Shown: positions 1 through 64,000 of the stretch, piece after piece
Layout of the letters: the number at the start of each line of letters is the position of its first letter
Numbering within the stretch: the first letter of the stretch is position 1
Assembly: GCA_016650295.1 (NCBI GenBank)
Contig: JAENWA010000068.1
Location: 62,001-126,000 of the forward strand
Direction: 5' to 3'
From: Desulfuromonadales bacterium
Lineage (GTDB): Bacteria; Desulfobacterota; Desulfuromonadia; Geobacterales; Pseudopelobacteraceae
Length of the DNA stretch: 64,000 nt
Translations under genes and position numbers: made by a program
Notes under the pieces: generated by a model
Told to the model about the DNA's origin: nothing
Database searches by the model: none
What the model saw: the letters and a program-made list of their open reading frames with translations, nothing else

Positions 1-189
1 GATCTTCTCTGCATCCTCATCGGGGATTTCCAGGTCGAATTCTTCTTCAAGGGCCATTACCAGCTCGACCGTATCAAGAGAGTCTGCACCAAGATCATCC
101 ATGAATGAAGCCTCTGTCACGACCTGTGACTCTTCAACACCCAGCTGTTCAGCAACAATTTCCTTAACGCGTTTTGCAATGTCAGACAT
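1..189 (-). CDS. acpP: Acyl carrier protein (3' end beyond the window)
   Basis: Acyl carrier protein, the cytosolic carrier that holds growing acyl chains on a phosphopantetheine arm. The visible 63 residues begin [18 protein letters not shown] and contain the DSLD attachment motif ([15 protein letters not shown]), whose serine takes the cofactor. The ATG at 187-189 is preceded by a strong Shine-Dalgarno (GGAGGTGAAAC). The protein continues past base 1, with about 15 residues missing compared with the usual 77-80. It lies downstream of fabG in the same direction, the normal order in Geobacter-type fab clusters, but a 240-base spacer with a long hairpin separates the two. Confidence 0.96.
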
Positions 190-324
190 GTTTCACCTCC
201 GTGTGATAGTAACCCTGTTCAGGTTTTTCGTTTTAGCCAGATTTGTTTAAATAGCATGAACGCTCTAAATGTCAATTTTTATTTTCTTGCCGTCCGGCTT
301 ATTCACGATTCAAAATCAAGGATG

Positions 325-417
325 AAATCAAGGCGGCGAGGATTGAGGCGACGAAGGCGTACAAAATAGTACGTTGAGGAGCCTGAATACGAGCCAACGA
401 AGATAGCGCCTTGATTT
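325..417. repeat. Long imperfect hairpin between fabG and acpP
   Basis: The outer arms are an 11-base perfect inverted repeat, AAATCAAGGCG at 325-335 and CGCCTTGATTT at 407-417. A second perfect 5-base stem (CGTAC/GTACG) closes a 6-base loop in the middle, and the arms between are imperfectly complementary. The architecture suggests a dispersed, REP-like intergenic element or an RNA processing site between fabG and acpP. That interpretation is inferred; only the symmetry is seen. Confidence 0.55.
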
Positions 418-427
418 AGAATTGGAA

Positions 428-1165
428 TTACATGTACATGCCGCCATTGACGGATAGCACATGTCCGGTGATATACCCGGACTGCTCGCCGGCCAGAAAG
501 ACCACGGCATTGGCAATATCATCGGCGCTCCCCAACCGCTCCAGGGGAATCTGGGCTGTAAGCTCCTCACGAACCTTTTCGGAAAGGGCGTCGGTCATGG
601 CGGTTGCGATAAAGCCGGGTGCAACGGCGTTAACCGTGATGCTGCGTTTGGCCAGTTCACGGGCGTTCGACTTGGTAAGGCCGATCAGACCGGCCTTGCT
701 GGCGCAGTAATTAGCCTGGCCGGCATTGCCCATCTGCCCGACAACCGACGCAATATTGATAATGCGGCCGTAACGCTGTTTGCTCATAACCTTGAAGGCA
801 GCCCGGGTGCACAGGAAGGCGCCTTTCAGGTTCACATTCAGGACAGCGTCCCAATCTTCATCTTTCATGCGCATCAGCAGCCCGTCACGAGTGATCCCGG
901 CGTTATTAACCAGGATATCGACGCGACCGAAGGCCTCCATAGCGACGTCAATCATACGCTCGACATCCGCGGGTGCCGTCACATTGCCGACAACCGCCAG
1001 CGCCTTCGTGCCGGCAGCCTGCAGCTCGGCCACTACTGCTTCGGTTGCCTCCTGATCCATGTCAACAGCCACAATTGTAGCGCCTTTCGCAGCCAGGGCC
1101 AATGCGATGCTCCGGCCTATTCCACGGGAAGCTCCGGTAATAACCGCTACTCTGTCTTTCGGCAT
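428..1165 (-). CDS. fabG: 3-oxoacyl-[ACP] reductase FabG
   Basis: NADPH-dependent beta-ketoacyl-ACP reductase of the type II fatty-acid elongation cycle, cytosolic. The 245 residues are the usual FabG length. The Rossmann motif TGASRGIG is near residues 11-18, followed by the NNAG motif. The catalytic Ser-Tyr-Lys set is visible as NIASVVGQMG and YCASKAG, and the C-terminus GHVLSVNGGMYM is typical. The ATG has a clear AAGGAG site. It lies downstream of fabZ (40 bases) and upstream of acpP in the fab cluster, so it is very probably co-transcribed with fabH and fabD. Confidence 0.97.
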   Translation of the reverse strand: MPKDRVAVITGASRGIGRSIALALAAKGATIVAVDMDQEATEAVVAELQAAGTKALAVVGNVTAPADVERMIDVAMEAFGRVDILVNNAGITRDGLLMRMKDEDWDAVLNVNLKGAFLCTRAAFKVMSKQRYGRIINIASVVGQMGNAGQANYCASKAGLIGLTKSNARELAKRSITVNAVAPGFIATAMTDALSEKVREELTAQIPLERLGSADDIANAVVFLAGEQSGYITGHVLSVNGGMYM

Positions 1166-1205
1166 AATCAGCTCCTTTTTGTTTAACTAGCTAACCAACT
1201 GTAAT

Positions 1206-1643
1206 TCATATTTTATCAGCAAAGGTCGCCCTGAGTTCAGCTTCCGTCACCAGCTTGTCGTCAACGCGCGCATAGGCCTTGAACGTCCAGATGCCACGCC
1301 GGCACGAAACTGCTTCTACTTCCAGATTGAGCTGGTCACCGGGGAATACCGGCTTACGGAACTTCGCATTTTCGATCCCTACAAAATAGGTGACCTTTGA
1401 GCGGACACTTTCGTCGGACGACACTATCGCAAGTATGCAGGCCGCCTGTGCCAGTGCCTCGACAATCAGCACCCCCGGCATAACCGGATGCCCCGGAAAG
1501 TGTCCGGTAAAGAAGGGCTCGTTCATGGTCACGTTCTTGAAGGCCAGAATCCGCTTGCCGTTTTCGATCTCGGTTACACGGTCCACCAGAAGAAAGGGAG
1601 GACGATGGGGAAGTATCTTCATGATCTCATTGATATCAAGCAT
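1206..1643 (-). CDS. fabZ: 3-hydroxyacyl-[ACP] dehydratase FabZ
   Basis: Hot-dog-fold dehydratase that converts 3-hydroxyacyl-ACP to trans-2-enoyl-ACP. The motif [14 protein letters not shown] near the N-terminus and the active-site segment [23 protein letters not shown] are diagnostic. I start it at the ATG at 1643 ([10 protein letters not shown]), which is preceded by AGGAGGTGTAT and gives 145 residues, the usual length; an in-frame GTG at 1649 overlaps the ribosome site. In many bacteria fabZ lies with lpxD/lpxA. Here it sits between fabD and fabG, so dehydration joins the elongation operon directly. Confidence 0.96.
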
Positions 1644-1669
1644 ATACACCTCCTGCTTTTGATGTTGGA

Positions 1670-2596
1670 TTATCCCTGATGAGCCTTTAATCCGTCCAGA
1701 TCCCCAATGTTGGCGGTCTCAACCTCTTTGCTGATGCGTTTGACCAGACCGCTCAACACCTTGCCGGGTCCGATCTCCATGAATCGTGTGACCCCACGTT
1801 CTTTCATTTCTGAAACAGACTGTTCCCACAAGACCGGAGCGCAGACCTGAGTTACCAGGAGCGGCTTGACCTGACCACTGTCGGAGTTCGGTGCGGCGGT
1901 GGCGTTGGCAACGACCGGCAATCTCATCTCGGCCATTTGCAGCGCATCAAGCACCGTGGCAAGCCTGTCAGCAGCCGGCTTCATCAGGGCGCAGTGGAAG
2001 GGGGCGCTGACCGGCAGGAGCATGGACTTTCTGAAACCGCGCGATTTGGCGATCTCGATAGCCCGGTTGACTGCCGCCGTGCTGCCGGCTATCACAATCT
2101 GCCCGGGAGAGTTGAAGTTGGCCGGCGACACAACCTCGCCCTGAGCCGCTTCGCGGCAGATATCCTCCAGTTCATCCTTCTCGATACTGAGCATGGCGGC
2201 CATGGTGCCGGTCCCGACCGGAACCGCCTCCTGCATGAAGGTACCGCGGGCGCGTACTGTCCTGACCGCATCGGCAAAGTTCAGTGTCCCGGAGCAGACC
2301 AGCGCCGAAAATTCGCCCAAGGAGTGGCCTGCCAGATAATCGGCCTTCAAGCCGGTTTCCTGCTCCACGATCCTCAAAACGGCAATACTGGCCGTCAGGA
2401 TGGCCGGCTGGGTGTTGGCAGTCAGCCTGAGCTCATCCTCGCTGCCGGAGAAACAGAGTGCAGAAATTTTCATGCCGAGAGCATCGTCGGCTTCTTCGAA
2501 TATCCGGCGTGCAACCGAAAAAGTGTCGGCCAGATCCTTGCCCATCCCCGGGTATTGTGATCCCTGACCGGGAAAAATAAATGCCGTTTTGCTCAT
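1670..2596 (-). CDS. fabD: Malonyl-CoA-ACP transacylase FabD
   Basis: Transfers malonyl from CoA to acyl carrier protein, supplying the extender unit. It begins [22 protein letters not shown], the FPGQGSQ signature. The nucleophile elbow [10 protein letters not shown] carries the catalytic serine near residue 92, and the histidine in SAPFHCALM is also present. The 308 residues match the family. It lies 51 bases after fabH and 20 bases before the fabZ start in the same operon. A GAAAGG sequence sits upstream of the ATG. Confidence 0.97.
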
Positions 2597-2647
2597 TGGT
2601 GTAGACCTTTCAAGCTCAAAGGTTGGTTGTAACGCGGGAACTCCGGG

Positions 2648-3637
2648 CTACCAGCGAATCAGGGCCGATCCATAGGTAAAACCGCCTCCGAAGGCGGCCA
2701 GCAGGACATTATCCCCTGATTTCATTCGACCGGTCCGATTGGCCTCGTCAATGGAAATCGGAATGGAAGCAGACGATGTATTGCCGTAATTGTGAAGATT
2801 AACAAAAAGCCTGGCATCATCGGCAGCAATACCGAGCCGCTTGGCTGTGGCGTCAATGATGCGGCGATTGGCCTGGTGAGGAATAAGCAGGGAGACGTCG
2901 GCGGGAGTCATGCCGTTGGCGGTCAGGGCGGTGCAGGCCGCCTCCTCCATGGCCCGGACCGCATGTTTGAACACGTCGTTCCCTTCCATCCTGATATAAC
3001 AGAGGCGATCCAGAAGAGTCTGCTCGTTCGTGGCCGGATTCCTGTTGCCGCAGCCGGGCTGGTACAGGGTATTCCAGAATGAGCCGTTACTGAAAATATG
3101 GGTGGAGAGGATGCCGCTGTCGCCTTCCGTTACCTCAAGAACCGCCGCGCCGGAACCGTCACCGAACAGGATGCAGGTATTGCGGTCGGTCCAGTCAACA
3201 ACCCGGGAGAGAACCTCGGCACCAATAACGAGCACCTTTTTTGCATCACCGGTGCGAATATACTTGTCGGCAATGGAAAGGCCATAGATGAAGCCGGAAC
3301 AAGCCGCGGAAAGATCAAAGGCGGCGGCATTAACCGCACCGATCTCATGCTGAACAATACAGGCGGTGGCCGGAAAAGGAAAATCGGGAGTAACGGTGCC
3401 GAGGATGATCAGATCAAGCTCTTCGGCCTTGATGCCGGCCATTTCCAGCGCCCGCCGCGAGGCCTCGGCCGCAAACGTGGAGGTAAACTGACCTTCTTCG
3501 GCAATCCGGCGTTCTTTGATGCCGGTTCTGGAGGTGATCCATTCGTCGCTGGTATCGATTATCCGTTCCAGGTCGAGATTGGTAAGTATTTTATCCGGCA
3601 GACAGGAGCCGGTTCCCGTGATTCTCGATCTCACCAT
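2648..3637 (-). CDS. fabH: 3-oxoacyl-[ACP] synthase III FabH
   Basis: Initiating condensing enzyme that joins an acyl-CoA primer to malonyl-ACP. The N-terminus RSRITGTGSCLPDKILTN is typical, and the catalytic cysteine is in AAFDLSAACSGFIYGL. The LLIPHQANRRIIDA histidine and the HNYGNTSSASIP asparagine complete the Cys-His-Asn triad. The length of 329 residues is normal. Its ATG overlaps the plsX stop codon in a TAATG arrangement, which suggests translational coupling. Confidence 0.97.
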   Translation of the reverse strand: MVRSRITGTGSCLPDKILTNLDLERIIDTSDEWITSRTGIKERRIAEEGQFTSTFAAEASRRALEMAGIKAEELDLIILGTVTPDFPFPATACIVQHEIGAVNAAAFDLSAACSGFIYGLSIADKYIRTGDAKKVLVIGAEVLSRVVDWTDRNTCILFGDGSGAAVLEVTEGDSGILSTHIFSNGSFWNTLYQPGCGNRNPATNEQTLLDRLCYIRMEGNDVFKHAVRAMEEAACTALTANGMTPADVSLLIPHQANRRIIDATAKRLGIAADDARLFVNLHNYGNTSSASIPISIDEANRTGRMKSGDNVLLAAFGGGFTYGSALIRW

Positions 3638-4674
3638 TACGCTGAAGCCTGGACTTTCTGATCGTCGCGCTGGGTATTGACAACGGCATTCTCCGAAAGC
3701 ATTTCCGAGACATGTTCGGTGACCCCGCTTCTGGCGTATTCATGGGCAAAGCGAATGGCATTTTTGATGGCCTTGACGTTGGAACCGCCATGACAGATCA
3801 TGCCGACGCCGTTGATGCCCAGAAGCGGTGCCCCACCGTACTCGGAATAATCCACTATCTTTTTGAAGCGGTTGAACGCACCACTGACGAACAGATAGCC
3901 CAGCTTGGAAACCCAGCTTTTCAGGATCTCTTTCTTCAGCATCTTGCCGGCGGCATCAGCCAGGCCTTCCGACAGCTTGAGCACCACATTTCCGACAAAA
4001 CCGTCACAGACTACCACATCGATACTGCCCTTGAAGATATCGCGGCCTTCGACATATCCGGAATAATTAAGAGAAGTGGCCCGTAACAGGGCGTTGGTTT
4101 CACGGGTGAGCTCGTTTCCTTTGGAATCTTCCTCGCCATTGGAGAGCAGGCCAACTGAAGGATTTGAAATTCCCATGGCATAGCGTGCATACACCTCTCC
4201 CATGATGGCAAACTGGGCCAGGTGGATCGGCTTGCAATCGACATTGCCGCCGACATCAAGCACGAGGGTCTTGCCGTTAAGGGTTGGAAATATGGAGGCA
4301 ATGGCAGGACGATCGATACCGTTGATACGTTTGAGCACGAACATGCCGGCAGCCATGGTGGCTCCGGAGTTGCCGGCGCTTACCGCTGCGCAGGCCTTGC
4401 CGTCCTTGACCAGATCAAAAGCCAGCCGTACCGAAGAATTGCGCTTTTTCCGCACCGCATCAGAGGCGGAGTCATGCATTCCGATAACTTCGCTGGCGTG
4501 GAATATATCGATGTCAAGATCCGTGGCAGCATGCTTGGCAAGCTCGGCAGCCAGGCATGTCCGGTCACCGACCAGCGTAACCGGAATGCCGAACTCACGG
4601 CAGGCCATCACGGCCCCCTCCACCTCGATGGCAGGTGCGTTATCACCACCCATTGCATCGAGCGCAACTCTCAT
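3637..4674 (-). CDS. plsX: Phosphate acyltransferase PlsX
   Basis: Makes acyl-phosphate from acyl-ACP for phospholipid synthesis and acts at the inner face of the membrane. It starts [20 protein letters not shown], the family signature; [10 protein letters not shown] and the [12 protein letters not shown] and [10 protein letters not shown]-like segments (here [12 protein letters not shown]) are conserved. I prefer the ATG at 4674 over an in-frame GTG at 4692 because the family starts with MRVA and a GGGA precedes it. It lies between rpmF and fabH, as in most bacteria. The C-terminal tail after [10 protein letters not shown] is a little longer than usual. Confidence 0.95.
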
Positions 4675-4706
4675 CAATCCCGGGAATGACACAGCAGTGG
4701 GATGTG

Positions 4707-4892
4707 TTACTGCGCTTTGGAAAGGTCGATGACCTCTTTACCCTTATACGTACCGCAGCTCGGACAGGCGCGGTGGGGGAGCTTGGGGGCTTTGCACTGG
4801 GGGCAGACGGAAATCTGCTGAGGGGTCAGAAAGTCGTGAGCACGCCTCATGTTTTTGCGGGATTTGGAAGTTTTTTTCTTAGGTACTGCCAT
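4707..4892 (-). CDS. rpmF: 50S ribosomal protein L32
   Basis: Small zinc-ribbon protein of the large ribosomal subunit. The 61 residues start [20 protein letters not shown], the standard L32 opening, and carry two CxxC pairs (VCPQCKAP and ACPSCGTY), the zinc-binding form. An AAGGAG site precedes the ATG. It lies between the DUF177 gene and plsX, the arrangement conserved across many phyla. Confidence 0.98.
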
Positions 4893-4940
4893 GTTGATTC
4901 TCCTTTTTTCGGTGGTGTTACGGTGACGCCACCATTTTAT

Positions 4941-5483
4941 TTATCGAGACACCTTGAAATCTTTCAGCGCACTGAATTTAAGATTGACCGGCTCTTTCGA
5001 ACACGAGCATCCGGATATGTTAAGATCCGCCCCGCATACGGGACAAATCCCCTTGCATTGTTCGTCACACAAGGGCTTGAAGGGAACCTCCATGGAAATC
5101 TGTTCCTCGATATCATGGGCCAGGTCGATTTCATCACCACTGTACGTGGATGCGATCAGATCATCATCGCACAATTCGGTTTCGTCTTCAACTTCGCTCT
5201 GTCGTGCGGTTTCCTTGCGAAAGATGATTCTGAAACTCGAATCAATTACCGACTGATATGTTGCAAGACAGCGTCCGCAGACAAGATCAACCGGCACCTG
5301 AACTCTGCCGGATGCCTTCAGATGATCGAATTCGCGCTCCACAGCTATTTCAGCCGTCACATTGCCGCGGAAAACACACTCGCCATCAGACTGCATCTGC
5401 AGAAGCACGGGGAAGTTTGCAACCGGCTTATCCACGGTCAACAGATAGGGTTTGTTCTTGATATGGTCAATTCGTATCTTCAC
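4941..5483 (-). CDS. DUF177 (YceD-like) protein upstream of rpmF
   Basis: Member of the DUF177/YceD family, nearly always encoded immediately upstream of rpmF; in other organisms it is linked to 23S rRNA levels or ribosome assembly. The segment VDLVCGRCLATYQ and the C-terminal cluster CDEQCKGICPVCGADLN show the family cysteines. I choose the GTG at 5483 (KIRIDHIKNKP), because family members start with a lysine-isoleucine-rich strand; the open frame extends to 5525 without a credible ribosome site. The protein would be 180 residues. It is the first gene of the rpmF-plsX-fab run. Confidence 0.85.
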   Translation of the reverse strand: MKIRIDHIKNKPYLLTVDKPVANFPVLLQMQSDGECVFRGNVTAEIAVEREFDHLKASGRVQVPVDLVCGRCLATYQSVIDSSFRIIFRKETARQSEVEDETELCDDDLIASTYSGDEIDLAHDIEEQISMEVPFKPLCDEQCKGICPVCGADLNISGCSCSKEPVNLKFSALKDFKVSR

Positions 5484-5566
5484 TTGATAATCCAGTAAGG
5501 CAGGCAAATAAACGTTAAAATACAAAGCAAGCTAGTATATGCAATGCGGCTTTGTTGTCAAGAAAA

Positions 5567-7063
5567 TTAAACCGGCTGATGTCGGTGCCTTCCGAAAAGC
5601 TCCAGTTTGCGGCGGTATCTTTCCGTCAGGCCTTTGTCAACCATGTCCCAGGTAAAGCGCCATTCCCAGTTGCCCTCAGCCTTGCCCGGTATGTTCATGC
5701 GAGCAGCAGATGAAAGTCCGAGCATATCCTGAAATGGAACAATGGCCGTATCAGCCACAGACATGAGTGCCCCACGGACAAGATCATCAGACGGATTATC
5801 GCCGGCAGAGCCGAGGTAATCCCGCACCTCGCAGCGCTCCTGTTCAGTCAGATCCGCGAACCAGCCGGCGCTGGTGTCATTATCATGGGTACCGGTGTAG
5901 ACGACACAGCGCTTGATATGATTATGAGGCAGATAGGCGTTGTCCGGACCGGAGCCGAAAGCAAACTGGAGGATTTTCATGCCCGGAAATCCAAAGGCAT
6001 CCCGAAGGGTTTCAACCTCATGTGTGATAACACCCAGATCCTCGGCAATGATCGGAAGCGGGCCCAATGCCGAAATCAGTGCGTCGAACAGATGCCTTCC
6101 GGGGCCGGCAACCCAGCTGCCCTTTACCGCGGTCTTATGGCCGGCCGGGACATGCCAGGCAGCCTCGAAGCCACGGAAGTGATCAACACGGATACAGTCG
6201 AACTGGGAAAACAGGTATCTGAAGCGCTCTATCCACCAGTCATATCTCCGCGTTTTCAGCACATCCCAATCATAGAGCGGATTACCCCACAACTGGCCGG
6301 TGTTGCTGAAATAATCGGGTGGAACACCGGCCATGACCGTTGGTTTTCCCTGTTCGTCCAGCAAGAAGATATCACGGTTGGCCCAGACATCGGCAGAGTC
6401 ATAGGCAACAAAGATCGGGATATCTCCGATGATTGATACACCCTGTGCCGCAGCGTATGTGCGCAGGTGACTCCACTGTTTGGAAAACTGCCATTGCAGA
6501 TATTTCTGTACACCGATCTCGGGCCCCAGTTCCACCGAGGCTTTTTCAAACATCTCCGCATTCAGCAGAGCGGCGGATTTCGGCCAGTGACACCAGCTTT
6601 TGCCCTTATAGCGCTGCTTCAGAGCCATGAAGAGGGCATAATTGTGCAGCCAGGGGGCTGTGTCACAGAAGTGCCAGAAATCTTCCATGCGCCCGGTTCT
6701 TCCGGAGGCGAAAAATGCCGCAGCCGCCCTGTGAAGGGTTTCATGTCTGGCAGGGATGAGTGCTCCGAAATCGACCTGTTCCGCAGCAGTAACTGTTGTG
6801 TGGTCCTGCTTCGACAGGTCACCCTCACGGGCCAGGGTATCCAGATCGATCAGCAGAGGATTGCCTGCAAAGGCCGAAAAAGCCGAATAAGGCGAATTGC
6901 CGCACGCGGATGGATTGAGGGGCAGAACCTGCCACCAGGACATCCCCATCCCGGCCAGCAGATCTATAAACCTTCTGGCATCGTCACCCAGAGTCCCGAT
7001 TCCGCCAGGGCCGGGGAGTGATGTGGGGTGCAGCAGAACTCCGCAACTCCTGTTAGTCCTCAT
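5567..7063 (-). CDS. malQ: 4-alpha-glucanotransferase (amylomaltase)
   Basis: GH77 enzyme that transfers alpha-1,4-glucan segments, used in glycogen or maltodextrin metabolism in the cytosol. It starts MRTNRSCGVLLHPTSLPGPG. The nucleophile region IRVDHFRGFEAAW, the acid/base PIIAEDLGVITHEV and the transition-state motif YTGTHDNDT are all present. The 498 residues are normal for the bacterial type. It ends 84 bases before the DUF177 start and could be transcribed with it, but no linked glycogen genes are visible. The next gene is divergent. Confidence 0.96.
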   Translation of the reverse strand: MRTNRSCGVLLHPTSLPGPGGIGTLGDDARRFIDLLAGMGMSWWQVLPLNPSACGNSPYSAFSAFAGNPLLIDLDTLAREGDLSKQDHTTVTAAEQVDFGALIPARHETLHRAAAAFFASGRTGRMEDFWHFCDTAPWLHNYALFMALKQRYKGKSWCHWPKSAALLNAEMFEKASVELGPEIGVQKYLQWQFSKQWSHLRTYAAAQGVSIIGDIPIFVAYDSADVWANRDIFLLDEQGKPTVMAGVPPDYFSNTGQLWGNPLYDWDVLKTRRYDWWIERFRYLFSQFDCIRVDHFRGFEAAWHVPAGHKTAVKGSWVAGPGRHLFDALISALGPLPIIAEDLGVITHEVETLRDAFGFPGMKILQFAFGSGPDNAYLPHNHIKRCVVYTGTHDNDTSAGWFADLTEQERCEVRDYLGSAGDNPSDDLVRGALMSVADTAIVPFQDMLGLSSAARMNIPGKAEGNWEWRFTWDMVDKGLTERYRRKLELFGRHRHQPV

Positions 7064-7240
7064 CTCATATCTCCTGTTATTGTTCCACCCGGATTTAGTG
7101 AATTAATCATACTCCTCCCTGCTTTGCAATTATATTCATCTCCCAAAATGATGAAAATTAAATTTGTATTTACATACTGTTACGGTGTACTTTGTAGTAA
7201 GAAGCACTGTATATTTTATGTGTTAGCAGACCATACACGT

Positions 7241-9415
7241 ATGGACACTCAAGCGCAGAACGACATATCGGCATCCGACATCGATATCAAGGCCCTCTCA
7301 GCCCTGATCGTCGAACTTAATATTTCGCGCCGAAACTTTAATTCGTATCCCAAAGGACATCCGCTCATTGTTGCCTCGTTCCAGAAGGTTTTTTTTCACT
7401 ACGAGCGCCTCCTGGAGGCTCGTGATCAGGTGACTCTCGGGTTTGCCAAGGACACCTTGATGGTCGGAGAAACAAGTCTTGACAAGGCAAACATTGTCTT
7501 CCGTGACTTTGCCCGCGTCCTTTTTGAACACAGAATTGCCTTGCTTACCCTGCAGAGCGGACTTACCCCGCGTGAACTGGAAAATTTCTATAAGATTCTC
7601 AGTCTCAAACGCGAGGAAGTCAAACGTCATGGCGGCATTGAAGCACTCTGGAATAAAGCCCGAATAACAGCAATGACGATCCAGCCCATCACCTATGACC
7701 TGTTCGACTCTAAAAACGACGACAGCAGTACTACACCTGATCCGGGTATCGACAAAGGTTTTTGGGAACGCTTTACCCAGGCCGTAATGACCAGCATGGC
7801 CTCTATCTCAAACGTACAATATGATGCCGACATGGATCCGGGACTGCTGGCAACCGCGTTGAATGGATGTTATGAAAACCATACCACCGACACCGACCCT
7901 GATGACTATCTCCGCGCCGTAACAAAATTTATCCGTTATGGGGTCACGCAACTGACACCCGGAGACAAGGGCGGCATTCCCTACGACAAACTGGCTGCAT
8001 TTATTTCAAAACTCAATCCGGATCTGCGAAGACAGATCCTCAGCAGCACCTTTGAGCTGAAAATGCCGGACGGCACGTCGGTGGCCGAAGGTATTGCCCA
8101 CGCCTTGACATCCGGAGCAGCATTGGAAATACTTCAAGATTTCAACGACAACCAGATAAAATCACCTCCCACAATCGTCTTGATTTTGAAAAAACTGTCT
8201 GACCGGGCAACGAAACAGGGCAAAGACACGCCACCGATTGATACGAGCTCGGTCAAAAGCACGGTGCGTGAAATTTTTCTGGAACATGCAGCAGAAGAGT
8301 TTGTACCGGACGATTACCAACAGGCGCTCAATACCATTATCCTGGAGAACCAGATTCCGCGCAGCATTCCCGACAACATCGGCGAACTGCTGGCCACAAT
8401 TGAAAGCTCGCACTTAGAGAGCCAGATCAGCGATATCATCATGAACCTCGTCACTTCCGTCGACAGCTCTCCGGAAGAGCGCGAACAGCTGATCCAGAAT
8501 CTGAATGACATGTTCGCCTATCACCTGCAGACGGGCAGCTACTGGCAGCTGATTGCCATGATCGAACGTGCTTCCGACAGTTCCCTGCCGGACGAGATCC
8601 GCAACCATCTGCGTGAAAACTATACCCGCCGCGAATTCCTCGACGAGATACTCGACGGCCTGACAATCTGGGGCAAGCCGCGTTACGGGGACATACATCA
8701 ACTGATCAGCCTGATTGGCAGCCCGTTCATCGAAGTTCTGCTTGATCATCTGGCCACGGAAGAAACCATGTCGCTGCGGCGCTTCATGATGGACCGGCTG
8801 ATCGAAATGGGCCCCTTGACCGTAGATCCGATAGCCAGACGCCTGGATGACGATCGATGGTTCGTGCTGCGTAATCTGCTGATCATTCTCAAGAACCAGA
8901 ACGACCAATCGGTCATCCCCTTGATCCGCCCCCTGGCAAGACATGCAAACATCCGGATCCGTCAGGAAGCGCTCGGCGTACTGATCATGCGCAAAGACAA
9001 TGCTGCGGAACGTCAGGTGCTGCGCGACCTGGACAGCCCGGACCGCGAACTGCAGATGGCCGCGGTCCAGTTGGCTGACAAGAGCAGGCTTCCGGAAATC
9101 CACGTCAAACTTCTGGACATGCTCGGCAGACCCGGACTGTCACCAGCCGAATGCGAACTCAAGAGCGCTGTTATAGCGTCTCTTTCAGAAATGCGCCGCA
9201 TTGAGGCACTGCCTGTGTTTGCCGGAATACTTGCTTCCCGCAGCCTGTTTCATGGAAAACAGCTCAACAGCCTCAAAAGCGATATCATCCGGGCCCTGGA
9301 GCGTCATCCGCTGCAAGCGGCAGCACCGCTCCTGGAACGCCTCAGCACCGGAAAAGATGCGATTGCGATCCAGGCCCGCGAAACACTGAAAATCATGCAG
9401 GGAAAACCGCTATGA
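7241..9415 (+). CDS. Large helical/HEAT-repeat-like protein coupled to an HD-GYP gene
   Basis: Function not known. I start it at the ATG at 7241 (MDTQAQNDISASDIDIKAL), 724 residues. The open frame runs back to 7028, but that part overlaps the start of the divergent malQ and reads like non-coding sequence. The N-terminal 150 residues (FNSYPKGHPLIVASFQKVF, then a long helix) resemble the opening of the next protein, as if both share a sensor-like N-terminal module. The C-terminal half, from about residue 500, has HEAT-like helical repeats (VIPLIRPLARHANIRIRQEA). No signal peptide or membrane segment is visible. Its stop overlaps the next start (ATGA), so the two proteins are probably translated together and act together. 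Confidence 0.8.
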   Translation: MDTQAQNDISASDIDIKALSALIVELNISRRNFNSYPKGHPLIVASFQKVFFHYERLLEARDQVTLGFAKDTLMVGETSLDKANIVFRDFARVLFEHRIALLTLQSGLTPRELENFYKILSLKREEVKRHGGIEALWNKARITAMTIQPITYDLFDSKNDDSSTTPDPGIDKGFWERFTQAVMTSMASISNVQYDADMDPGLLATALNGCYENHTTDTDPDDYLRAVTKFIRYGVTQLTPGDKGGIPYDKLAAFISKLNPDLRRQILSSTFELKMPDGTSVAEGIAHALTSGAALEILQDFNDNQIKSPPTIVLILKKLSDRATKQGKDTPPIDTSSVKSTVREIFLEHAAEEFVPDDYQQALNTIILENQIPRSIPDNIGELLATIESSHLESQISDIIMNLVTSVDSSPEEREQLIQNLNDMFAYHLQTGSYWQLIAMIERASDSSLPDEIRNHLRENYTRREFLDEILDGLTIWGKPRYGDIHQLISLIGSPFIEVLLDHLATEETMSLRRFMMDRLIEMGPLTVDPIARRLDDDRWFVLRNLLIILKNQNDQSVIPLIRPLARHANIRIRQEALGVLIMRKDNAAERQVLRDLDSPDRELQMAAVQLADKSRLPEIHVKLLDMLGRPGLSPAECELKSAVIASLSEMRRIEALPVFAGILASRSLFHGKQLNSLKSDIIRALERHPLQAAAPLLERLSTGKDAIAIQARETLKIMQGKPL

Positions 9416-10578
9416 CGACCGATATCCACACCGTACAGGATTTCATCCGCCACATGCTTACCAACACTGCCAATGCATCGCTCTACGGCATGGGGCACCA
9501 GCAGGTGACCAGGCTGGTCGTAGCGGCTTTCACGGCAATAAACGATGTACTGGCCGATGTGCCGGAGGTTGCGATCATTGCAGTAGACGGCGAACTGATC
9601 GTCAATGGGGAACACCAGGAATCATGCCTCTTCCTGAACCGTTTTTCGGATATCATGGCATCCCGCGGGGTCAGCCTCCTGAAGCTGTCGGTTGGACTGA
9701 CGCTGAATGAGGTCACAGCACTGGTGGAAGCCCTTGCCAGTCAAAGTTCGACATCTGCCGTCATCGCCAGTGAGCATGTTACAACCGGCAACGTCGGTAT
9801 CAAAACCGGTTTAATTGGAGCAGGGACAACCGCTGACAGTACTTCTGAATCGGATCTGAAAAAAATCCAAGAGATGCCGCAGCATGAACTGGCCCGTTTC
9901 ATGGATATCTACGAGGCGGCCCACGCCCGGCAGAAACTCAAAATCGCCGGGATGTCCGAATTAGTCACCGGTTTTATCGATGCGTTCCGCCAGGACGGCG
10001 ACGCCATGCTGGCCATGGCGGCCTTGCTCGGCAGCGACGAATATACCTTCACCCATTCCACCAACGTTTGCATCCTCAACATTGCACAGGCCACGGCGCT
10101 GGGCATCGAAGGTCAGCTGCTGCACGATATCGGCCTGGCTGCCATGCTGCATGATATCGGCAAGCTGTATATCCCCGAGGAACTGATCACCAAAAAGGAA
10201 TCTCTGACCCGTGAGGAATTCGAGATCATGAAACAACACCCCACTCTGGGTGCCCGGCGCCTGCTGGAAACACCCGGAGTGCCGCGCCTGGCCGTCACCG
10301 CCGCCTATGAACACCACATGAAATACGACCTGACCGGATACCCAACCGTAAAGGCCGGCTGGCAGCTTAACCTGTGCAGTCATATGACCATGATCTCGGA
10401 TTTTTTCGATGCGCTGCGCACCCGCCGCTCATACCGGGAACCCCTGGGAGTGCGCCAGATCGGTGGCATGATGCTGGACAGGATAGGAACCGACCTGCAC
10501 CCGTTTTTGACGCGCAATTTCATGCACATCATCGCCCGTCTGACAACAGTAACCACCCCCCCTGCTCCGGTCTCTTGA
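9412..10578 (+). CDS. Divergent HD-GYP domain protein
   Basis: Probable member of the HD-GYP superfamily, whose best-known members hydrolyse cyclic di-GMP. Around residues 240-310 the protein has LHDIGLAAMLHDIGKLYIPEEL, then KQHPTLGARRLL and YEHHMKYDLTGYP. The HD pair and the HDIGK motif are intact, but the canonical HHExxDGxGYP reads HHMKYDLTGYP, losing the Glu and one Gly. Catalysis on cyclic di-GMP is therefore uncertain. The N-terminal 150 residues resemble the start of the preceding protein. The start overlaps the upstream stop by four bases. Confidence 0.85.
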   Translation: MTTDIHTVQDFIRHMLTNTANASLYGMGHQQVTRLVVAAFTAINDVLADVPEVAIIAVDGELIVNGEHQESCLFLNRFSDIMASRGVSLLKLSVGLTLNEVTALVEALASQSSTSAVIASEHVTTGNVGIKTGLIGAGTTADSTSESDLKKIQEMPQHELARFMDIYEAAHARQKLKIAGMSELVTGFIDAFRQDGDAMLAMAALLGSDEYTFTHSTNVCILNIAQATALGIEGQLLHDIGLAAMLHDIGKLYIPEELITKKESLTREEFEIMKQHPTLGARRLLETPGVPRLAVTAAYEHHMKYDLTGYPTVKAGWQLNLCSHMTMISDFFDALRTRRSYREPLGVRQIGGMMLDRIGTDLHPFLTRNFMHIIARLTTVTTPPAPVS

Positions 10579-10593
10579 CTTTGCCTCCCGGCA

Positions 10594-10615
10594 TGCTTAC
10601 CTCATAAGGTAGGCA
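10594..10615. promoter_or_regulatory. Imperfect inverted repeat in the clpB leader
   Basis: TGCTTACCT at 10594-10602 and AGGTAGGCA at 10607-10615 form an inverted repeat with one G-T mismatch around a CATA loop, in the 70-base gap before clpB. A TTGACT lies at 10575-10580 and could be a -35 element. It may be a regulatory site for clpB or a weak terminator; no clear U-tract follows. Confidence 0.3.
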
Positions 10616-10648
10616 GAGCATTACAGTTTTCAGGAAAGAAGATCAGCC

Positions 10649-13252
10649 ATGGATTTCAACAAACTGACCCAAAAGTCGCAGGAAGCCTTTGCGGAAGCAC
10701 AGAACAAGGCGGTTACCCTGGGACATATGGAGGTGGACGGAGAGCATCTGTTGTGGGCTCTGCTCAATCAGCCGGATGGGCTTATCCCCCGTCTGCTGCA
10801 GCGGATGGATCTGCAGCCCGAGTCCCTCACCAGAGCGGTTGAGGATGATCTGAAGCGGCGGCCGCACGTCTCGGGTCCGGGGGCGGAGCCGGGCAAGATC
10901 TACGTTTCACAGCGCCTTAACCGCATCCAGGTGGCAGCCGAGAGTGAAGCCAAACGCCTGAAGGATGAGTATGTCTCGGTCGAACATCTCTTTATGACTT
11001 TGCTGGCCGAGGGCGACAAGACCCCCTCCGGCAAGCTGCTGAAACAGTCCGGCATGGACCGGGAGAAATTTCTGACCGCGCTGACCGATGTGCGCGGCAA
11101 CCAGCGCGTGACCTCCAGCGATCCGGAAGCCAGTTACGAGGCCCTGGAGAAATACGGCCGCGACCTGGTCAAGATGGCCAAGAGCGGCAAGCTGGATCCG
11201 GTCATCGGCCGCGACGAAGAGGTGCGCCGGGTTATCCGGGTGCTGTCCCGCAAAACCAAGAACAACCCGGTGCTGATCGGTGAACCGGGGGTCGGCAAGA
11301 CCGCCATCGTCGAGGGACTGGCCCAGCGTATCGTGCGGGGTGACGTGCCGGAGGGGCTCAAGGACAAGACCGTCTTTGCCCTGGATATGGGCGCCTTGGT
11401 GGCCGGGGCCAAGTTTCGCGGCGAGTTCGAGGAACGCCTCAAGGCCGTTCTGAACGAGATCAAGGAGGCCGAAGGGCGCATCATCCTCTTTATCGACGAG
11501 CTGCACACCATCGTGGGGGCCGGCAAGGCCGAGGGTTCCATGGACGCCGGCAACATGCTCAAGCCGATGCTGGCGCGGGGAGAACTGCACTGTATCGGGG
11601 CCACAACCCTGGACGAGTACCGCCAGTACATCGAGAAGGATGCCGCCCTGGAGCGCCGTTTTCAGCCGGTTATGGTGGAGCAGCCGACCGTGGAGGACAC
11701 GGTCTCGATCCTGCGCGGCCTGCGGGAACGTTTCGAGGTGCACCACGGCATCAAGATCCAGGATTCCGCCCTGGTAGCGGCCGCCACCCTTTCCAACCGC
11801 TACATCACCGAGCGCTTCCTGCCGGACAAGGCTATCGACCTGGTGGACGAGGCCTGCGCCATGCTGCGCACCGAGATCGACTCGCTCCCCTCGGAGCTGG
11901 ATACCATCTCGCGGCGGGTCATGCAGCTGGAGATCGAGGAGCAGGCCCTCAAGAAGGAAAAGGACAAGGCCAGCCAGGATCGGCTGGCGACCCTGCGGCG
12001 CGACCTGTCCGCTGACCGGGACAAAGCGGCCAGCATGCGGGCCCAGTACGACAACGAGAAGGTGGCCATTCAGCGCATCCAGGGGCTGCGGGAACAGATC
12101 GAACGGACCCGTCACGCCATCGAACAGGCCGAACGCTCCTATAACCTGGAGCAGGCCTCGAAACTGAAATACTCCGAACTGCCCGGCCTGGAACAAGCCC
12201 TCATCAAAGAGGAATCGACCCTCAACGAAAAGCAGGGCAGCCAGAAACTCCTGCGGGAGGAGGTCACCGAGGACGAGATCGCCGAGATCGTGGCCCACTG
12301 GACCGGCATCCCGGTCACCCGCCTGGTGGAGGGAGAACGGGAAAAACTGCTGCGGCTGGAGGATATTCTGCACCAGCGGGTCATCGGCCAGGACGAGGCG
12401 GTACAACTGGTGTCCGATGCCGTGCTCAGGGCCCGCTCCGGCATCAAGGACCCCAAGCGTCCGATCGGCTCGTTCATTTTCCTCGGACCGACCGGGGTCG
12501 GCAAGACCGAACTGGCCCGCACCCTGGCCGAGGCGCTCTTCGATTCGGAAGAGAACATGGTGCGCATCGACATGTCCGAGTACATGGAAAAATTCGCCGT
12601 CTCACGGCTGATCGGAGCACCGCCCGGCTATGTGGGCTACGAAGAGGGAGGGCAGCTGACCGAGGCCGTGCGGCGCAAGCCCTACTGCGTGCTGCTGTTC
12701 GACGAGATCGAAAAGGCCCACCCGGATGTTTTCAATATCCTGCTGCAGATCCTGGACGACGGCCGGGTCACCGACAGCCACGGCCGGACGGTCAGCTTCA
12801 AGAACACGGTCATCATCATGACCTCCAACATCGGCGCCCATCACCTTCTGGAGGGGATCACACCGGACGGCGACATCCGCGAGAGCGCCCGCATCGCGGT
12901 CATGAACGAGCTGAAGAGCAGCTTCCGTCCCGAATTCCTCAACCGGGTCGATGATGTAGTGCTCTTCAAACCGCTCCATCTGAACGAGGTAGTAAAGATT
13001 GCCGACCTGCTGGTGGAACAGCTCAAGCAGCGATTGATGGAACAGCAGGTAACACTTGAAATTTCCGACGAAGCCGAGAAATTCATAGCCAAGGCCGGTT
13101 ATGATCCGGTCTACGGCGCCCGACCGCTCAAGCGCTACCTGCAGCGGGAGGTCGAGACCCGTGTGGCACGCTCGATCATCGCCGGTGACGTGGGAGAAGG
13201 CGGCACCCTGCATATCGATCTGGTAGATGGAAAGCTGGCGGTTTGCCCGTGA
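10649..13252 (+). CDS. clpB: ATP-dependent disaggregase ClpB
   Basis: Hexameric Hsp100 chaperone that threads aggregated proteins in cooperation with DnaK. The 867 residues show the N-terminal double Clp repeat ([16 protein letters not shown]), first Walker A GEPGVGKT near residue 210, first Walker B FIDELHT, the long coiled-coil middle domain (about 405-525), second Walker A GPTGVGKT near residue 615, and the [20 protein letters not shown] pore segment. It lacks the tripeptide loop for ClpP and is therefore a disaggregase and not ClpA/C. It stands alone after the HD-GYP gene. Another Clp-type AAA+ protein at 55847 belongs to a different system. Confidence 0.97.
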
Positions 13253-13319
13253 ACAACGCGGGCCAGGGTCGGGCAGTTTCCGCTTGCTACACAGCGCAAA
13301 GCACATATAATACCTGACC

Positions 13320-13799
13320 ATGATCCCTGAACCGCTCCGACATGAACTTGAGCAGCGCATCCAACAGGCCGTCACCCCCCGCGAGGCAGCGGTTGACGTG
13401 ATGAAGGAGCTGCAGCGCCATTACGGCTGGCTGACCGACGAAGCCGTCCGGGAGGCGGCTGAACTACTGGGCCTGTCTCCGCTGCAGGTGGAAGAGCTGG
13501 CCACCTTCTACGAAATGATCTACCGCCGCCCGGTGGGGCGGCATGTCATCCATGTCTGCGACTCCATCTCCTGCTGGAGCATGGGGGGAGAGACCCTGCT
13601 GAAACAATTCGAAAAACTGCTGGGAATCAAAACCGGCACAACCACTCTCGATGGACTGTTCACCCTGCTCCCCTGCTGCTGTCTGGGCAACTGCGGCAAC
13701 GCCCCGGCCGTGATGGTCGGTGAACGGCTGTTCGGCCCGCTGACACCCGCATCATCCCAGGCACTTCTGGAAGAACTCCGAACAACTGAAACCGTATGA
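13320..13799 (+). CDS. Stand-alone NuoE-like 2Fe-2S subunit
   Basis: Thioredoxin-like 2Fe-2S ferredoxin of the NADH dehydrogenase 24-kDa subunit family. The four ligands are visible as CDSISC (C-x4-C) and CLGNC (C-x3-C, in [13 protein letters not shown]). The N-terminal helical part ([20 protein letters not shown]) is also typical. The length of 159 residues matches NuoE. No NuoF or other complex I gene is adjacent; the next gene is an epimerase overlapping by four bases. It may serve a separate soluble oxidoreductase or hydrogenase encoded elsewhere. No strong ribosome site is seen before the ATG. Confidence 0.9.
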
Positions 13800-14791
13800 A
13801 AGCATTAGTGACAGGCGGTGGCGGATTTCTGGGCGGCGTGATCGTTCGCATGCTGCGCGAGCGGGGCGACGAGGTACGCAGTTTCTCCCGCGGCACGTAT
13901 CCGGCGCTGGCGGCTCTTGGCGTGGAACAGGTGCGGGGCGATCTGGGAGACCGTGAGGCTGTCATCCGGGCGGCAGCCGGCTGTGACGCGGTTTTTCACG
14001 TGGCGGCCAAGGCCGGTATCTGGGGAAGTTACAGCGATTTTTATACGGCCAATGTTTCCGGCACGGAAAACGTACTGGCCGCCTGCCGGGCCAACGGGAT
14101 CGGGAAACTGGTCTACACCAGCTCACCCAGCGTGGTTTTTGACGGGCGGGATGTGGAGAGCGGTGACGAGTCGCTCCCCTACCCGGCCCGCTACGAGGCC
14201 CATTATCCGGCCACCAAGGCGAAAGCTGAACAGCTGGTGCTGGCGGCCAACTCTCCGGAACTGTCTACGTCAGCCCTGCGGCCCCATCTGATCTGGGGGC
14301 CCGGCGATAACCACCTGGTGCCGCGCATCGTGGCCAAAGGACGCGCCGGTAAGCTGCGCCGGATCGGTGACCGTCCCTGCCTGGTGGATTCGGTCTATGT
14401 GGACAATGCCGCCCGCGCCCACCTGCAGGCCGCCGACCACCTGGCCTGGGGAAGCGCGCCAGCCGGCAGGGCCTATTTCATCAGTAACGGAGAACCGCTG
14501 CCGCTCTGGGAGATGGTTAACCGTATCCTGGCCGCCGCAGAGATCCCGCCGGTTACTCGCAGCATCCCGCCAAAACTGGCCTATGCCGCCGGCTGCATCT
14601 GCGAAGGGCTCTGGGGCCTGCTCCATCTGTCAGGAGAACCACCCATGACCCGCTTCGTGGCCCACGAACTGGCGACATCACACTGGTTCGACATCAGCGC
14701 CGCCCGCCGCGACCTGGGTTATCATCCGGAGGTCTCCATCGAGCAGGGACTGCTGCGTCTGCGGCACTGGCTGCAGAACAGCCGGACGTGA
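13796..14791 (+). CDS. NAD-dependent epimerase/dehydratase, 3-beta-HSD type
   Basis: Extended short-chain dehydrogenase. The NAD-binding GGGGFLGG motif is at residues 8-15, a [11 protein letters not shown] strand follows, and the catalytic Tyr-x3-Lys is seen as YPATK in [16 protein letters not shown]. It resembles the 3-beta-hydroxysteroid dehydrogenase/isomerase branch, which in bacteria includes hopanoid- and sterol-related enzymes. The substrate cannot be told from the sequence. It overlaps the upstream NuoE-like gene by ATGA. The 331 residues are a normal length. Confidence 0.9.
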
Positions 14792-14884
14792 ACTGCCTGC
14801 CCCCGCCATTACGCTGCAATCTGAATTGCAATCGTTTATATCACGTAATTACAGTACATATTCCCGTCTTGAAACAGTACGTTC

Positions 14885-15154
14885 TCAGGCATTGCTGGTA
14901 TGCCTGTGACAGCCTCCGCATCGTCGCGGACCTTCCTGGTACAGGTCATGACAGTCTATGCAGTTCTTGTGTGCCCAGGTCTTGCCAAATCCTGCAATTT
15001 TTCCCGGTTTTTGCTCATGACACACAACACATTTTCCGACTTTATCCATTTTATGACTTTGATGATCGAATTCGACATTATGTTTAAATTCGATGACATC
15101 CGCGGCAAAGGCATTTTGGGTAAGCAGGGCTACTACAAGTAATACCTTCTTCAC
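14885..15154 (-). CDS. Small triheme c-type cytochrome (c7-like)
   Basis: Periplasmic electron carrier. Three heme-binding motifs occur in about 90 residues: CVVCH, CIDCH and CGGCH. The N-terminus, from a GTG at 15154, is a signal peptide (KKVLLVVALLTQNAFA) with an Ala-x-Ala cleavage site. The start is fixed by a GGGGAG ribosome site; the frame upstream of it is riboswitch RNA and not protein. Size and heme count match the c7/PpcA group, which shuttles electrons across the periplasm in Geobacter. The heme spacing looks compact, and I cannot assign it to a specific named cytochrome. It is controlled by the cyclic-dinucleotide riboswitch described separately. Confidence 0.92.
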   Translation of the reverse strand: MKKVLLVVALLTQNAFAADVIEFKHNVEFDHQSHKMDKVGKCVVCHEQKPGKIAGFGKTWAHKNCIDCHDLYQEGPRRCGGCHRHTSNA

Positions 15155-15203
15155 TACAACTCCCCTTCCATTGTGTGTAGTATTTTTACGGTCCCCGGCA
15201 CTG

Positions 15204-15256
15204 AAAAACAAAAAGCCCTTCTCTCGACAGGAGAGCAGGGCTTGGTAAAAAGCCCT
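15204..15256 (-). terminator. Riboswitch expression platform: terminator with competing antiterminator
   Basis: On the minus strand, three 7-base segments can pair alternatively: AGGGCTT (15250-15256), AAGCCCT (15237-15243) and AGGGCTT again (15213-15219). The second and third form a terminator stem, extended by a 5-base GAGAG/CTCTC inner stem and followed by TTTTTGTTTTT. The first and second form an antiterminator. The first segment also overlaps the closing end of aptamer stem P1, so ligand binding can decide which hairpin forms. This overlap predicts that stabilising P1 favours termination, but the polarity has not been tested. Confidence 0.85.
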
Positions 15257-15341
15257 CAATTGGGTAACCCGACTATCCTTGATACAAGGACTCGCGGCTT
15301 TGCGTCCCCGGATTACTCCGGGTTTGCCATTTTTCAATGAG
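15255..15341 (-). promoter_or_regulatory. GEMM-I cyclic-dinucleotide riboswitch aptamer
   Basis: The minus strand shows the conserved GEMM-I core: an outer stem CTCATTG/CAATTGAG, then GGCAAACC, a hairpin (CCGGAGTAATCCGG), the hallmark GGACGCAAAGCC, a second hairpin arm, and the tetraloop-receptor-like GGGTTACC closing segment. The order matches the known cyclic di-GMP riboswitch. In Geobacter some members of this class (GEMM-Ib) prefer 3',3'-cGAMP and often control cytochrome genes; here the downstream gene is a triheme cytochrome. Which ligand this copy binds cannot be settled by eye. Confidence 0.93.
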
Positions 15342-15346
15342 GTCAA

Positions 15347-15727
15347 TACTATGTGATGATACGTGATCTACATCGGTTGAGTTACGGCAGACATCAAAAT
15401 TGTCAGACGTTGATTTATTTACCAGCAAACATCATGCCTTTATTGGAATGTAGTGCTGAACAACAGGAAAAGTCAGGTAACAGACCTAGTTAGAAGAGGA
15501 CACTGTTGCAGAACATCGCATCATCCAATACTGTCACAGTGATATCACGGTGTCTCAGGCAAGTCATTTCACTGTGATGCGTCACCGCAAACATCCGGCA
15601 AGGTGCCTGGAACAAGCGTCTTGAATGCAATTTCGAATAAAAATTTATTTCAATCACAATTGTATTGTTTATTAAAAAGCCCTCCTGTATATTTTTGAAT
15701 AATTATTTTTCTCGGGGGCGGCACTAT
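15347..15727. other. Intergenic region with a 9-base inverted repeat
   Basis: No gene is visible between the riboswitch and the next small gene. The promoter for the leftward cytochrome should lie in the part nearest 15350. TCACAGTGA (15534-15542) and TCACTGTGA (15569-15577) form a perfect inverted repeat with a 26-base spacer, possibly an operator for the rightward gene. Confidence 0.4.
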
Positions 15728-15985
15728 ATGATTCATGATTATGCTAACAATCTTGCCGCTCAAATGGGAATACAGCTGTCAAAGGTGTCTGTAATCGAGG
15801 GCCAGTCGGTCGGGTGCCTGGATGTGTATCTTTTGCACATGTCCACCAAGGATCATTTGGTAAGCGCGCTGGTACACCGGACTGATTTTGAGAATTTACA
15901 CTGCGGGAATAACAGCGACAGACTGGAGTTGAAATTGCGGGTTGCCCTGTCGCGGCTTCAGGTTATGCTTGAATCAAAATATTAA
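15728..15985 (+). CDS. Small protein of unknown function
   Basis: An 85-residue protein starting MIHDYANNLAAQMGIQLSK; the ATG at 15728 follows a CGGGGG sequence. It appears to be a mixed alpha/beta protein, hydrophilic, without membrane segment, signal peptide or Cys motif. The C-terminal helix (RLELKLRVALSRLQVMLESKY) could mediate oligomerisation. I do not recognise the family. The gene stands alone, downstream of an inverted repeat. Confidence 0.65.
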   Translation: MIHDYANNLAAQMGIQLSKVSVIEGQSVGCLDVYLLHMSTKDHLVSALVHRTDFENLHCGNNSDRLELKLRVALSRLQVMLESKY

Positions 15986-16149
15986 TCGTAGTTTCAGGGA
16001 TACGAACACGTTCAACATCACATTGTATTTTGATCATTTTATATTACCCCCGAAGATCCCCGCGATTGTTACCACACACCTCCGAACTGAATTAACAGGT
16101 TTCCGTCCGTAAAGAGTTCTTTTTCGCCCGGCCGAATTTTAGTTACGAT

Positions 16150-16176
16150 TTCCTTAGTCCGACAGACTCCTAAGTA
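16150..16176 (-). repeat. Short repeat, copy 1 (possible IS end)
   Basis: The minus strand reads TTAGGAGTCTGTCGGACTAAGG followed by AAATC; a near-copy occurs at 19643-19668 on the plus strand (TTAGGAGCCTGTCGGACTTAGG). The core is itself partly palindromic. Such paired sequences often mark insertion-sequence ends or a dispersed repeat. No transposase is recognisable between them. Confidence 0.4.
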
Positions 16177-16285
16177 CCGGGCAGGCCCTTTTCTTGCGGC
16201 CGGGATTGCGCTACGACTTTAGTATGGTAGGATTGTCGAAGATCAGGCGATATAGTGAATCGTCAACCAAACGGAGGGAATGATT

Positions 16286-16771
16286 ATGAATATCCTCGAT
16301 TTCGCCATGAAAATGGAGCAGGACGGCAAGGCGTATTACGAAAAGCTGGCGGCCGAGACGACCGTTAGCGGGCTGAAAAGCATATTCACCAGCCTGGCGG
16401 CGGATGAGCAGAAACATTTCGAAGTCATCCGGGCCATTAAAGCGGGCACGAACCTGAAAATGGCCGACAGCATGGTGCTTGAAAAGGCCAAAAACCTTTT
16501 CGAGGAGATGGCGGCTGACAAGGACATTGTCGGCAGTCTGAAGAAATCCCTGGACGGTTACCAGCATGCCCGGAAAATAGAGGCCGACAGCGTCAGGTTC
16601 TATGAGGATATGGCGAAAAAGGAAGTCAATCCCGAAACCGAACAACTCCTGCTCAAAATTGCAAATGAAGAGAAGAAGCATTTCAATATCATGGACAATC
16701 TCTATGATTATGTGCTGGCGCCGCAAAATTTCCTGGCTTGGGGTGAGTTCAGCAACCTGAAGGAGTTTTAA
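16286..16771 (+). CDS. Ferritin-like (rubrerythrin-domain) diiron protein
   Basis: A protein of 161 residues in the ferritin-like superfamily. I start at the ATG at 16286 (MNILDFAMKMEQDGKAYYEKL), eight bases after GGAGG; an ATG six bases earlier is too close. Diiron ligands fit the helices MEQDGKAYYEKLA, ADEQKHFEVI, SVRFYEDMAKKE and NEEKKHFNIMDN, giving the ExxH pattern twice. There is no C-terminal rubredoxin Cys4 domain, so it is a short rubrerythrin-like protein, possibly for peroxide or iron handling in an anaerobe. It is followed by an unrelated dehydrogenase-like gene. Confidence 0.88.
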   Translation: MNILDFAMKMEQDGKAYYEKLAAETTVSGLKSIFTSLAADEQKHFEVIRAIKAGTNLKMADSMVLEKAKNLFEEMAADKDIVGSLKKSLDGYQHARKIEADSVRFYEDMAKKEVNPETEQLLLKIANEEKKHFNIMDNLYDYVLAPQNFLAWGEFSNLKEF

Positions 16772-16812
16772 AGGTATCATGCGAGCGTCATTGTTTCTTG
16801 AAGGAGCACGCC

Positions 16813-17949
<1,137 letters not shown>

Positions 17950-18129
17950 TCCCTGGCGAAAGGGTGAGTTTGCGGAGGAGGCCCGGCATAAGAACCTCAT
18001 TCCAAATCATGTCATCCGACGTGATGACATCCCACTGTTCTTCCCCGAACTGATGGTGGTATACTTCCGACAATCTTTCTATACATCACCGGATATTTTG
18101 CGGCACCGCCGCGCCCCAGGACAACTGCC

Positions 18130-18954
18130 ATGCCCGCATCGCCCATGCTCAGATATCCCGCTCTCGCCCTGCTCGCCTATGGGCTGTACGCCCTGTTCCT
18201 GTTCCTGGTGCAGCGGCAGATGCTCTACCCGGGCCGCTCCGTCCGGGTGAGCGGCCCGCCGCCGGCCGGGATCGAACCGGTCGCGGTCATAAGCGCCGCC
18301 GGGCGGAGCGAGGCGTGGTTCATGCCCCCGCTCAAACGGAAGGCGGGAGAACGCCGGCCGCTGGTGATCTTTTTTCACGGCAATGGCGAGGTGATCGATT
18401 ATCTGCCGGAACAGGCCGAAGGATTCAGGGAAATGGGGATGGGAGTGCTGCTGGTGGAATATCCCGGTTTCGGCCGCGCACCCGGCCGTACCGACGAGCA
18501 GAGCATCACCGCCACCGCGGTCGCCGCCTATGATGCCGCCCTGCAGCGCGAGGAGGTCGATCCTCAAAGAATCGTTTTTTTCGGCCGCTCGCTGGGGGGC
18601 GCCGCCGCCTGCGCCCTGGCCGCCCGGCGACCGGGCGCGGCCCTGATCCTCCAGTCCACCTTCACCTCCACCAGGTCATTTGCCCGCGGTTACCTGGTTC
18701 CCGGCTTTCTCGTCCGGGATGTATTCGACAACGGTGCGGTACTGGCCGCCTACCGCAAGCCGGTCCTGCTTTTCCACGGAATCAGAGACACCCTGGTGCC
18801 GCCCCGGCACAGCCGTGAACTGCAGCGATTGGCTCCCGACGCCCGGCTGGTGGAACTCTCCTGCGGCCACAATGACTGCCCGCCGGATTGGCGCGAGTTT
18901 TACCGGATCATCGCCGGATTTTTGCGGGACGCCGGAGTTCTGCCGGAGCGCTGA
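18130..18954 (+). CDS. Alpha/beta hydrolase, membrane-anchored
   Basis: A 274-residue serine hydrolase of the BEM46/YfhR-like group. The N-terminus carries one hydrophobic helix (YPALALLAYGLYALFLFLVQ) that probably anchors it. The oxyanion segment IFFHGNGEVIDY, nucleophile elbow FFGRSLGGAAA, acid region HGIRDTLVPP and histidine in LSCGHNDCPPDW complete the triad. The substrate is unknown. A second hydrolase of the same general fold lies at 33214 (FFGRSLGSLYA). The gene is monocistronic. Confidence 0.9.
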   Translation: MPASPMLRYPALALLAYGLYALFLFLVQRQMLYPGRSVRVSGPPPAGIEPVAVISAAGRSEAWFMPPLKRKAGERRPLVIFFHGNGEVIDYLPEQAEGFREMGMGVLLVEYPGFGRAPGRTDEQSITATAVAAYDAALQREEVDPQRIVFFGRSLGGAAACALAARRPGAALILQSTFTSTRSFARGYLVPGFLVRDVFDNGAVLAAYRKPVLLFHGIRDTLVPPRHSRELQRLAPDARLVELSCGHNDCPPDWREFYRIIAGFLRDAGVLPER

Positions 18955-19281
18955 AACCGGGCCGGCGTCTTGTATTCAATCCCTAGGAGCCTGACTGGCA
19001 GGGTTCCCCCCAGCCTCCCCTCCCCACAAAACATCCCTCAACTTATTGCGGTTACCACGGAAAACCGTGGCCATACTATTTAATTCAATCAACTCCACGC
19101 CCTCTCCTTACCGCCTAATACCTTGTTATTGCGCGCTATTCCAGCGTTCTGTTTTTTCTTCGGGAATTGGCAGGCTATATGCTTTCTCTTAGTCATGTTC
19201 CTGTTCATCGCACCCGATATTATTTGGGTGGAACAGGGCAAAAAGTTTTGGATCAGTAACAGAGTTTACAAGGGGTTTTTT
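18955..19281. other. Intergenic region without a recognisable gene
   Basis: No coding sequence is convincing here. An open frame from 19123 is only the upstream extension of the next gene. The stretch marks the shift from GC-rich core genes to more mixed, accessory-looking DNA. Confidence 0.4.
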
Positions 19282-19647
19282 ATGAAGAAATCTGAGGGAC
19301 GGAAAGCTCAACTGCCGGTTAACGGTATTTTTAAAATTTCATTTATTTCAATTCTGAGTTTTTTTATGTTCAGCACCACGGGATACGGAAGCAGTGATAT
19401 CCCCGTTAACGTCAGTCCGGAGCCGGTTGCCATAAGAACGGCCGCATTGTTCACAGGTTTTGGTGTTGGATCCGGTCTGACAAACCAGGGGATTTTCACC
19501 GGAGTCAACAGCCATGTCGGCGCTGGCACGGCTTCTACGTTCTTCACTGCATCCGACAACGAGGATGCCGTTACCAAGGAAACACTGCACGATATCGAAT
19601 CGGAGAACGGGACGGCTCACGCATGTTCGGATAGCTGTTCCCTTTAG
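19282..19647 (+). CDS. Small secreted protein of unknown function
   Basis: 121 residues from the ATG at 19282 (MKKSEGRKAQLPVNGIFKIS). The N-terminus has a signal-type hydrophobic stretch (ISFISILSFFMFSTTGYG). The middle (ALFTGFGVGSGLTNQGIFTG) is rich in Gly, Thr and Asn and could be a beta-rich surface domain. The pattern vaguely recalls ice-binding-type repeats (DUF3494), but one short segment is not enough to assign it. The C-terminus carries two Cys (HACSDSCSL). It is followed by an IS-end-like repeat, so it may be a truncated gene. Confidence 0.5.
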   Translation: MKKSEGRKAQLPVNGIFKISFISILSFFMFSTTGYGSSDIPVNVSPEPVAIRTAALFTGFGVGSGLTNQGIFTGVNSHVGAGTASTFFTASDNEDAVTKETLHDIESENGTAHACSDSCSL

Positions 19648-19668
19648 GAGCCTGTCGGACTTAGGAGA
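19643..19668 (+). repeat. Short repeat, copy 2 (possible IS end)
   Basis: TTTAGGAGCCTGTCGGACTTAGG with AAATC after it; near-copy of 16150-16176 in the opposite orientation. The repeat overlaps the stop codon of the preceding secreted-protein gene. Confidence 0.4.
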
Positions 19669-19719
19669 AATCTACTGCAAATTCGCCTGCTCGAAAACAG
19701 GTCAACGGAGGTGAAACAC

Positions 19720-20106
19720 ATGAAAGATATACTGGTTGTAGACGATGATAGAATAGTGCTGGAACTGGTCAAAAGAGTTCTGGGACGCGAAGGGTTTGTG
19801 GCCTACGGTGCAGAGAGCGGTGAAGAAGCACTTGAGCAGATAAAGGAAAGAACCTTTTCCCTGATGATTACCGATTACAACATGCCGGGGTTGAACGGAC
19901 TCGAACTGGCCAGGAAAGGCCTGGAGCTGGCACCTCAAATGCCCATAATCATGGACAGCGGCATGATTTCACCGAATCTTGTCCGTCTGGCGAAGGAAAT
20001 CGGAATATCAAGGGTATTGCCTAAACCCTTTCTCGTCACAGAACTAATGGAGACAGTAAGGGATGTAATGGAAATGCAGAGAGAATGGGCCCCTTCGGCC
20101 GGATAA
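19720..20106 (+). CDS. Single-domain CheY-like response regulator
   Basis: A receiver-only protein of 128 residues. I start at the ATG at 19720 (MKDILVVDDDRIVLELVKRV), placed correctly after GGAGGTG. The acidic pocket VVDDD, the phospho-acceptor Asp in LMITDYNMPGLNGLEL, and the Lys in RVLPKPF are present. The usual Thr/Ser switch position reads IIMDSGM. No output domain and no kinase gene are next to it, so it must signal by protein contact with partners elsewhere. It sits alone among remnant sequences. Confidence 0.93.
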   Translation: MKDILVVDDDRIVLELVKRVLGREGFVAYGAESGEEALEQIKERTFSLMITDYNMPGLNGLELARKGLELAPQMPIIMDSGMISPNLVRLAKEIGISRVLPKPFLVTELMETVRDVMEMQREWAPSAG

Positions 20107-20288
20107 ACGACTTTTTGACCTTCTGCACTTCTTCATGGGAACCCCCTGACCCTCAGAATTCGGAATGGTTCATCTCCATTTACTGCCAGTTCCCAATCAA
20201 CCTTGAGCTCTTCCTTGTGTACCTTTCGAAAATACTTCCGTCAACGAATAATCGTGTATTTATGTTGTGACCACCTTGGGCAACATGG

Positions 20289-20456
20289 GCTGCTGCCCTT
20301 GCTAAGCCGGAAGATTTTTCAGGGTTATCAATTTTTGCAGAGTATGCCAAGGACAAATTTCTCCACGGAGTGCTGTTTTATTACGGGGACAAGGTACTCC
20401 CCTTCAGGATCAACAATACCGTTTTCCATGCCCTGCCGATATCTTCACTAATGTAA
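20289..20456 (+). pseudogene. Remnant of an AAA-type ATPase C-terminus (DUF4143)
   Basis: The frame reads AAALAKPEDFSGLSIFAEYA and on to VLFYYGDKVLPF, ending LPISSLM and TAA. This is the usual last 50 residues of DUF4143-containing ATPases (the VEVKA...F..L..LAE...GVVLYDG...LPF pattern). The upstream 350 or so residues are absent. No ribosome site or start is present. I call it a decayed tail left by deletion. Confidence 0.6.
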
Positions 20457-20527
20457 TCATTTATGTTTTCCACTAAACACGTCAATAGTGATAATGTTGA
20501 AATATAATCAGGATAAAGGAGGTTACT

Positions 20528-20848
20528 GTGACTAACACAATTGAAGACTTACTAAGCGAATTACCTCAAGCCTCTCGTCAGCGCGTTGAAGGAATTGTGA
20601 CAATTTTAGAACGTGTTCTTTCCGATATCGAGTGCAAATTTCCTGCTGAAGATGACGCCGACATAGCTTACGAGTGTGAATGTATTCCCAAAGCAAGGGA
20701 TATAATTTTGCGTATCAGGGAATGGAATGCAAGAGACAGGACAAGAGAAGATGGGGAAGGCAGCATGAAGATAATCAATACATTATCATCAGAATTAATA
20801 ATTACATTAAACCAAATTCCCCTGGTGAACACAGATCTCGATCAATGA
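20528..20848 (+). CDS. Unknown 106-residue acidic protein
   Basis: Begins with GTG at 20528 behind an excellent AAAGGAGGTTACT ribosome site: MTNTIEDLLSELPQASRQRV. It is mostly helical and acidic (DIECKFPAEDDADIAYECE) with no membrane segment. I do not recognise the family. A clean stem-loop terminator follows, supporting a real monocistronic gene in accessory DNA. Confidence 0.6.
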   Translation: MTNTIEDLLSELPQASRQRVEGIVTILERVLSDIECKFPAEDDADIAYECECIPKARDIILRIREWNARDRTREDGEGSMKIINTLSSELIITLNQIPLVNTDLDQ

Positions 20849-20887
20849 TCTAGAACAATACGCATGGAGATCGTCTTTTATCAATTT

Positions 20888-20924
20888 CAAAAGGTTTCAG
20901 CATGTACGCTGTAACCTTTTTTGC
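20888..20924 (+). terminator. Intrinsic terminator after the 106-residue gene
   Basis: AAAAGGTT and AACCTTTTTT flank an inner CAGC/GCTG stem, ending in a run of T. It is placed about 40 bases after the stop at 20848. Confidence 0.75.
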
Positions 20925-21003
20925 GTGTAAAACATGCGTCCAGGGCCTTAAATCGCGTGTGTTGCGTCATATTAAATTCGTAACTACAGCATAAGCGAAC
21001 CTG

Positions 21004-21402
21004 CTAAACCCAGTTTAATAACGTCATCCCTTTGATACTTTCAAGCTCTCTCAGGTTGTTGGTTACAAGTGTCGCGGCGCAGCTCTTGGCATGGGCCGCT
21101 ATCAACATATCCATGGCACCCACAAGAGTCCCGGCCTTTTCCAGAGAAGCCCTGATCGCTCCGTAATGATCTGCCGCGTTTTCATCCCAAGGAATGACGA
21201 CCAATCTCGATACGAAGTTATCAATTTCGCGACGTATGACAACACCTTTAGGATGGCGAACTGCGCCGTAATATAGCTCAGCAAGTACAATTGCTGAGAT
21301 ACATATATTACCGGCTCCAACCTCTTCGAATTTCTGCTTTACTGCAGTAGGGTGATTTTTGAGGATGTAACTACAAATATTGGTATCGAGCATATAGCGC
21401 AT
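21004..21402 (-). CDS. vapC: VapC-type PIN-domain toxin
   Basis: PIN-domain ribonuclease of a type II toxin-antitoxin pair. It starts MRYMLDTNICSYILKNHP, with the first catalytic Asp in LDTN; IVLAELYYGA carries the conserved Glu, and GAMDMLIAAHA the later Asp. VapC enzymes cleave initiator tRNA or rRNA in known cases. The 132 residues are typical. I use the ATG at 21402, which overlaps the antitoxin stop as TGATG; the frame extends one codon upstream. Confidence 0.93.
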   Translation of the reverse strand: MRYMLDTNICSYILKNHPTAVKQKFEEVGAGNICISAIVLAELYYGAVRHPKGVVIRREIDNFVSRLVVIPWDENAADHYGAIRASLEKAGTLVGAMDMLIAAHAKSCAATLVTNNLRELESIKGMTLLNWV

Positions 21403-21632
21403 CAAAACAACTCCCGTGTTTCAGGAGGGACATCATTTCTGTCAGAAAGAAAATCCTTTGGCACCTTTGAAGGTTGCGCGAAAAAATCATCCCAATTCTC
21501 TGGTTTAGGCCTGAGAATAATTGAATCGCCTTGCCGTTCAATGAAAACTTCATGGGTAGAAAATCGAAATTCAGCTGGCAAACGCACCGCCTGACTACGA
21601 CCGTTCTGAAATATTTTAGCAGTCTTATTCAT
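21402..21632 (-). CDS. vapB: VapB-type antitoxin (SpoVT/AbrB fold)
   Basis: Antitoxin of the adjacent PIN toxin. The N-terminal swapped-hairpin DNA-binding domain reads TAKIFQNGRSQAVRLPAEFR, the classic VapB pattern. The C-terminal tail (NWDDFFAQPSKVPKDFLSDR) is the likely toxin-binding part. The ATG has AAGGAGG upstream, and the promoter region holds the AT-rich repeat GATATATCATTGATATATA (about 21651-21670), a plausible auto-repression site. Confidence 0.93.
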   Translation of the reverse strand: MNKTAKIFQNGRSQAVRLPAEFRFSTHEVFIERQGDSIILRPKPENWDDFFAQPSKVPKDFLSDRNDVPPETRELF

Positions 21633-21771
21633 CGAGAGCCTCCTTCAGGTATATATCAATGATATATCACATCTTGATTTTGTTTGACAGTTTTTTCCTT
21701 CTGCCTAATTTAATTTCCACCTTCAAATCCGAATAGCTGTAATCGGTACTGTGTCCCCAGAAAAACCCTAC

Positions 21772-21999
21772 TCATCTCTCATCCCTGTCAGCTCTGATAA
21801 GCTGTTCGCTTCCTGTTTTCTGACGCAGGGTTTTCTCACGGAGATTGCAATGTGACGGGATAGAAACCATTCTGTTGATAGGAACAACTCGCGCAATTTC
21901 TTTACCTCTTTTGGTAATGGTCACTGTACCTTCCAGTGATAAAATTTGCTCGATATTCGACAATGATTGGCGTGCTTCGCGAATAGACAGCTTCATCAT
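21772..21999 (-). CDS. Orphan Phd/YefM-type antitoxin
   Basis: 75 residues from the ATG at 21999 (MMKLSIREARQSLSNIEQIL), with AGGAGA upstream. The pattern REARQSLSNIEQIL...TVTITKRGKEIARVVPI is that of the Phd/prevent-host-death fold: a beta-alpha DNA-binding domain. The C-terminal tail is basic. No toxin gene follows in the 130 bases before the VapBC pair, so either the toxin has been lost or this antitoxin acts alone. Confidence 0.8.
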   Translation of the reverse strand: MMKLSIREARQSLSNIEQILSLEGTVTITKRGKEIARVVPINRMVSIPSHCNLREKTLRQKTGSEQLIRADRDER

Positions 22000-22104
22000 G
22001 GCAATTTCTCCTGACAATTTATTTATGTGTCACATTAGAGATAATTGTAGCACATACGAGAGTGGAACAAGTAGGATATAGACAGAGTGATGCAATTTCC
22101 TGCT

Positions 22105-22252
22105 TTATTCAGCGTCGCGGAAATCTTTTTGTTTGTGCAGATAGTTGTCAGGCTGCATTGGCGAGCGCCTCCTCAAGCAACTTTCGTGTGGCAACCTTGG
22201 CAATGTCTCGTATTGAGAAATGCATTTGTTGTCGGTGCTCAATTTGGATGAG
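22105..22252 (-). pseudogene. Stub of an AbiE-like (type IV) toxin-antitoxin pair
   Basis: One minus frame ends with HFSIRDIAKVATRKLLEEAL then ANAA and TGA (22148), resembling the end of an AbiEi-type antitoxin. In the overlapping frame an ATG at 22158 starts MQPDNYLHKQKDFRDAE and stops at 22105; this resembles the opening of AbiEii nucleotidyltransferases (YLH...F.DLL). Both are cut short. The overlap of the two frames is what an intact pair would show. The identification rests on short matches. Confidence 0.4.
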
Positions 22253-22293
22253 GAATTAAGTAAGCTAACCCCGTAACTCCCATAATGATAGCT

Positions 22294-22782
22294 TCAAAGA
22301 AAACGTATCAACAGAAAAAGTCCAACCATAGCGATACCGATGGCGAGTTTGCCTGCCACTCCGATTGCCAGCCCTACCACGGTACCAAAACCCGCCCGGC
22401 TTGCCTGATTCAGGCTGCGCTGCAGCGACAGTTCTCCTATAACAGCTCCAACAAACGGACCGAGCAGGATCCCAGGAATCCCGAGAAATAATCCTACAAT
22501 CCCTCCCAAGACAGCACCCGCCATGGCCCTTCGCGAACCGCCATACTTTTTGACCCCCAGGATGGAAGCGGCAAACTCCACTACGTAGGTCAGTGCGGCC
22601 ATTCCAGCCAGGAGCAGCAGAGTCCAGACCCCGATATAGTGAAAGTCTTCCGCCCAGGCCCCGAAGAGCAGCCCCAGAAATAACAGCGGCGCACCGGGTA
22701 CGATTGGCAGCAGCAGTCCTGACAAACCGGTTACAGCAAGTATTGCACCGACGATCCAGAGTATGAATGATTGTTCAGGCAT
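22294..22782 (-). CDS. DUF456 family membrane protein
   Basis: 162 residues with four to five hydrophobic helices: ILWIVGAILAVTGLSGLLLP, GVWTLLLLAGMAALTYVVEF, the glycine-rich AMAGAVLGGIVGLFLGIPGI and a final TVVGLAIGVAGKLAIGIAMV. The LPIVPGAPLLFLGLL segment and the glycine-rich GIPGILLGPFVGAVIGE loop are DUF456 hallmarks. It is an inner-membrane protein of unknown function. It stands alone at the left side of the accessory region. Confidence 0.88.
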   Translation of the reverse strand: MPEQSFILWIVGAILAVTGLSGLLLPIVPGAPLLFLGLLFGAWAEDFHYIGVWTLLLLAGMAALTYVVEFAASILGVKKYGGSRRAMAGAVLGGIVGLFLGIPGILLGPFVGAVIGELSLQRSLNQASRAGFGTVVGLAIGVAGKLAIGIAMVGLFLLIRFL

Positions 22783-23070
22783 TGGTTCTCACATTAAAGT
22801 TTGATATAAGCGTTCAGGCCGATTGTAATGGATTTGGCGTCCACCTCGGCAGTGGTAATGGCATTCCTCCTTCTTAATAAGGGGGAGCGTCCCTATTTTC
22901 CTCCCATAATTGCCTTAGTTGTCGCGGTTGAGGGAGGCGAAGTGTTTGATGGAGGTGGTGAGGTTGGTCATAGACTCCCAGTACAGTCGATATAATTGAA
23001 GCGGACGGCATCAACTAGCATCAACTAGCATCTTGTAAGCCCGACACCAGCCATTTCCCTAATTTTGTGG
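22783..23070. other. Intergenic region with a short tandem repeat
   Basis: No gene is supported. CATCAACTAG occurs twice in tandem near 23009-23028. A GGGACGCTCCCCCTTATTA sequence on the minus strand (about 22875-22895) and an in-frame end reading TTSIKHFASLNRDN on the minus strand look like debris of earlier genes. Confidence 0.3.
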
Positions 23071-25953
23071 TTATTCATAGTACTTTAACTTTCTCATATT
23101 AAATGCTGGCATCGCACCTTCCAAAACATCAACAATTTTTTTATTTACTTCTTTGTCCTCTATGCTTCCTGAAACTGTTGAAAACGTGTAGTTGCTTTCT
23201 TTGTCAAGACCGACATAAATAACCTGTTCTGCATCAGATACAACAGCTAGATTTGGGTTGTGAGTGACCATTATAATCTGACGTTTTTTCTTTGCAGCTC
23301 TAATGAAAGGAACTAGTATAGTGGCCACGCTGTGATTATCAAGATTGTCTTCAGGTTGATCAATGACAAGTGGGATATCGTTCTTATCGAGAAGAAGATA
23401 AAAAACAAGAAGTAAGGCTCCACGCTCACCAGGGGAAAGCTGTTCAAACTCTTTATCACCCTGTTTAAGCTGATAATTATTATCTAAAAACCCTAAAATA
23501 AACAGATAATTATACAGAGCTTGTATGTCTTTAACTTGATCAGAAACGGCTCGTGGTGTATTTTTTTGACCACTCCTTTTATCAAAACGCAAAGCATTTA
23601 CTATGTTGTTGAGTAACGAAATAACATCCTCTTTTTCATCAAAATCAATTTCGGTCAACAACCCAATTAGCTGCGCCTCGCCGCCTTCTTTTGAATGGAA
23701 TGTTCCCATTTTATTTTGCAGAATTAAATCTAAAAACCTAGTGTTGAAGTCCCCCTTCTTAACGAGAGATGCGTCAACTTCAATTTTGTAGTCCTTTAGT
23801 GTGTCTTGGTTCTCTTCAATAATTGCATTGAGTCGATTACGAGCATCTTTGTAAACAGCTATAATTTCATGTTTTTTGTCGAAAATACTTCTGACAACAA
23901 CCCTACGATCTTCGTATTTTGATTCCAGCTCATCGTTTAGACTTGCAGACAAATATTCAAGTTCTACCTTGTAGTAATCAATCGTATCAAAAACTCCGAC
24001 TGAGCCAATAATAGCATCTTTTAATTTATGCCAGCTATCCTTGTTAGTTAAATATTGCTGATACTGCTGTTGATCGATATCAAGCTTAGACCTCTCAACT
24101 TTTAGATGCGCTTCTATACCTGCCAACTGCTCTGGTAAAGGTGTCGATTCGTCGCTTGCAGCCACTTCCCCAAGCAACTCTTTTGCTTTTTGTAAGCTAT
24201 CTTCCTTTTCAAAAATCAGCGCGTCGAGCTCGGTGAAATCTGTTTGAATGGTAACCAATTTTTTAACATCTACGTTAAACCCAGTGAGCTCAAGCTCCTT
24301 CTCAGAAATAAATTTACCGATTTCAATCTCTTTTTGCCTGACATCAGACTTTATGGTTTTAAGTAATTGGAGAGTTTCCAACGCGTTTTTTTTCTGATCC
24401 TCGGCGGCCTGAACTGCAGTTTGTAACTTTTGGATATTCTCCTTAAGTTCGTTTATTTTGTTATTAACCGTCTCATTTTGGATCTTCTTTTCAGGGTCTT
24501 CATTCGGGTCAGAAACAGGAGGGGGTTCAACAAGAGCTGCAAGTTCCTCCTGTTTTTTCTTGAGCTTGTTTTCAATCTCGGAACGATATGCGGTTGTAGA
24601 CTTTCGTTCCAACTCAATAATCTTCTTGTTGATCTCACGAATTTCACCCTTGAACATTTCAAGTTCTAAATTTGCTGACGAGGTGGTTTTTTCGATCAAC
24701 TCACCGAATGATAAAGTCCCAAGCCTTTCAGAGTCAGGAATATGCGAAAAAACTACCCCTTCTATTTCATTCTGAAACTCTTCAACTGTACGAATTTCAT
24801 TAGTTAATCGTTCAAATTGCCCCTGAGGCAGATATTTGACATCAAGCAGATCAGTAATCGCCGATTGGTCCTGTAAATTAATTTTAGATACCTTGCCGCT
24901 TTCCCAGACGACGGCAGCATTAAAGTTTTCAGCCAATCTCTTTTTCTTAAATTTTTCTGGAGTCAAAAACGAAAAGTCCGACCCTGATGGGTAGTTTGAG
25001 CAAAGCGCAATTACATCTGCTATTGCGCTTTTTCCGCTGCCTTTGTTTCCAATAATCGCAACCAGTTCACTATTGAGGGGGACAGAAACATTTTTAAACC
25101 AGACCCCGTACCTTTCGTCATACCCTTCTGCTTGAGTGATTTCCAACTCTTTGATGTATTTAGTTCGGTTTTTTGAGAGCCGGTCAAGCAAGGATGGTTT
25201 TTCTCCGATGAAAACCCGTCCCTCAGGTTCTATAGCAACTTGTTTCAACCCGTCAAATAAAGGATCCGCCTTCAACCAACAGTTCACCTTTAATTTATAA
25301 TCATTTATGTTGTGGTTGTCGGAGCCTATAACCATTGGAAGCCTTTTCTTGATAAATGGGAACACAACCTCGATATAACCCTTTTGATCTTCTGGCTTGC
25401 CAAGTTCATAGAAATCGACACTTCTGGCGATATCTTCCTTTTGAGCCATAGTATGCTGTAAAGAGTTCGTTATAGTCTCTACACTGCCATGCTTTTGCCC
25501 TGAATGAACAGTTACTATACCTCCCAATTCATGAACTAATGAAGTTGTGTCTATAAGATCACAATAGACTCCATTCGGTTTTTTCGATTCACTTAATATT
25601 CTACTAATTGCTGTTTTATTTTGTAATTGCCCCCATATATAATCCAATTTGCAATCTTCTGAAAATATTCCGATAAAGTGAACTGGCTCTGAGCCACGAG
25701 CATCAGATAAGAATTCAATACCAGGAAGGACGGTAACCCCCTTTGCCACTCCAATTTGTTGCAGCTCTCTGATTCGTTGAACATCAATTATATGATGATC
25801 AGTAATTGCAACTACAGAAATTCCATTCTTAACTATGGCATCGATAATGTCTTCATTTGTGACACTTTTATTTTCGTAGTCATACGAAGCTGGGGTGTGA
25901 AGATGGAGGTCCCATTTTCGCCACTCTGCACCTCTAGGATATTTCAGGGCCAT
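23071..25953 (-). CDS. PHP-domain SMC-like ATPase (TrlF-like), probable defence protein
   Basis: A 960-residue fusion. Residues 1 to about 270 are a PHP metal-dependent phosphoesterase domain: WDLHLHTPASYDY, VVAITDHHIID, TVHSGQKHGS and VIGSDNHNINDYK supply the metal-binding histidines. From about residue 290 an SMC/Rad50-type ATPase follows: Walker A GNKGSGKSAIAD, a long coiled-coil centre (430-790), signature FEQLSPGERGALLLVF, Walker B IPLVIDQPEDNLDN and the H-loop MVTHNPN. The domain order matches proteins named TrlF-like in databases, which often occur in defence islands. It probably senses nucleic acid through the ATPase and cleaves a phosphoester with the PHP part. The gene is AT-rich compared with the core. 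It is adjacent to a helicase-nuclease gene running the same way. Confidence 0.9.
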   Translation of the reverse strand: MALKYPRGAEWRKWDLHLHTPASYDYENKSVTNEDIIDAIVKNGISVVAITDHHIIDVQRIRELQQIGVAKGVTVLPGIEFLSDARGSEPVHFIGIFSEDCKLDYIWGQLQNKTAISRILSESKKPNGVYCDLIDTTSLVHELGGIVTVHSGQKHGSVETITNSLQHTMAQKEDIARSVDFYELGKPEDQKGYIEVVFPFIKKRLPMVIGSDNHNINDYKLKVNCWLKADPLFDGLKQVAIEPEGRVFIGEKPSLLDRLSKNRTKYIKELEITQAEGYDERYGVWFKNVSVPLNSELVAIIGNKGSGKSAIADVIALCSNYPSGSDFSFLTPEKFKKKRLAENFNAAVVWESGKVSKINLQDQSAITDLLDVKYLPQGQFERLTNEIRTVEEFQNEIEGVVFSHIPDSERLGTLSFGELIEKTTSSANLELEMFKGEIREINKKIIELERKSTTAYRSEIENKLKKKQEELAALVEPPPVSDPNEDPEKKIQNETVNNKINELKENIQKLQTAVQAAEDQKKNALETLQLLKTIKSDVRQKEIEIGKFISEKELELTGFNVDVKKLVTIQTDFTELDALIFEKEDSLQKAKELLGEVAASDESTPLPEQLAGIEAHLKVERSKLDIDQQQYQQYLTNKDSWHKLKDAIIGSVGVFDTIDYYKVELEYLSASLNDELESKYEDRRVVVRSIFDKKHEIIAVYKDARNRLNAIIEENQDTLKDYKIEVDASLVKKGDFNTRFLDLILQNKMGTFHSKEGGEAQLIGLLTEIDFDEKEDVISLLNNIVNALRFDKRSGQKNTPRAVSDQVKDIQALYNYLFILGFLDNNYQLKQGDKEFEQLSPGERGALLLVFYLLLDKNDIPLVIDQPEDNLDNHSVATILVPFIRAAKKKRQIIMVTHNPNLAVVSDAEQVIYVGLDKESNYTFSTVSGSIEDKEVNKKIVDVLEGAMPAFNMRKLKYYE

Positions 25954-26044
25954 TTACTTACCTCCGATAATTAAGTTTCTCCGAAAAGGAGCTTTGGGAG
26001 CATGTTGACACGAAGTGTGGCAAGTCCTCCTCGCATAAAGAAGA

Positions 26045-29000
26045 CTACCCACCCCGCCGATTATCCTCAAACATCTCCACTGGCATCGAATGCCTGAGCC
26101 GCCAGACCACCTTGATCGGCCGTTCGCTCTCGTAACTAACCATATCCACCGGCCCCATATAGGTAAACGGAACCGTGACATTGTTCCGTTTCTTCTGGTC
26201 GCGGGCGAAGACCAGGATCGTGTAACCCCGCTCTTGATGGTGAATCAGGTTCTGCCCGTCAGTGTGATGCTGCGCGGTATTCGCTTGGGACTCCCAATGC
26301 ATGAGATCCCTGCTGATGGGATAATCGGCATACATGGTGCTCGGTGAGAACTCCTTTTCGGTCTTCTGAAAGGTGACCAACAGCACATAGGTCTTTACAT
26401 CAGCAAAATGAAACGAACCCACACCGGTCTGCCCGGCTGTCTCCAAATTTGCCCGGCCAAAGACCGCCTGAATCTCCTTGCCACCGTAATGGGCGTGCAG
26501 CTCCAGCGGGCAGGCATAGGGGAGCTGCGGAATCAGGCCACTGACCTCGGTGGTGTCCTCTGCCCAGGCCAGGATTTCATCCAGATCGGCCAGGATCGAC
26601 GGGTTGCGCGCCAGACGCCGGAAGGCATCGTCCAGAGAGGTAATGCCGAGACTGCTCCCTTTGTCCCCCCAGATTCGATAGTACACAGACATGGCGGAGT
26701 CCCCTGCTATCGTCAGCGCCTCATCAACGGCCCCCTGGGCAACCTTGGCGAGGACATCACGTAACAGGGCAATTTCCCGCGGGCCGTTGATAAAGGCGGC
26801 GCGCACGAGGGTCTTGTTTAGCCTCGCCAGGTCCGGATCATTGGGAATTGGGCCTAACAGCGCCTTGGCTTTCCACTCTGACCATGTTTCCTTGATCAGC
26901 AACACTTCAGGATCGTAATCGTGGTAACGGATAAAGTTGCCAAAGGTTAGCTTCTGCCCGCTTTCGCTTGTGAAGGTCTGCAACCGGTCCGGAACCTGCA
27001 CATTCAACTTGCCGAGATTCTCGCGGATGTTCTCTAGCACGTACTGCCGTGAGAGGCGGTCGAGCTGAATGGAACAACCGGCCGGAAGGTGGGGGAAATC
27101 CTGCTCTACTTCCTTGTCGATGGAAAAGCGAAGCCGGGGGAGGAGCGCTTTCAGTTTGGTATCAACCCGGTAACGGCGGTGGGTTTGGCCGACAAAGTCC
27201 AGTACGGTGAGACAGTCCTTGCCCGGTGCATGACGCAGGCCGCGTCCCAACTGTTGGAGGAAGACGGTCAGGCTCTCGGTGGGACGGAGAAACAGTACTG
27301 TGTTGATCTCCGGGACGTCCACCCCTTCACTCAGTTTGTCCACGGTAAAGAGGAAGGTGAGCCGGCCGTTTTTCAAATTAGACAGCAACTCACTGCAACG
27401 ATCACCGTCTATACCTGAAACAAAGGCAGCGGCAGGGATTCCCAAGTCGGTGAAGGTCTCTGCCATGAATTCGGCATGCTTGATGGTGACACAGAAACCG
27501 ATCCCCTTGATGACGGTAAGGTCGGGTTCATAGCGATGGAGCGCCTCAATAATGGCGGCAACGCGCCGCTTGGCGCTGACGTTATCCAGCACATAGACGT
27601 TTTCCAGGGCCGAGGCATCATACTTGCCGTTACGCCAGAACTTGTCCTCATTGAGGGCGATCGGGTCGGCAACACCAAAGTAATGGAAGGGACAGAGGAG
27701 CTTTTCCTCTAAGGCTTCCGGAAGACGAATCTCGGCGGCAAAGCGGTTGCCAAAGTCGGCGGCCACATTGTCGCCATCCATCCGCTCCGGCGTAGCGGTC
27801 AGGCCAAGGAGAATCTGGGGGGCAAAGTGATCAAAGAGCGGCCGATAGCTGGCGGCGGTGCCGTGGTGGGTCTCGTCAACCACGATGTAGTCGTAGAAGT
27901 CGCTACCCACCTGCTCCCAGAGACGGCGACTGGCCAGCATGCCAACTGAACAAAAGAGGTGTTCCAGGCGTGTGGCCTGAAACTGGCCCACCAGCAATTC
28001 ACCGAAGTTCTGATCGCGCAGGATATTGGCAAAGGTGGCCTGGGCCTGCTGGAGAATCTCCTGGCGATGGGCCACAAACAACAGTCGGCATTGGCGCTGC
28101 TTCTGATCAAAGAACCGTTTGAAATCAAAGGCGGCGACTACTGTTTTGCCGGTGCCGGTGGCGGCTATCACCAGGTTACGCCATCGGTCATGGCTGTTCC
28201 GCTCCCGCTCCAGCGCCTCAAGGATACGCTCTTGAAACGGATGGGGGCGAAGATCAAAAAAGACTGCCGGACCGTTTGATCTGGGATTGCGGGCACGATC
28301 AATGGCGGTGCGGAACAGGGTCGGATTCTCGGGATCGAATCGTTCAAACTCGCGGCTGTTCCAGTAGGTCTCAAACTCGACGGAAAACTTTTCGAGGATA
28401 TGCCCCATATCCTGGGCCGTGAGCTTGAGATTCCATTCCAGGCCGCTGGTAATGGCCGCATGTGACATGTTGGCTGAACCGATATAGGCGGTGGAAAAGC
28501 CGGAGTTACGCCGAAAGTGGTACGCTTTGGCATGGAGCCGCGTTCTTTCGACGTCGTAGGAGACCTTTACTTCAATGTTCGGCATGCGGGCCAACCACTC
28601 TACCGCCGGGGCATCGGAGGCCCCCATATAGGAGGTTGTTATCAGGCGCACCGGTATTCGACGGTCACGCAGATCCTCAAAGGCCGGCATCAGCAGGCGC
28701 AGGCCAGACCATTTGATGAAGGAAACAAGGATGTCCACGCCATCGGCAGAGCGCATCTCTTCGTGTAATTCATGGACCAGTTGTGGCTCTCGGGGGGAAC
28801 CGGTGAAGAGGCTGCTTTCTACCAGCGAAGTATGGGGGCGCGGGATACCTGGTGTGCCGTAGTGCGGCGGGGTGATTTCAAGGAGGATCGGTTTGGGTTG
28901 CGGAATCAAGCGGTGTTTTTCCAGATGCCCCCTACCCGGCTCATCGGCTACCTGACCGAGAATCCGGTTGCAGAGCGCCAGCCGTTTTTCCGGGTCTGAT

Positions 29001-29095
29001 TCTTCGCGGAGAGCCTGTTCCAGCACTTTTGCCACAAAGGCAGCATACAACCCCGGTTGCTCTTCCGGGTCGATCTTTCCGAACACGGTCCGCAA
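26045..29095 (-). CDS. PLD-nuclease/SF2 helicase/DUF3427 protein (5' end cut by a stop codon)
   Basis: A large protein of 1016 residues in the remaining frame. A phospholipase-D-type domain (RLHAKAYHFRRNSG and GSANMSHAA, about 205-235) is followed by an SF2 helicase core: Walker A AATGTGKTVVAAFD near 313, DEAH-type VVDETHHGTA near 407, GLTATPERMDG, and motif VI QQLGRGLRHAPGK. The C-terminal 400 residues are the DUF3427 region. Such proteins are suspected restriction- or defence-type nucleases. Natural translation should start 27 codons earlier, but TAG at 29105-29107 interrupts that frame (see the next entry). The remaining frame opens with TTG at 29095 without a good ribosome site, so expression is doubtful, though all catalytic motifs are intact. 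Confidence 0.85.
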   Translation of the reverse strand: MRTVFGKIDPEEQPGLYAAFVAKVLEQALREESDPEKRLALCNRILGQVADEPGRGHLEKHRLIPQPKPILLEITPPHYGTPGIPRPHTSLVESSLFTGSPREPQLVHELHEEMRSADGVDILVSFIKWSGLRLLMPAFEDLRDRRIPVRLITTSYMGASDAPAVEWLARMPNIEVKVSYDVERTRLHAKAYHFRRNSGFSTAYIGSANMSHAAITSGLEWNLKLTAQDMGHILEKFSVEFETYWNSREFERFDPENPTLFRTAIDRARNPRSNGPAVFFDLRPHPFQERILEALERERNSHDRWRNLVIAATGTGKTVVAAFDFKRFFDQKQRQCRLLFVAHRQEILQQAQATFANILRDQNFGELLVGQFQATRLEHLFCSVGMLASRRLWEQVGSDFYDYIVVDETHHGTAASYRPLFDHFAPQILLGLTATPERMDGDNVAADFGNRFAAEIRLPEALEEKLLCPFHYFGVADPIALNEDKFWRNGKYDASALENVYVLDNVSAKRRVAAIIEALHRYEPDLTVIKGIGFCVTIKHAEFMAETFTDLGIPAAAFVSGIDGDRCSELLSNLKNGRLTFLFTVDKLSEGVDVPEINTVLFLRPTESLTVFLQQLGRGLRHAPGKDCLTVLDFVGQTHRRYRVDTKLKALLPRLRFSIDKEVEQDFPHLPAGCSIQLDRLSRQYVLENIRENLGKLNVQVPDRLQTFTSESGQKLTFGNFIRYHDYDPEVLLIKETWSEWKAKALLGPIPNDPDLARLNKTLVRAAFINGPREIALLRDVLAKVAQGAVDEALTIAGDSAMSVYYRIWGDKGSSLGITSLDDAFRRLARNPSILADLDEILAWAEDTTEVSGLIPQLPYACPLELHAHYGGKEIQAVFGRANLETAGQTGVGSFHFADVKTYVLLVTFQKTEKEFSPSTMYADYPISRDLMHWESQANTAQHHTDGQNLIHHQERGYTILVFARDQKKRNNVTVPFTYMGPVDMVSYESERPIKVVWRLRHSMPVEMFEDNRRGG

Positions 29096-29104
29096 TTCCG
29101 GGTG

Positions 29105-29176
29105 CTATGCCAGAACATCGCGAAGGTATTCATCAAGCAGGGCTTCGTATTTGCCGTGGGGTATCTGCTGTTTCAA
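29105..29176 (-). pseudogene. Severed N-terminus of the DUF3427 helicase gene
   Basis: From a TTG at 29176 the frame reads MKQQIPHGKYEALLDEYLRD then VLA and TAG (29105-29107), and continues in the same frame with HPELRTVFGKIDPEEQPGLY. The peptide matches the helical opening expected before the PLD domain in this family. No insertion is involved: a single base change could produce the amber codon. This is either a true nonsense mutation or a sequencing error. Confidence 0.65.
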
Positions 29177-29220
29177 AAGATTGCCTCAATATTTCCGTGC
29201 AACTTATTACAACACAAAAA

Positions 29221-29310
29221 AAGCCGCTCAACCGGCATTCTTCCCGGTTCAGCGGCTTTTTACATATATGCTATTTTTCCAATCGCATTCCATCCTCACA
29301 TCCATAACAT
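29221..29310. repeat. Intergenic repeat, copy 1, with terminator-like hairpin
   Basis: AAGCCGCTCAACCGG and CCGGTTCAGCGGCTT form a strong stem-loop followed by TTTT. The stem and the next 45 bases recur at 31156-31246, with high identity through CCATAACAT. A further matching block (TGCCTCACATTAC...TGTCAAAGGA) follows at about 29317-29354 here and at 31312-31350 in the other copy. Confidence 0.75.
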
Positions 29311-29443
29311 AAAAACTGCCTCACATTACTCCACCAATCCCCGCCTGTCAAAGGAAACCCGGTAAGAATAACTATCCAGAGAAGGAATGTAACTCCATCC
29401 GGCACCAGAATACAAAAGGCCATACAGAAAATCCGTAAGGCCT

Positions 29444-29578
29444 TTATTTACCTAATGTCAGAAACCGGAATCCTGCGGCATGAAGCGCCTTTCGCACAGT
29501 CATCTCCGGCTTCGTATTCTTACCACGAATCCGGCTCATATTCCACGAACGCTTTGCTTTGGTGAGATGATCGATCAT
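29444..29578 (-). pseudogene. Truncated Vsr mismatch endonuclease (N-terminal third)
   Basis: Starts ATG at 29578: MIDHLTKAKRSWNMSRIRGK, then NTKPEMTVRKALHAAGFRF, and ends LTLGK-stop. This is the unmistakable opening of very-short-patch repair endonucleases (RS..MS.I..KNTKPE...R..L...G.R). Vsr proteins are about 140 residues, and the catalytic Asp/His part is missing. Vsr normally accompanies a cytosine methylase, and none is nearby, so this is a relic of a lost modification system. A GGCC stem-loop (29415-29446) overlaps its end. Confidence 0.75.
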
Positions 29579-29593
29579 CCCGCTTTTACCTCA

Positions 29594-29836
29594 TCAGGAA
29601 GGATCATTCTTGCTGTCGTTATATGGCTCCTCAGGTTCGCTGCAGTGGAGTGGACCGGGAGTGGCTGACGTGCGTGACGTCATGTGCTCCGCCCAACTCC
29701 CGAAAGGACCATGGGCAACCTTTTGACGAAACCAGGCAATTTCTTCGGCTGGAGTCATGCCCTTGATCTGTTCGTATATCTTTTCCTGCGCGGCCCGCTT
29801 GAAGCCGATACAGTCAAAATCCTTAGTCGTCGCCAT
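29594..29836 (-). CDS. Small partner of a PIN-domain gene (probable antitoxin-like protein)
   Basis: 80 residues, MATTKDFDCIGFKRAAQEKI, helical in its first half (EKIYEQIKGMTPAEEIAWF), disordered after about residue 50. It overlaps the upstream PIN gene by 14 bases. The KIYE..KGMT..EEI.W pattern is familiar from small proteins encoded next to PIN-domain genes, so I infer a toxin-antitoxin partner. Here it comes second, which is unusual for an antitoxin. Confidence 0.65.
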   Translation of the reverse strand: MATTKDFDCIGFKRAAQEKIYEQIKGMTPAEEIAWFRQKVAHGPFGSWAEHMTSRTSATPGPLHCSEPEEPYNDSKNDPS

Positions 29837-30290
29837 GAGTAACCGCCTCCTTCGGAGAGATGATAGTCAGAATTCCGTATCCGTTCAGAAGGTTCACCTG
29901 ATTATATGCCTTCATTTTATCCAGCCTGACAATATGCCTGAAATTCCATGATACTATCGCGTCCGCACGGCATACGGTTGCGGCAGCAACGTGTGTCATA
30001 TCGTCAATCCACTTCGGCCCCAGAATCCCTGCGGCGAGATATGCATCACGCAGCCGGATGATCTCTTCGGATACCGATATGTACTCAACTGACTGCTCCG
30101 GCAGTGACATGACAAGATCCTTAACCCGCGCAGGTGCCTCTTCAAGCTCTTCAAGCACAACATCCGAAATGAGGATAGAATGAATTCCGCACCGCACCAT
30201 TTCAAAAAAAGCAGCAGAGTCCTCGGAAAATTCCTCATCAAAACAGCCGCCAAACACAGACGTGTCAACGTAAATAAGGTTCTTTTTCAT
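29823..30290 (-). CDS. PIN-domain protein (possible toxin)
   Basis: 155 residues from the ATG at 30290, with GGAGATAAT upstream. The start MKKNLIYVDTSVFGGCFDEE carries the first catalytic Asp; SDVVLEELEEAPARVK carries the central Glu, and WIDDMTHVAAATVCRADAIV a further Asp set, followed by WNFRHIV. This arrangement fits PIN-fold ribonucleases. It is paired with the overlapping 80-residue gene. Substrate unknown. Confidence 0.85.
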   Translation of the reverse strand: MKKNLIYVDTSVFGGCFDEEFSEDSAAFFEMVRCGIHSILISDVVLEELEEAPARVKDLVMSLPEQSVEYISVSEEIIRLRDAYLAAGILGPKWIDDMTHVAAATVCRADAIVSWNFRHIVRLDKMKAYNQVNLLNGYGILTIISPKEAVTHGDD

Positions 30291-30390
30291 CAGCGGATTA
30301 TCTCCATTTCTGTTCATGCCGATGCCGGAAGCAGCCAGAGGGAAAAGAGGGACATTCCCCGATTTCCTTTACTGATTTAAGTTTGGTAAA

Positions 30391-30693
30391 TCACACTGTC
30401 ACCTGTTCCGGCGTCACACTCAGACGCAAACCAACACCATGCAGTAGATTGAACAATGTGCGGATTTCGGGGTTTCCGCGGTTAGACAGTGTACGGTAAA
30501 GGCTTTCCCTGTTCAGGTGCGCCTTCTCTGCCACGGCCTTCATGCCGCCGTTTGCTTCTGCAATATTGCGAAGAGCAAGCAGGAAGGCATCCTTATCTCC
30601 CTCTTCGAGAGCTGCGTTCAGATATGCCGCTGCCTCTTTGGGGTCTTTCAGTGCTTCTATCAAATCTTTTTGATATTCCGTCATCAGTGCCAT
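30391..30693 (-). CDS. HI1420-type addiction-module antidote, toxin not seen
   Basis: 100 residues from the ATG at 30693, which has AAGGAGG upstream. KDPKEAAAYLNAALEEGDKD, then FLLALRNIAEANGGMKAVAE and a helix-turn-helix AEKAHLNRESLYRTLSNRGN, match the HI1420-type antidote family. The partner killer protein (HI1419/RelE type) normally lies directly upstream, but only 86 bases and then a BrnA gene are found there. It is thus an orphan. Confidence 0.85.
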   Translation of the reverse strand: MALMTEYQKDLIEALKDPKEAAAYLNAALEEGDKDAFLLALRNIAEANGGMKAVAEKAHLNRESLYRTLSNRGNPEIRTLFNLLHGVGLRLSVTPEQVTV

Positions 30694-30779
30694 GTTACTG
30701 CCTCCTTCGGTGATCCTGCAGGTAGCTTGCTGCCTGAGCAATGTCCAACTGGCATTCACCGCAGTTCAAAGGCCTATTA

Positions 30780-31046
30780 TCAGTGGTTATGCGCCTCCAC
30801 ATACTTGCGTAATACGGCATTGATCATGGATTGGTAACCTTTTCCCTGCATCTTGAAAAACTCGATCACATCCGGATCTATACGCAGAGTTACCTGTTTT
30901 TTCTTCTCCGGCCAGCGAATATGGGCTTCCTTGAAGAAATCGTCTCGAAGTGGCGGGATGTCGGAATAATCGATTTCCTCGTCCTTCATCTTTGTAACCC
31001 GTTCCAAATCAGTGCGCGAAGACGTTGAAGTATGCTTCCCTTTCAT
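30780..31046 (-). CDS. BrnA-type antitoxin, toxin not seen
   Basis: 88 residues from the ATG at 31046, with AGGTGA upstream. The segment YSDIPPLRDDFFKEAHIRWP and the ribbon-helix-helix KKQVTLRIDPDVIEFFKMQG, followed by GYQSMINAVLRKYVE, are typical of BrnA (DUF4415). The cognate ribonuclease BrnT normally precedes it, but the 100 bases upstream hold no coding frame. It might regulate a distant locus or be a leftover. Confidence 0.88.
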   Translation of the reverse strand: MKGKHTSTSSRTDLERVTKMKDEEIDYSDIPPLRDDFFKEAHIRWPEKKKQVTLRIDPDVIEFFKMQGKGYQSMINAVLRKYVEAHNH

Positions 31047-31155
31047 AACGATCACCTTTTCTGAATGATATAATCATCCCATATGAATTTCATGGTAGCA
31101 CACCAGAGCTGTAGTTACAATTGAAGTTACACAAGAAGAAACTACCAAAACAAAA

Positions 31156-31350
31156 AAGCCGCCCAACCGGCATTCTTCCCGGTTCAGCGGCATTTTACAT
31201 AGATGCTGTTTTCCCCAATCCCATCTCAGCCCCACAGCCATAACATTGCCCTGATAAACAGGATAGTGCGTTTACAAAATCATTCAACAATGATTTCTAA
31301 CTTACTAGAAGTGCCTCACATTACCCCACTCCCACCCGACTGTCAAAGGA
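31156..31350. repeat. Intergenic repeat, copy 2
   Basis: Imperfect copy of the 29221-29354 region: AAGCCGCCCAACCGG and CCGGTTCAGCGG stem, then a block ending CCATAACAT (31246), then about 60 extra bases, then TGCCTCACATTAC...TGTCAAAGGA (31312-31350). Both copies have the same orientation and border gene remnants or antitoxins, as if this stretch had been duplicated. Confidence 0.7.
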
Positions 31351-31517
31351 TCATTCCGATCAATCAAGGGCCGGTACATCCCCGCCACTCATCACATCAC
31401 CCAAGACTTCTGCCGGCAGAGTTTTGCTTGTAACTATCTATTTAATAACAATAGTGCCTCTAAATTGGCTGTTTTTTTTGACATCAGCTTCTATCCTCAA
31501 AATTCTCCCTCGCCCGC

Positions 31518-31582
31518 TGCCGCCCCAGCTCTCGCAGAAACAAAACTACGAACAGCATAATACATTTCACCGCAGAGGGCGC
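31518..31582. repeat. 65-base repeat, copy 1, upstream of the ADP-ribosylglycohydrolase gene
   Basis: Aligned without gaps to 32982-33046, with 51 of 65 matching bases by my count; the shared core ACAGCATAATACATTTCA is identical. Each copy lies 120-180 bases before a rightward gene (31702 and 33214), so it may hold a promoter or be a dispersed repeat. Confidence 0.6.
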
Positions 31583-31622
31583 AAGCTGGAGAAGGGCATC
31601 AAGTGTCTTCAGAGCACATGGA

Positions 31623-31663
31623 GACATGACCGGCAGGTTGTGGTAAAATCTGCCGGTCATGTC
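31623..31663. promoter_or_regulatory. Perfect 14-base inverted repeat before the ADP-ribosylglycohydrolase gene
   Basis: GACATGACCGGCAG (31623-31636) and CTGCCGGTCATGTC (31650-31663) are perfectly complementary around a 13-base loop, ending 38 bases before the ATG. It could be an operator in DNA or a stem in the leader RNA. No U-tract follows, so it is not a simple terminator. Confidence 0.6.
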
Positions 31664-31701
31664 CTCGAACAAACATTCTGATAGATGCATGGAGATGTAA
31701 C

Positions 31702-32808
31702 ATGATGGACCGAAACAAACGGGAACATTTTAGCGGCTGTCTATTGTGTGGCGCTGCTGGTGATGCACTGGGACAGCCGGTCGAGTTTAAAGACAGAGAA
31801 GAAATCACAGGGGAATACGGTCCAGACGGCATCCTGGAGATGGTGCCGGGTGAAGAAGGCCTGTATAAGATAACCGACGACACCCAAATGACCCTCTTCA
31901 CTGCCGAGGGGCTGCTGCGGGCCTGGACAACCGCCCGGCAAAGTGGCGGAGTACCGGACTTTGCCGGCGCAGTCAGGCATTCGTACCTCTGCTGGTTGAA
32001 GACACAGGGTGAGACACCCGCCATTTCATACCCTGGAACATGTTGTGACGGCTGGCTGTTGGCCGTAGAAGGTATGCACCGGCGACGGGCACCCGGCGCT
32101 ACCTGTCTCTCCGCCCTGCGAGAAGGCACCCTGTCCGACAATGGTATAGTTAATAATACCAGCAAGGGGTGTGGCGGAGTCATGCGTGCCGCCCCGGTCG
32201 GGTTGCTGGCTGCCCGTATTAATACTGGCAACAGTGCGGGCACGGCACGAAAAGCCTTCGAGATCGGTTGTGCTACAGCGGCCCTGACCCATGGCCACCC
32301 GTCGGGATATTACCCGGCCGGTGTCCTGGCAGCGGTCATCGCAACCATTATCAACGGTGGTTCGATTGAAGAGGGCATCTACATCAGCCTTGGTTTACTG
32401 GATGGCCGCATCGGATCCATGGAAACAATCGCTGCTATTCGGTCAGCGCTGGATCTCTGGCAGCTCGATCGCTTTAAACAATCTTACAATTCGGTTGAAT
32501 CGCTAGGTGTCGGCTGGACTGGCGAAGAGGCTGTATCCATCGGTCTTTACTGTGCCCTGGCAGCAGGAGAGGACCTTGTGAGAGGATTGCGAATGGCAGT
32601 CAACCACTCCGGAGATTCCGACTCCACTGGAGCCATCACCGGCAACATCCTGGGTGCACTGCTGGGCGAACAGGCCATACCACATGACTGGCTGAATCAG
32701 CTTGAGCTGGTTGACGTGATCAGGCAGGTCGGCAATGACCTGTTCACCAGCTACGAGGGAACCGAGAGCTGGCTGAAGAGCTATCCGTTGATGCAGGTTT
32801 CTTTGTAA
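31702..32808 (+). CDS. ADP-ribosylglycohydrolase family protein
   Basis: 368 residues of the DraG/ARH fold, which removes ADP-ribose from proteins, nucleic acids or small molecules using a dinuclear magnesium site. Metal motifs are visible: GCLLCGAAGDALGQPVEF, YKITDDTQMTLFTAEGLL, and near the C-terminus HSGDSDSTGAITGNILGALL. GGVMRAAPVGL is also a family landmark. The ATG has GGAGATG upstream. No ADP-ribosyltransferase gene is seen in the window, so the substrate is open; in accessory DNA such enzymes may counter toxin- or phage-derived ADP-ribosylation. Confidence 0.93.
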   Translation: MMDRNKREHFSGCLLCGAAGDALGQPVEFKDREEITGEYGPDGILEMVPGEEGLYKITDDTQMTLFTAEGLLRAWTTARQSGGVPDFAGAVRHSYLCWLKTQGETPAISYPGTCCDGWLLAVEGMHRRRAPGATCLSALREGTLSDNGIVNNTSKGCGGVMRAAPVGLLAARINTGNSAGTARKAFEIGCATAALTHGHPSGYYPAGVLAAVIATIINGGSIEEGIYISLGLLDGRIGSMETIAAIRSALDLWQLDRFKQSYNSVESLGVGWTGEEAVSIGLYCALAAGEDLVRGLRMAVNHSGDSDSTGAITGNILGALLGEQAIPHDWLNQLELVDVIRQVGNDLFTSYEGTESWLKSYPLMQVSL

Positions 32809-33213
32809 AGAATCCGGTCCCATAGGACGCTGGTTTCAACTTCACACTAAAAAAGTTCCGGGATTATCAGAGCAGATCTATGAGGGAAAAGGGCTCCTCC
32901 AGAAGGAAATCAGCGTCCTCGGTACTGATCGATTCCTCACGGAGCCCCGGAGAACCTGTGGGAGGATATGTAGCGCGTAAGTGCCGCCACAGCGCTCAAG
33001 TAAATAAAACAACTGACAGCATAATACATTTCATAGCAGAGATCGCGACCAAAAGCAGGCGCTTCCCAGCGAGTAACGTAGAGGAATCTCAACCAGGTAA
33101 AACTTCGACAGGTAAAGCTTCAAGGATGCCAAACAAGATGGTTGTATTATAAGGCTTTTGAAGGTAATTTCAAAAGAAGTACAATAATAATGGATAGGAC
33201 AGGAATCGACATT
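32809..33213. other. Intergenic region with the second 65-base repeat
   Basis: No gene is supported. It holds the second 65-base repeat (32982-33046), and the promoter for the next hydrolase gene presumably lies after it in the AT-rich part around 33140-33200. Confidence 0.4.
32982..33046. repeat. 65-base repeat, copy 2, upstream of the hydrolase gene
   Basis: Ungapped partner of 31518-31582 (51 of 65 bases). Same orientation and similar distance from the next start codon. Confidence 0.6.
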
Positions 33214-33996
33214 ATGAGCAATCCATTTCTTGACCACCCTACCCTCTCCGGCCGCTATTTCTACCCCTGGCCCAATCGATTTAAGGAGCCTTTCTTTGTC
33301 GAAGGCGACGGCTTCCGTCTGGCCTGTCGCTACTGTCACAGGCACGAGGACGCCCCGACCATTATCCACTTCCACGGTAACGGCGAGAGCGTGGCTGATT
33401 ACATCGGGGAGTTCGAGGAGCGCATGACCGGTCTGGGGGCCAATCTGCTGCTGGCCGGATACCGCGGCTACGGCATGTCCAGCGGTCTGCCTGCGCTGGC
33501 CGCCATGCTGGACGATGTAGAGCTGATCGTTGCAGCATCCGGTGTACCTGCGGACAGGATCATCTTCTTCGGTCGCTCCCTGGGTTCGCTCTACGCCCTG
33601 CACGGAGCCGCGCGCTACCCACGGGCAGCCGGACTGATCATTGAGAGTGGACTGGCCGACCCGCTGGAGCGGATATTAGTCCGTATCGAACCGCACGAAG
33701 TCGGGGCAACGATGGAGGAACTGCGGGCAGCTGTGAACAGCTGTCTCAACCAGCACGACAAGATTTCGGCCTTCAAGGGGCGGGTGTTGGTGATGCATAC
33801 CCGCAACGACGATCTGGTGTCGGTTTCCCACGCCGAGCGTCTCTATGACTGGGCCAATCAGCCGAAGGAGCTGCTCGTTTTTGAACGGGGTGACCACAAC
33901 ACCATTCTGTCGGCCAACCAGGAGGCATATTTTGCGGCTGTGGAAACATTCTTGAAACAATTGAAAAGGCAGGCTGCACATGGAAATGACCGATGA
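33214..33996 (+). CDS. Alpha/beta hydrolase
   Basis: 260 residues from the ATG at 33214 (MSNPFLDHPTLSGRYFYPWP); the open frame starts earlier at 33142 but an AGGACAGGAA precedes this ATG. The oxyanion motif IIHFHGNGESVADY, nucleophile elbow FFGRSLGSLYALHG, Asp in MHTRNDDLVS and the His in FERGDHNTIL complete the triad. No signal peptide is present, so it is cytosolic. It resembles the 18130 hydrolase only in general fold. Substrate unknown. Confidence 0.9.
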   Translation: MSNPFLDHPTLSGRYFYPWPNRFKEPFFVEGDGFRLACRYCHRHEDAPTIIHFHGNGESVADYIGEFEERMTGLGANLLLAGYRGYGMSSGLPALAAMLDDVELIVAASGVPADRIIFFGRSLGSLYALHGAARYPRAAGLIIESGLADPLERILVRIEPHEVGATMEELRAAVNSCLNQHDKISAFKGRVLVMHTRNDDLVSVSHAERLYDWANQPKELLVFERGDHNTILSANQEAYFAAVETFLKQLKRQAAHGNDR

Positions 33997-34136
33997 ACAG
34001 AGATATAACATGGAGTCGTTTTTGTTTGATTAGATGTTGGATAAATGGATGGATTTAAATTTGATGCCGGATTGACTACCCTGAATTTTATGGTAAGTTT
34101 TAATTTGAATACTATTTCTTGAATAAGGATAACATC

Positions 34137-34364
34137 ATGGAGACCTGTGAATTTTGTGATACCTGTTATTTCTTTAAAGAAGAGTTCCAGGACAATCCTC
34201 ATACAAAAGAATATTTATGTAACACCCTCTGCAATGAGCACTTCATCACCTGTGCACGTTATAAGATTGCCATGTCTAACGGGATAGATGATGTACCTCG
34301 TGACCTTCTTCCTGACCCTCTTACGTGCCTGAAGTGTTTTGCGAAATGTAACTCATGGAATTGA
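34137..34364 (+). CDS. Small Cys-rich protein, paralogue 1
   Basis: 75 residues from the ATG at 34137 (METCEFCDTCYFFKEEFQDN), with AAGGA upstream. Eight or more cysteines are spaced as CEFCDTC, CNTLC, CARY and CLKCFAKC, suggesting a metal- or cluster-binding protein. The layout CEF...C.YF...Y..Y C......CARY...GI..VP..L.P is shared with the next gene, so the two are paralogues. I do not recognise a named family. Confidence 0.65.
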   Translation: METCEFCDTCYFFKEEFQDNPHTKEYLCNTLCNEHFITCARYKIAMSNGIDDVPRDLLPDPLTCLKCFAKCNSWN

Positions 34365-34535
34365 TGTGAATCTATCCGGCAGGTTGTTTCCGGGCAGGTG
34401 GTGCTGCGGGGATCACAGGAATCCTCTTCCAACAAATTGCAGATATTCTCCATCTCCAATATTTGACTATCGAACAATATAGATTATTATCTTTTACAAT
34501 TCAGACGTTGCAACATAGACCCGGAGGGTGTTTTT

Positions 34536-34763
34536 ATGAATACATGCGAATTTCAATCATCCTGTACCTATTACAATGTTCTGAAGGAAAAAAGTCCCGT
34601 CATACTGAGGTACATAAAAGAAGAATATTGTGACAGCAGTTATTCCGCGTGTGCACGGTTCGTGGTTTCCAAGGCTCATGGAACAAACCATGTACCAAAA
34701 TATCTTTTCCCCGAAGATATTCAAGAAGCTTGTAAGATACTTGACGAGCTTGGCAACTCATAA
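34536..34763 (+). CDS. Small Cys-containing protein, paralogue 2
   Basis: 75 residues, MNTCEFQSSCTYYNVLKEKS, with GGAGGGT before the ATG. It shares with the 34137 protein the opening TCEF..SC.Y and the block YEE-C...YSACARFVVSKAHG followed by VPKYLFPEDI. It has lost several of the cysteines. Likely co-regulated with its neighbours; each has its own ribosome site and a 100-170-base spacer. Confidence 0.65.
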   Translation: MNTCEFQSSCTYYNVLKEKSPVILRYIKEEYCDSSYSACARFVVSKAHGTNHVPKYLFPEDIQEACKILDELGNS

Positions 34764-34855
34764 CAGCAGCCTTTCGATAATAGTTAGTTAATATTTATTT
34801 TTGTATATTGGATGGTATAATTCCGGTGGTTTGATTCACTTGCAGGAGGTTCTTA

Positions 34856-35056
34856 ATGCAGGCACAGGGCGGTGTGATATTGCTGGTTGAACCAGACACG
34901 AGGATTTGTACTACTGTAAGGATTACCAGCGAGCTATATAGTTGTTCTGAAAACAATTACAAGTGTAATTATGGCCTTTATGCCGGCAAGACATGTACCT
35001 ACTGTTTGCATCCGGATCACTTGACATTCCGCAGGCAATCCGCTCTGAGAGCATGA
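34856..35056 (+). CDS. Small Cys-rich protein, possibly related to the two before it
   Basis: 66 residues, MQAQGGVILLVEPDTRICTT, preceded by a strong GGAGGTTCTTA site. The C-terminal part CSENNYKCNYGLYAGKTCTY holds five closely spaced cysteines. No membrane helix. The similarity to the two preceding proteins is weak and may be only compositional. Confidence 0.5.
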   Translation: MQAQGGVILLVEPDTRICTTVRITSELYSCSENNYKCNYGLYAGKTCTYCLHPDHLTFRRQSALRA

Positions 35057-35215
35057 AAGCACCCGTTCCAAAAAGCTGAGATACTTAATCACCGACAGGC
35101 TTAACGGGCTGAACTGAGTAGTGAAACAGATAAGTATGTTGGCCATTTCATCACGACTATGGTAGGTTTGCACAAAAATTGGTGAATGACATCATTTACA
35201 ACACAAGGAGATAAC

Positions 35216-35482
35216 ATGACAAAAGCAGAATTCGTAGCGTCGGTCGCTGAAAAAACAGGTCTTACCAAGTCAGCTGCTGCTGAGGCTGTAGACGCATTCG
35301 TGTGCACAGTTGCAGAAGTACTCAAGGCAGGCGATAAGATTACTTTACCAGGTTTCGGTACGTTCAGTGTTTCTGAAAGAGCTGCACGTAAAGGACGTAA
35401 CCCGCAGACCGGTGCAGAAATCCAGATTGCAGCATCCAAAAGCGGTAAGTTTTCAGCCGGCAAGGATTTGAAAGGGTTGTAA
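35216..35482 (+). CDS. HU-family DNA-binding protein
   Basis: 88 residues from the ATG at 35216 ([20 protein letters not shown]), with AAGGAGATAAC upstream. The arm motif [20 protein letters not shown] is the signature of HU/IHF proteins, which bend DNA as dimers. The frame upstream of 35216 is non-coding. It lies next to topA, transcribed toward it, and a strong terminator follows. Codon use (few rare codons) suggests high expression. Confidence 0.95.
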
Positions 35483-35542
35483 TTGGAAATACGTTAAAAT
35501 GATTAACTCCAAATTCAGGTTTGTAAAAGAACCTTGATACTA

Positions 35543-35576
35543 AAAAGCCGGCCCCAATCAGGGCCGGTTTTTTATG
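35543..35576 (+). terminator. Terminator after the HU gene
   Basis: CCGGCCCC, AATC, then AGGGCCGG and a T-run form a GC-rich stem-loop about 60 bases after the HU stop. On the minus strand the preceding A-run would also give a T-run, so it could serve topA (ending at 35670) as well. Confidence 0.85.
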
Positions 35577-35669
35577 ACATATCCCCCATAACCTGGACCA
35601 ATATACAGGGAAACGCCTGGCAGCTTAACCTAACCTGCAGAAGTAACTTCAGGGCCGGGGGAGGTCAAA

Positions 35670-37541
35670 CTATTCCGGTTTCTTCCCGGCTATTGCCCTG
35701 GCCTTTGGAACAACCTTGGATGCTGGAGCTTTCTGGTCCTTCTTGCCAACGATACCTTCTATCCACAAAGAAAGAGCCTTGCCGCTCTTAATCGTCTCTT
35801 CGGGTATGATGAGACTGTTTTTTTGTGCAAGATCGTTGGCATACTTGAGCTGACCTTCGCTCGGTCCTCCACCTGCAGCCCGTACCGTCGGGATGGAGAA
35901 TCCCATCTTGTTGTGAACCCCTTTACAAAAACGCTGCCAGGTTTCCTTGTTCTCCACAACCAGATCCAGGAAGTTTTCCATCTTCTTGGTCAACTCATAA
36001 TCGATCACCCAGGCGTGGTTTTCCCTGAGATAGTCGATCAGCGTTTCCCCGGGCGGCATGGGTATCACCCTGCCCTTCTCTTCCTTGATGTAGCCGCGGT
36101 CCGTGATGTTCTTGGTGATGGCCGCGTAGGTGGAAGGTCGGCCTATGTCGAGTCGCTCCAACTCCTTTACCAGGGAACCCAATGTGAACCTTCCCGGCGG
36201 CTTGCTCTTCTTCTCTTCCAGAACCTCCTGCACCTTCGGCACCAGCTCACCGACCTCTACCGGCGGGAGCAGCTGCAGTTTGTTGTCCTCCTCGCCCTTC
36301 TTTTCCTTTTCCTCATCAACCTCGGCGTAGACCTTGAGAAAACCGTCAAAGATCAGCACCCGACCGGCGGCCTTGAACCGTTCACCGGCCACATCGAAGA
36401 TCATGACGGTGGAGTCATAGCGCGCAGATGCCATCTGGCTGGCGACAGCACGCTTGAAGATCATCTCGTAGAGCCTGACATGGTCGGAAGTAAGCCCTTC
36501 TATCCTGATAATGGCAGGAATGTCTGCAACCGAATGCATATGGGTTGGTCGGATGCCTTCGTGGGCTTCGGCCTGGGAGTTCTTTGATTTGTGCTGGTTC
36601 GGCTGAACGGGCAGATAGTCGCTGCCAAGGCTCTTTCCCAGGAACTCGCGGATCTCGGTGATAAAGGCTTCGTCCATCCGAACAGAATCGGTGCGATGAT
36701 AGGTGATTGTGCCGTGGTCGAAAAGCGCCTGGGCCAGCTTCATCGTCTGCTCCGGGGTGAACTTCAGGCGGGCGGCTGCGGCGGCCTGCAGATCGACCGT
36801 CGTGAAGGGCGGCTTGGGGGACTGCTTGACCTCTTTCTTTTCGACCTTTTCGGCCAGGGCATGGGTTTGCTCTTTGATGGCAGCGATGATGGCCTGTGCG
36901 TCAGACTCTTGAGCGAACTTGCCGTTGACGTGACGGGCCAGGAAAGTCGTTCCGTCCTTATCCAGCTGGATATCCAGCATCCAGTACAGGGCCGAGGTGA
37001 AGGCACGGATCTCCCGTTCGCGGTCTACCACCAGTCGGACCGCCGGAGACTGGACCCGCCCGACGCTGTAGCTGCTGCGGAGGCTCTTGCTGGCAATCGG
37101 GGAGAGGATATAGCCCACCAACCGGTCGCCGATCCTTCGTCCCAGGAAGGCGTTGTAGAGGCCCGTGTTGGTCTTCTCGAACGGCACCGCCTTGGCAAGC
37201 GATTCCTTCAGCCCCTTCTCGGTGACTTCATAGATCTCCATCCGCAGGCATTCCCTGGCGACCGACTTAACCTCTTCGTAAATATGGCAGCTGATGGCGT
37301 AGCCTTCCCGGTCAGGGTCACCGGCCAGCATGACGGTCTTCCCTTTCGCTGCTGCACGAAGCTCCTTGGGCAGGTTCGCCTTCTTCTCGTGATAGACGAA
37401 GGTTGGTTCGTACGTTGCCAGATCAACCCCGATCTGCGCCTCGGGCAGGTCTTTGAAATGACCCACGGTGGACATGGTCTTCACGTTGAGGATTGACTGT
37501 ATCTTTTTTGCCTTGGTGGGCGATTCAACGATTATAAGCAT
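35670..37541 (-). CDS. topA: Type IA DNA topoisomerase I without C-terminal zinc fingers
   Basis: Relaxes negative supercoils by single-strand cutting. It starts MLIIVESPTKAKKIQSIL; the Toprim motif reads LAGDPDREGYAISCHI (usually DPDREGEAI), and the catalytic tyrosine is in GTITYHRTDSVRMDE. GRPSTYAAITKNITDRGYI is also conserved. At 623 residues it is shorter than housekeeping TopA (700-870). The Cys4 zinc fingers are absent, replaced by a short PSEGQLKYANDLAQK module seen in plasmid-type topoisomerases and a Lys-rich tail. I read it as a second, accessory topoisomerase carried by mobile DNA. The Glu to Tyr change in the Toprim motif is notable. Confidence 0.92.
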   Translation of the reverse strand: MLIIVESPTKAKKIQSILNVKTMSTVGHFKDLPEAQIGVDLATYEPTFVYHEKKANLPKELRAAAKGKTVMLAGDPDREGYAISCHIYEEVKSVARECLRMEIYEVTEKGLKESLAKAVPFEKTNTGLYNAFLGRRIGDRLVGYILSPIASKSLRSSYSVGRVQSPAVRLVVDREREIRAFTSALYWMLDIQLDKDGTTFLARHVNGKFAQESDAQAIIAAIKEQTHALAEKVEKKEVKQSPKPPFTTVDLQAAAAARLKFTPEQTMKLAQALFDHGTITYHRTDSVRMDEAFITEIREFLGKSLGSDYLPVQPNQHKSKNSQAEAHEGIRPTHMHSVADIPAIIRIEGLTSDHVRLYEMIFKRAVASQMASARYDSTVMIFDVAGERFKAAGRVLIFDGFLKVYAEVDEEKEKKGEEDNKLQLLPPVEVGELVPKVQEVLEEKKSKPPGRFTLGSLVKELERLDIGRPSTYAAITKNITDRGYIKEEKGRVIPMPPGETLIDYLRENHAWVIDYELTKKMENFLDLVVENKETWQRFCKGVHNKMGFSIPTVRAAGGGPSEGQLKYANDLAQKNSLIIPEETIKSGKALSLWIEGIVGKKDQKAPASKVVPKARAIAGKKPE

Positions 37542-37708
37542 GGAGTCTGCGGCGACCTTGGTAAGTCAATAGAATATCGGGGCATCAGTTCAGGCGGGAA
37601 TTGTTGGGGGCCTGATTTTAATGAGGGGGCCGTTGTCAAAACCACTGGCCCCCAAACAATCTGGATATCAGCGTATCAAGCCGGACCAACTTGGACAAGA
37701 AAAAAGAA

Positions 37709-37732
37709 AAGCCCTTGATTTCTCAAGGGCTT
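37709..37732 (-). terminator. Intrinsic terminator on the minus strand
   Basis: AAGCCCTTGA and TCAAGGGCTT (37709-37718 and 37723-37732) form a perfect 10-base stem; the minus strand continues TTTCTTTTTT. It lies 20 bases beyond the tRNA-end-like sequence, where a tRNA terminator would be expected. On the plus strand a weaker T-run follows. Confidence 0.75.
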
Positions 37733-37753
37733 TGGACTTCTTTTAGTCAATTC

Positions 37754-37770
37754 TGGTGCCGAAGCCGAGA
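37754..37770 (-). other. Possible attachment-site scar: tRNA 3' end
   Basis: The minus strand reads TCTCGGCTTCGGCACCAGAA. CTTCGGCACCA is the acceptor-stem end plus ACCA common in tRNA genes such as tRNA-Leu. It is followed by a terminator, but upstream there is no tRNA body. Integrases that use tRNA genes leave exactly such a fragment at one end of an island. Only 11 bases match the pattern, so chance is possible. Confidence 0.35.
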
Positions 37771-37925
37771 TATATCTGATTGTGTAACACAATGTAATTT
37801 ATAGGTTTTCATAAGTATAATTTGAGCATCAACCCCTAAAAATACCCCCATAAGTTACAACAAGTGAACACGCTATGCCGATTAATTATATTGTTCGTGA
37901 CTTAAATCACTATGTTTGCAATACT

Positions 37926-38048
37926 TCAGCTTCCATGGGTGTAAATCCGGTCCCGTCCTAGACAAAGCCCTAGCTTTCGCTCCGAATTCCGTTTGATGAA
38001 TTTAATTATCAGGTCTTCTTTGGACAGGTGGTCATACTTCGTTTTCAT
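37926..38048 (-). pseudogene. Remnant of a site-specific DNA methyltransferase N-terminus
   Basis: ATG at 38048 with a perfect GGAGGTTTG ribosome site; 40 residues, MKTKYDHLSKEDLIIKFIKR then NSERKLGLCLGRDRIY. The block KYDHLSKE.L...I..R..ERKLGL...RD.I matches the opening of type III-like restriction-modification Mod proteins. The catalytic parts are gone. The ribosome site shows it was once a real start. Confidence 0.55.
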
Positions 38049-38141
38049 CAAACCTCCATCAGCTGCGACTCAATCCCGGCCATGTCAGCTTTAAAGCTCT
38101 GCTATTCTATATGAATTTCCCGCATTATTGAAGCTAAACAA

Positions 38142-38176
38142 AAATCGCCGCAACTTTTCATTGCAGCGATTTGATT
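38142..38176 (-). terminator. Terminator after the nucleotidyltransferase gene
   Basis: On the minus strand AAATCGCTGCAA, ATGAAAAG, TTGCGGCGATTT and TTGTTT form a stem-loop with a T-run about 20 bases after the stop at 38195. Confidence 0.8.
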
Positions 38177-38194
38177 TGAGTTCTCAAGTACAGA

Positions 38195-38977
38195 TTATAT
38201 GGCCGGTTCTGACTTCCATACCCTCCCCAGCATCTCCCGGAAAAACTCGTCCAATACATCTTCATCAACATCCACCATCTCCATACCTTCAACAAAATCC
38301 GAACAATGGTCTATCTGTTGCTCAAGAAAGGCATTGATTACCTCAATTTTGGGTTCCATATCCAGCTCGTCACCTGCGATTTTTCGAAGCAGAAGCCTGT
38401 CAATCTCTACTGAAATTGATGGCGAAAGTCCCGCGTCCTTGTACAATTCGTCGAATTCAGTCGGCGGCATGCAGTTGTGTTTCTCTATCCACAGACAAGC
38501 CAGAACGGGCCGCAGGACATAGAAGTATTTCTTGATCCGTACCGTCTCCCCCTTCAGATATTCCCGGAAGTTTCCCCGCGCCATGTGCAGGTAGTGAAGC
38601 ATGCAGCGTTTGGGTGAGTAGTAATCGGCCATCAGTTCCCTCAACCGGTCCGCAAGACCGTAACGATCAAGATAGACGTGAGGAGAACCAATCCATTCCA
38701 GAAGAGGAGGATTTGACTTGCGAAACAGGCCAAGGGCCTTCGGCAAGTCCCAGCCGCTTATGTCCAGATCGCCGGAAATGGGGCATTCGATCACATCCCG
38801 CTGTTTGCGGATGGAGAGATACCATTCAAGCGGATGCAGGTAGATGAAACGCACGTCATAGTCGCTGTCCTTTGATGCGAATCCCCAGGCCCGGCTGCCG
38901 GACTCAACGGCGAAAAGGATACGGACGTTCTGCTCTTGTTCAATTTGTTCGAGGTTGGCAAGAATAGTGTTCTGCAT
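38195..38977 (-). CDS. RlaP-type predicted nucleotidyltransferase
   Basis: 260 residues. The nucleotidyltransferase motif reads LFAVESGSRAWGFASKDSDY, with DVRFIYLHP after it: the GSRAWG and DSDYDVRF elements of the RlaP (PF10127) family. AAGGAATG lies before the ATG. RlaP proteins are often found with RNA-repair-type enzymes and in viral or mobile contexts; their substrate is not settled. The gene ends the leftward group behind three metallophosphoesterase genes, and a terminator follows it. Confidence 0.9.
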   Translation of the reverse strand: MQNTILANLEQIEQEQNVRILFAVESGSRAWGFASKDSDYDVRFIYLHPLEWYLSIRKQRDVIECPISGDLDISGWDLPKALGLFRKSNPPLLEWIGSPHVYLDRYGLADRLRELMADYYSPKRCMLHYLHMARGNFREYLKGETVRIKKYFYVLRPVLACLWIEKHNCMPPTEFDELYKDAGLSPSISVEIDRLLLRKIAGDELDMEPKIEVINAFLEQQIDHCSDFVEGMEMVDVDEDVLDEFFREMLGRVWKSEPAI

Positions 38978-39007
38978 TGCGTCATTCCTTCTGTTTGCTG
39001 CGTCAAT

Positions 39008-39361
39008 TCACGCCATATCAGTTTTTAATAATTTTGCCACTTCATCGTATTGTCTTACATACCTTGCAAAAATTTTATTCCGTTCCGCCTGACTGATAAT
39101 ACCGCAGAACGGTGATGAACTTCTTAAGTGCGTAGCCCGTTGTGATCGAGACAGAAGAAGCTTGATAATAGCCTCGTGCTCCCATGTCTGCAAAATTTCC
39201 TTCCAGACCATGAAGGGCACCGGCAACGAACCATCTTTTTCAGTCCATCGCTCAATATTTTGTAACGGCTTCTCCCACAAATCAGGGCAGCTACATAGCT
39301 TCCGGACTATTGCCCGATGCAGGGCCAATGACCGTTTATCAGAACGTTCTTGTAGGTTCAT
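39008..39361 (-). CDS. Helical protein of unknown function next to the nucleotidyltransferase
   Basis: 117 residues, MNLQERSDKRSLALHRAIVR, all-helical. The middle IERWTEKDGSLPVPFMVWKE and the end RATHLRSSSPFCGIISQAER, followed by NKIFARYVRQYDE, recall small helical proteins encoded beside toxin-like genes (the L..SSPF.G.....ER..I pattern). It starts 31 bases before the nucleotidyltransferase, so the two are likely a pair, perhaps antitoxin and toxin. No strong ribosome site is seen. Confidence 0.65.
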   Translation of the reverse strand: MNLQERSDKRSLALHRAIVRKLCSCPDLWEKPLQNIERWTEKDGSLPVPFMVWKEILQTWEHEAIIKLLLSRSQRATHLRSSSPFCGIISQAERNKIFARYVRQYDEVAKLLKTDMA

Positions 39362-39375
39362 ATTTAACTCGATTA

Positions 39376-39420
39376 AAAGTTCCGTATAAAAGTTTGTTTT
39401 TAAGATCTATACGGAACTTT
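39376..39420. terminator. 13-base perfect inverted repeat spanning the end of the phosphoesterase operon
   Basis: AAAGTTCCGTATA (39376-39388) and TATACGGAACTTT (39408-39420). The second arm lies inside the last codons of the metallophosphoesterase gene and the first just after its stop. It may terminate or attenuate transcription before the 39008 gene, though the U-tract is short. Confidence 0.5.
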
Positions 39421-40365
39421 AAGACACAAATCCCTTAACTCCAAGTCATCACGAATTATATCATCATCGCTGATGATCTTAACCCATACCGATTCATCAT
39501 AGTCTTCCCCTAACTTCCAATGCTGATAATCCCGATCATCAAACCCACAATCCAGAAGGCTTTGCTGAAGCCTAGAACCCTGCAAGGTATGACCATTAAC
39601 GAAAATAAACCGAGCAAACGGCAAAATTTCATTTACGGGTAATTCACGGAAGGTCATAGGCACACCCCCCATTTCTTTTGGCTCCAATGGCAATTGCACC
39701 AGCTTATTCGCAGCTGTATCATACAACCAGCAATTATTTTTGCAATTCGTCGTGTCCAGGGCAACATAATTTTCTGTTACCACCGGCTCTTTTGTCTCGG
39801 TATGCCCAAAAATTTGCTTAACATTGGCGAGTCGGTCTCCCTCCCGCTTGAAGTCGAACCAGAAAATTCCGCCACTATTATATCGGCCACTGCCACCCCT
39901 TGACTTGCCGATAGCAAAAATCCCGTCCAGCGTCTCGCATGGACTAGCCATCCATTCAGCAAGCTGATCATTCAGCATATCGGCCAACACATTCACGTTA
40001 GTTATATCATTCGCCAACCATTTAGCCAGGCCGGCATGTGTGCATAACCAGTCATCTACGGAATATGCAGCTTTGAACCTGTCTATGTGGTTTTCAATCA
40101 ATTGTTGATACGGCTCTTCAAGCCCAAACTGGTATCCCGTGCTGAAAAACGGAGGGACCCGGTGATAATTAAAGTCATGATTGCCCCAGAGCAAAATAGA
40201 ATCGGAATCAAGGAGCAATTGCAATGACTCAATCTGCCGGACTTGAGGTTCATGGAACGAGTCGAGGTAATCGCCAAGGGCTACATGCACCTCTTCCGGC
40301 TTGTAGGACAAAAACGCCTTCACCTTCTCTACGTTACCGTGTATGTCACCTACTATTATCGCCAA
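39400..40365 (-). CDS. Metallophosphoesterase, third of three in the operon
   Basis: 321 residues of the calcineurin-like fold. I start at TTG at 40365 (AIIVGDIHGNVEKVKAFLSY), which follows GGAGAGG within the end of the upstream gene; the frame upstream of it is spurious. Metal motifs: GDIHG, HVALGDYLDSFHEP, LLWGNHDFNYH, CTHAG and FGHTE. It is clearly paralogous to the first phosphoesterase (41119-41814), sharing KAFL.YKPE..HVALGDYLDSF.EP and the closing YVALDTTNCKNNCWLYD block, but has a longer C-terminal extension (NEILPFARFIFVNGHTLQGS). Gap to the upstream stop: four bases. Confidence 0.9.
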   Translation of the reverse strand: MAIIVGDIHGNVEKVKAFLSYKPEEVHVALGDYLDSFHEPQVRQIESLQLLLDSDSILLWGNHDFNYHRVPPFFSTGYQFGLEEPYQQLIENHIDRFKAAYSVDDWLCTHAGLAKWLANDITNVNVLADMLNDQLAEWMASPCETLDGIFAIGKSRGGSGRYNSGGIFWFDFKREGDRLANVKQIFGHTETKEPVVTENYVALDTTNCKNNCWLYDTAANKLVQLPLEPKEMGGVPMTFRELPVNEILPFARFIFVNGHTLQGSRLQQSLLDCGFDDRDYQHWKLGEDYDESVWVKIISDDDIIRDDLELRDLCLKVPYRS

Positions 40366-40369
40366 TGTG

Positions 40370-41122
40370 TTACCTCTCCAATGAAACAACCTCATTGTAA
40401 TGGCAATTGAATTTATCAATCTGCTTGTTCAGATGAAAATGCCCGAAATGCCAAGACTTGAAATTAAGTTTTTCGTATAACTTTTGAAGCATGGTTTCTG
40501 TTGGATCTGGAATCCGGCTATTCGCTAAAAAATGGTGTCTCTGACTTTCCGGGCATGTATGAGTTATAACATAATCAACCATCCACCCTACCCTATCCAG
40601 ATTTTGACAGGCATTATCAAAATCATCTTCTGACGGGATTTCTTCCGGCCACCAATCTTTCCCCTCTGTTCGTGCCGGAATTCGATCATAACCCCGGCCC
40701 CATGCAAGGGACGGTACTTTACCGCCAAAACGATCATGGCTGTTTGCACCGCCGAAGGCAAAAAAAGTATGCCCCTCGATGGTGAACACTTCACCCCGTT
40801 TTAGATAATAAACGTTCTCCCTGATCTTGTAAGCCTTGCCGCCGAATATCTCAACAATCGGGAACTCACCACCAAACAGCCGAGCAAAGTTTTCATGATT
40901 GCCATCGACCGTCAACCACAATACTCTTTGCCGCAGAGTCATTTCCAAATATGCATTTTCAGAGCGACTATTTTTATTATTGCTATGATAATCATGGAAC
41001 CAAACACCGCCAAAGTCACCGCAGCAGATGACAATATCACCCCGCTTGGCCGGTTTGAATTGAGCTGAAGAAACATGATATGAAGATTCCCCGCCGTGGA
41101 GATCCCCCGTTACATAGATCAT
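40370..41122 (-). CDS. Metallophosphoesterase, second of three in the operon
   Basis: 250 residues of a different calcineurin-like subgroup from its two neighbours. Metal motifs: MIYVTGDLHGGE, VICCGDFGGVWFHD, LTVDGNHENFARLFGG, VITHTCPESQRHH and HFGHFHLN. The ATG at 41122 overlaps the previous stop as ATGA and has GGAGGATGG in front; an ATG six bases earlier is too close to that site. The GDFGGVW pattern is seen in phage- and island-borne phosphoesterases. Likely a nucleotide- or RNA-directed phosphatase; not provable here. Confidence 0.9.
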   Translation of the reverse strand: MIYVTGDLHGGESSYHVSSAQFKPAKRGDIVICCGDFGGVWFHDYHSNNKNSRSENAYLEMTLRQRVLWLTVDGNHENFARLFGGEFPIVEIFGGKAYKIRENVYYLKRGEVFTIEGHTFFAFGGANSHDRFGGKVPSLAWGRGYDRIPARTEGKDWWPEEIPSEDDFDNACQNLDRVGWMVDYVITHTCPESQRHHFLANSRIPDPTETMLQKLYEKLNFKSWHFGHFHLNKQIDKFNCHYNEVVSLER

Positions 41123-41814
41123 GACCATCCTCCTCCGCTAAATCTCACTCGCCCAATCTTCGGCGGCAGCGGTAACTGCACTAGTTCACGATGTTGCGTA
41201 TCGTACAGCCAGCAGCTATTGGTAAAATTTGTTGTATCCAAGGCAATATAATTTTCCCGTACTTCCGGCTGGCGGATTTCCACATGCCCGAATATCTGCT
41301 TGATGTTTGGAGCAACAATTGATCCTTCTACCAAGAAGTTGAACCAGAAGATCGACTGATACCGGTACTGGCTATGCTTACTGATGAATCGCTTCACAAG
41401 ATATCTCTCAAATTGGCTTTGAAGCATCTTAGCAAGCTTATCAACATCATTGACATGTGCCGTTATGCCTTGATGTACTCCGGCATGGGTCAACAGCCAC
41501 CCATCCACGGCGTATGCCGCTTTGAACCGTTTTATATTTTCCTCAAGGATCTCTTGAATGATCTGAACATATTCAACATTGTACCCGGCAAACTGGAACA
41601 GGGGCTCTTTGAGGTAATGAACCTCATGATTGCCGAGTAACAGCACTGCATTGGATTCCATGAGTAACTGAAGGCATTCAAGCTGCCTCTCAAATGGTTC
41701 TATAAAGCTGTCCAGGTAGTCACCCAAAGCCACATGCAGGGTTTCCGGTTTATAATCCAGAAAGGCCCGCGCCTTTTCAATATCACCATGTATGTCAGCA
41801 ACCACGATTGCCAT
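41119..41814 (-). CDS. Metallophosphoesterase, first of three in the operon
   Basis: 231 residues from the ATG at 41814, which follows the upstream stop at once (TGAAATG). Motifs: MAIVVADIHGDIEKARAFLD, HVALGDYLDSFIEP, LLLGNHEVHYL, LLTHAGVHQG and IFGHVEIRQPEV. It shares extended similarity with the third phosphoesterase but lacks its tail, ending in PPKIGRVRFSGGGWS. The long frame upstream (to 41895) overlaps the 41816 gene and is not used. The tandem paralogues suggest duplication around the middle gene. Confidence 0.9.
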   Translation of the reverse strand: MAIVVADIHGDIEKARAFLDYKPETLHVALGDYLDSFIEPFERQLECLQLLMESNAVLLLGNHEVHYLKEPLFQFAGYNVEYVQIIQEILEENIKRFKAAYAVDGWLLTHAGVHQGITAHVNDVDKLAKMLQSQFERYLVKRFISKHSQYRYQSIFWFNFLVEGSIVAPNIKQIFGHVEIRQPEVRENYIALDTTNFTNSCWLYDTQHRELVQLPLPPKIGRVRFSGGGWS

Positions 41815-41815
41815 T

Positions 41816-42325
41816 TCAATCCACTTCCAGTTCAATTTGTGTGAAATCAAAATCTGACCATTTGTCTGTGAATGCATCGATCTCTGAAGTGACAATATCT
41901 AAAGCTTCGGGATCGAATGGTATGGAGCCATGCCCTTTGCGGTAAACAATTATGCAGGTATTCCGGAAGCGCACTCCAGTAAGGATGCGGCTGGCATTCT
42001 GTAGAGTGTTTTCCCGGCAGTGTTCCGGTTGAAAATGGACGTCGAAGCGTTCCAACCATTCCAAGACCTTGTAATGGGTGAATTGATCTTTATCGAATTG
42101 ATATTCAGCCAAACAGATGAGTTCTCCATCCAACTCAATGACGGTGGCAGTAATATCACCAACAGCTATCTGATGGCTCAGAACATCGTCATCAAAGGTA
42201 TATCCGAAGCCTATCAGATTACGTTCAATATGACCGAGATGCTTTTTGAGGCAGTCGTAATATTTGAGGCAGAGGTGTCTGGTACGGTGCTTGGAGAAAT
42301 TAATGGCGGTGGGTGTTTTTGGCAT
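41816..42325 (-). CDS. Unknown protein heading the phosphoesterase operon
   Basis: 169 residues, MPKTPTAINFSKHRTRHLCL, followed by KYYDCLKKHLGHIERNLIGF. Mixed alpha/beta with a run of beta strands (ITATVIELDGELICLAEYQF), acidic C-terminus. No membrane helix or known motif. It is directly followed by the first phosphoesterase, so it may be the substrate-recognition or regulatory partner of the three enzymes. I do not recognise the family. Confidence 0.7.
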   Translation of the reverse strand: MPKTPTAINFSKHRTRHLCLKYYDCLKKHLGHIERNLIGFGYTFDDDVLSHQIAVGDITATVIELDGELICLAEYQFDKDQFTHYKVLEWLERFDVHFQPEHCRENTLQNASRILTGVRFRNTCIIVYRKGHGSIPFDPEALDIVTSEIDAFTDKWSDFDFTQIELEVD

Positions 42326-42558
42326 CGTTAGCCTCCGATCAGAGTAATTCCGGTACTACAGCTGCATAAGCGGCTGTCGCAGTCAGATACTCACCCTCGG
42401 CTAACAATTAATTCAGTAGCCTATTACACTGTTTCAGAAAAACAGGGTGATTTTGGTTGTGTTACATTTCTCTATAGTAGAGCATCACTGAAACTTGTCA
42501 ATAAAAACCATGAGATATTTGCTTAACTTGAGAGCCGTTATTCTTGCAAAAATCCCCT

Positions 42559-43178
42559 TTAGAACAGTTGGAGTTGGGCCATCGATCTTCCATCATTCCG
42601 CATCCGAATGAATTTCTTTGCAGCAAAGCCTCCTCTTTTGGCACCACATGTTGGGCACCAACTCTTCATGCGTAACATGTTAGTCGGCACAGAAGACCAT
42701 TCATTACCACATGAGCAACTGAACGATAATGCTTGATCTGCGCAATCATAAGATTTCGAGAGACATTCACCACCACGCTCAATGGCATATGCCTTGATGT
42801 TGGTAAAAGTTTTATCCAATCCATCTTTGTTCTGTTGTTTTTTTCTATACCACATTTGGGGCACCATGTCCCCTCTTCACGACCATAAAGGACATCTCTG
42901 GGTGTAGCCCAAAAAACACCATGTTTATGGCATTCCCATTCATGAGGTACGCCAACGCCCTTATTTTCAGTAGAAAGGAAATCGCCTCCACGCTGAGCGG
43001 CTTTTGCATGAAAGACTTCTATTGGGAGAAGCATATCTTTGCTTTGCTGCTCACGTCGGCATTTATCACACCATCTGCCATTAATTAGTTTTGAAGGCGT
43101 AACATCCCATTTATGCCCTTTCGAGCATTCTACCTCAACCTTAATTGTGCTACCCAGTAACGCGAACTCTCCAGACAA
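42559..43178 (-). pseudogene. Frameshifted multi-zinc-ribbon gene
   Basis: Two overlapping frames together make one protein. The first (43178 to about 42845) reads STIKVEVECSKGHKWDVTPS, WCDKCRREQQSK and EWECHKHGVFWATPRDVLYG up to TWCPKCGIEKNNRTKMDW. The second continues TFTNIKAYAIERGGECLSKS, FSCSCGNEWSSVP and SWCPTCGAKRG. The repeated unit (ERGG.CLS...W.C..GH.W...P......WCP.C) is the probable zinc-ribbon domain found in nuclease-associated proteins. A frameshift near 42840-42870 separates the parts, and the 5' end is replaced by IS sequence at about 43180. Confidence 0.7.
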
Positions 43179-43414
43179 ATCTTGAACCGATGAAGAAGGT
43201 GGCCAACATGCTCCGGAATCACAAGCCGCTGATCATGAACTGGTTTAAGGCGAAAGGGCTGCTTTCCAGCGGTGCTGTAGAGGGTCTAAACCTCAAAGCA
43301 AAACTGACTATGAGAAAAGCGTATGGCTTCAAATCACCAGAATGTCTAAAAATAGCATTATATCATACACTTGGAAAACTACCTGAACCACTGTGCTTGC
43401 ACAGATTTAGCTAG
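43160..43414 (+). pseudogene. C-terminal fragment of an ISL3-family transposase
   Basis: Reads LEPMKKVANMLRNHKPLIMN then WFKAKGLLSSGAVEGLNLKA, KAYGFKSPECLKIALYHTLG and a final KLPEPLCLHRFS-stop. This is the usual end of ISL3 transposases, with the last catalytic Glu in the SSGAVEGLN segment. The first 300 or so residues are absent. Its upstream border coincides with the truncated zinc-ribbon gene. Confidence 0.85.
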
Positions 43415-43558
43415 AGAACGACAATTATTTGGGGTATTTGTTTATTAAAAGGCGGATTAATATTTGTCGATTGCGGATCAAACCACCATTAGCAGGCATT
43501 TTCTTTCAGGGTGTTGTGGAGATCGTGGCCACATCTTCAGCGCACACCTACCACGGTA

Positions 43559-43846
43559 TTATTTCAGCACCACACCACGCACCCGATAGACAAACTCTCC
43601 GGCTAGCACATCTTCCCACTGCCAGCCTCGGGCGGTAGAACGGCTGTCATCCGGTCCGTTGACACGCTTTCCTGGGGTGTAGAACCAGTTCTTGATCGCC
43701 TCGCCGGAATGGCGTAACACCAGCCAGTATTTACCAGGTGCAAGCGTTGTTTTTTCCGGCAACGTGAAATCAACCCAGTAGTAACCCGGCTTGCGGGTTA
43801 TTATTTGGGGTACTAAGCCCAAACCGGCGGAATTTGTCCAATTCAC
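43559..43846 (-). pseudogene. Fragment of a beta-sandwich protein C-terminus
   Basis: The minus frame reads YYWVDFTLPEKTTLAPGKYW, LVLRHSGEAIKNWFYTPGKR and WQWEDVLAGEFVYRVRGVVL-stop. It looks like the last domain of an extracellular carbohydrate-type or surface beta-sandwich protein. There is no start or ribosome site, and its 5' border carries ATTATTTGGGGTA (43800-43812), also found after the transposase fragment at 43424-43436. I take it as a tail left after recombination. Confidence 0.5.
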
Positions 43847-43861
43847 CCAAAAGGCTGGTAT

Positions 43862-44023
43862 TCAAATAGATTTACCAGTTATCCGTAGCACACTGGCCCG
43901 CGAAATACCATAAGCTCGAGATAATGCGCTCACTGATGCGCCGTTCTTCCTCATATCCATGATTACCGCACGTTGGTTAGTTGTTGTCTTAGATGGCCGA
44001 CCAAGAACCTTTTCAATGAATAA
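43862..44023 (-). pseudogene. C-terminal fragment of a serine recombinase/resolvase
   Basis: The minus frame reads EKVLGRPSKTTTNQRAVIMD, MRKNGASVSALSRAYGISRA and SVLRITGKSI-stop. GRPSK followed by a helix-turn-helix (GASVSALSRAYGISRASVLR) is the DNA-binding end of Tn3-type resolvases. The catalytic serine domain is absent. Confidence 0.75.
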
Positions 44024-44109
44024 TCATATGGTTGCACCACAGAAACGGGAAAATGATACGCTAACGAATTGAGCCGAGTCCAAATATGTTGCAAAGATGA
44101 TTTGTTGTA

Positions 44110-44128
44110 GCTACAATAGGCTACAATA
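44110..44128 (+). promoter_or_regulatory. Direct repeat in the relB-type promoter
   Basis: GCTACAATA occurs twice, ten bases apart, just upstream of the GGAGGTGA ribosome site; the first is also part of the palindrome GTAGCTAC. One helical turn spacing fits an operator bound by the antitoxin or its complex with the toxin. Confidence 0.5.
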
Positions 44129-44145
44129 TCATGGAGGTGATACTC

Positions 44146-44460
44146 ATGTCAGAAACTATTATTAGAGCTCGCGTTGACGCATTAGAAAAACTTGAGTGTG
44201 AGTCGATTTTTAAAAGTTTGGGCCTCACTATGAGCGAGGCGGTCCGGCTCTTTATCCGTCAGGTTAATACTGTGAAGGGGTTACCTTTTGAAATGAAGCT
44301 TAACGCCACTGCTGCTACTGAGCACGATCGTTGGTTTAGAGAGCAAGTTGAATCGGTACTGGCAAAAGTGAATCAGCCAGGTAGGGTATCGGCTTCACAT
44401 GAGGACGTTGGTACGCGGCTAAAATCTAAGCAGGCGGCTCTTCTTAAAAAGGCGGCCTAA
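44146..44460 (+). CDS. RelB/DinJ-type antitoxin
   Basis: 104 residues from the ATG at 44146 (MSETIIRARVDALEKLECES), preceded by GGAGGTGATACTC. A ribbon-helix-helix start (IIRARVDALEKLECESIFKS) followed by LGLTMSEAVRLFIRQVNTVK and GLPFEMKL is the RelB/DinJ pattern. The C-terminal half (HDRWFREQVESVLAKV) should wrap the toxin. It ends one base before the toxin start. It lies just after a resolvase fragment. Confidence 0.93.
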   Translation: MSETIIRARVDALEKLECESIFKSLGLTMSEAVRLFIRQVNTVKGLPFEMKLNATAATEHDRWFREQVESVLAKVNQPGRVSASHEDVGTRLKSKQAALLKKAA

Positions 44461-44461
44461 C

Positions 44462-44761
44462 GTGGATGTAATTTGGGAGCCAGAGGCCGAAGCAGATTTA
44501 GATTCAATCCTTGAATATATTGCAAAAGATAATATCGAAGCTGCAATATATGTAACAAATGAAATATATCAGCAAGTTTCAATGATGTTAGCACCTGTTT
44601 CCCGTCGGGGGAAAAAAGGAAGGGTGGCCGGCACAATGGAGCTTGTTATTCTACGGACACCATACATTGCTGTGTACGTTAAGAAGGGGCTCCTCCTGCG
44701 GATTATCAAGGTACTGCATGGGTCTGAGGTGCTGCGGTTTGGGGCACTGAAAGTCAGATAA
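44462..44761 (+). CDS. ParE/RelE-superfamily toxin
   Basis: 99 residues, GTG start at 44462 directly after the antitoxin stop. DVIWEPEAEADLDSILEYIA, then KDNIEAAIYVTNEIYQQVSM, RRGKKGRVAGTMELVILRTP, YIAVYVKKGLLLRIIKVLHG are typical ParE-like elements (EA..DL..I..YIA; R.....GT.ELV......I..Y; I..VLHG). Known relatives block gyrase or cleave mRNA. The pair looks intact. Confidence 0.93.
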   Translation: MDVIWEPEAEADLDSILEYIAKDNIEAAIYVTNEIYQQVSMMLAPVSRRGKKGRVAGTMELVILRTPYIAVYVKKGLLLRIIKVLHGSEVLRFGALKVR

Positions 44762-44992
44762 TTTACAAACAAATCTCCGGAAAATGGAATGCCCACAGGA
44801 ACTTGCGGACTCAGCCACGGTGTTCAATCCCGTCCGCCACCGAGCGTAATAATCCGTTGCCTGGCATCAGAGTAATGCGACATGCGCGGTGAGCTACTCT
44901 TACTATACGTAGATGACACGCTCGCCGATGTGACCCCTTTCGGCACAGTACGACAGCGGGCATTCCGGATCATACCGGAAGAGAAGTTGCGC

Positions 44993-45232
44993 TTAACCGT
45001 GCAGAGTCGGCTCCCATGAAGAGTTGATCTGCATGAGGCCAAAGTCATAGCTGCCGTTGGTATTGTGGTTTACCGCGGACGGATTGAAGTTGCTCTCTCC
45101 CTTGGAGATCGCATGGAGGAGGCGGGGCGAGATGCCGTATCTGCTGCCGGCTTCTTCGTAGCAGAAAGACTCTGCCGATTCTACGAATGTGGCAGAGAGT
45201 CCCAGCAGCAGTAACAAGATGACGAAATGCAT
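44993..45232 (-). pseudogene. Truncated lytic transglycosylase (SLT domain)
   Basis: From the ATG at 45232 (MHFVILLLLLGLSATFVESA) a signal peptide is followed by SFCYEEAGSRYGISPRLLHA and ISKGESNFNPSAVNHNTNGS, YDFGLMQINSSWEPTL. The catalytic Glu is in KGESNFNP. The frame stops after HG, at the place where family members (IagB/IpgF type, often in secretion and conjugation clusters) continue for 60-80 residues. It may be a remnant of a transfer region. Confidence 0.7.
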
Positions 45233-45431
45233 GATTCCCCCCATGTATATAATCTATAGGGGGGGCAGGTATGATTCGCTATTTCTGAGATGTAAATTCA
45301 AGAAATGTCATCTAACTATACGTATTTACAAACATGCCTGATTGAGAGGCAACATTGCTATTTTACAATGAGTATTATTGTTTAAATATGTTTCAATATG
45401 TTGCTGAATACCTTTGACCAATCGCCATTAG

Positions 45432-46487
45432 TTGTTGTATACATTTTTTACCTTGCCCTTTATTTTTACAGCACTTTCAGACCAAGGACAGCCTTTCTTG
45501 AGCCCTTCTCGCCCTCATCACAATCTCTCAAACTCCGATTTGGTCGGTCTATGCCTTCTGCATAATCGATGCGCTTGGGAAGAGTTTTTTTGGCGTATTT
45601 CACCGTTGATAAAGAAGGCGATCCGCAGGACATTTATCAGGTGCAAAGCAAGGGATCTTGCAGAGAATATAGACAACACTTTGGATATTCATGCTCTCCT
45701 TGTGGAGAAGCTTTATGCAAAAGGCGCATTGAACCAATGCCCCGACATCTCAGGACTGCGTTCATGGATCGTCCGGATATCTGCTAACCAGACCATAGAC
45801 TGGCTGATACATCGTGGGCGAATTAAGAACCTGCCGCAACTTAAAGAAGAACAATTAATGTGGAGCCTATCCACACCTTTTGGCGATGATCAGGGTTTTA
45901 CCCTGCAGGATATTATTGAGGATGAGGATGCCGATCTTTTCTTTCAGCTAGAACAGGTCGCTTCTCAATTGTACGTTGAATGCGTGATTGACCAGATCGG
46001 TACAATCAAAAACATCAAGAATCGCTGGATACTTCGCCTGCATATTCTCGGACATCTCGCGCTTTCAAATCCCGAATTAGAACAGTTACAGTCCTTCTCA
46101 CCGTTGCAGGGAGACGAACTGAATGATCGTATCAGTGCCCTAGAGGCTTCCCTTGCCGAGAAGGAGCAGGAACGACAGGATGACCTGGAAAAAACCGTCT
46201 TGTGCTGGCATCAACTCAGAGGTATCGAAATCAAGATAGCTCGAATGGATAAGGACACTTTTTCTGATCACAACCAGGAAATTGATGAACTGAAAAAGGA
46301 ATGGACAGAGATTGGAAACAGAAAAAAGGGGCTGCTTTCAAGTTGCCACACCTTGCCAAAACCAACCAATATGGAAATTGCCGGGCTCATCGGAATCCCT
46401 GAAGAAAATTGCGGGGATGTCAGTCAATATCTTCAGAGATCGCGAAATGCACTTCGCAAGAAAATGGATTCGCTATCAGAAAATTAA
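45432..46487 (+). CDS. Sigma-70-like (ECF-type) RNA polymerase factor
   Basis: Up to 351 residues. The early part (LVGLCLLHNRCAWEEFFWRI, SPLIKKAIRRTF) looks like ECF sigma region 2.1 (cf. LV..C..GD..AWEEL..R), followed by GLRSWIVRISANQTIDWLIH (regions 2.3-2.4) and, at the end, IAGLIGIPEENCGDVSQYLQ with RSRNALRKKMDS (region 4-like). Between them lies an unusual acidic coiled coil (LEASLAEKEQERQDDLEKTV). The start is uncertain: TTG at 45432 opens the frame, while TTG at 45498 with AAGGA upstream gives a protein beginning LSPSRPHHNLSNSDLV. It heads the CHAT-kinase block and may direct its transcription. Confidence 0.75.
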   Translation: MLYTFFTLPFIFTALSDQGQPFLSPSRPHHNLSNSDLVGLCLLHNRCAWEEFFWRISPLIKKAIRRTFIRCKARDLAENIDNTLDIHALLVEKLYAKGALNQCPDISGLRSWIVRISANQTIDWLIHRGRIKNLPQLKEEQLMWSLSTPFGDDQGFTLQDIIEDEDADLFFQLEQVASQLYVECVIDQIGTIKNIKNRWILRLHILGHLALSNPELEQLQSFSPLQGDELNDRISALEASLAEKEQERQDDLEKTVLCWHQLRGIEIKIARMDKDTFSDHNQEIDELKKEWTEIGNRKKGLLSSCHTLPKPTNMEIAGLIGIPEENCGDVSQYLQRSRNALRKKMDSLSEN

Positions 46488-46566
46488 TGAAACGGTTTGT
46501 CATGCCTTCAATTTTTTGTCGTTAAACAGACAGTAGCAGTTACCCGCACATGGGTGGATATCGATT

Positions 46567-47241
46567 ATGACTATTGAAACCAAAAAAACTGATCTCGGAC
46601 TTTGCAAAAGTTTTGGCGATCAAGATTATTCCCGTTACGTTCGCCATCAAATGTCTGAGCAGGATGTTTGCAACTTCGAAATACATGCCCAGAACTGTTC
46701 CTGCTGTCTTCATGGCATCAGGCAAGCAACTGTTGCATATAATCACCAAAAAGTTCAGGCGGAAAACGAGTTACTCCATTCGAATGCGCTGTCAATTATG
46801 GATAGACTTGACCGGAGCGTTTTCAGCATTGTCATACGTGCCGTGCAGGGTATGGTCGAACTCATCAAGAGCACCGGCGAACAATTGGCTATGACTCCGG
46901 CATTGACAGGGGTGCGTTCATCTTCAGATAATTCCGTTTCCGACACAGTGCAGCCGTTGCGTCTCGTCAAGGAGTTCGAAGAGTCTCGCCTTTCCGTCGA
47001 AGTAACCATCTCGCCGATTGAGCCAGAAATGTTGGATGTGGTTGTTTCCCTGCTCGACCGGCTACATGAAGAGTTCATCCCCGGTGTATCTGTCACATGT
47101 TGTGGGAAGAGTGAAATGTTCGATAAATTAACTGATGTAAACGGGCAGGTTATTTTCAGGGTTCCTACCGCTGGGTTCTATGAGCTTGTTATGAAAAAGA
47201 ATGACCACCTACTAGGTACCATGACACTTACAGGGCTTTGA
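46567..47241 (+). CDS. Probable zinc-binding anti-sigma-like protein with C-terminal beta domain
   Basis: 224 residues, cytosolic as far as visible. The N-terminus YSRYVRHQMSEQDVCNFEIH then AQNCSCCLHGIRQA has the H-x3-C-x2-C arrangement of zinc-finger anti-sigma factors. A helical linker follows (LDRSVFSIVIRAVQGMVELI). The C-terminal 80 residues are a beta sandwich (LTDVNGQVIFRVPTAGFYEL) like transthyretin/carboxypeptidase-regulatory domains. It lies between the sigma-like gene and the CHAT gene, so I infer it tunes the sigma factor. Unlike many anti-sigmas it has no membrane helix. Confidence 0.65.
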   Translation: MTIETKKTDLGLCKSFGDQDYSRYVRHQMSEQDVCNFEIHAQNCSCCLHGIRQATVAYNHQKVQAENELLHSNALSIMDRLDRSVFSIVIRAVQGMVELIKSTGEQLAMTPALTGVRSSSDNSVSDTVQPLRLVKEFEESRLSVEVTISPIEPEMLDVVVSLLDRLHEEFIPGVSVTCCGKSEMFDKLTDVNGQVIFRVPTAGFYELVMKKNDHLLGTMTLTGL

Positions 47242-47304
47242 AAATCTATATGAGGACTGTCGGATAATCGAAAAAAACATTTTACATGCAATGATGGAGG
47301 GTTC

Positions 47305-49977
47305 ATGTTTCAACCCCTCTCCAAAGAGGCATTAGCTGCTTTATGTAGTGACGATGCCGGTTTCCAGGAGTATCTGGCCACACTCCCCGAAAACGAGAGG
47401 AATCTTGTCGGCCGCGTTTTTGAATCCCCCGAATTACTTAATACTCTCATCGCCTCACTCCCACCTGATCAACAGCTTGCCACTCGCTCCTTACTTGACA
47501 CCTTTCAAGACGTTCCGGACAAAGCATTAGCTTTGTACAATCAGTGCCGCTTCCTGGAGGCGCGTGACCTGTTGGAGCGAGCAATCTCAATGTATGAACT
47601 TCCGGGCGGCCTGCCAGTTGACGCCATAATCATGGCTGCCGGATTTGCTGCACAAAGAGCAAAGGCACTCTTTTATGTCATGCTCGGAGATGTGGAGATG
47701 ACACTGGGGAACAGCTTGAAGGCCGGGGAACACCACCGTCAAGCCCTTGAACTATCCAAACAGTGTGGAGACCGTGATGCTGAGGCCAAGGCCCTGCATG
47801 GACTCGGATGCTATTACTGGGAACTTGGTGATTACGAACAGGCGCTTGAGTATTCCCGTCACGCTCTTGATCTGATTGAGGATACTCCAGACCGATGGTC
47901 AACCACTGGCAAGGCGTTGAACTTGTTGAGCCTCATTCATGCAGAGCTTTCACAATGGGATGAAGCTTTGCAATATGGCGATAAAGCCATTGAACTGGCT
48001 GAAAATGAAGAAGGTCAACAATCTCTGGCGATCGTCCTCAATAACCGGACGGTGCAACTGACAGACTTGGGACTTCTGGACGACGTTAAACCAATCATGG
48101 AACGTGCCTTGGCACTTGTCATCGAAAAAGGGTCGTTGCGCCAAGAGGCGATGATCAGACGGAATATGGGCATGTACCTTCTCAACGCTGCATCAGACGA
48201 TAAAGATGTGGATGCTGCAATTATATGTTTTCAGAAATCCCTCGAAATCAGCCTGAGAATCAAGGCTGTCAGCCCAGAAGCATTGACATGCAGCGGTTTG
48301 GGGTATGCACTTGTCATGAAAGAAGAAATTACCGATGCAGAAGAACATTTTCGGCGAGCGGTAGAGTTATATCGCGGTATAGGAGCAATTGCAGATCAGG
48401 CGGCTTCACTCGTTGATCTTGGAAATCTGCTTCGATTCTGCCGTAATGCACCTGAAAATGCTCTGAACTGTTATTCAGAAGCGATCAATCTGACAGAACA
48501 GGTGCGATCAAAACTAAAGCGTGAGACCCATCGGATTGGTTTGTCGGAGGCAAGGACCGAGCCGTATCAGCAGGCCATTACAACCCTACTTGAGTTGGGA
48601 AGAGTTGACGAAGCCTTCCATTATCTGGAGCGGGCACGTTCGAAGGCACTGTTGGAACTTTTGGCCGGCCAATTCAGTGTCGGTGGTAGTGATGAGGCAT
48701 TCAGGAAAACGGCTGAGTTTGCTAAACGGATAGACGAGTTACGTCACGCTCTCGATGAGATACAAAAGGCTGATGAAACCGGTGCATTTGATGAAAATGA
48801 AGAGACCACCCGTCGTGCAACCATGCGGGGGGAGATTCAGCAGGGACTGGAACAGGAAGAACTACAATTCGTCAAACTTTGTGAGGAATTGCAGCGCGTT
48901 TCGCCGGAACGTCATGGCATGGTTACTGTCCAGGCGACTGACAGTTCGGCGGTTCAAGCAATTCTCTCTGCGGGTACTGCATTGGTCGAGTTGTATCAGA
49001 CTGATGAGCAGCTCCTGCTCTTTGTAATACGTCGGGATCATCCAGCGTTGGTCGTAGAGATTGAACTGACCGCTGATGATGCTGCGGAAATGGTCTTTCC
49101 CTACATCCTGGCGCTGCGTGATCCGAATACGCTCGACATCCAATCCCACGATTATTTGCGTTCTGTGCGCCAGCCGGCCTCACGGCTTCATGAAGCTATC
49201 TTTGGTCCTCTTGAGGAAATCCTTGACGGAGTGCAGCGACTGGTCATTGTACCGCATCTCTTCTGGCACTATCTCCCGTTTCATGCTTTGTACGATAGCA
49301 AAAGCAAGCAGTTCCTTCTCGACCGCTTTGAAATCAGTTATGCCCCTTCTGCGTCGGCACTGGTGGTATGCAAAGGTAAGCAACGACACAGGCGCGATAG
49401 CGCCATGATACTGTGCCGTAATGATGGCGACCTGCCCCATGTGGAAGCGGAAGGGATCGCCATAAGCAAGGTATTCGATCATTCCTCAATATTCCACGGC
49501 AGCGAAGCCGACTTGGGAAAAGCAGATTGTCAGTCCGCCCTGGATGTGATCCATTGTGCCTGCCATGGCTATTTTGATCCGGAGCAGCCTTTTCTTTCAG
49601 GCATTGCCATCCCACCGGACAAGGATATGGAGCGGCCCACGATGTTGATGGACTTGATGCGACTCAGGCTAGAGACTTCGCTGGTCACCCTCAGCGCTTG
49701 TGATACGGGTTTGAGCCGAATCTCCAACGCCGATGAGCTGGTAGGGCTCAGCAGAAGCTTCTTCGGTGCCGGGGCGGCTGCCCTCTTACTTAGCCTTTGG
49801 AAGGTCGCGGATAGCTCGACTGCGTATTTGATGGAGAACTTCTACTGGCACTACGTGGCTAATCGCAAGACCAAGGGGAGATCACTGCAACTGGCCATGC
49901 AAGCAGTGCGGGCCAAGCCGGAATATGCCCATCCGTATTATTGGGCGCCATTTGTGGTGATGGGAGAATGGGAGTGA
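47305..49977 (+). CDS. TPR-CHAT protease (caspase-like peptidase)
   Basis: 890 residues. Repeats from about residue 95 to 430 are tetratricopeptide-like (AKALHGLGCYYWELGDYEQA, SLIHAELSQWDEALQYGDKA). A coiled linker follows, then a CHAT domain from about 600: IVPHLFWHYLPFHALYDSKS, the catalytic His near residue 754 in IHCACHGYFDPEQPF, and the catalytic Cys near residue 799 in LVTLSACDTGLSRISNADEL. The final segment (HPYYWAPFVVMGEW) is the standard CHAT ending. CHAT peptidases cleave partner proteins in conflict systems (for example in type III-E CRISPR and gasdermin systems). The ATG has GGAGGG upstream. Neighbours suggest its activity is controlled by the kinase-FHA module. Confidence 0.93.
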   Translation: MFQPLSKEALAALCSDDAGFQEYLATLPENERNLVGRVFESPELLNTLIASLPPDQQLATRSLLDTFQDVPDKALALYNQCRFLEARDLLERAISMYELPGGLPVDAIIMAAGFAAQRAKALFYVMLGDVEMTLGNSLKAGEHHRQALELSKQCGDRDAEAKALHGLGCYYWELGDYEQALEYSRHALDLIEDTPDRWSTTGKALNLLSLIHAELSQWDEALQYGDKAIELAENEEGQQSLAIVLNNRTVQLTDLGLLDDVKPIMERALALVIEKGSLRQEAMIRRNMGMYLLNAASDDKDVDAAIICFQKSLEISLRIKAVSPEALTCSGLGYALVMKEEITDAEEHFRRAVELYRGIGAIADQAASLVDLGNLLRFCRNAPENALNCYSEAINLTEQVRSKLKRETHRIGLSEARTEPYQQAITTLLELGRVDEAFHYLERARSKALLELLAGQFSVGGSDEAFRKTAEFAKRIDELRHALDEIQKADETGAFDENEETTRRATMRGEIQQGLEQEELQFVKLCEELQRVSPERHGMVTVQATDSSAVQAILSAGTALVELYQTDEQLLLFVIRRDHPALVVEIELTADDAAEMVFPYILALRDPNTLDIQSHDYLRSVRQPASRLHEAIFGPLEEILDGVQRLVIVPHLFWHYLPFHALYDSKSKQFLLDRFEISYAPSASALVVCKGKQRHRRDSAMILCRNDGDLPHVEAEGIAISKVFDHSSIFHGSEADLGKADCQSALDVIHCACHGYFDPEQPFLSGIAIPPDKDMERPTMLMDLMRLRLETSLVTLSACDTGLSRISNADELVGLSRSFFGAGAAALLLSLWKVADSSTAYLMENFYWHYVANRKTKGRSLQLAMQAVRAKPEYAHPYYWAPFVVMGEWE

Positions 49978-50083
49978 TCATTTGTCACTTTTCTTGGTAG
50001 TTGTCGTTTAAGGAATTGACTGTTCTCAGATGAGGACAAGTCCATACACACATTGAATTAATGCTACTTTTTTGGAGGAAACA

Positions 50084-50239
50084 ATGTCAAAAATGAAATG
50101 CAAAAAATGTGGAGAAACGCGGGAAAGTTCTTGGCCTGGTGCGGGAATGTGTGACAAATGCGGGTTTATTTGCTCGGAATGTGCGGGGGGGCGTTCTACA
50201 CAATGTCCGATATGTGAAAAAAAGACTCTGAGGAAATAG
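50084..50239 (+). CDS. Small four-CxxC zinc-ribbon protein
   Basis: 51 residues, MSKMKCKKCGETRESSWPGA, followed by CDKCGFICSECAGGRSTQCP and ICEKKTLRK. Four CxxC pairs allow two zinc sites. A perfect GGAGGAAACA site precedes the ATG. It lies between the CHAT gene and the kinase gene and has no overlap with larger genes. It could be an adaptor, a substrate of the CHAT peptidase, or a component of the sensing complex. A peptide precursor for the radical SAM enzymes is possible but less likely given the zinc pattern. Confidence 0.75.
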   Translation: MSKMKCKKCGETRESSWPGAGMCDKCGFICSECAGGRSTQCPICEKKTLRK

Positions 50240-50350
50240 ACTTGCAGATGCGAAATCCGTATCCCTATCGTCCTGACTTGCCAAAATGCAATAGTGGTAA
50301 AACGCAAAAGTCACAATAATAGGTAATTGGCAATTAAGAAGGGTGTTGTT

Positions 50351-52828
50351 TTGTCCACTCCAACCGTTCGTGACAATCTGTCTCACTGTTCTAGGGATGT
50401 GGACTATCCGTTCGCCCAAGACACGGTTATGTCTTTTGCCCGGCATACTGCAGGAGCAGCGACCATTTCCGAGCGGTCAGCGTATACCCGGTTCTCACAC
50501 ACCAGTGCTGCCGCACCGACCTTGCACTGGGACAGTGAAACAGCAGAGCCAGGTGAACAGCAGGGTAATCTGTCTGAACGCTATCTAATCCTGAACAAAC
50601 TTTGTGTCGGCGCCGAAGCCGAGCTGTTTTTGGGGGAGCGGTTATACGACCACGAACGTGTAGTCCTGAAAATTTACCATACCGGAATTGCACCGGAACC
50701 AGCGGTTATGGAGCGAGTTACCCATGCCTCCAGAGAGCATGTCGTCAGACTCCATGAACATGGCTGGAACGCAGTCCGTTACTTCGAAGTGCAGGAGTAT
50801 CTCCCCGGTAAATCACTTGCTCTTCTCGTCGGATTTCACTCTATTCTCAAATTTGAAGCCAAAATGATTCTCCAACAGGTGTCCGCTGCTTTGAGGCACC
50901 TGCATACCCCGGACACAGAGGGCCGATTGCTCGTCCATAGGGACATCAAACCGGCCAATATCCTTATCCGCGATTTACGGACTCTTGACCTGGTCTTGTG
51001 TGATTTCGGAATTTCGTCTCTGATTGAAGAGGAGGGGAGTACCGGCTCTGAAAGGAGAGACTGCACACCCCTCTACGCCTCGCCAGAAACATTCAAAGGA
51101 ATTATAACCCCCAAGGGCGATTACTGGTCACTCGGCATCATCCTCCTGGAAGCGCTGCTTGGTCGCCATCCTCTGAAGGATATCCCTTCAAAAGGGATCG
51201 AAAATCTACACCGTGAAGGTTGGCGACCCGATTTAAGTCTCGTAGCATGGCCGGAGTGGCAAGAACTTCTTGCCGGTCTCACCCATACTGACTCTGATGA
51301 GCGGTGGGGTTATGAGGAGATAAGCAAGTGGCTCGGCCCGGAAGCTGAACCAATAACCAAGCCTGCTGCAGAGTTTGATGCTGCCGTTGAAGAAGAGTTC
51401 ATCGAGAGCTTTACATATCTCCAGGCAAAAACTCTCAGAAACTTCATCATCAAGCTAATTGAAAACTGGAGCAGGGTAACCCCATTGCTGGACGACAGCA
51501 TATTTCTGCGCTTCCTGACCAGGACCTTAAACAGTTTGGCACCAGACAAGACTCTCGAAGTACATCTCGACCAGAACGGCCATCCGGACATCCGTCTGCT
51601 GAAGTTCATCTACCGGCTTGACCCGACATTTCCTCTTTTCTGGAAAGGAATATCCATTCTGCGGCATCATTTGGCCGAGATATGTCGCGCTGCTGTTTCC
51701 GGTGACAACACCCATCATGGATTGATCGAAGAGCTGTACGATCTGCAGGTATTGAGCGTCATTGCTTCCTTGACTGGCGATGACGAACTTGATGGTCGTG
51801 CGGACAGCTGGTCCGCAGCCGGTGAGGATTATTTTCGGCTCACGGACGTAATGATCCGTAGCGGAGCATCTGAAGAACTGTTCCTCGTAAGGGCTACGGC
51901 TTTAGCCACGCTCTATATCATGATTTTTGAAGATGGTGACGGGCTGTCTTTGGTTGAGGCTGATATTTCCAATGAGTTGCTCTTTGAATTTCCATGGCTA
52001 CATTGTCTTCGCGATGATGACGCTACACTGTCGTTGGCGCAACAACTACTGCGTTCAATTTTCATTCCATCATGCGGGGAGCGTTTCAAGGAAAACTTCA
52101 AAGTATCGCACCCTGAGGCTGTAACGGCCATTCATCTTGAAAGCCAACAGGTCCGTGCTTTGGGGTGGCGAGCACCTACAATTGCGCTGAACGCTGCGCA
52201 TATCGATTATGAAATGAATATCTGCGGCAAGAAAATGGTCGTGGCCAAGGGAGTCATGATTTATTGGAGTGTCCGCGGGGCACTGTTGACATACCTGACA
52301 AGGTTCGGCTTTGTTGCCTCAAGCGGACAGAGGCCGAATGAGAGGATGGCAAACTGGGCAACGTACAAGACGGTGGATAGATGCAGTTGCGAAGACCATA
52401 ATGCCCTTTGGATTACTCTGACCGAGACTACAAGCTTTACCCTCACAGCCATCGGTCCCTCGGGCGTTGCCGTTTACCGGCTGCCACCTATTGTTGTGCC
52501 GGCGCCAGTGTTGGCGCCGCAGATTGAGCTGTCTGTACCTAGACCTGAGTTACTTCCCCAGGTTGAACTATCCGCGCCGATTCCGGATTTTGTTCCACAA
52601 CTGCAACTTGAACCGGTGATATCTTTCTCTGTTGCTGCCATGGGCGCGAAAGACCTTTCAGTTCGCGGCATGACTGAGGCAGATTTGTTACCGCGCGACG
52701 AATTATCAGTACCACCGTTAGGTCAGGCAGATCTTCAGCAGCAGATCTACTTCTGCAAAATGTCGGATGACCAGATACGTTATGCGAAAGAAAATGGACT
52801 GTTACGAAAAAGGAGGATTTATAAATGA
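50351..52828 (+). CDS. Ser/Thr protein kinase with long C-terminal extension
   Basis: 825 residues from a TTG at 50351 (the frame is open from 50327; start uncertain). A Hanks-type kinase domain lies between about residues 75 and 330: LNKLCVGAEAELFLGERLYD, VVLKIYH (catalytic Lys), LVHRDIKPANILI (catalytic loop, HRD at 50936), LVLCDFGISSLI (metal loop) and PLYASPETFKGI. All catalytic residues are intact. The next 450 residues are an unknown helical region, ending in a Pro-rich repeat (VLAPQIELSVPRPELLPQVE) and a short helical tail (MSDDQIRYAKENGLLRKRRI). No membrane helix is visible. It is the first gene of the tightly overlapping series and stops inside the next start (ATGA). Confidence 0.93.
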   Translation: MSTPTVRDNLSHCSRDVDYPFAQDTVMSFARHTAGAATISERSAYTRFSHTSAAAPTLHWDSETAEPGEQQGNLSERYLILNKLCVGAEAELFLGERLYDHERVVLKIYHTGIAPEPAVMERVTHASREHVVRLHEHGWNAVRYFEVQEYLPGKSLALLVGFHSILKFEAKMILQQVSAALRHLHTPDTEGRLLVHRDIKPANILIRDLRTLDLVLCDFGISSLIEEEGSTGSERRDCTPLYASPETFKGIITPKGDYWSLGIILLEALLGRHPLKDIPSKGIENLHREGWRPDLSLVAWPEWQELLAGLTHTDSDERWGYEEISKWLGPEAEPITKPAAEFDAAVEEEFIESFTYLQAKTLRNFIIKLIENWSRVTPLLDDSIFLRFLTRTLNSLAPDKTLEVHLDQNGHPDIRLLKFIYRLDPTFPLFWKGISILRHHLAEICRAAVSGDNTHHGLIEELYDLQVLSVIASLTGDDELDGRADSWSAAGEDYFRLTDVMIRSGASEELFLVRATALATLYIMIFEDGDGLSLVEADISNELLFEFPWLHCLRDDDATLSLAQQLLRSIFIPSCGERFKENFKVSHPEAVTAIHLESQQVRALGWRAPTIALNAAHIDYEMNICGKKMVVAKGVMIYWSVRGALLTYLTRFGFVASSGQRPNERMANWATYKTVDRCSCEDHNALWITLTETTSFTLTAIGPSGVAVYRLPPIVVPAPVLAPQIELSVPRPELLPQVELSAPIPDFVPQLQLEPVISFSVAAMGAKDLSVRGMTEADLLPRDELSVPPLGQADLQQQIYFCKMSDDQIRYAKENGLLRKRRIYK

Positions 52829-54030
52829 AGAAGGACAACCTGAAACAACACCCGAAGAATTCAGCAAGCGGACATGACGGATCAAAGGCCAACAGAAGCA
52901 CCAATGAGGCGTTCGAGTATTACCTGACTAAACTTAACTGGTTGGAACGCTTGCTTCTGTTTATGTCCAAGACAGAGCTGTTTATCCTGCAATACTGCAC
53001 CCGCTCGACCAGAATGACCTTGACTTCGGTCGGCGCAATGGTGGTCATCACCGGCATCCTGGCGTTCTTTTCCTCATTTTTTGCCGTAAAAAACAGTTTT
53101 TTTATGGCGGACAAAACATTCATGTCTTGGCTGGTTCCGATCTTTGTAGCGTGCGTTTATTCCGGCTCGATCATGGCATTTGACCGGGAGATTGTTTCGG
53201 CAACAGATAAAAGAGCGGCCTGGATGCGGATTCCTTTTGCCATTTTGATTGGCATTGTCATCTCTTATCCGATCGAGTTACAGATGCAGCACGGCAGGAT
53301 TACAGCTGAGATCAACAAAATTGCGGATTCGAGGAATAAAGACAAGAAAGATGATATCAAGAAGTTTGAAGCAAATAATACAATCCTGATGGAGCAGTCA
53401 ATTAAACCGCTGTTGAACAAGCAGGATTCACTGAAAAAACTAAGGGATCAGGAGCAGAAAAGTGCTGATTGGGAGTCTCAGCCGCAAAATGGTCTCTGTC
53501 GCGGCAAGTGTGCCGAACACAAAACTAATGCCGAGGGGTATCAACGGCAACTTGATGAAATCACAGGTCAGATACAGGCAGAGAGCAAACGTATCGATGG
53601 CGATAAACGATATTTGGACAATAAAAAAGAAATCAGCAAAGTAGAGGAAGAAATCGAGGCAGATAAAAACAGATCTCACGACCTACTTTCCCAGGCGGTT
53701 GCCCTGCACTCCATATACAAAAGTGAGGCAGGCGGAGCCGCCGAAACTCTGGGCTGGTTTCTCCGTTTCTTCTTTGTCTGTTTTGAGCTCTTTCCGGTCC
53801 TGATCAAAATGACCATGTCCTATACGGAGTACCACGCTTATCTGGATGCACGTATGCGTCTGAACGTTAACAAGATGATTGGAGCTTCTAACCACAAACT
53901 TGAGTTTTTTCGAGATAATCCAGACAAAATTCTATTTGATAACACGGAAATTACCGACATGCTGGCGATGGTTGCCGAAGACCGGGAAATTGATACTATG
54001 AACCGCCCGGAGGATGAGCGTCATGGCTGA
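52825..54030 (+). CDS. DUF4407 membrane protein
   Basis: 401 residues. Four membrane helices frame a long cytosolic coiled coil: SVGAMVVITGILAFFSSFFA, FMSWLVPIFVACVYSGSIMA, IPFAILIGIVISYPIELQM, then a charged coiled coil (about 155-285), and finally TLGWFLRFFFVCFELFPVLI. The MAFDRE motif after helix 2 and the ELFPVLIKM motif in helix 4 are typical of DUF4407. Its function is unknown; in some conflict systems it is thought to be the membrane effector or sensor. It overlaps the kinase gene by ATGA. Confidence 0.92.
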   Translation: MKKDNLKQHPKNSASGHDGSKANRSTNEAFEYYLTKLNWLERLLLFMSKTELFILQYCTRSTRMTLTSVGAMVVITGILAFFSSFFAVKNSFFMADKTFMSWLVPIFVACVYSGSIMAFDREIVSATDKRAAWMRIPFAILIGIVISYPIELQMQHGRITAEINKIADSRNKDKKDDIKKFEANNTILMEQSIKPLLNKQDSLKKLRDQEQKSADWESQPQNGLCRGKCAEHKTNAEGYQRQLDEITGQIQAESKRIDGDKRYLDNKKEISKVEEEIEADKNRSHDLLSQAVALHSIYKSEAGGAAETLGWFLRFFFVCFELFPVLIKMTMSYTEYHAYLDARMRLNVNKMIGASNHKLEFFRDNPDKILFDNTEITDMLAMVAEDREIDTMNRPEDERHG

Positions 54031-54628
54031 ATCAGAAGGTGATATTAAAATGGAACGGGTCTGCCCGGAATGCAGATACTCAAACCCACCTGGAAAAGAA
54101 AATTGTCAAAGCTGCGGCCTCTTTATCCTTTTTGAACCTGATACTCCGTTACAGGAAACAGCTTCCTCTGCAGCAGAAGAGGGCCAACAGGCGCAAGAGA
54201 CCGCCTCCAGTACTGACCATGATCCAGAAGAAGCAAAATGTCCTGAATGTGAAGCTGTTGGCACCATAGTCAACAATAGATGCTCAAGATGCAATTGGAC
54301 ATCTGCTGTGAGTTTCACACTCAAATGGCAGGATGAACGAATCAGTAATATTCCAATCAGCTGTGAAAGTCCGGTCTTTATCGGTCGCGTTCCACCTGTT
54401 GAAGCTTCTCTTGCTCAACACATCGAGTCATATCATCATACGGTTTCACGCATGCATGCCGAGCTTTACCTGGATAATAACGGTCTTCCCTTTCTGCGGG
54501 ATATGGGTTCCCAAAATGGTACCAGTGTCAATGGGTGCAGGATTCAAAAATACAAACCTCAATTGCTAAAGAATGGAGATACTGTGGCTTTTTCAAGTTC
54601 ATTATGTGCACAAGTAGTGCAAATCTAA
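54023..54628 (+). CDS. Zinc-ribbon/FHA-domain protein
   Basis: 201 residues from the ATG at 54023, preceded by GGAGGA. Two zinc ribbons come first: VCPECRYSNPPGKENCQSCG and KCPECEAVGTIVNNRCSRCN. An FHA domain follows (about 110-200): SPVFIGRVPPVEASLAQHIE, TVSRMHAELYLDNNGLPFLR, DMGSQNGTSVNG, giving the GR, SRxH and NGTxxNG landmarks. FHA domains bind phosphothreonine, so this is the natural reader of the adjacent kinase. The start lies eight bases inside the DUF4407 gene. Confidence 0.93.
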   Translation: MAESEGDIKMERVCPECRYSNPPGKENCQSCGLFILFEPDTPLQETASSAAEEGQQAQETASSTDHDPEEAKCPECEAVGTIVNNRCSRCNWTSAVSFTLKWQDERISNIPISCESPVFIGRVPPVEASLAQHIESYHHTVSRMHAELYLDNNGLPFLRDMGSQNGTSVNGCRIQKYKPQLLKNGDTVAFSSSLCAQVVQI

Positions 54629-54644
54629 TAAGTCGGGAGGGGTT

Positions 54645-55850
54645 ATGAGCGGAGCGAAAAGTGGAGGAGTTAGCATTATCCCAATGGTTATATTTGGCGC
54701 GGTTGGCGCTGCCGCAACTCTTGTTGTTGGCGGCGTAGCTTTTGGGGTGGTATCTACGGTTAATGCATACCGTTCAGCACGCGACAGAATCGAGAGAGAA
54801 CGTGAGCAGGCAACTGCTGAACAAAAAAGAGAACTGAACAAGGTTCTGGAAGAGTGGCAGAGCCGTCTTGCATCGTCCAGTTCGCAGACTCAAGAAGCAG
54901 TCTCGTCGGTAAAATCTACCGCTGATATCCTGGCAGGAATGGTAACCAATCAACCGCTGTCAACAAATCTGAAAGATGGCGATCTTTTGGCTTCATTGCG
55001 TGAAGCGGAGCAAGAACCGGTGCCTCCGGTTACGGTTGAGATGCCTTCTGTCAAGCCAACAGTTGATCTACAGGAGTTGATTGAAAACATCCAGGGGCTG
55101 TTGCTCAAGGTTGAAATGAAGTTGCCAGAGAGCATCAAGAGTAAGGTTGAAGCCCTTTATCGTGAGCAGAGATTTGAGCAGGCAACCGAAATTGCCAGGG
55201 GAATTCGAATTGAGATTAGCCATGAACTGGCTAGAATAGCGCAAGAAAAGCAGGAAGAGATGCTGGATGCAAAAACAATTCTGGAGGGACTACCCCCGGA
55301 TTTCCCCTCTGAAGCAAGGGCAGTCCTGACTGAAGCAGCTGAAGGGCGAGTTCGCTTTGACCTTGAAGCGAAGAAATCTGTTCAGGAAATGATTCAAATG
55401 ATTTACCGGCAGGCTGCAGCACAGGTCATGCACAAAACTTTCACGGATTTGGGTTACGAAATTGAGCCGGTTGGTAATAGCCTGTTTACTGATGATAGTG
55501 ATATATATTTTCGGAAGAATGAATGGGAAGATGGTTACTGTGTAAAGTTGAAGTTAAAAGGCGATCGGATCAATTTCTTCATGCAGAAGACCTCGGAAAC
55601 AGGGGATGAATACGATAAGGATATGGAGCAGGAGTGGAAAGATCAATTCCCTGAAGTACAGAAAAAACTTCGCGAGGCCGGACTTGACTTAAATGTGAAT
55701 GAAGATAGTCCCCCTGGTAAATATAAGGTTCCTACTGGAGAAAAGATAAAGATTGATACCAGGAAGAAAAGAACTCCTTCGAAGGGACGTGAAGCAGTCA
55801 AACATACAGAAAGCACTGAGAAAAGAGCTGCCATGGAGAAACAAATATGA
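54645..55850 (+). CDS. Membrane-anchored coiled-coil protein of unknown function
   Basis: 401 residues with GGGAGGGG before the ATG. A hydrophobic stretch near the N-terminus (IIPMVIFGAVGAAATLVVGG) is followed by a long charged coiled coil (ARDRIEREREQATAEQKREL) and, from about 150, helical segments with a compact alpha/beta part (YEIEPVGNSLFTDDSDIYFR, NEWEDGYCVKLKLKGDRINF). The tail is basic (IDTRKKRTPSKGREAVKHTE). No named family recognised. It overlaps the AAA+ gene by ATGA, so the two are likely partners. Confidence 0.8.
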   Translation: MSGAKSGGVSIIPMVIFGAVGAAATLVVGGVAFGVVSTVNAYRSARDRIEREREQATAEQKRELNKVLEEWQSRLASSSSQTQEAVSSVKSTADILAGMVTNQPLSTNLKDGDLLASLREAEQEPVPPVTVEMPSVKPTVDLQELIENIQGLLLKVEMKLPESIKSKVEALYREQRFEQATEIARGIRIEISHELARIAQEKQEEMLDAKTILEGLPPDFPSEARAVLTEAAEGRVRFDLEAKKSVQEMIQMIYRQAAAQVMHKTFTDLGYEIEPVGNSLFTDDSDIYFRKNEWEDGYCVKLKLKGDRINFFMQKTSETGDEYDKDMEQEWKDQFPEVQKKLREAGLDLNVNEDSPPGKYKVPTGEKIKIDTRKKRTPSKGREAVKHTESTEKRAAMEKQI

Positions 55851-57700
55851 GCCAGATAGATGCGATTATGAAAGACAGAATTACTCCACGCTGGGCCAGA
55901 GACATCTATAGTCTCCTACCAATTAAATCGCAGTTTATCTTCAGCGGAAACATCAGGGATACATTTCTGGTAGCTTCCGAAAAGGGGGAATATGCGCCGA
56001 TAGATTTTTATAGTTTAGTCTGGATGGTGCTTCGTGACATGGGGTTTAAAAAGCTCGAAATATTTGATCCGATTGACGGACTGCGGGTTTTCCCCGGTGA
56101 CGGCAAAACTGTTCCAGCACCGATGAAGGATGAAGTACTGTCTGAAAGGATCGTAAAAAAACTGGAAGAGAAAGAGCGGGTCGCCATAGTGATAGATTTC
56201 GCTTCGCGGATCGATAAGGCAAGCAGACTATTCACGACCTGCGATAAACTTGCAACCTGTCTAAAGCCGGAAATGCTCAAGGAGAATAACGAAACCCACG
56301 CATTCTACAACCCGATTATCTGGCTGTTCGACAATGATAGAGATATTCCACCATGGTATTGTGCCGGCAATCACAGAGTCCACCGGCTGGATATTCCAAG
56401 ACCGGATCATGACCAGCGTTTGAAGCTCGCTTCAATTAGGCTGAAAAGGGCTTTTGAGGTTGAGTTTGAGTCGTCGTCTGATGAAGTGAAGAAAACCTAT
56501 ACTGACATCTTCGCCAACATGTCTGAGGGGTTCGCCCTTTCGGAAATGACTGACGTGGCCAATCTGGCAAAGATTATGGACGACATTAAACTAAAAGACA
56601 TCGATGATGCCGTACGGAGTTACAAAACCGGGAACCCCGCCCTCGAAAATCCCTGGAATGGTGGTGGGTTACGGGAAAGTATAAGTAAATCGGAAGAAGA
56701 AATAAACAACCGGGTGTGTGGCCAAAGGAGCGCAGTGCGGCACGCGGTTGATATCCTGAAACGGTCGGTTATGGGCTTGAATGGTGCTCATGCGAGTTCT
56801 TCAAATAATCGGCCACGGGGAGTGCTATTCCTTGCCGGGCCAACAGGTGTGGGCAAGACTGAACTCGCTAAAGCGTTGGCCACTCAACTTTTTGGCAATG
56901 AAAATGCCATGATACGTTTCGATATGAGTGAATTTTCCCATGATCACTCTGATGCCCGGTTGCTGGGGGCGCCTCCGGGGTATGTAGGCTATGAAGGGGG
57001 TGGCGAACTGGTCAATGCCATCCGCCAGAAGCCATTTAGTCTGGTTCTGTTTGATGAAATCGAAAAAGCCAATGGCAAGATACTCGACAAGTTTCTTCAA
57101 ATTCTGGAAGACGGCAGGATTACCAGCGGCAAAGGGGAAACGGTTTACTTTTCAGAGTGTGTGATTGTCTTTACTTCAAACCTTGGAATTATGAAGGAAA
57201 AGCGTAGATTGGTCGGAGATGAAGTGGTTGTTGAGACAGAACCGATTGTGAAATGCACTGATGACCCTGCAGAGGTACGCAAAAAGGTTAAGGAGGGGGT
57301 TAAGAGGCATTTTACTTCGGAATTGAGACGACCTGAACTTTTGAACAGATTGGGCGACAATATCGTCGTTTTCGATTTTATTCAGCCGGATGTTGCTGAT
57401 GAAATAATTAAAATAATGCTGGGAAAAATAACCGGTAGACTGAATGAAGAGCACAATGCGACACTATTCATTAATCCCGAGTCCAAAGCGATGCTTCATG
57501 AAAAATGCAAGCAGGATCTAAGTAACGGTGGCCGTGGCATCGGCAATTGCCTTGAAACCATGCTCATAAATCCTCTGTCACGGGCATTATTCGCCCAAGT
57601 AACGGTGAAGGACAAGACGGTTACTGTTACCGGCATTAGAAAAATGGGGGCGAGTGAATCCGAATCTGAAACATATGAGCTTGATCTGCAACTCAGTTGA
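55847..57700 (+). CDS. Clp-type AAA+ ATPase of the CHAT-kinase system
   Basis: 617 residues. The first 250 residues are specific (MSQIDAIMKDRITPRWARDI, KSQFIFSGNIRDTFLVASEK) and may hold a degenerate first AAA-like module (VAIVIDFASRIDKASR at a Walker B-like place). The second half is a Clp/Hsp100 D2-type AAA+: Walker [15 protein letters not shown] (331-338), SEFSHDHSDARLLGAPPGYV, Walker [14 protein letters not shown] (403-404), sensor IVFTSNLGIM and RRPELLNRLGDNIVVFD with the arginine finger region. It is not ClpB: there is one clear D2 module and no M-domain. It may unfold or remodel partners for the CHAT protease. Confidence 0.92.
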   Translation: MSQIDAIMKDRITPRWARDIYSLLPIKSQFIFSGNIRDTFLVASEKGEYAPIDFYSLVWMVLRDMGFKKLEIFDPIDGLRVFPGDGKTVPAPMKDEVLSERIVKKLEEKERVAIVIDFASRIDKASRLFTTCDKLATCLKPEMLKENNETHAFYNPIIWLFDNDRDIPPWYCAGNHRVHRLDIPRPDHDQRLKLASIRLKRAFEVEFESSSDEVKKTYTDIFANMSEGFALSEMTDVANLAKIMDDIKLKDIDDAVRSYKTGNPALENPWNGGGLRESISKSEEEINNRVCGQRSAVRHAVDILKRSVMGLNGAHASSSNNRPRGVLFLAGPTGVGKTELAKALATQLFGNENAMIRFDMSEFSHDHSDARLLGAPPGYVGYEGGGELVNAIRQKPFSLVLFDEIEKANGKILDKFLQILEDGRITSGKGETVYFSECVIVFTSNLGIMKEKRRLVGDEVVVETEPIVKCTDDPAEVRKKVKEGVKRHFTSELRRPELLNRLGDNIVVFDFIQPDVADEIIKIMLGKITGRLNEEHNATLFINPESKAMLHEKCKQDLSNGGRGIGNCLETMLINPLSRALFAQVTVKDKTVTVTGIRKMGASESESETYELDLQLS

Positions 57701-57702
57701 AC

Positions 57703-58362
57703 ATGACTGCTGAAATCAGAATAAACAGGGCGCACTATCCGGTGACTGTGCTCGGTCCTGGTAGAAGGATAGGCATCTGGCTACAGGGGTGCAGCATAGG
57801 TTGCCCTGATTGTCTCTCCAAAGACACTTGGTCAACCGATGCCGGTAATCTCATGGATATCAGCCGTCTAGTGGATTGGTGCCGGCAATATGAGGCTCAG
57901 GGTGTGGACGGGATCACCATATCCGGGGGGGAGCCGTTCGAACAGCCTGAAGCTCTGGAAGTGCTCTTACGCCAACTGCATGCCTGGACCGACAGAATGA
58001 GCACTTCAGTCGATTACCTGTGCTACAGCGGGAACCATTTCAGACTCATACAGGAGAAGTATCCGCATATACTTTCCTTTCTCGACACAATCATTCCGGA
58101 ACCGTTCAATGTAGACCTGACTGGAAAACCATTAAGGGGTTCGGCCAATCAACCGGTGATTCACCTTACTGAACTGGGTGTGTCACGTTTTGCTGACTTA
58201 GTTGACGAATCTCCGTCAGAATATGGCAAGCGGATGCAATTCACCTTTGAAGGCAATACCGTATGGTTTATCGGCATCCCGGAGCGGGGGGACATGGAGA
58301 GAATGGTGGAACTATGCAAGGCGCAGGGATTGTATCTGAAGAATGTGTCGTGGGAATCATGA
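57703..58362 (+). CDS. Radical SAM protein, activating-enzyme type
   Basis: 219 residues from the ATG at 57703 (a TTG at 57697 overlaps the preceding stop). The cluster motif LQGCSIGCPDCLSKDTW is C-x3-C-x2-C, and ITISGGEPFEQPEAL is the SAM-binding GGE. The size and WLQGC..GC..C pattern resemble NrdG/PflA-type activases or QueE-like small radical SAM proteins. No glycyl radical partner is nearby. In this block it is coupled to the AAA+ gene and to a second radical SAM gene, so it may modify a protein or peptide of the system. Confidence 0.9.
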   Translation: MTAEIRINRAHYPVTVLGPGRRIGIWLQGCSIGCPDCLSKDTWSTDAGNLMDISRLVDWCRQYEAQGVDGITISGGEPFEQPEALEVLLRQLHAWTDRMSTSVDYLCYSGNHFRLIQEKYPHILSFLDTIIPEPFNVDLTGKPLRGSANQPVIHLTELGVSRFADLVDESPSEYGKRMQFTFEGNTVWFIGIPERGDMERMVELCKAQGLYLKNVSWES

Positions 58363-59774
58363 ATATCCTGATGTTTCATTTGAATCCAATAAGGCCAACG
58401 TTTAGCCTCGGGTTAGCACAACTATCAGCTGTTCTCAGCCAGAAAGGGCACAAATGTTCGTTCTTCCCTGTCTTTAAGGGCAATCTTAGCAATGTTCTTA
58501 GCATTGTTCAGAAGACTGCCCCGAATCTCATCCTCATATCCCTCCACAGCGATTCATTGATTCTGTGCAAAGAGCTTATGGAAATGCTCTGCGGGACAAA
58601 GATTCCTATTGTTCTCGGGGGTATTCATCCAACAATCGCACCGGAGGAATGCATAACGCTTGCAGGTGTATATGCCCTGTGTAGAGGAGAGGGTGAAGAT
58701 CCTCTCATCGATCTCGTCGCAGCCATGGAAAGTGGTCAAGATCCGACGGGTATTGAGAACGTATGGGTAAAAAAAGACCAAAAGATTTATCGAAATCCGT
58801 TACGCCCATTGCATCGCTGTCTTGACGAATTTCCTTTCCCTGACTACACGATCTTCCGTGAGTTCTTCAATTTCGAAATCATACCGGTCATTCTTTCACG
58901 TGGATGTCCCTTTGACTGTTCATATTGCTGCAATCATACGTTGAAAAAGTTATACGGAGCAAAAAATTACCTCAGAAGACATTCAGTTAATTACAGTATC
59001 GAAAATATAGAACAGGCTCTCAAAGTGTTTCCCCTCTCATCGGAAATAGAATTTTTCGATGACACCTTCATTCTTGACAAAGCTTGGCTTAAAGATTTTT
59101 TGTCAAAGTTTTCACAATTTGGCATTCCATTTAGTTGTAACGCACGTTTTGACCTCCTCGATGAGGACACCATTGAGGCACTGTCCTCGGCAGGCTGTGT
59201 CAGGATAAATGCAGCGATTGAATCAGGGAATTTTCGCTTACGCAGTGACGTGTTGAAACGTGAGATGAGTGACGATACCATCATCGAAAAATCCCGGCTA
59301 ATCAAGAAACATGGTATTAGGCTTTTTACTCACAACATGATTGGAATTCCCGGTGAGACGGAAGAGGATATTTTGAAAACCATTCAGCTCAACAGAACAA
59401 TACAGGCTGATTCTCTGCATTTGAGCATTTGCGCTCCGTATCCATCAACTGATCTGAGGTTTTTGTGTGAAAAAAATGGTTGGCTTGAGAAACAGGGAAA
59501 ACATACAGACTCATTCTGCGATTTCAGTATCATAGGGACACCGTATATCGACCGCCGGAAGGTCAACTACTATTTTCTGGCGTTTCATTCAATACTCTAC
59601 GATAGGGGGCTCACCCTCATTATTAAGAAAACTGCATTCTGGGTCATGCATCTCGGTGATAACCGTCTTTATCGTTGGTTGCGCTCTGTTCGCTTTTTTA
59701 CGACATGGAAATGGCAACGAATCCGTGCCTGGCTTAACCTTGGTAAATTTCGCAATCAGGACATTACAGTATGA
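58359..59774 (+). CDS. B12-binding-type radical SAM protein
   Basis: 471 residues from the ATG at 58359, which overlaps the upstream stop as ATGA; the frame before it is spurious. The N-terminal 150 residues look like a cobalamin-binding-type Rossmann fold (MNILMFHLNPIRPTFSLGLA, PIVLGGIHPTIAPEECITL). The radical SAM core has the C-x3-C-x2-C motif in LSRGCPFDCSYCCNHTLKKL, and FFDDTFILDK and HNMIGIPGETEEDILKTI are typical of this class. Members perform methylations or ring formations on diverse substrates. Overlap with the glycosyltransferase downstream suggests modification of a glycan or lipid. Confidence 0.92.
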   Translation: MNILMFHLNPIRPTFSLGLAQLSAVLSQKGHKCSFFPVFKGNLSNVLSIVQKTAPNLILISLHSDSLILCKELMEMLCGTKIPIVLGGIHPTIAPEECITLAGVYALCRGEGEDPLIDLVAAMESGQDPTGIENVWVKKDQKIYRNPLRPLHRCLDEFPFPDYTIFREFFNFEIIPVILSRGCPFDCSYCCNHTLKKLYGAKNYLRRHSVNYSIENIEQALKVFPLSSEIEFFDDTFILDKAWLKDFLSKFSQFGIPFSCNARFDLLDEDTIEALSSAGCVRINAAIESGNFRLRSDVLKREMSDDTIIEKSRLIKKHGIRLFTHNMIGIPGETEEDILKTIQLNRTIQADSLHLSICAPYPSTDLRFLCEKNGWLEKQGKHTDSFCDFSIIGTPYIDRRKVNYYFLAFHSILYDRGLTLIIKKTAFWVMHLGDNRLYRWLRSVRFFTTWKWQRIRAWLNLGKFRNQDITV

Positions 59775-60790
59775 ATGTGACCATAGGAATACCTACCATT
59801 AACAGTAGCAACTATATATTTTCTTCACTGGTTCGCATTAAGAATGAAATAGCTGCTGTACCGGAGAATTACATCTGTAGATTAGTAGTTTGTGTCAATG
59901 GCTCTCAGGACGAGGGAAAAACCAGGATAGAGATAGAACGGTTCAAGTTCAACACATCGATTCCGCTGGATATTATCGAAGAGGGAAAAGCTGGAAAGAA
60001 CAATGCCCTGAACTGCATCGTCAGCCATGCCCGCCAGCAACACCGCTGCGACATAATATATTTCTTCGATGATGATGTAGCTATTCTTGATGGCTCACTC
60101 GGAGTAAACCTCACAAAAATTGCCGAGCATGAGTTCCACTACGGTTTGCCAGTACTGGTTGGATCATCGATGCTCGGAATTCAGCGTTCACTTCGCCATT
60201 TCGTCAGAATTAGACACTCCCTCATCAGGGGGATACTGTCGTGGAGTCTTCACCGTTTATTCATAATGCCGTATCTGCTTGGTGCAGAAAAACCAAAGTT
60301 CTGCGAAGGACTTAGTCTAGGCACGTTTCTAAAATATATGCCAGCCTATCCGGACGATGAGACCGGCATTACAGATGATACTTTTCTTAGTAATTTTTTT
60401 GCATGTCAGGGCATGAAGGAATATCTGAATAACGGCATTCCGCCAATAATCAAACCACCTAACTCATTAGCATATGTAGAAATTACGCATAACTATCGTG
60501 AATGGCGGCGACAGCAACTACGTATACATGCAGGTATCCGAAGGTCGTTTAACTATTTCCATGATCGTGATAAAAAATATCTTGAAGAGTTTTTCCAATG
60601 GCCGTATGCCTTCAACAGTGAATCACGTGTATGGCCAAAGGGGATGGCTAAGACAAAATGGCTTCTCTATCTGATTTATCGTTTCCTGCACGCATTCAAC
60701 GAATCCTCTGCACATCGTATGGTCAAATCCGGCATGGTACCTGACTGGTGCGCTGCAGTTTCCACTAAACATTGGATGAATGAATCATGA
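59771..60790 (+). CDS. Family 2-type glycosyltransferase
   Basis: 339 residues. GT-A fold: MNVTIGIPTINSSNYIFSSL, EEGKAGKNNALNCIVSHARQ and the metal-binding DIIYFFDDDVAILDGS. The C-terminus contains PAYPDDETGITDDTFLSNFF and EITHNYREWRRQQLRIHAGI, the usual acceptor-side motifs. No membrane helix is clear. It overlaps both neighbours by ATGA. Donor and acceptor unknown. Confidence 0.9.
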   Translation: MNVTIGIPTINSSNYIFSSLVRIKNEIAAVPENYICRLVVCVNGSQDEGKTRIEIERFKFNTSIPLDIIEEGKAGKNNALNCIVSHARQQHRCDIIYFFDDDVAILDGSLGVNLTKIAEHEFHYGLPVLVGSSMLGIQRSLRHFVRIRHSLIRGILSWSLHRLFIMPYLLGAEKPKFCEGLSLGTFLKYMPAYPDDETGITDDTFLSNFFACQGMKEYLNNGIPPIIKPPNSLAYVEITHNYREWRRQQLRIHAGIRRSFNYFHDRDKKYLEEFFQWPYAFNSESRVWPKGMAKTKWLLYLIYRFLHAFNESSAHRMVKSGMVPDWCAAVSTKHWMNES

Positions 60791-61542
60791 TACCAAAAAA
60801 ATTTCACTTCATATTTGGGCTTGAACCTCAGGACCTACCATTTCATATTACCCATTATTTATGTTTGCTTTCGTGCATAAAAGTCAACCAGCCGGATGAA
60901 GTGCATTTTTACTGTCAGCATGAGCCTTTCGGCCCATATTGGGAAATAATTAAGCACAATCTCATACTCCACTATGTTTCTACGATCCAAAGACTAAACG
61001 GTTACGATTTAAACTACGCACATCAGTCGGATTTCCTCCGGCTTGAATTGCTAAACCGACATGGAGGCGTTTATGCGGATATGGACACCATATTTGTCAA
61101 CACGTTAAAGGAAGAGTTTTATCGAAAGGATTTTGTAATGGGTCGTGAGGATATACCTTATCCGTTCTACGGGTTGTGCAATGCCTTCATGATGGCCCGT
61201 TCTGGATCAGAATTCGGGAATCGGTGGCTAAACGACATCTTTGAAGCTTACAACGGTTCTTGGAATTACCATTCAGTTCGCCTCCCGAAAGAACTTGCCT
61301 TGGCTCACCCTGATCTTATTCATATTGAACCACAAGAATCGTTTTACAAGCACATGTGGGATGAAGAGGGAATCTCACAACTTTACACAAATATTGATCG
61401 AAATCTGTGCAACAACTACTGCCTTCACCTTTGGAACCATGTTGCATGGGATGAACATCTTGCAAATCTCACTGAAGAAGACATCATGACAAGAGACTCA
61501 ACATACAATCTGATTGCACGCTCAGTTCTCAGCTTAACCTAG
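60787..61542 (+). CDS. DXD-motif glycosyltransferase (GT32-like)
   Basis: 251 residues. MIPKKFHFIFGLEPQDLPFH is the IPK.IH.IW-type opening of Gly_transf_sug proteins; NYAHQSDFLRLELLNRHGGV followed by YADMDTIFVNTL contains the A..SD..R...L...GG.Y.D.D signature. These enzymes add sugars from nucleotide donors, often mannose or galactose. It is the last gene in the overlapping run, and 102 bases separate it from the CARF nuclease gene. Confidence 0.92.
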   Translation: MIPKKFHFIFGLEPQDLPFHITHYLCLLSCIKVNQPDEVHFYCQHEPFGPYWEIIKHNLILHYVSTIQRLNGYDLNYAHQSDFLRLELLNRHGGVYADMDTIFVNTLKEEFYRKDFVMGREDIPYPFYGLCNAFMMARSGSEFGNRWLNDIFEAYNGSWNYHSVRLPKELALAHPDLIHIEPQESFYKHMWDEEGISQLYTNIDRNLCNNYCLHLWNHVAWDEHLANLTEEDIMTRDSTYNLIARSVLSLT

Positions 61543-61644
61543 AAAATGACGTTCATCTCTTATAGTGTTGATTGAAAAGAGAATGGCACCTGATCTGATT
61601 AACGCTTATTTCTCATAAAATAAACAAAATGATATGAGGATCTT

Positions 61645-62775
61645 ATGCAAATCCATACCCATCTGTTTCTAGTGAATGACGATCTTGTTCCCAATATCAC
61701 ACCGGTTCTCGATCCCAGTTTCTGCCCCAAGAAGGTCTTTCTGATGAGTTCTTCTGCAACACATATTTCAGCAGGCAGACTCAAGAAAATATTGAATGAC
61801 GCTGGAGTCGTTGTGCATGACTGGTTTATCAACGATTCATGGGATATCGAACATGTGCGTGAGAAGGTCCTGGAATTCGTGGGTGATCATGGACATGGGG
61901 ATATTGCGCTGAACGTAACCGGAGGAACCAAGCCGATGAGCCTGGCCGCATACGAGATCTTTCACTATGCTGATAAGCCCGTTTATTACGTCAACCCGGA
62001 AAATGATAATGTCGTCTGGATGCACCCGCGTGACAGAAAATCCTTTGATCTTGCTGACAGGATCAAGCTCCCTCTCTTTTTCAATGCTCATGACTTGCGG
62101 ATTGTATCCAGCAAGAATGGCGCGATTCCACAGAAACTGCGTGATTTGGCATCCCTGCTCGTCAGCGATGTCAGTCGTTACGTGCATCATCTTGCAATAC
62201 TGAATTATTTCGCATCCGAGAGTGAAGGCACTCTTCTGTCACCGGCACAAAAGAACGAACACCTGAAGGATCAAGAACTTCAGAGTTTGATAAAGCTCCT
62301 TGCCGATCTGTACCTGTTGACCGTGGATTCGAAATTCAGGTTGCGGTTTATGAGTGAAGATGCCCGTTTCTTTGTGAATGGAGGGTGGCTGGAAGAGCAT
62401 GTTTACAGTGTGCTTGGTGGCTTGTCGTCAATCCAGGATTTGGCTAGAAATGTCGATTTTGTGTGGGATGAAAAAGAGAGTCCCGTCAAGAACGAGATCG
62501 ATGTGGCCTTTCTGGCAGATAACAAGCTTTATCTTATCGAGTGCAAGACGAAGAATTTCGAATGCAAACAATCAGATGCGGATGAGGTGCTCTATAAATT
62601 GGATACATTGAGAGATTACCTGGGCGGCAAAGAAGCCCGTGCCATGTTTGTTAGCTATAACCGGATTCCTGCTATACACAAAAAACGTTCGGAAGAGTTG
62701 GGGATAAAGGTTTGTGAGGGGAATGCGATAAGAAGTATCGAGGCAGTTTTGAGGGAATGGGTTTCAAAGAGATGA
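61645..62775 (+). CDS. Orphan Card1/Can2-like CARF nuclease (DUF1887)
   Basis: 376 residues, close to the size of characterised Card1. The N-terminal CARF domain contains KVFLMSSSATHISAGRLKKI and the ligand loop ALNVTGGTKPMSLAAYEIFH (GGTK at 93-96). A winged-helix middle follows, then a PD-(D/E)xK nuclease: NEIDVAFLADNKLYLIECKT with Glu284, Asp286, Glu299 and Lys301. In type III CRISPR systems this family cuts DNA and RNA when bound to cyclic tetra-adenylate. No cas10, csm/cmr genes or repeat array are visible here, so it may respond to another signal. GAGGATC precedes the ATG. Confidence 0.92.
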   Translation: MQIHTHLFLVNDDLVPNITPVLDPSFCPKKVFLMSSSATHISAGRLKKILNDAGVVVHDWFINDSWDIEHVREKVLEFVGDHGHGDIALNVTGGTKPMSLAAYEIFHYADKPVYYVNPENDNVVWMHPRDRKSFDLADRIKLPLFFNAHDLRIVSSKNGAIPQKLRDLASLLVSDVSRYVHHLAILNYFASESEGTLLSPAQKNEHLKDQELQSLIKLLADLYLLTVDSKFRLRFMSEDARFFVNGGWLEEHVYSVLGGLSSIQDLARNVDFVWDEKESPVKNEIDVAFLADNKLYLIECKTKNFECKQSDADEVLYKLDTLRDYLGGKEARAMFVSYNRIPAIHKKRSEELGIKVCEGNAIRSIEAVLREWVSKR

Positions 62776-62845
62776 TATATGGTAATTATGATTATCGATT
62801 TGAAATGTTTTGACCAGTTTATGTGAGCGTGTTACTCTCACTCGG

Positions 62846-63413
62846 AATCAGTAGTGTTCCAACGTTTAGCTGAATAAAAACAGTTGGTTATTATTTTCGT
62901 CTGTTTCGCTTCTGTTAACAGAAGCTGTAAGTGCCTGCAACAAGGGCATTCGTTCGAAAATGGTCACGCTCAAGACCTGTAGAATTATGTAAAGACTGGC
63001 TTCGATTTTGAGCCGTTTCTTCATGAGGTCAACGAGCACGTAAACTGACACGGCAATCCAGATTTGAGCTTTGACTGCATTCTCCGATGTGCCGTAGAAG
63101 GTCTTGATCCGCAGGTTCTGCTTGACCCATCGGAAGAACAGCTCTACCTGCCAGCGGCATCGATACAGTTCGGCAATGGTCATGGCCGGCAGGGTAAAGT
63201 TGTTGGTCAGGAACACAAGGGTTCTGTCGGTTGCTTTGTCGTGATACTTCACCCGGCGTAGCTTGTTCGGATAGTCCTTGGATTGATAGAAGCTGGTGAG
63301 TAGTACGGACTGATCGCAGAGCAGACCGGTTGCCTTGTCCACCGGAACTTTCTCTCAGAATTATCGGGCTAATACGGCTCATCGACTACTCAACGTTGGG
63401 ACACTACTGATTG
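62846..63413 (-). mobile_element. Internally deleted IS4-family element with both ends
   Basis: Terminal inverted repeats: AATCAGTAGTGTTCCAACGTT at 62846-62866 and AACGTTGGGACACTACTGATT at 63393-63413 (20 of 21 bases complementary). The element is 568 bases, less than half of a normal IS4-type element, and contains only the C-terminal part of the transposase. I see no convincing target duplication beside the ends. It could still be moved in trans by an intact relative. Confidence 0.85.
62866..63342 (-). pseudogene. C-terminal part of an IS4-family transposase
   Basis: About 158 residues: DKATGLLCDQSVLLTSFYQS, KLRRVKYHDKATDRTLVFLT, NNFTLPAMTIAELYRCRWQV and ELFFRWVKQNLRIKTFYGTS (the Y-x2-R...ELFF.WK-like signature with the catalytic Glu). 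The stop lies inside the left terminal repeat. The N-terminal 200 or so residues with the first catalytic Asp are deleted. Confidence 0.88.
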
Positions 63414-63458
63414 GGAATAATGGATAAGTACTCAATTTTGGCAAAATTGGAGGCAGAA

Positions 63459-64000
63459 ATGGCATTTAATTTAACACCAAATGACATTGATAACGTCATT
63501 ATGGATTCTCTTGAAAGTTTAAATGAAATTATTTTTAATGGTGATGAGATAAAGCGTCTTACTGACGATGAGAATACGACAGATAATATTACTATGGCAT
63601 GTGAGATTGCCGAATGTTTTCTGATCCCTGCTTTAGAAAATATAGACTTAGCAGATAATAACGCAGCATTAAGAAAGAGGGTTTTGACTTTATTACCATA
63701 TAATAAAGCAAAAAAAATGATAGTAGCAATAAGTGATATATTTAAAAATAATAGTAATAAATTTAACGCCGGATGCTATCTTACTAAAACTGATGTTGAC
63801 AGCAAAAAAGATTATGAGATAGTTGATGCGGCAGCATTTATGTTCACCACATGCCTCCATTTTAGGCAAATATATAGCGAAAACTTAAAAGAAAAACACG
63901 AGGAGCAAACAGCTAATTTAACGGCAAATCTTTTAGATGCTGCAATAGATTTTCTAATGAAAAATGAAGTTAAAAGTGATGAAGATGAAAATGAGTATTT
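63459..64000 (+). CDS. AT-rich gene of unknown function (3' end beyond the window)
   Basis: At least 180 residues from the ATG at 63459 (MAFNLTPNDIDNVIMDSLES), preceded by GGAGG; the frame is also open from 63420. The frame has no stop up to the window end. The visible part is helical, acidic and Asn/Lys-rich (NEIIFNGDEIKRLTDDENTT; DIFKNNSNKFNAGCYLTKTD). Its base composition is far more AT-rich than the core genes, which suggests recent transfer. I do not recognise the family. Confidence 0.7.
   Translation, partial: MAFNLTPNDIDNVIMDSLESLNEIIFNGDEIKRLTDDENTTDNITMACEIAECFLIPALENIDLADNNAALRKRVLTLLPYNKAKKMIVAISDIFKNNSNKFNAGCYLTKTDVDSKKDYEIVDAAAFMFTTCLHFRQIYSENLKEKHEEQTANLTANLLDAAIDFLMKNEVKSDEDENEY

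Follow-up and report, generated by a model that had tools for sequence, protein, structure and literature searches.

A putative c-di-GMP class I OFF-type riboswitch ahead of a PpcA-family cytochrome gene in a Desulfuromonadales bacterium

The window, the 64,000-nucleotide stretch of Desulfuromonadales DNA analysed here, contains an element that is probably a c-di-GMP class I (GEMM-I) riboswitch acting as a transcriptional OFF switch ahead of a triheme cytochrome gene. Judged from its sequence, it would represent a clean, interpretable c-di-GMP OFF-type riboswitch within a group known for cGAMP ON riboswitches. The whole feature lies on the minus strand, and its parts are listed in Table 1.

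Table 1 Features of the riboswitch leader and the gene behind it (window positions)
Feature	Position	Strand	Basis
P1 5′ strand (P), CCUCAUUG	15335..15342	-	leader fold; CCUCU conserved in relatives
Aptamer core (P2, P3, three-way junction)	15259..15337	-	RF01051, RF03167, own covariance model
G20, specificity base (G marks the c-di-GMP type, A the cGAMP type)	15328	-	alignment of the genome's 18 copies; role of base 20 from PMC6456294
C46, pairs with G21 (15327) at the P2 foot; the pair marks the separate-terminator lineage	15302	-	alignment
A47	15301	-	alignment
C92, predicted to form a Watson-Crick pair with one base of the ligand	15264	-	alignment; role from published structures (C75 of 4YAZ)
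P1 3′ strand, CAA-U-UGAGG, one bulged U	15254..15262	-	leader fold
Segment A, AGGGCUU, 5′ side of the antiterminator; its first three bases also belong to P1	15250..15256	-	sequence, fold, comparative
Segment T, AAGCCCU, partner of A or H	15237..15243	-	fold, comparative
Terminator inner stem-loop, CUCUC-CUGUC-GAGAG	15221..15235	-	fold
Segment H, AGGGCUU, terminator 3′ strand	15213..15219	-	fold, comparative
U-tract, UUUGUUUUU, U-runs broken by one G	15204..15212	-	sequence
Gene for an 89-aa PpcA-family triheme cytochrome c7, starting with GTG at 15154	14885..15154	-	ORF, motifs, homology

The complete GEMM-I (c-di-GMP-I) aptamer, including P1, spans 15342-15254. It matched the Rfam model RF01051 over its full length with 71.5 bits (cut-off 35), the top score among the 18 GEMM-I copies of the host genome, and its core scored 78.1 bits against our own covariance model. 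Membership of RF01051 is defined by a P2 GNRA loop with a P3 receptor and by a conserved junction; judged by sequence, the window copy carries the junction (GCAAA / GACGCAAAGCC) and a P2 loop of the GNRA type, GUAA. The model RF03167 (c-di-GMP-I-GGC) also matched completely (15337-15259, 62.3 bits, E 2.6e-12), above its family cut-off of 59 bits. However, its consensus has a G where the window has A47, and RF01051 gives more bits; the GGC label was therefore rejected, and it looks like a nearest-model choice rather than a sign of a variant pocket. Both Rfam scores bear out the original prediction of a complete GEMM-I aptamer core.

In the alignment, the window copy has the canonical pocket for c-di-GMP: G20, G21-C46, A47 and C92. 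Bases are numbered in the Vc2 register, in a placement that fits the positions published for the junction in 4YAZ, a structure of the cGAMP riboswitch. The bases that mark the GEMM-Ia (c-di-GMP) type, G20, A47 and C92, are thus all present, while the A20 of the GEMM-Ib (cGAMP) type is replaced by G. In Geobacter riboswitches, the choice of ligand, c-di-GMP or cGAMP, depends on base 20, and an A20G change shifts the Gmet_0970 copy from cGAMP to c-di-GMP (PMC6456294). Because G20 occurs together with G21-C46, A47 and C92, the ligand can be called as c-di-GMP type, and c-di-GMP is most likely the ligand of the window copy; inspection of the specificity nucleotide, proposed earlier as a check, thus gave the c-di-GMP base.

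The host genome encodes 20 GGDEF domains: the canonical aspartate is present in 16 and a Hypr-type serine in two, and our pattern did not match the other two. A serine at that site is typical of Hypr GMP-AMP cyclases (PMC6456294). Since GGDEF domains of both kinds are present, both c-di-GMP and cGAMP signals are plausible in the host cell. The second Hypr-type domain (L241, G000:C114:50803-51270) has the serine at its base-recognition site; the pattern found no standard GGDEF motif there, and it may be comparable to GSU1937 (GGDDF).

Past the aptamer, the 7-mers A and H are direct copies of each other and T is the reverse complement of both; T and H correspond to segments B and C of the original prediction. 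The overlap of A with the end of P1, noticed from the outset, comprises the AGG at 15256-15254, which lies in the P1 3′ strand. The T:H hairpin folds with -17.8 kcal/mol and the A:T hairpin with -9.3 kcal/mol. When the 70 nt 3′ of the aptamer were shuffled 20,000 times with dinucleotides preserved, an exact 7-mer in the order X...rcX...X arose in 5 of the shuffled sequences. Taken by itself, the A:T energy differs only mildly from that of shuffles (z -1.65, near the shuffled range) and was not relied on, so the comparative evidence carries the weight. A mechanical terminator scan did not flag the T:H terminator of the window, whose stem contains a one-base internal loop and whose U-tract is interrupted. 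No promoter was identified for the riboswitch leader. The leader has the layout of a Cd1-like OFF platform: its intrinsic terminator lies apart from the aptamer, and one strand of its antiterminator also contributes to P1.

Partition functions calculated by transcript length gave P1 a probability of 0.85-0.89 until T emerges. At this point, without ligand, P1 fell from 0.85 to 0.01 and A:T rose to as much as 0.96, while with ligand, modelled as an assumed bonus of -8 kcal/mol on P1, P1 was kept at 0.97. Once H was out, T:H reached 0.93 with or without ligand. Because T:H wins at full length in both cases, the switch decision must be kinetic, and the control point in this model would be whether A still holds T while the polymerase crosses the U-tract.

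We thus propose that, without ligand, A would abandon P1 as T leaves the polymerase and would form the A:T antiterminator; this pairing would presumably last long enough for the polymerase to pass the U-tract, and the ppc-like cytochrome would be made. Bound c-di-GMP would instead hold P1, leaving A unable to pair fully with T; the free T would pair with the emerging H and transcription would stop ahead of the gene. The predicted outcome is less of the triheme cytochrome at high c-di-GMP. Translational control appeared less likely because the terminator precedes the Shine-Dalgarno sequence. The folding covered the leader up to the U-tract.

The same design recurs in relatives. The leader of a ppc gene in an uncultured Geobacteraceae MAG (G036; locus L039, matching record L097) keeps this layout while A, T and H are all changed (GGGUU / AACCC / GGGUU), and its P1 reads CCUCU/AGAGG where the window has CCUCA/UGAGG, a compensatory change. 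In other genomes, the platform is also found ahead of unrelated genes. We examined 38 anchored copies, the ppc leader of G036 among them, at the position that follows GGG in A and H: a standard A:T pair is present in 37 of the 38 and a standard T:H pair likewise in 37; the triplets are C-G-C in 20 copies and U-A-U in seven, together with wobble forms. A permutation test on the A:T Watson-Crick pairs of these copies gave p 5e-5, in a calculation that ignores relatedness. When the 38 copies were folded, P1 formed before T in 37, A:T before H in 35 and T:H at the end in 33, counts that are descriptive, the copies having been selected by their A/T/H anchors. Folding, the complementarity of the 7-mers and the compensatory changes in relatives all agree with the mutually exclusive A:T antiterminator and T:H terminator originally read from the window.

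An analogous but different pairing was seen in the genomes of family f3 (for example L079, L082, L084 and L087), which carry two or more G20 GEMM-I copies in tandem. There, A is AGAUGAG and T is CUCAUCU, and the tandem copies precede either short ORFs (about 53 aa) that resemble one another or secreted proteins.

We compared 112 distinct GEMM-I copies from 10 genomes, the host and nine relatives. All 70 scorable copies with a C21-G46 pair (mostly A20) have the known ON design, in which terminator and aptamer 3′ strand overlap, whereas 31 of 39 copies with G21-C46 have a separate terminator, as in the window. The association between the P2-foot pair and terminator layout (Fisher p 4e-20) describes two lineages rather than 109 independent events, the copies being related. 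In some of the eight G21-C46 exceptions (L219, L220, L163), the A/T/H pattern can be made out by eye. Base 20 is less tightly linked to layout (p 2e-8). A rule in which base 20 alone sets the logic was rejected: the 11 copies that combine G20 with C21-G46 have overlapping terminators, and copies that combine A20 or C20 with G21-C46 have separate ones. Both lineages are present in eight of the 10 genomes; G050 has only G21 copies, and G003 has only two copies, both C21. In the host genome itself, the 11 C21-G46/A20 copies all have the ON design, which makes visible the contrast with activating Geobacter members that the original prediction had drawn.

We give about even chances to the generalization that Geobacter-type genomes hold two lineages of opposite logic told by the P2-foot pair, with C21-G46 copies (mostly A20, cGAMP) acting as ON switches and G21-C46 copies (mostly G20, c-di-GMP) as OFF switches, many of the latter through one conserved A/T/H platform and some of them with A20 or C20. 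If so, the A20 and C20 OFF copies would point to cGAMP-repressed genes and possibly to a third ligand preference. The C20 copies with the separate-terminator (OFF) layout are L119:426-503, L122:458-536, L110:458-539 and L116:144-228, and a further C20 copy, L076:1664-1750, has no recognisable terminator. In Cd1, the corresponding G to C change had no large effect (PMC9262584). The 11 overlap-type G20 copies with C21-G46 (L183, L188, L190, L192, L193, L195, L206, L210, L212, L214 and L216) are candidates for ON switching by c-di-GMP within these genomes.

Three other readings of the window element were weighed. If the aptamer were real and the antiterminator too weak, the leader would be a plain terminator-attenuator that stops transcription regardless of ligand, as might be expected from T:H being far stronger than A:T and the equilibrium winner in both ligand states. 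We hold this to be quite improbable: A, T and H co-vary across genes and genomes, a persistence that would be unlikely were A:T idle, and along the transcript A:T forms ahead of H. An ON switch, in which the ligand prevents termination, would match both the C21-G46 copies of the same genome and the known cGAMP copies of Geobacter, which activate (PMC6456294). However, the terminator of the window has no base in common with the aptamer, and P1 competes with the antiterminator only; ON logic was rejected on this ground and seems very improbable here. The OFF reading, with termination when the ligand stabilises P1 as first predicted, draws support from the overlap of A with P1, the exclusive pairings and the conserved design.

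It is also unlikely that the same OFF switch has 3′,3′-cGAMP, or both dinucleotides, as its physiological ligand. This reading gains from the majority of GEMM-I copies in the host genome being of the A20 cGAMP type, from the two host Hypr-type GGDEF domains with the GMP-AMP cyclase serine, and from reports that some Geobacter copies answer both dinucleotides (omcST, PMC6456294). We nevertheless downgraded cGAMP on account of the G20 with G21-C46 in the window copy, the A20 to G change being the one that moves a Geobacter riboswitch towards c-di-GMP (PMC6456294).

The gene under this predicted c-di-GMP control starts with a GTG codon behind a GGGGAG Shine-Dalgarno sequence. Its product has three CxxCH motifs and, by eye, a signal peptide, and the nearest solved proteins are cytochromes c7 of Geobacter, with 3h4n at E 1.1e-15 and the PpcA entries at about 1e-12. 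The three motifs and the homology to PpcA-E structures identify a PpcA-type c7, confirming the triheme cytochrome initially assigned; the score against the NCBIfam equivalog NF043011 was 87.6 bits, below its cut-off of 120. By these features the product is a PpcA-family periplasmic triheme cytochrome rather than a proven PpcA equivalent. Homologs at E 1e-12 or better were found in 95 of the 117 genomes searched, and such a riboswitch stood ahead of the ppc homolog in only one of 29 homologous loci scanned with Rfam, that of G036. Nearby, a small ORF on the plus strand (15728-15985, MIHDYANNLAAQMG...) had no Pfam match, and no GEMM-I riboswitch was found ahead of it; a similar protein in the relative G002 (L147) follows an A20 ON-type GEMM-I riboswitch.

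The window element belongs to a known riboswitch class; the analysis adds to this, modestly, a division between opposite logics inside individual genomes. In Geobacter, raised and lowered c-di-GMP are reported to affect different cytochrome genes with no established route (PMC12285248), which makes a direct link between riboswitch and cytochrome useful. The window element is a specific case, open to testing, of direct repression of an electron carrier in the periplasm by c-di-GMP, as predicted here, alongside activation of other genes of that cell by cGAMP. The P2-foot pair could also serve as a simple rule for predicting the control direction of many unstudied Geobacter riboswitches.

One of the closest known systems is the Cd1 c-di-GMP-I riboswitch of Clostridioides difficile, a measured transcriptional OFF switch with a P-A-T-H scheme (PMC9262584). 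Cd1 and the window element share the GEMM-I aptamer, the G at the specificity base and the P-A-T-H strands, and in both the T+H terminator can form while the aptamer is bound, its rival being an antiterminator in which A takes part. They differ in that Cd1 regulates flagellar genes and has an unrelated leader sequence. Moreover, the Cd1 antiterminator is built from T, A and H and unfolds part of the binding pocket, whereas A:T in the window takes P1 bases only. The pilM and pgcA cGAMP (GEMM-Ib) riboswitches of Geobacter are transcriptional ON switches (PMC9262584, PMC6456294). They have the aptamer fold and the bacterial group in common with the window element, and some also control cytochromes, but they carry A20 and, in the host-genome copies, C21-G46, and their terminator uses the aptamer 3′ strand, so that the ligand prevents termination. 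The pilM ON switch is the reverse of the scheme proposed for the window (PMC9262584).

What the first reader, a model, noticed from the sequence alone, without database searches (positions are those of the whole stretch)
61645..62775. Card1/Can2-like CARF nuclease without a CRISPR system, next to the CHAT operon
The protein has an intact GGTK ligand loop and an E-x-D...E-x-K nuclease site, yet no cas10, Cas effector or repeat array is in 64 kb of sequence. CHAT proteases and CARF nucleases both occur as type III CRISPR accessory effectors. Their proximity here suggests a nuclease arm of the same signalling system, activated by a different or remotely made cyclic nucleotide.
Basis: partly seen in the sequence, partly recalled or inferred. 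Interest (0 to 1): 0.75.

Follow-up and report, generated by a model that had tools for sequence, protein, structure and literature searches.

The report
Orphan Can2-type CARF nuclease
This gene encodes an intact relative of a nuclease that normally serves type III CRISPR immunity, but its genome has no type III CRISPR system and its signal-binding pocket has begun to change, so it is probably a CRISPR effector that has been cut loose and may answer to another trigger.

Summary
The ORF at 61645-62775 is a real, intact Can2/Card1 (DUF1887) protein: CARF sensor plus PD-(D/E)xK nuclease. The AlphaFold model (mean pLDDT 95.5) matches VC1899 (Z 41.8) and cA4-bound Can2 (Z 35.5). The 99%-complete genome shows no Cas10, RAMP, CD-NTase (SMODS) or mCpol. 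It does carry a type I-E CRISPR locus with a long array on another contig, so 'without a CRISPR system' is wrong.

This is exceptional for the family: 23 of 25 other genomes in the family and phylum samples that hold a homologue have type III genes, often beside it. Its sister is a Pelobacter protein (51% identity) whose genome also lacks RAMPs. The pair nests among mostly type III-linked Can2s. GGTK and Tyr115 are kept, but Ser11, invariant in 77 other rows (nearly all type III-linked), is Asn, and Gln13 is Asp. VC1899, the known orphan not activated by cA4, is also changed there.

A truncated second copy 8 kb downstream shows dN/dS 0.07, so the nuclease domain was long under selection. CHAT linkage is not supported: it could not be found elsewhere.

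Verdict: orphaned Can2 with a partly remodelled pocket in a low-GC, probably acquired, island. Trigger unknown.

The parts
61645..62775 (+). Can2/Card1-type CARF nuclease gene, 376 aa
   Evidence: ORF; Pfam, PADLOC and PDB sequence matches; AlphaFold model and fold matches
61660..62067 (+). CARF domain, residues 6-141
   Evidence: PF23400 CARF_Card1, 7.3e-13
61675..61683 (+). Altered side of the ligand pocket: Asn11-Asp12-Asp13 where relatives have Ser-x-Gln
   Evidence: Alignment of 99 proteins: Ser11 100% and Gln13 97% conserved in 77 other rows
61921..61932 (+). GGTK ligand loop, residues 93-96, kept
   Evidence: Alignments
62356..62766 (+). PD-(D/E)xK nuclease domain, residues 238-374
   Evidence: PF09002 Card1_endonuc, 1.2e-31
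62494..62547 (+). Catalytic motif E284-x-D286 ... E299-x-K301, intact
   Evidence: Invariant or nearly invariant columns
62846..63412 (.). Internally deleted insertion sequence between the nuclease gene and the next gene cluster, with a transposase fragment at 62866-63342 (-)
   Evidence: 24-nt terminal inverted repeats, 92% complementary; DDE_Tnp_1 match
63411..64000 (+). Start of the downstream six-gene cluster (576-aa protein, ParA-like ATPase, 241 aa, CxxCxxCC protein, 669 aa, methyltransferase), which continues beyond the window and ends in a truncated second Can2 copy at contig C68:132307-132696
   Evidence: L015 reading frames and domains; second copy

Best explanation
It is a Can2-type nuclease that descends from type III CRISPR effectors but now works without one, in a low-GC, probably acquired, defence-rich island. 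By homology it is a dimer whose CARF domains form a pocket. Ligand binding would close the two nuclease domains over RNA or DNA and cut it, causing dormancy or death of an infected cell. Shown here: intact predicted fold, intact catalytic motif, past purifying selection on the nuclease domain, no type III genes found in the genome, descent among mostly type III-linked proteins, and a pocket changed on the Ser11/Gln13 side. Inferred: that it is expressed and active, that the pocket change shifted or loosened cA4 recognition, and that the trigger is another anionic ligand, a signal supplied by an invader, or cOA from a transient type III system.
For: Family and fold. No Cas10, RAMP, SMODS or mCpol in the genome, whereas 23 of 25 other homologue-bearing genomes have RAMPs. 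Sister Pelobacter protein (support 100/99) in a genome also without RAMPs, the pair nested in a mostly type III-linked group. Ser11 to Asn and Gln13 to Asp, K96 and Y115 kept. Altered pockets lie in RAMP-less genomes in 13 of 14 scored cases. dN/dS 0.07 between the two copies of the nuclease domain. GC falls to 36-43% around the gene, and the three other genomes of the genus lack it.
Against: The pocket keeps Lys96, Tyr115 and Ser36, and Asn11 could still bond a phosphate, so cA4 binding is not excluded. The Fisher test ignores relatedness; the phylogeny-aware pairs test is not significant. The sister lies next to a Cas_NE0113 CARF protein, a usual type III neighbour. The genome is a draft of 123 contigs. 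dN/dS covers only the nuclease domain and does not prove present function.
Confidence: 0.58

Rival explanations
1. An ordinary cA4-activated Can2. Its Cas10 lies in an assembly gap, on a lost or strain-variable plasmid, or in MGE-borne type III systems that enter the cell, and the nuclease waits for their cOA.
For: GGTK, Tyr115 and Ser36 kept; the family is overwhelmingly type III-linked; a Can2 homologue with a type III-B locus occurs on an Aeromonas plasmid.
Against: The genome is 99.1% complete with no RAMP or Cas10. The sister's genome also lacks RAMPs. Ser11, 100% conserved in 77 mostly type III-linked rows, is changed in both.
Confidence: 0.2
2. A relic on its way to decay: the gene lost its partner and survives as an inactive remnant, like the truncated copy 8 kb downstream.
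For: No partner genes; a truncated paralogue and a deleted IS nearby; VC1899, another orphan, has only weak residual RNase activity (PMC7969007).
Against: Full-length frame, catalytic motif and predicted fold intact; nuclease-domain dN/dS 0.07 at dS about 1.
Confidence: 0.15
3. A nuclease arm of the CHAT/kinase/FHA block upstream, switched by that block.
For: Same strand, mostly overlapping genes from the kinase to the last glycosyltransferase, then a 102-nt gap in which the scans report no promoter or terminator on that strand. The Pelobacter sister lies next to a kinase-containing protein.
Against: No protein of the block, apart from generic Clp-type AAA+ matches, has a convincing relative near 80 Can2 relatives. 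The DUF4407 marker is absent from all other family and phylum genomes searched. Radical SAM and glycosyltransferase genes intervene. The Pelobacter kinase protein gave no BLAST match to the window's proteins.
Confidence: 0.07

Closest known systems
Can2 of Sulfobacillus thermosulfidooxidans (PDB 7bdv) and the wider Can2/DUF1887 family
   Same: Same domain order, fold (Z 35.5, 2.3 A over 334 residues), catalytic motif, Lys96 and Tyr115.
   Different: [quoted passage not shown] here no type III genes were found, and Ser19 and the residue two further on are replaced by Asn and Asp.
VC1899 of Vibrio cholerae (PDB 1xmx)
   Same: Closest solved fold (Z 41.8, 2.0 A over 367 residues); also an orphan without type III CRISPR (PMC7969007); also altered at the Ser19 position.
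   Different: VC1899 has lost nearly the whole cA4 site (12 of 15 conserved CARF positions against 3 of 15 here) and belongs to a separate branch.
Card1 (PDB 6wxw, 6xl1)
   Same: Same architecture; fold Z 29.0 to the cA4-activated form.
   Different: Only about 22% identical over the structural alignment; the window protein is closer to VC1899 and Can2.
Daci_4198 of Delftia acidovorans (VC1899 family outside CRISPR)
   Same: Published example of this family not linked to CRISPR-Cas (PMC4012209).
   Different: Embedded in a type VII-like/Ter gene cluster (PMC4012209); no such cluster was recognised among the window proteins scanned.

Membership tests
Can2/Card1 (DUF1887, PF09002 + PF23400) CARF nucleases | N-terminal CARF domain and C-terminal PD-(D/E)xK nuclease domain | tested here: met
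   Both Pfam models above cut-off; model matches Can2 and VC1899 over nearly the full length
Can2/Card1 (DUF1887, PF09002 + PF23400) CARF nucleases | Intact nuclease active site E-x-D ... E-x-K | tested here: met
   E284, D286, E299, K301
Type III CRISPR effector Can2 | Type III CRISPR locus in the genome | tested here: not met
   No RAMP; Cas10-palm hits are GGDEF proteins; draft genome, 99.1% complete
Type III CRISPR effector Can2 | Conserved cA4-contacting residues Ser19, Thr42, Lys99, Tyr118 | tested here: inconclusive
   Here Asn11, Ser36, Lys96, Tyr115 (residues named in PMC7969007): two identical, one conservative, one replaced
Type III CRISPR effector Can2 | Activation by cyclic oligoadenylate | not testable with these tools
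   Needs biochemistry
VC1899-type orphan branch | Phylogenetic membership of the VC1899 branch | tested here: not met
   Groups with Pelobacter L100 (100/99) outside the VC1899/Shewanella/Pseudoalteromonas branch
CBASS or mCpol-based signalling | CD-NTase (SMODS) or mCpol in the genome | tested here: not met
   PF18144 and PF18182: no match in the own genome; the mCpol search has weak controls (one ring, below cut-off)
Effector of the CHAT block | Conserved linkage of the nuclease with the CHAT block in other genomes | tested here: inconclusive
   Block marker found in no other genome searched, so linkage could not be compared; no convincing block relatives near 80 Can2 genes

The most novel reading that the evidence does not exclude
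The window/Pelobacter pair is an independent lineage in which a type III CRISPR effector lost its Cas10 partner and evolved a new ligand specificity (Ser-x-Gln to Asn/His-x-Asp/Glu on one side, GGTK or GGTR kept on the other). It would act as a stand-alone sensor-nuclease answering to a non-cOA cellular or phage signal, a transitional form between Can2 and fully divergent VC1899.
Probability: 0.3. Interest if true: 0.7.

Novelty: new variant of a known kind. Interest (0 to 1): 0.42.

Why it matters
Orphan CARF nucleases outside CRISPR are known (VC1899, Daci_4198), but their triggers are not established in the papers read here. A lineage with half of the cA4 site kept and half changed, still carrying an intact nuclease, is a natural intermediate on which loss or switch of ligand specificity can be tested residue by residue in purified protein. 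If it responds to something other than cOA, it would show how CRISPR signalling effectors are recruited to other defences.

Tried and rejected
Type III locus elsewhere in the genome: rejected. Cas10-palm hits as real Cas10: rejected, both are GGDEF regulators. CBASS or mCpol as ligand source: no hit. Single-sequence scans of GTDB and viral contigs found no relatives; the alignment scan found 474 relatives and kept 80. Phage-borne homologues: none in phage records or viral contigs. Linkage of the downstream six-gene cluster: its 669-aa protein occurs in no other of 395 phylum genomes and on no plasmid; the 576-aa protein on no plasmid. Linkage of the CHAT block: no second instance of its DUF4407 protein. 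Phylogeny-aware test of pocket change against RAMP loss: right direction, too few independent changes to be significant. A literature search for the CHAT/kinase/FHA/DUF4407 combination returned nothing relevant.

Full report
What is there. The ORF at 61645-62775 (+) starts with ATG behind a GAGG sequence and encodes 376 aa. It is a full Can2/Card1 protein: Card1_endonuc (1.2e-31, residues 238-374) and CARF_Card1 (7.3e-13, residues 6-141) in Pfam, a full-length PADLOC CARF4/CARF_PDDEXK match at 2.9e-110, and PDB relatives VC1899 (4e-41) and Can2 (2e-36). An AlphaFold model from 45 sequences has mean pLDDT 95.5 and pTM 0.91. VIA-align gives VC1899 Z 41.8 (2.0 A, 367 residues), cA4-bound Can2 Z 35.5 and cA4-bound Card1 Z 29.0. 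The catalytic residues E284, D286, E299 and K301 are present.

CRISPR content of the genome. The window is contig C68:62001-126000 of a 4.07 Mb, 123-contig, 99.1%-complete draft. A Cas10 palm search rings twice, but both proteins are GGDEF regulators. RAMPs, SMODS nucleotidyltransferases and mCpol give nothing; the RAMP search rings in four control genomes. The genome does have a type I-E locus on C40: Cas3, Cse1, Cse2, CT1975/Cas7, Cas5, a Cas6-type protein, a DUF1016/YhcG PDDEXK nuclease, Cas1 and a Cas2-like reading frame (the last by eye), then about 39 repeats at 61-nt spacing running to near the contig end. So there is no known maker of cyclic oligoadenylate, but the genome is not CRISPR-free.

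How unusual that is. Of 76 genomes in the family 7 hold a homologue, and of 395 sampled in the phylum 20 do, the own genome included in both counts. Outside the own genome, 23 of 25 homologue-bearing genomes have type III RAMPs, often within a few kilobases; the two exceptions, G198 and G329, have their homologue within about 1.1 kb of a contig start. An alignment-based scan of GTDB genomes found 474 relatives and kept 80; 49 of the 80 have type III genes inside the stretch fetched. The three other genomes of the same genus lack the gene. GC falls from 52-61% at the start of the window to 41-43% at the gene and 36-37% just beyond, which fits acquisition.

Kinship. In an IQ-TREE tree of 99 proteins the window protein pairs with Pelobacter sp. 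UBA6812 (L100, 51% identity, support 100/99), inside a 28-row group (96/92) of mostly type III-linked Can2, nearly all from Pseudomonadota. L100's genome also has no RAMP hit. Its neighbours are a Cas_NE0113 CARF protein upstream and a protein with SpoIIE-like, NERD and kinase segments downstream; its contig ends there. VC1899 and its Shewanella and Pseudoalteromonas relatives lie elsewhere in the tree.

The pocket. PMC7969007 names Ser19, Thr42, Lys99 and Tyr118 as the cA4-contacting residues shared by Can1 and Can2, replaced by Asp, Asp, Arg and Val in VC1899. Here they are Asn11, Ser36, Lys96 and Tyr115. Ser11 is 100% and Gln13 97% conserved in 77 other rows, nearly all type III-linked; the window has N and D, its sister H and E (plus GGTR). 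Among rows scored for RAMPs, 13 of 14 altered pockets are in genomes without RAMPs, against 6 of 81 canonical ones, which are MAG contigs, contig-edge cases or have CRISPR genes nearby (Fisher 1e-10). That p-value ignores relatedness. On the tree there are three pocket changes, and independent pairs give 1-2 concordant and none discordant, short of significance. The window deviates at 3 of 15 conserved CARF positions, VC1899 at 12.

Is it alive? A second, truncated copy (last 115 residues, 81% identical; DNA 83% over 330 nt) lies 8 kb downstream at the end of a six-gene cluster. Between the two copies dS is 1.03 and dN 0.073, ratio 0.07 over 109 codons. The nuclease domain was therefore held by selection for a long time, and the copies are not a recent duplication. 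A deleted IS with 24-nt inverted ends lies about 70 nt behind the intact gene (transposase fragment).

The CHAT idea. The CHAT gene (47305-49977) is followed by kinase, DUF4407, FHA, a 401-aa protein without a family, AAA+, two radical SAM and two glycosyltransferase genes, mostly overlapping, then 102 nt, then the nuclease. The scans report no promoter or terminator in that gap, so co-transcription is possible. No protein of the block, apart from generic AAA+ matches, has a convincing relative near any of 80 Can2 genes (one radical SAM match at E 0.0045 is to a Can2 protein itself and is taken as chance). Its DUF4407 protein appears in no other genome of the family, the phylum sample or the plasmids. 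Linkage is therefore unsupported, not disproved.

Reading. The best-supported account is an orphaned Can2 with a partly remodelled pocket and an intact nuclease, working by the CARF-dimer mechanism of Can2 but with an unknown trigger. Orphans of this family are already described (VC1899 in PMC7969007; Daci_4198 in PMC4012209). What is new is a separate lineage caught with half of the cA4 site changed. Activity, expression and ligand are inferred, not shown.

Noticed in passing
L103, L112, L113, L120 (Gammaproteobacteria MAGs): A recurrent cassette of CHAD protein, ParA-like ATPase, NUDIX protein and a Can2 with an altered pocket (GGSQ); three of the four genomes have no RAMP hit. It looks like a separate, conserved non-CRISPR use of Can2.
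   Followed up: partly
Contig C68:132307-132696 (L015:12307-12696, +), 8 kb beyond the gene: Truncated second Can2 copy that keeps only the nuclease part, with its catalytic motif, after a six-gene cluster with a ParA-like ATPase, a CxxCxxCC protein and a methyltransferase.
   Followed up: partly
G000:C92 (L018:9861-10046, -): A 62-aa frame matching the start of Cas1 with no other cas gene recognised nearby, perhaps a relic of a second CRISPR locus; Pfam did not confirm it at 0.001.
   Followed up: partly
L017:8808-9977 (contig C40): A DUF1016/YhcG PDDEXK nuclease gene sits inside the type I-E locus, between the Cas6-type gene and cas1.
   Followed up: no
window 38195-41895 (-): RlaP RNA-repair polymerase-beta family protein followed by three calcineurin-like phosphoesterases, about 20 kb from the nuclease.
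   Followed up: no
window 26045-29095 and 23071-25953 (-): Helicase with PLD nuclease and DUF3427 domains, and a PHP-SMC/AAA protein: further defence-like genes in the same region.
   Followed up: no
L015:13037-14977 (-): A 646-aa protein with no Pfam match above cut-off next to the truncated Can2 copy.
   Followed up: no
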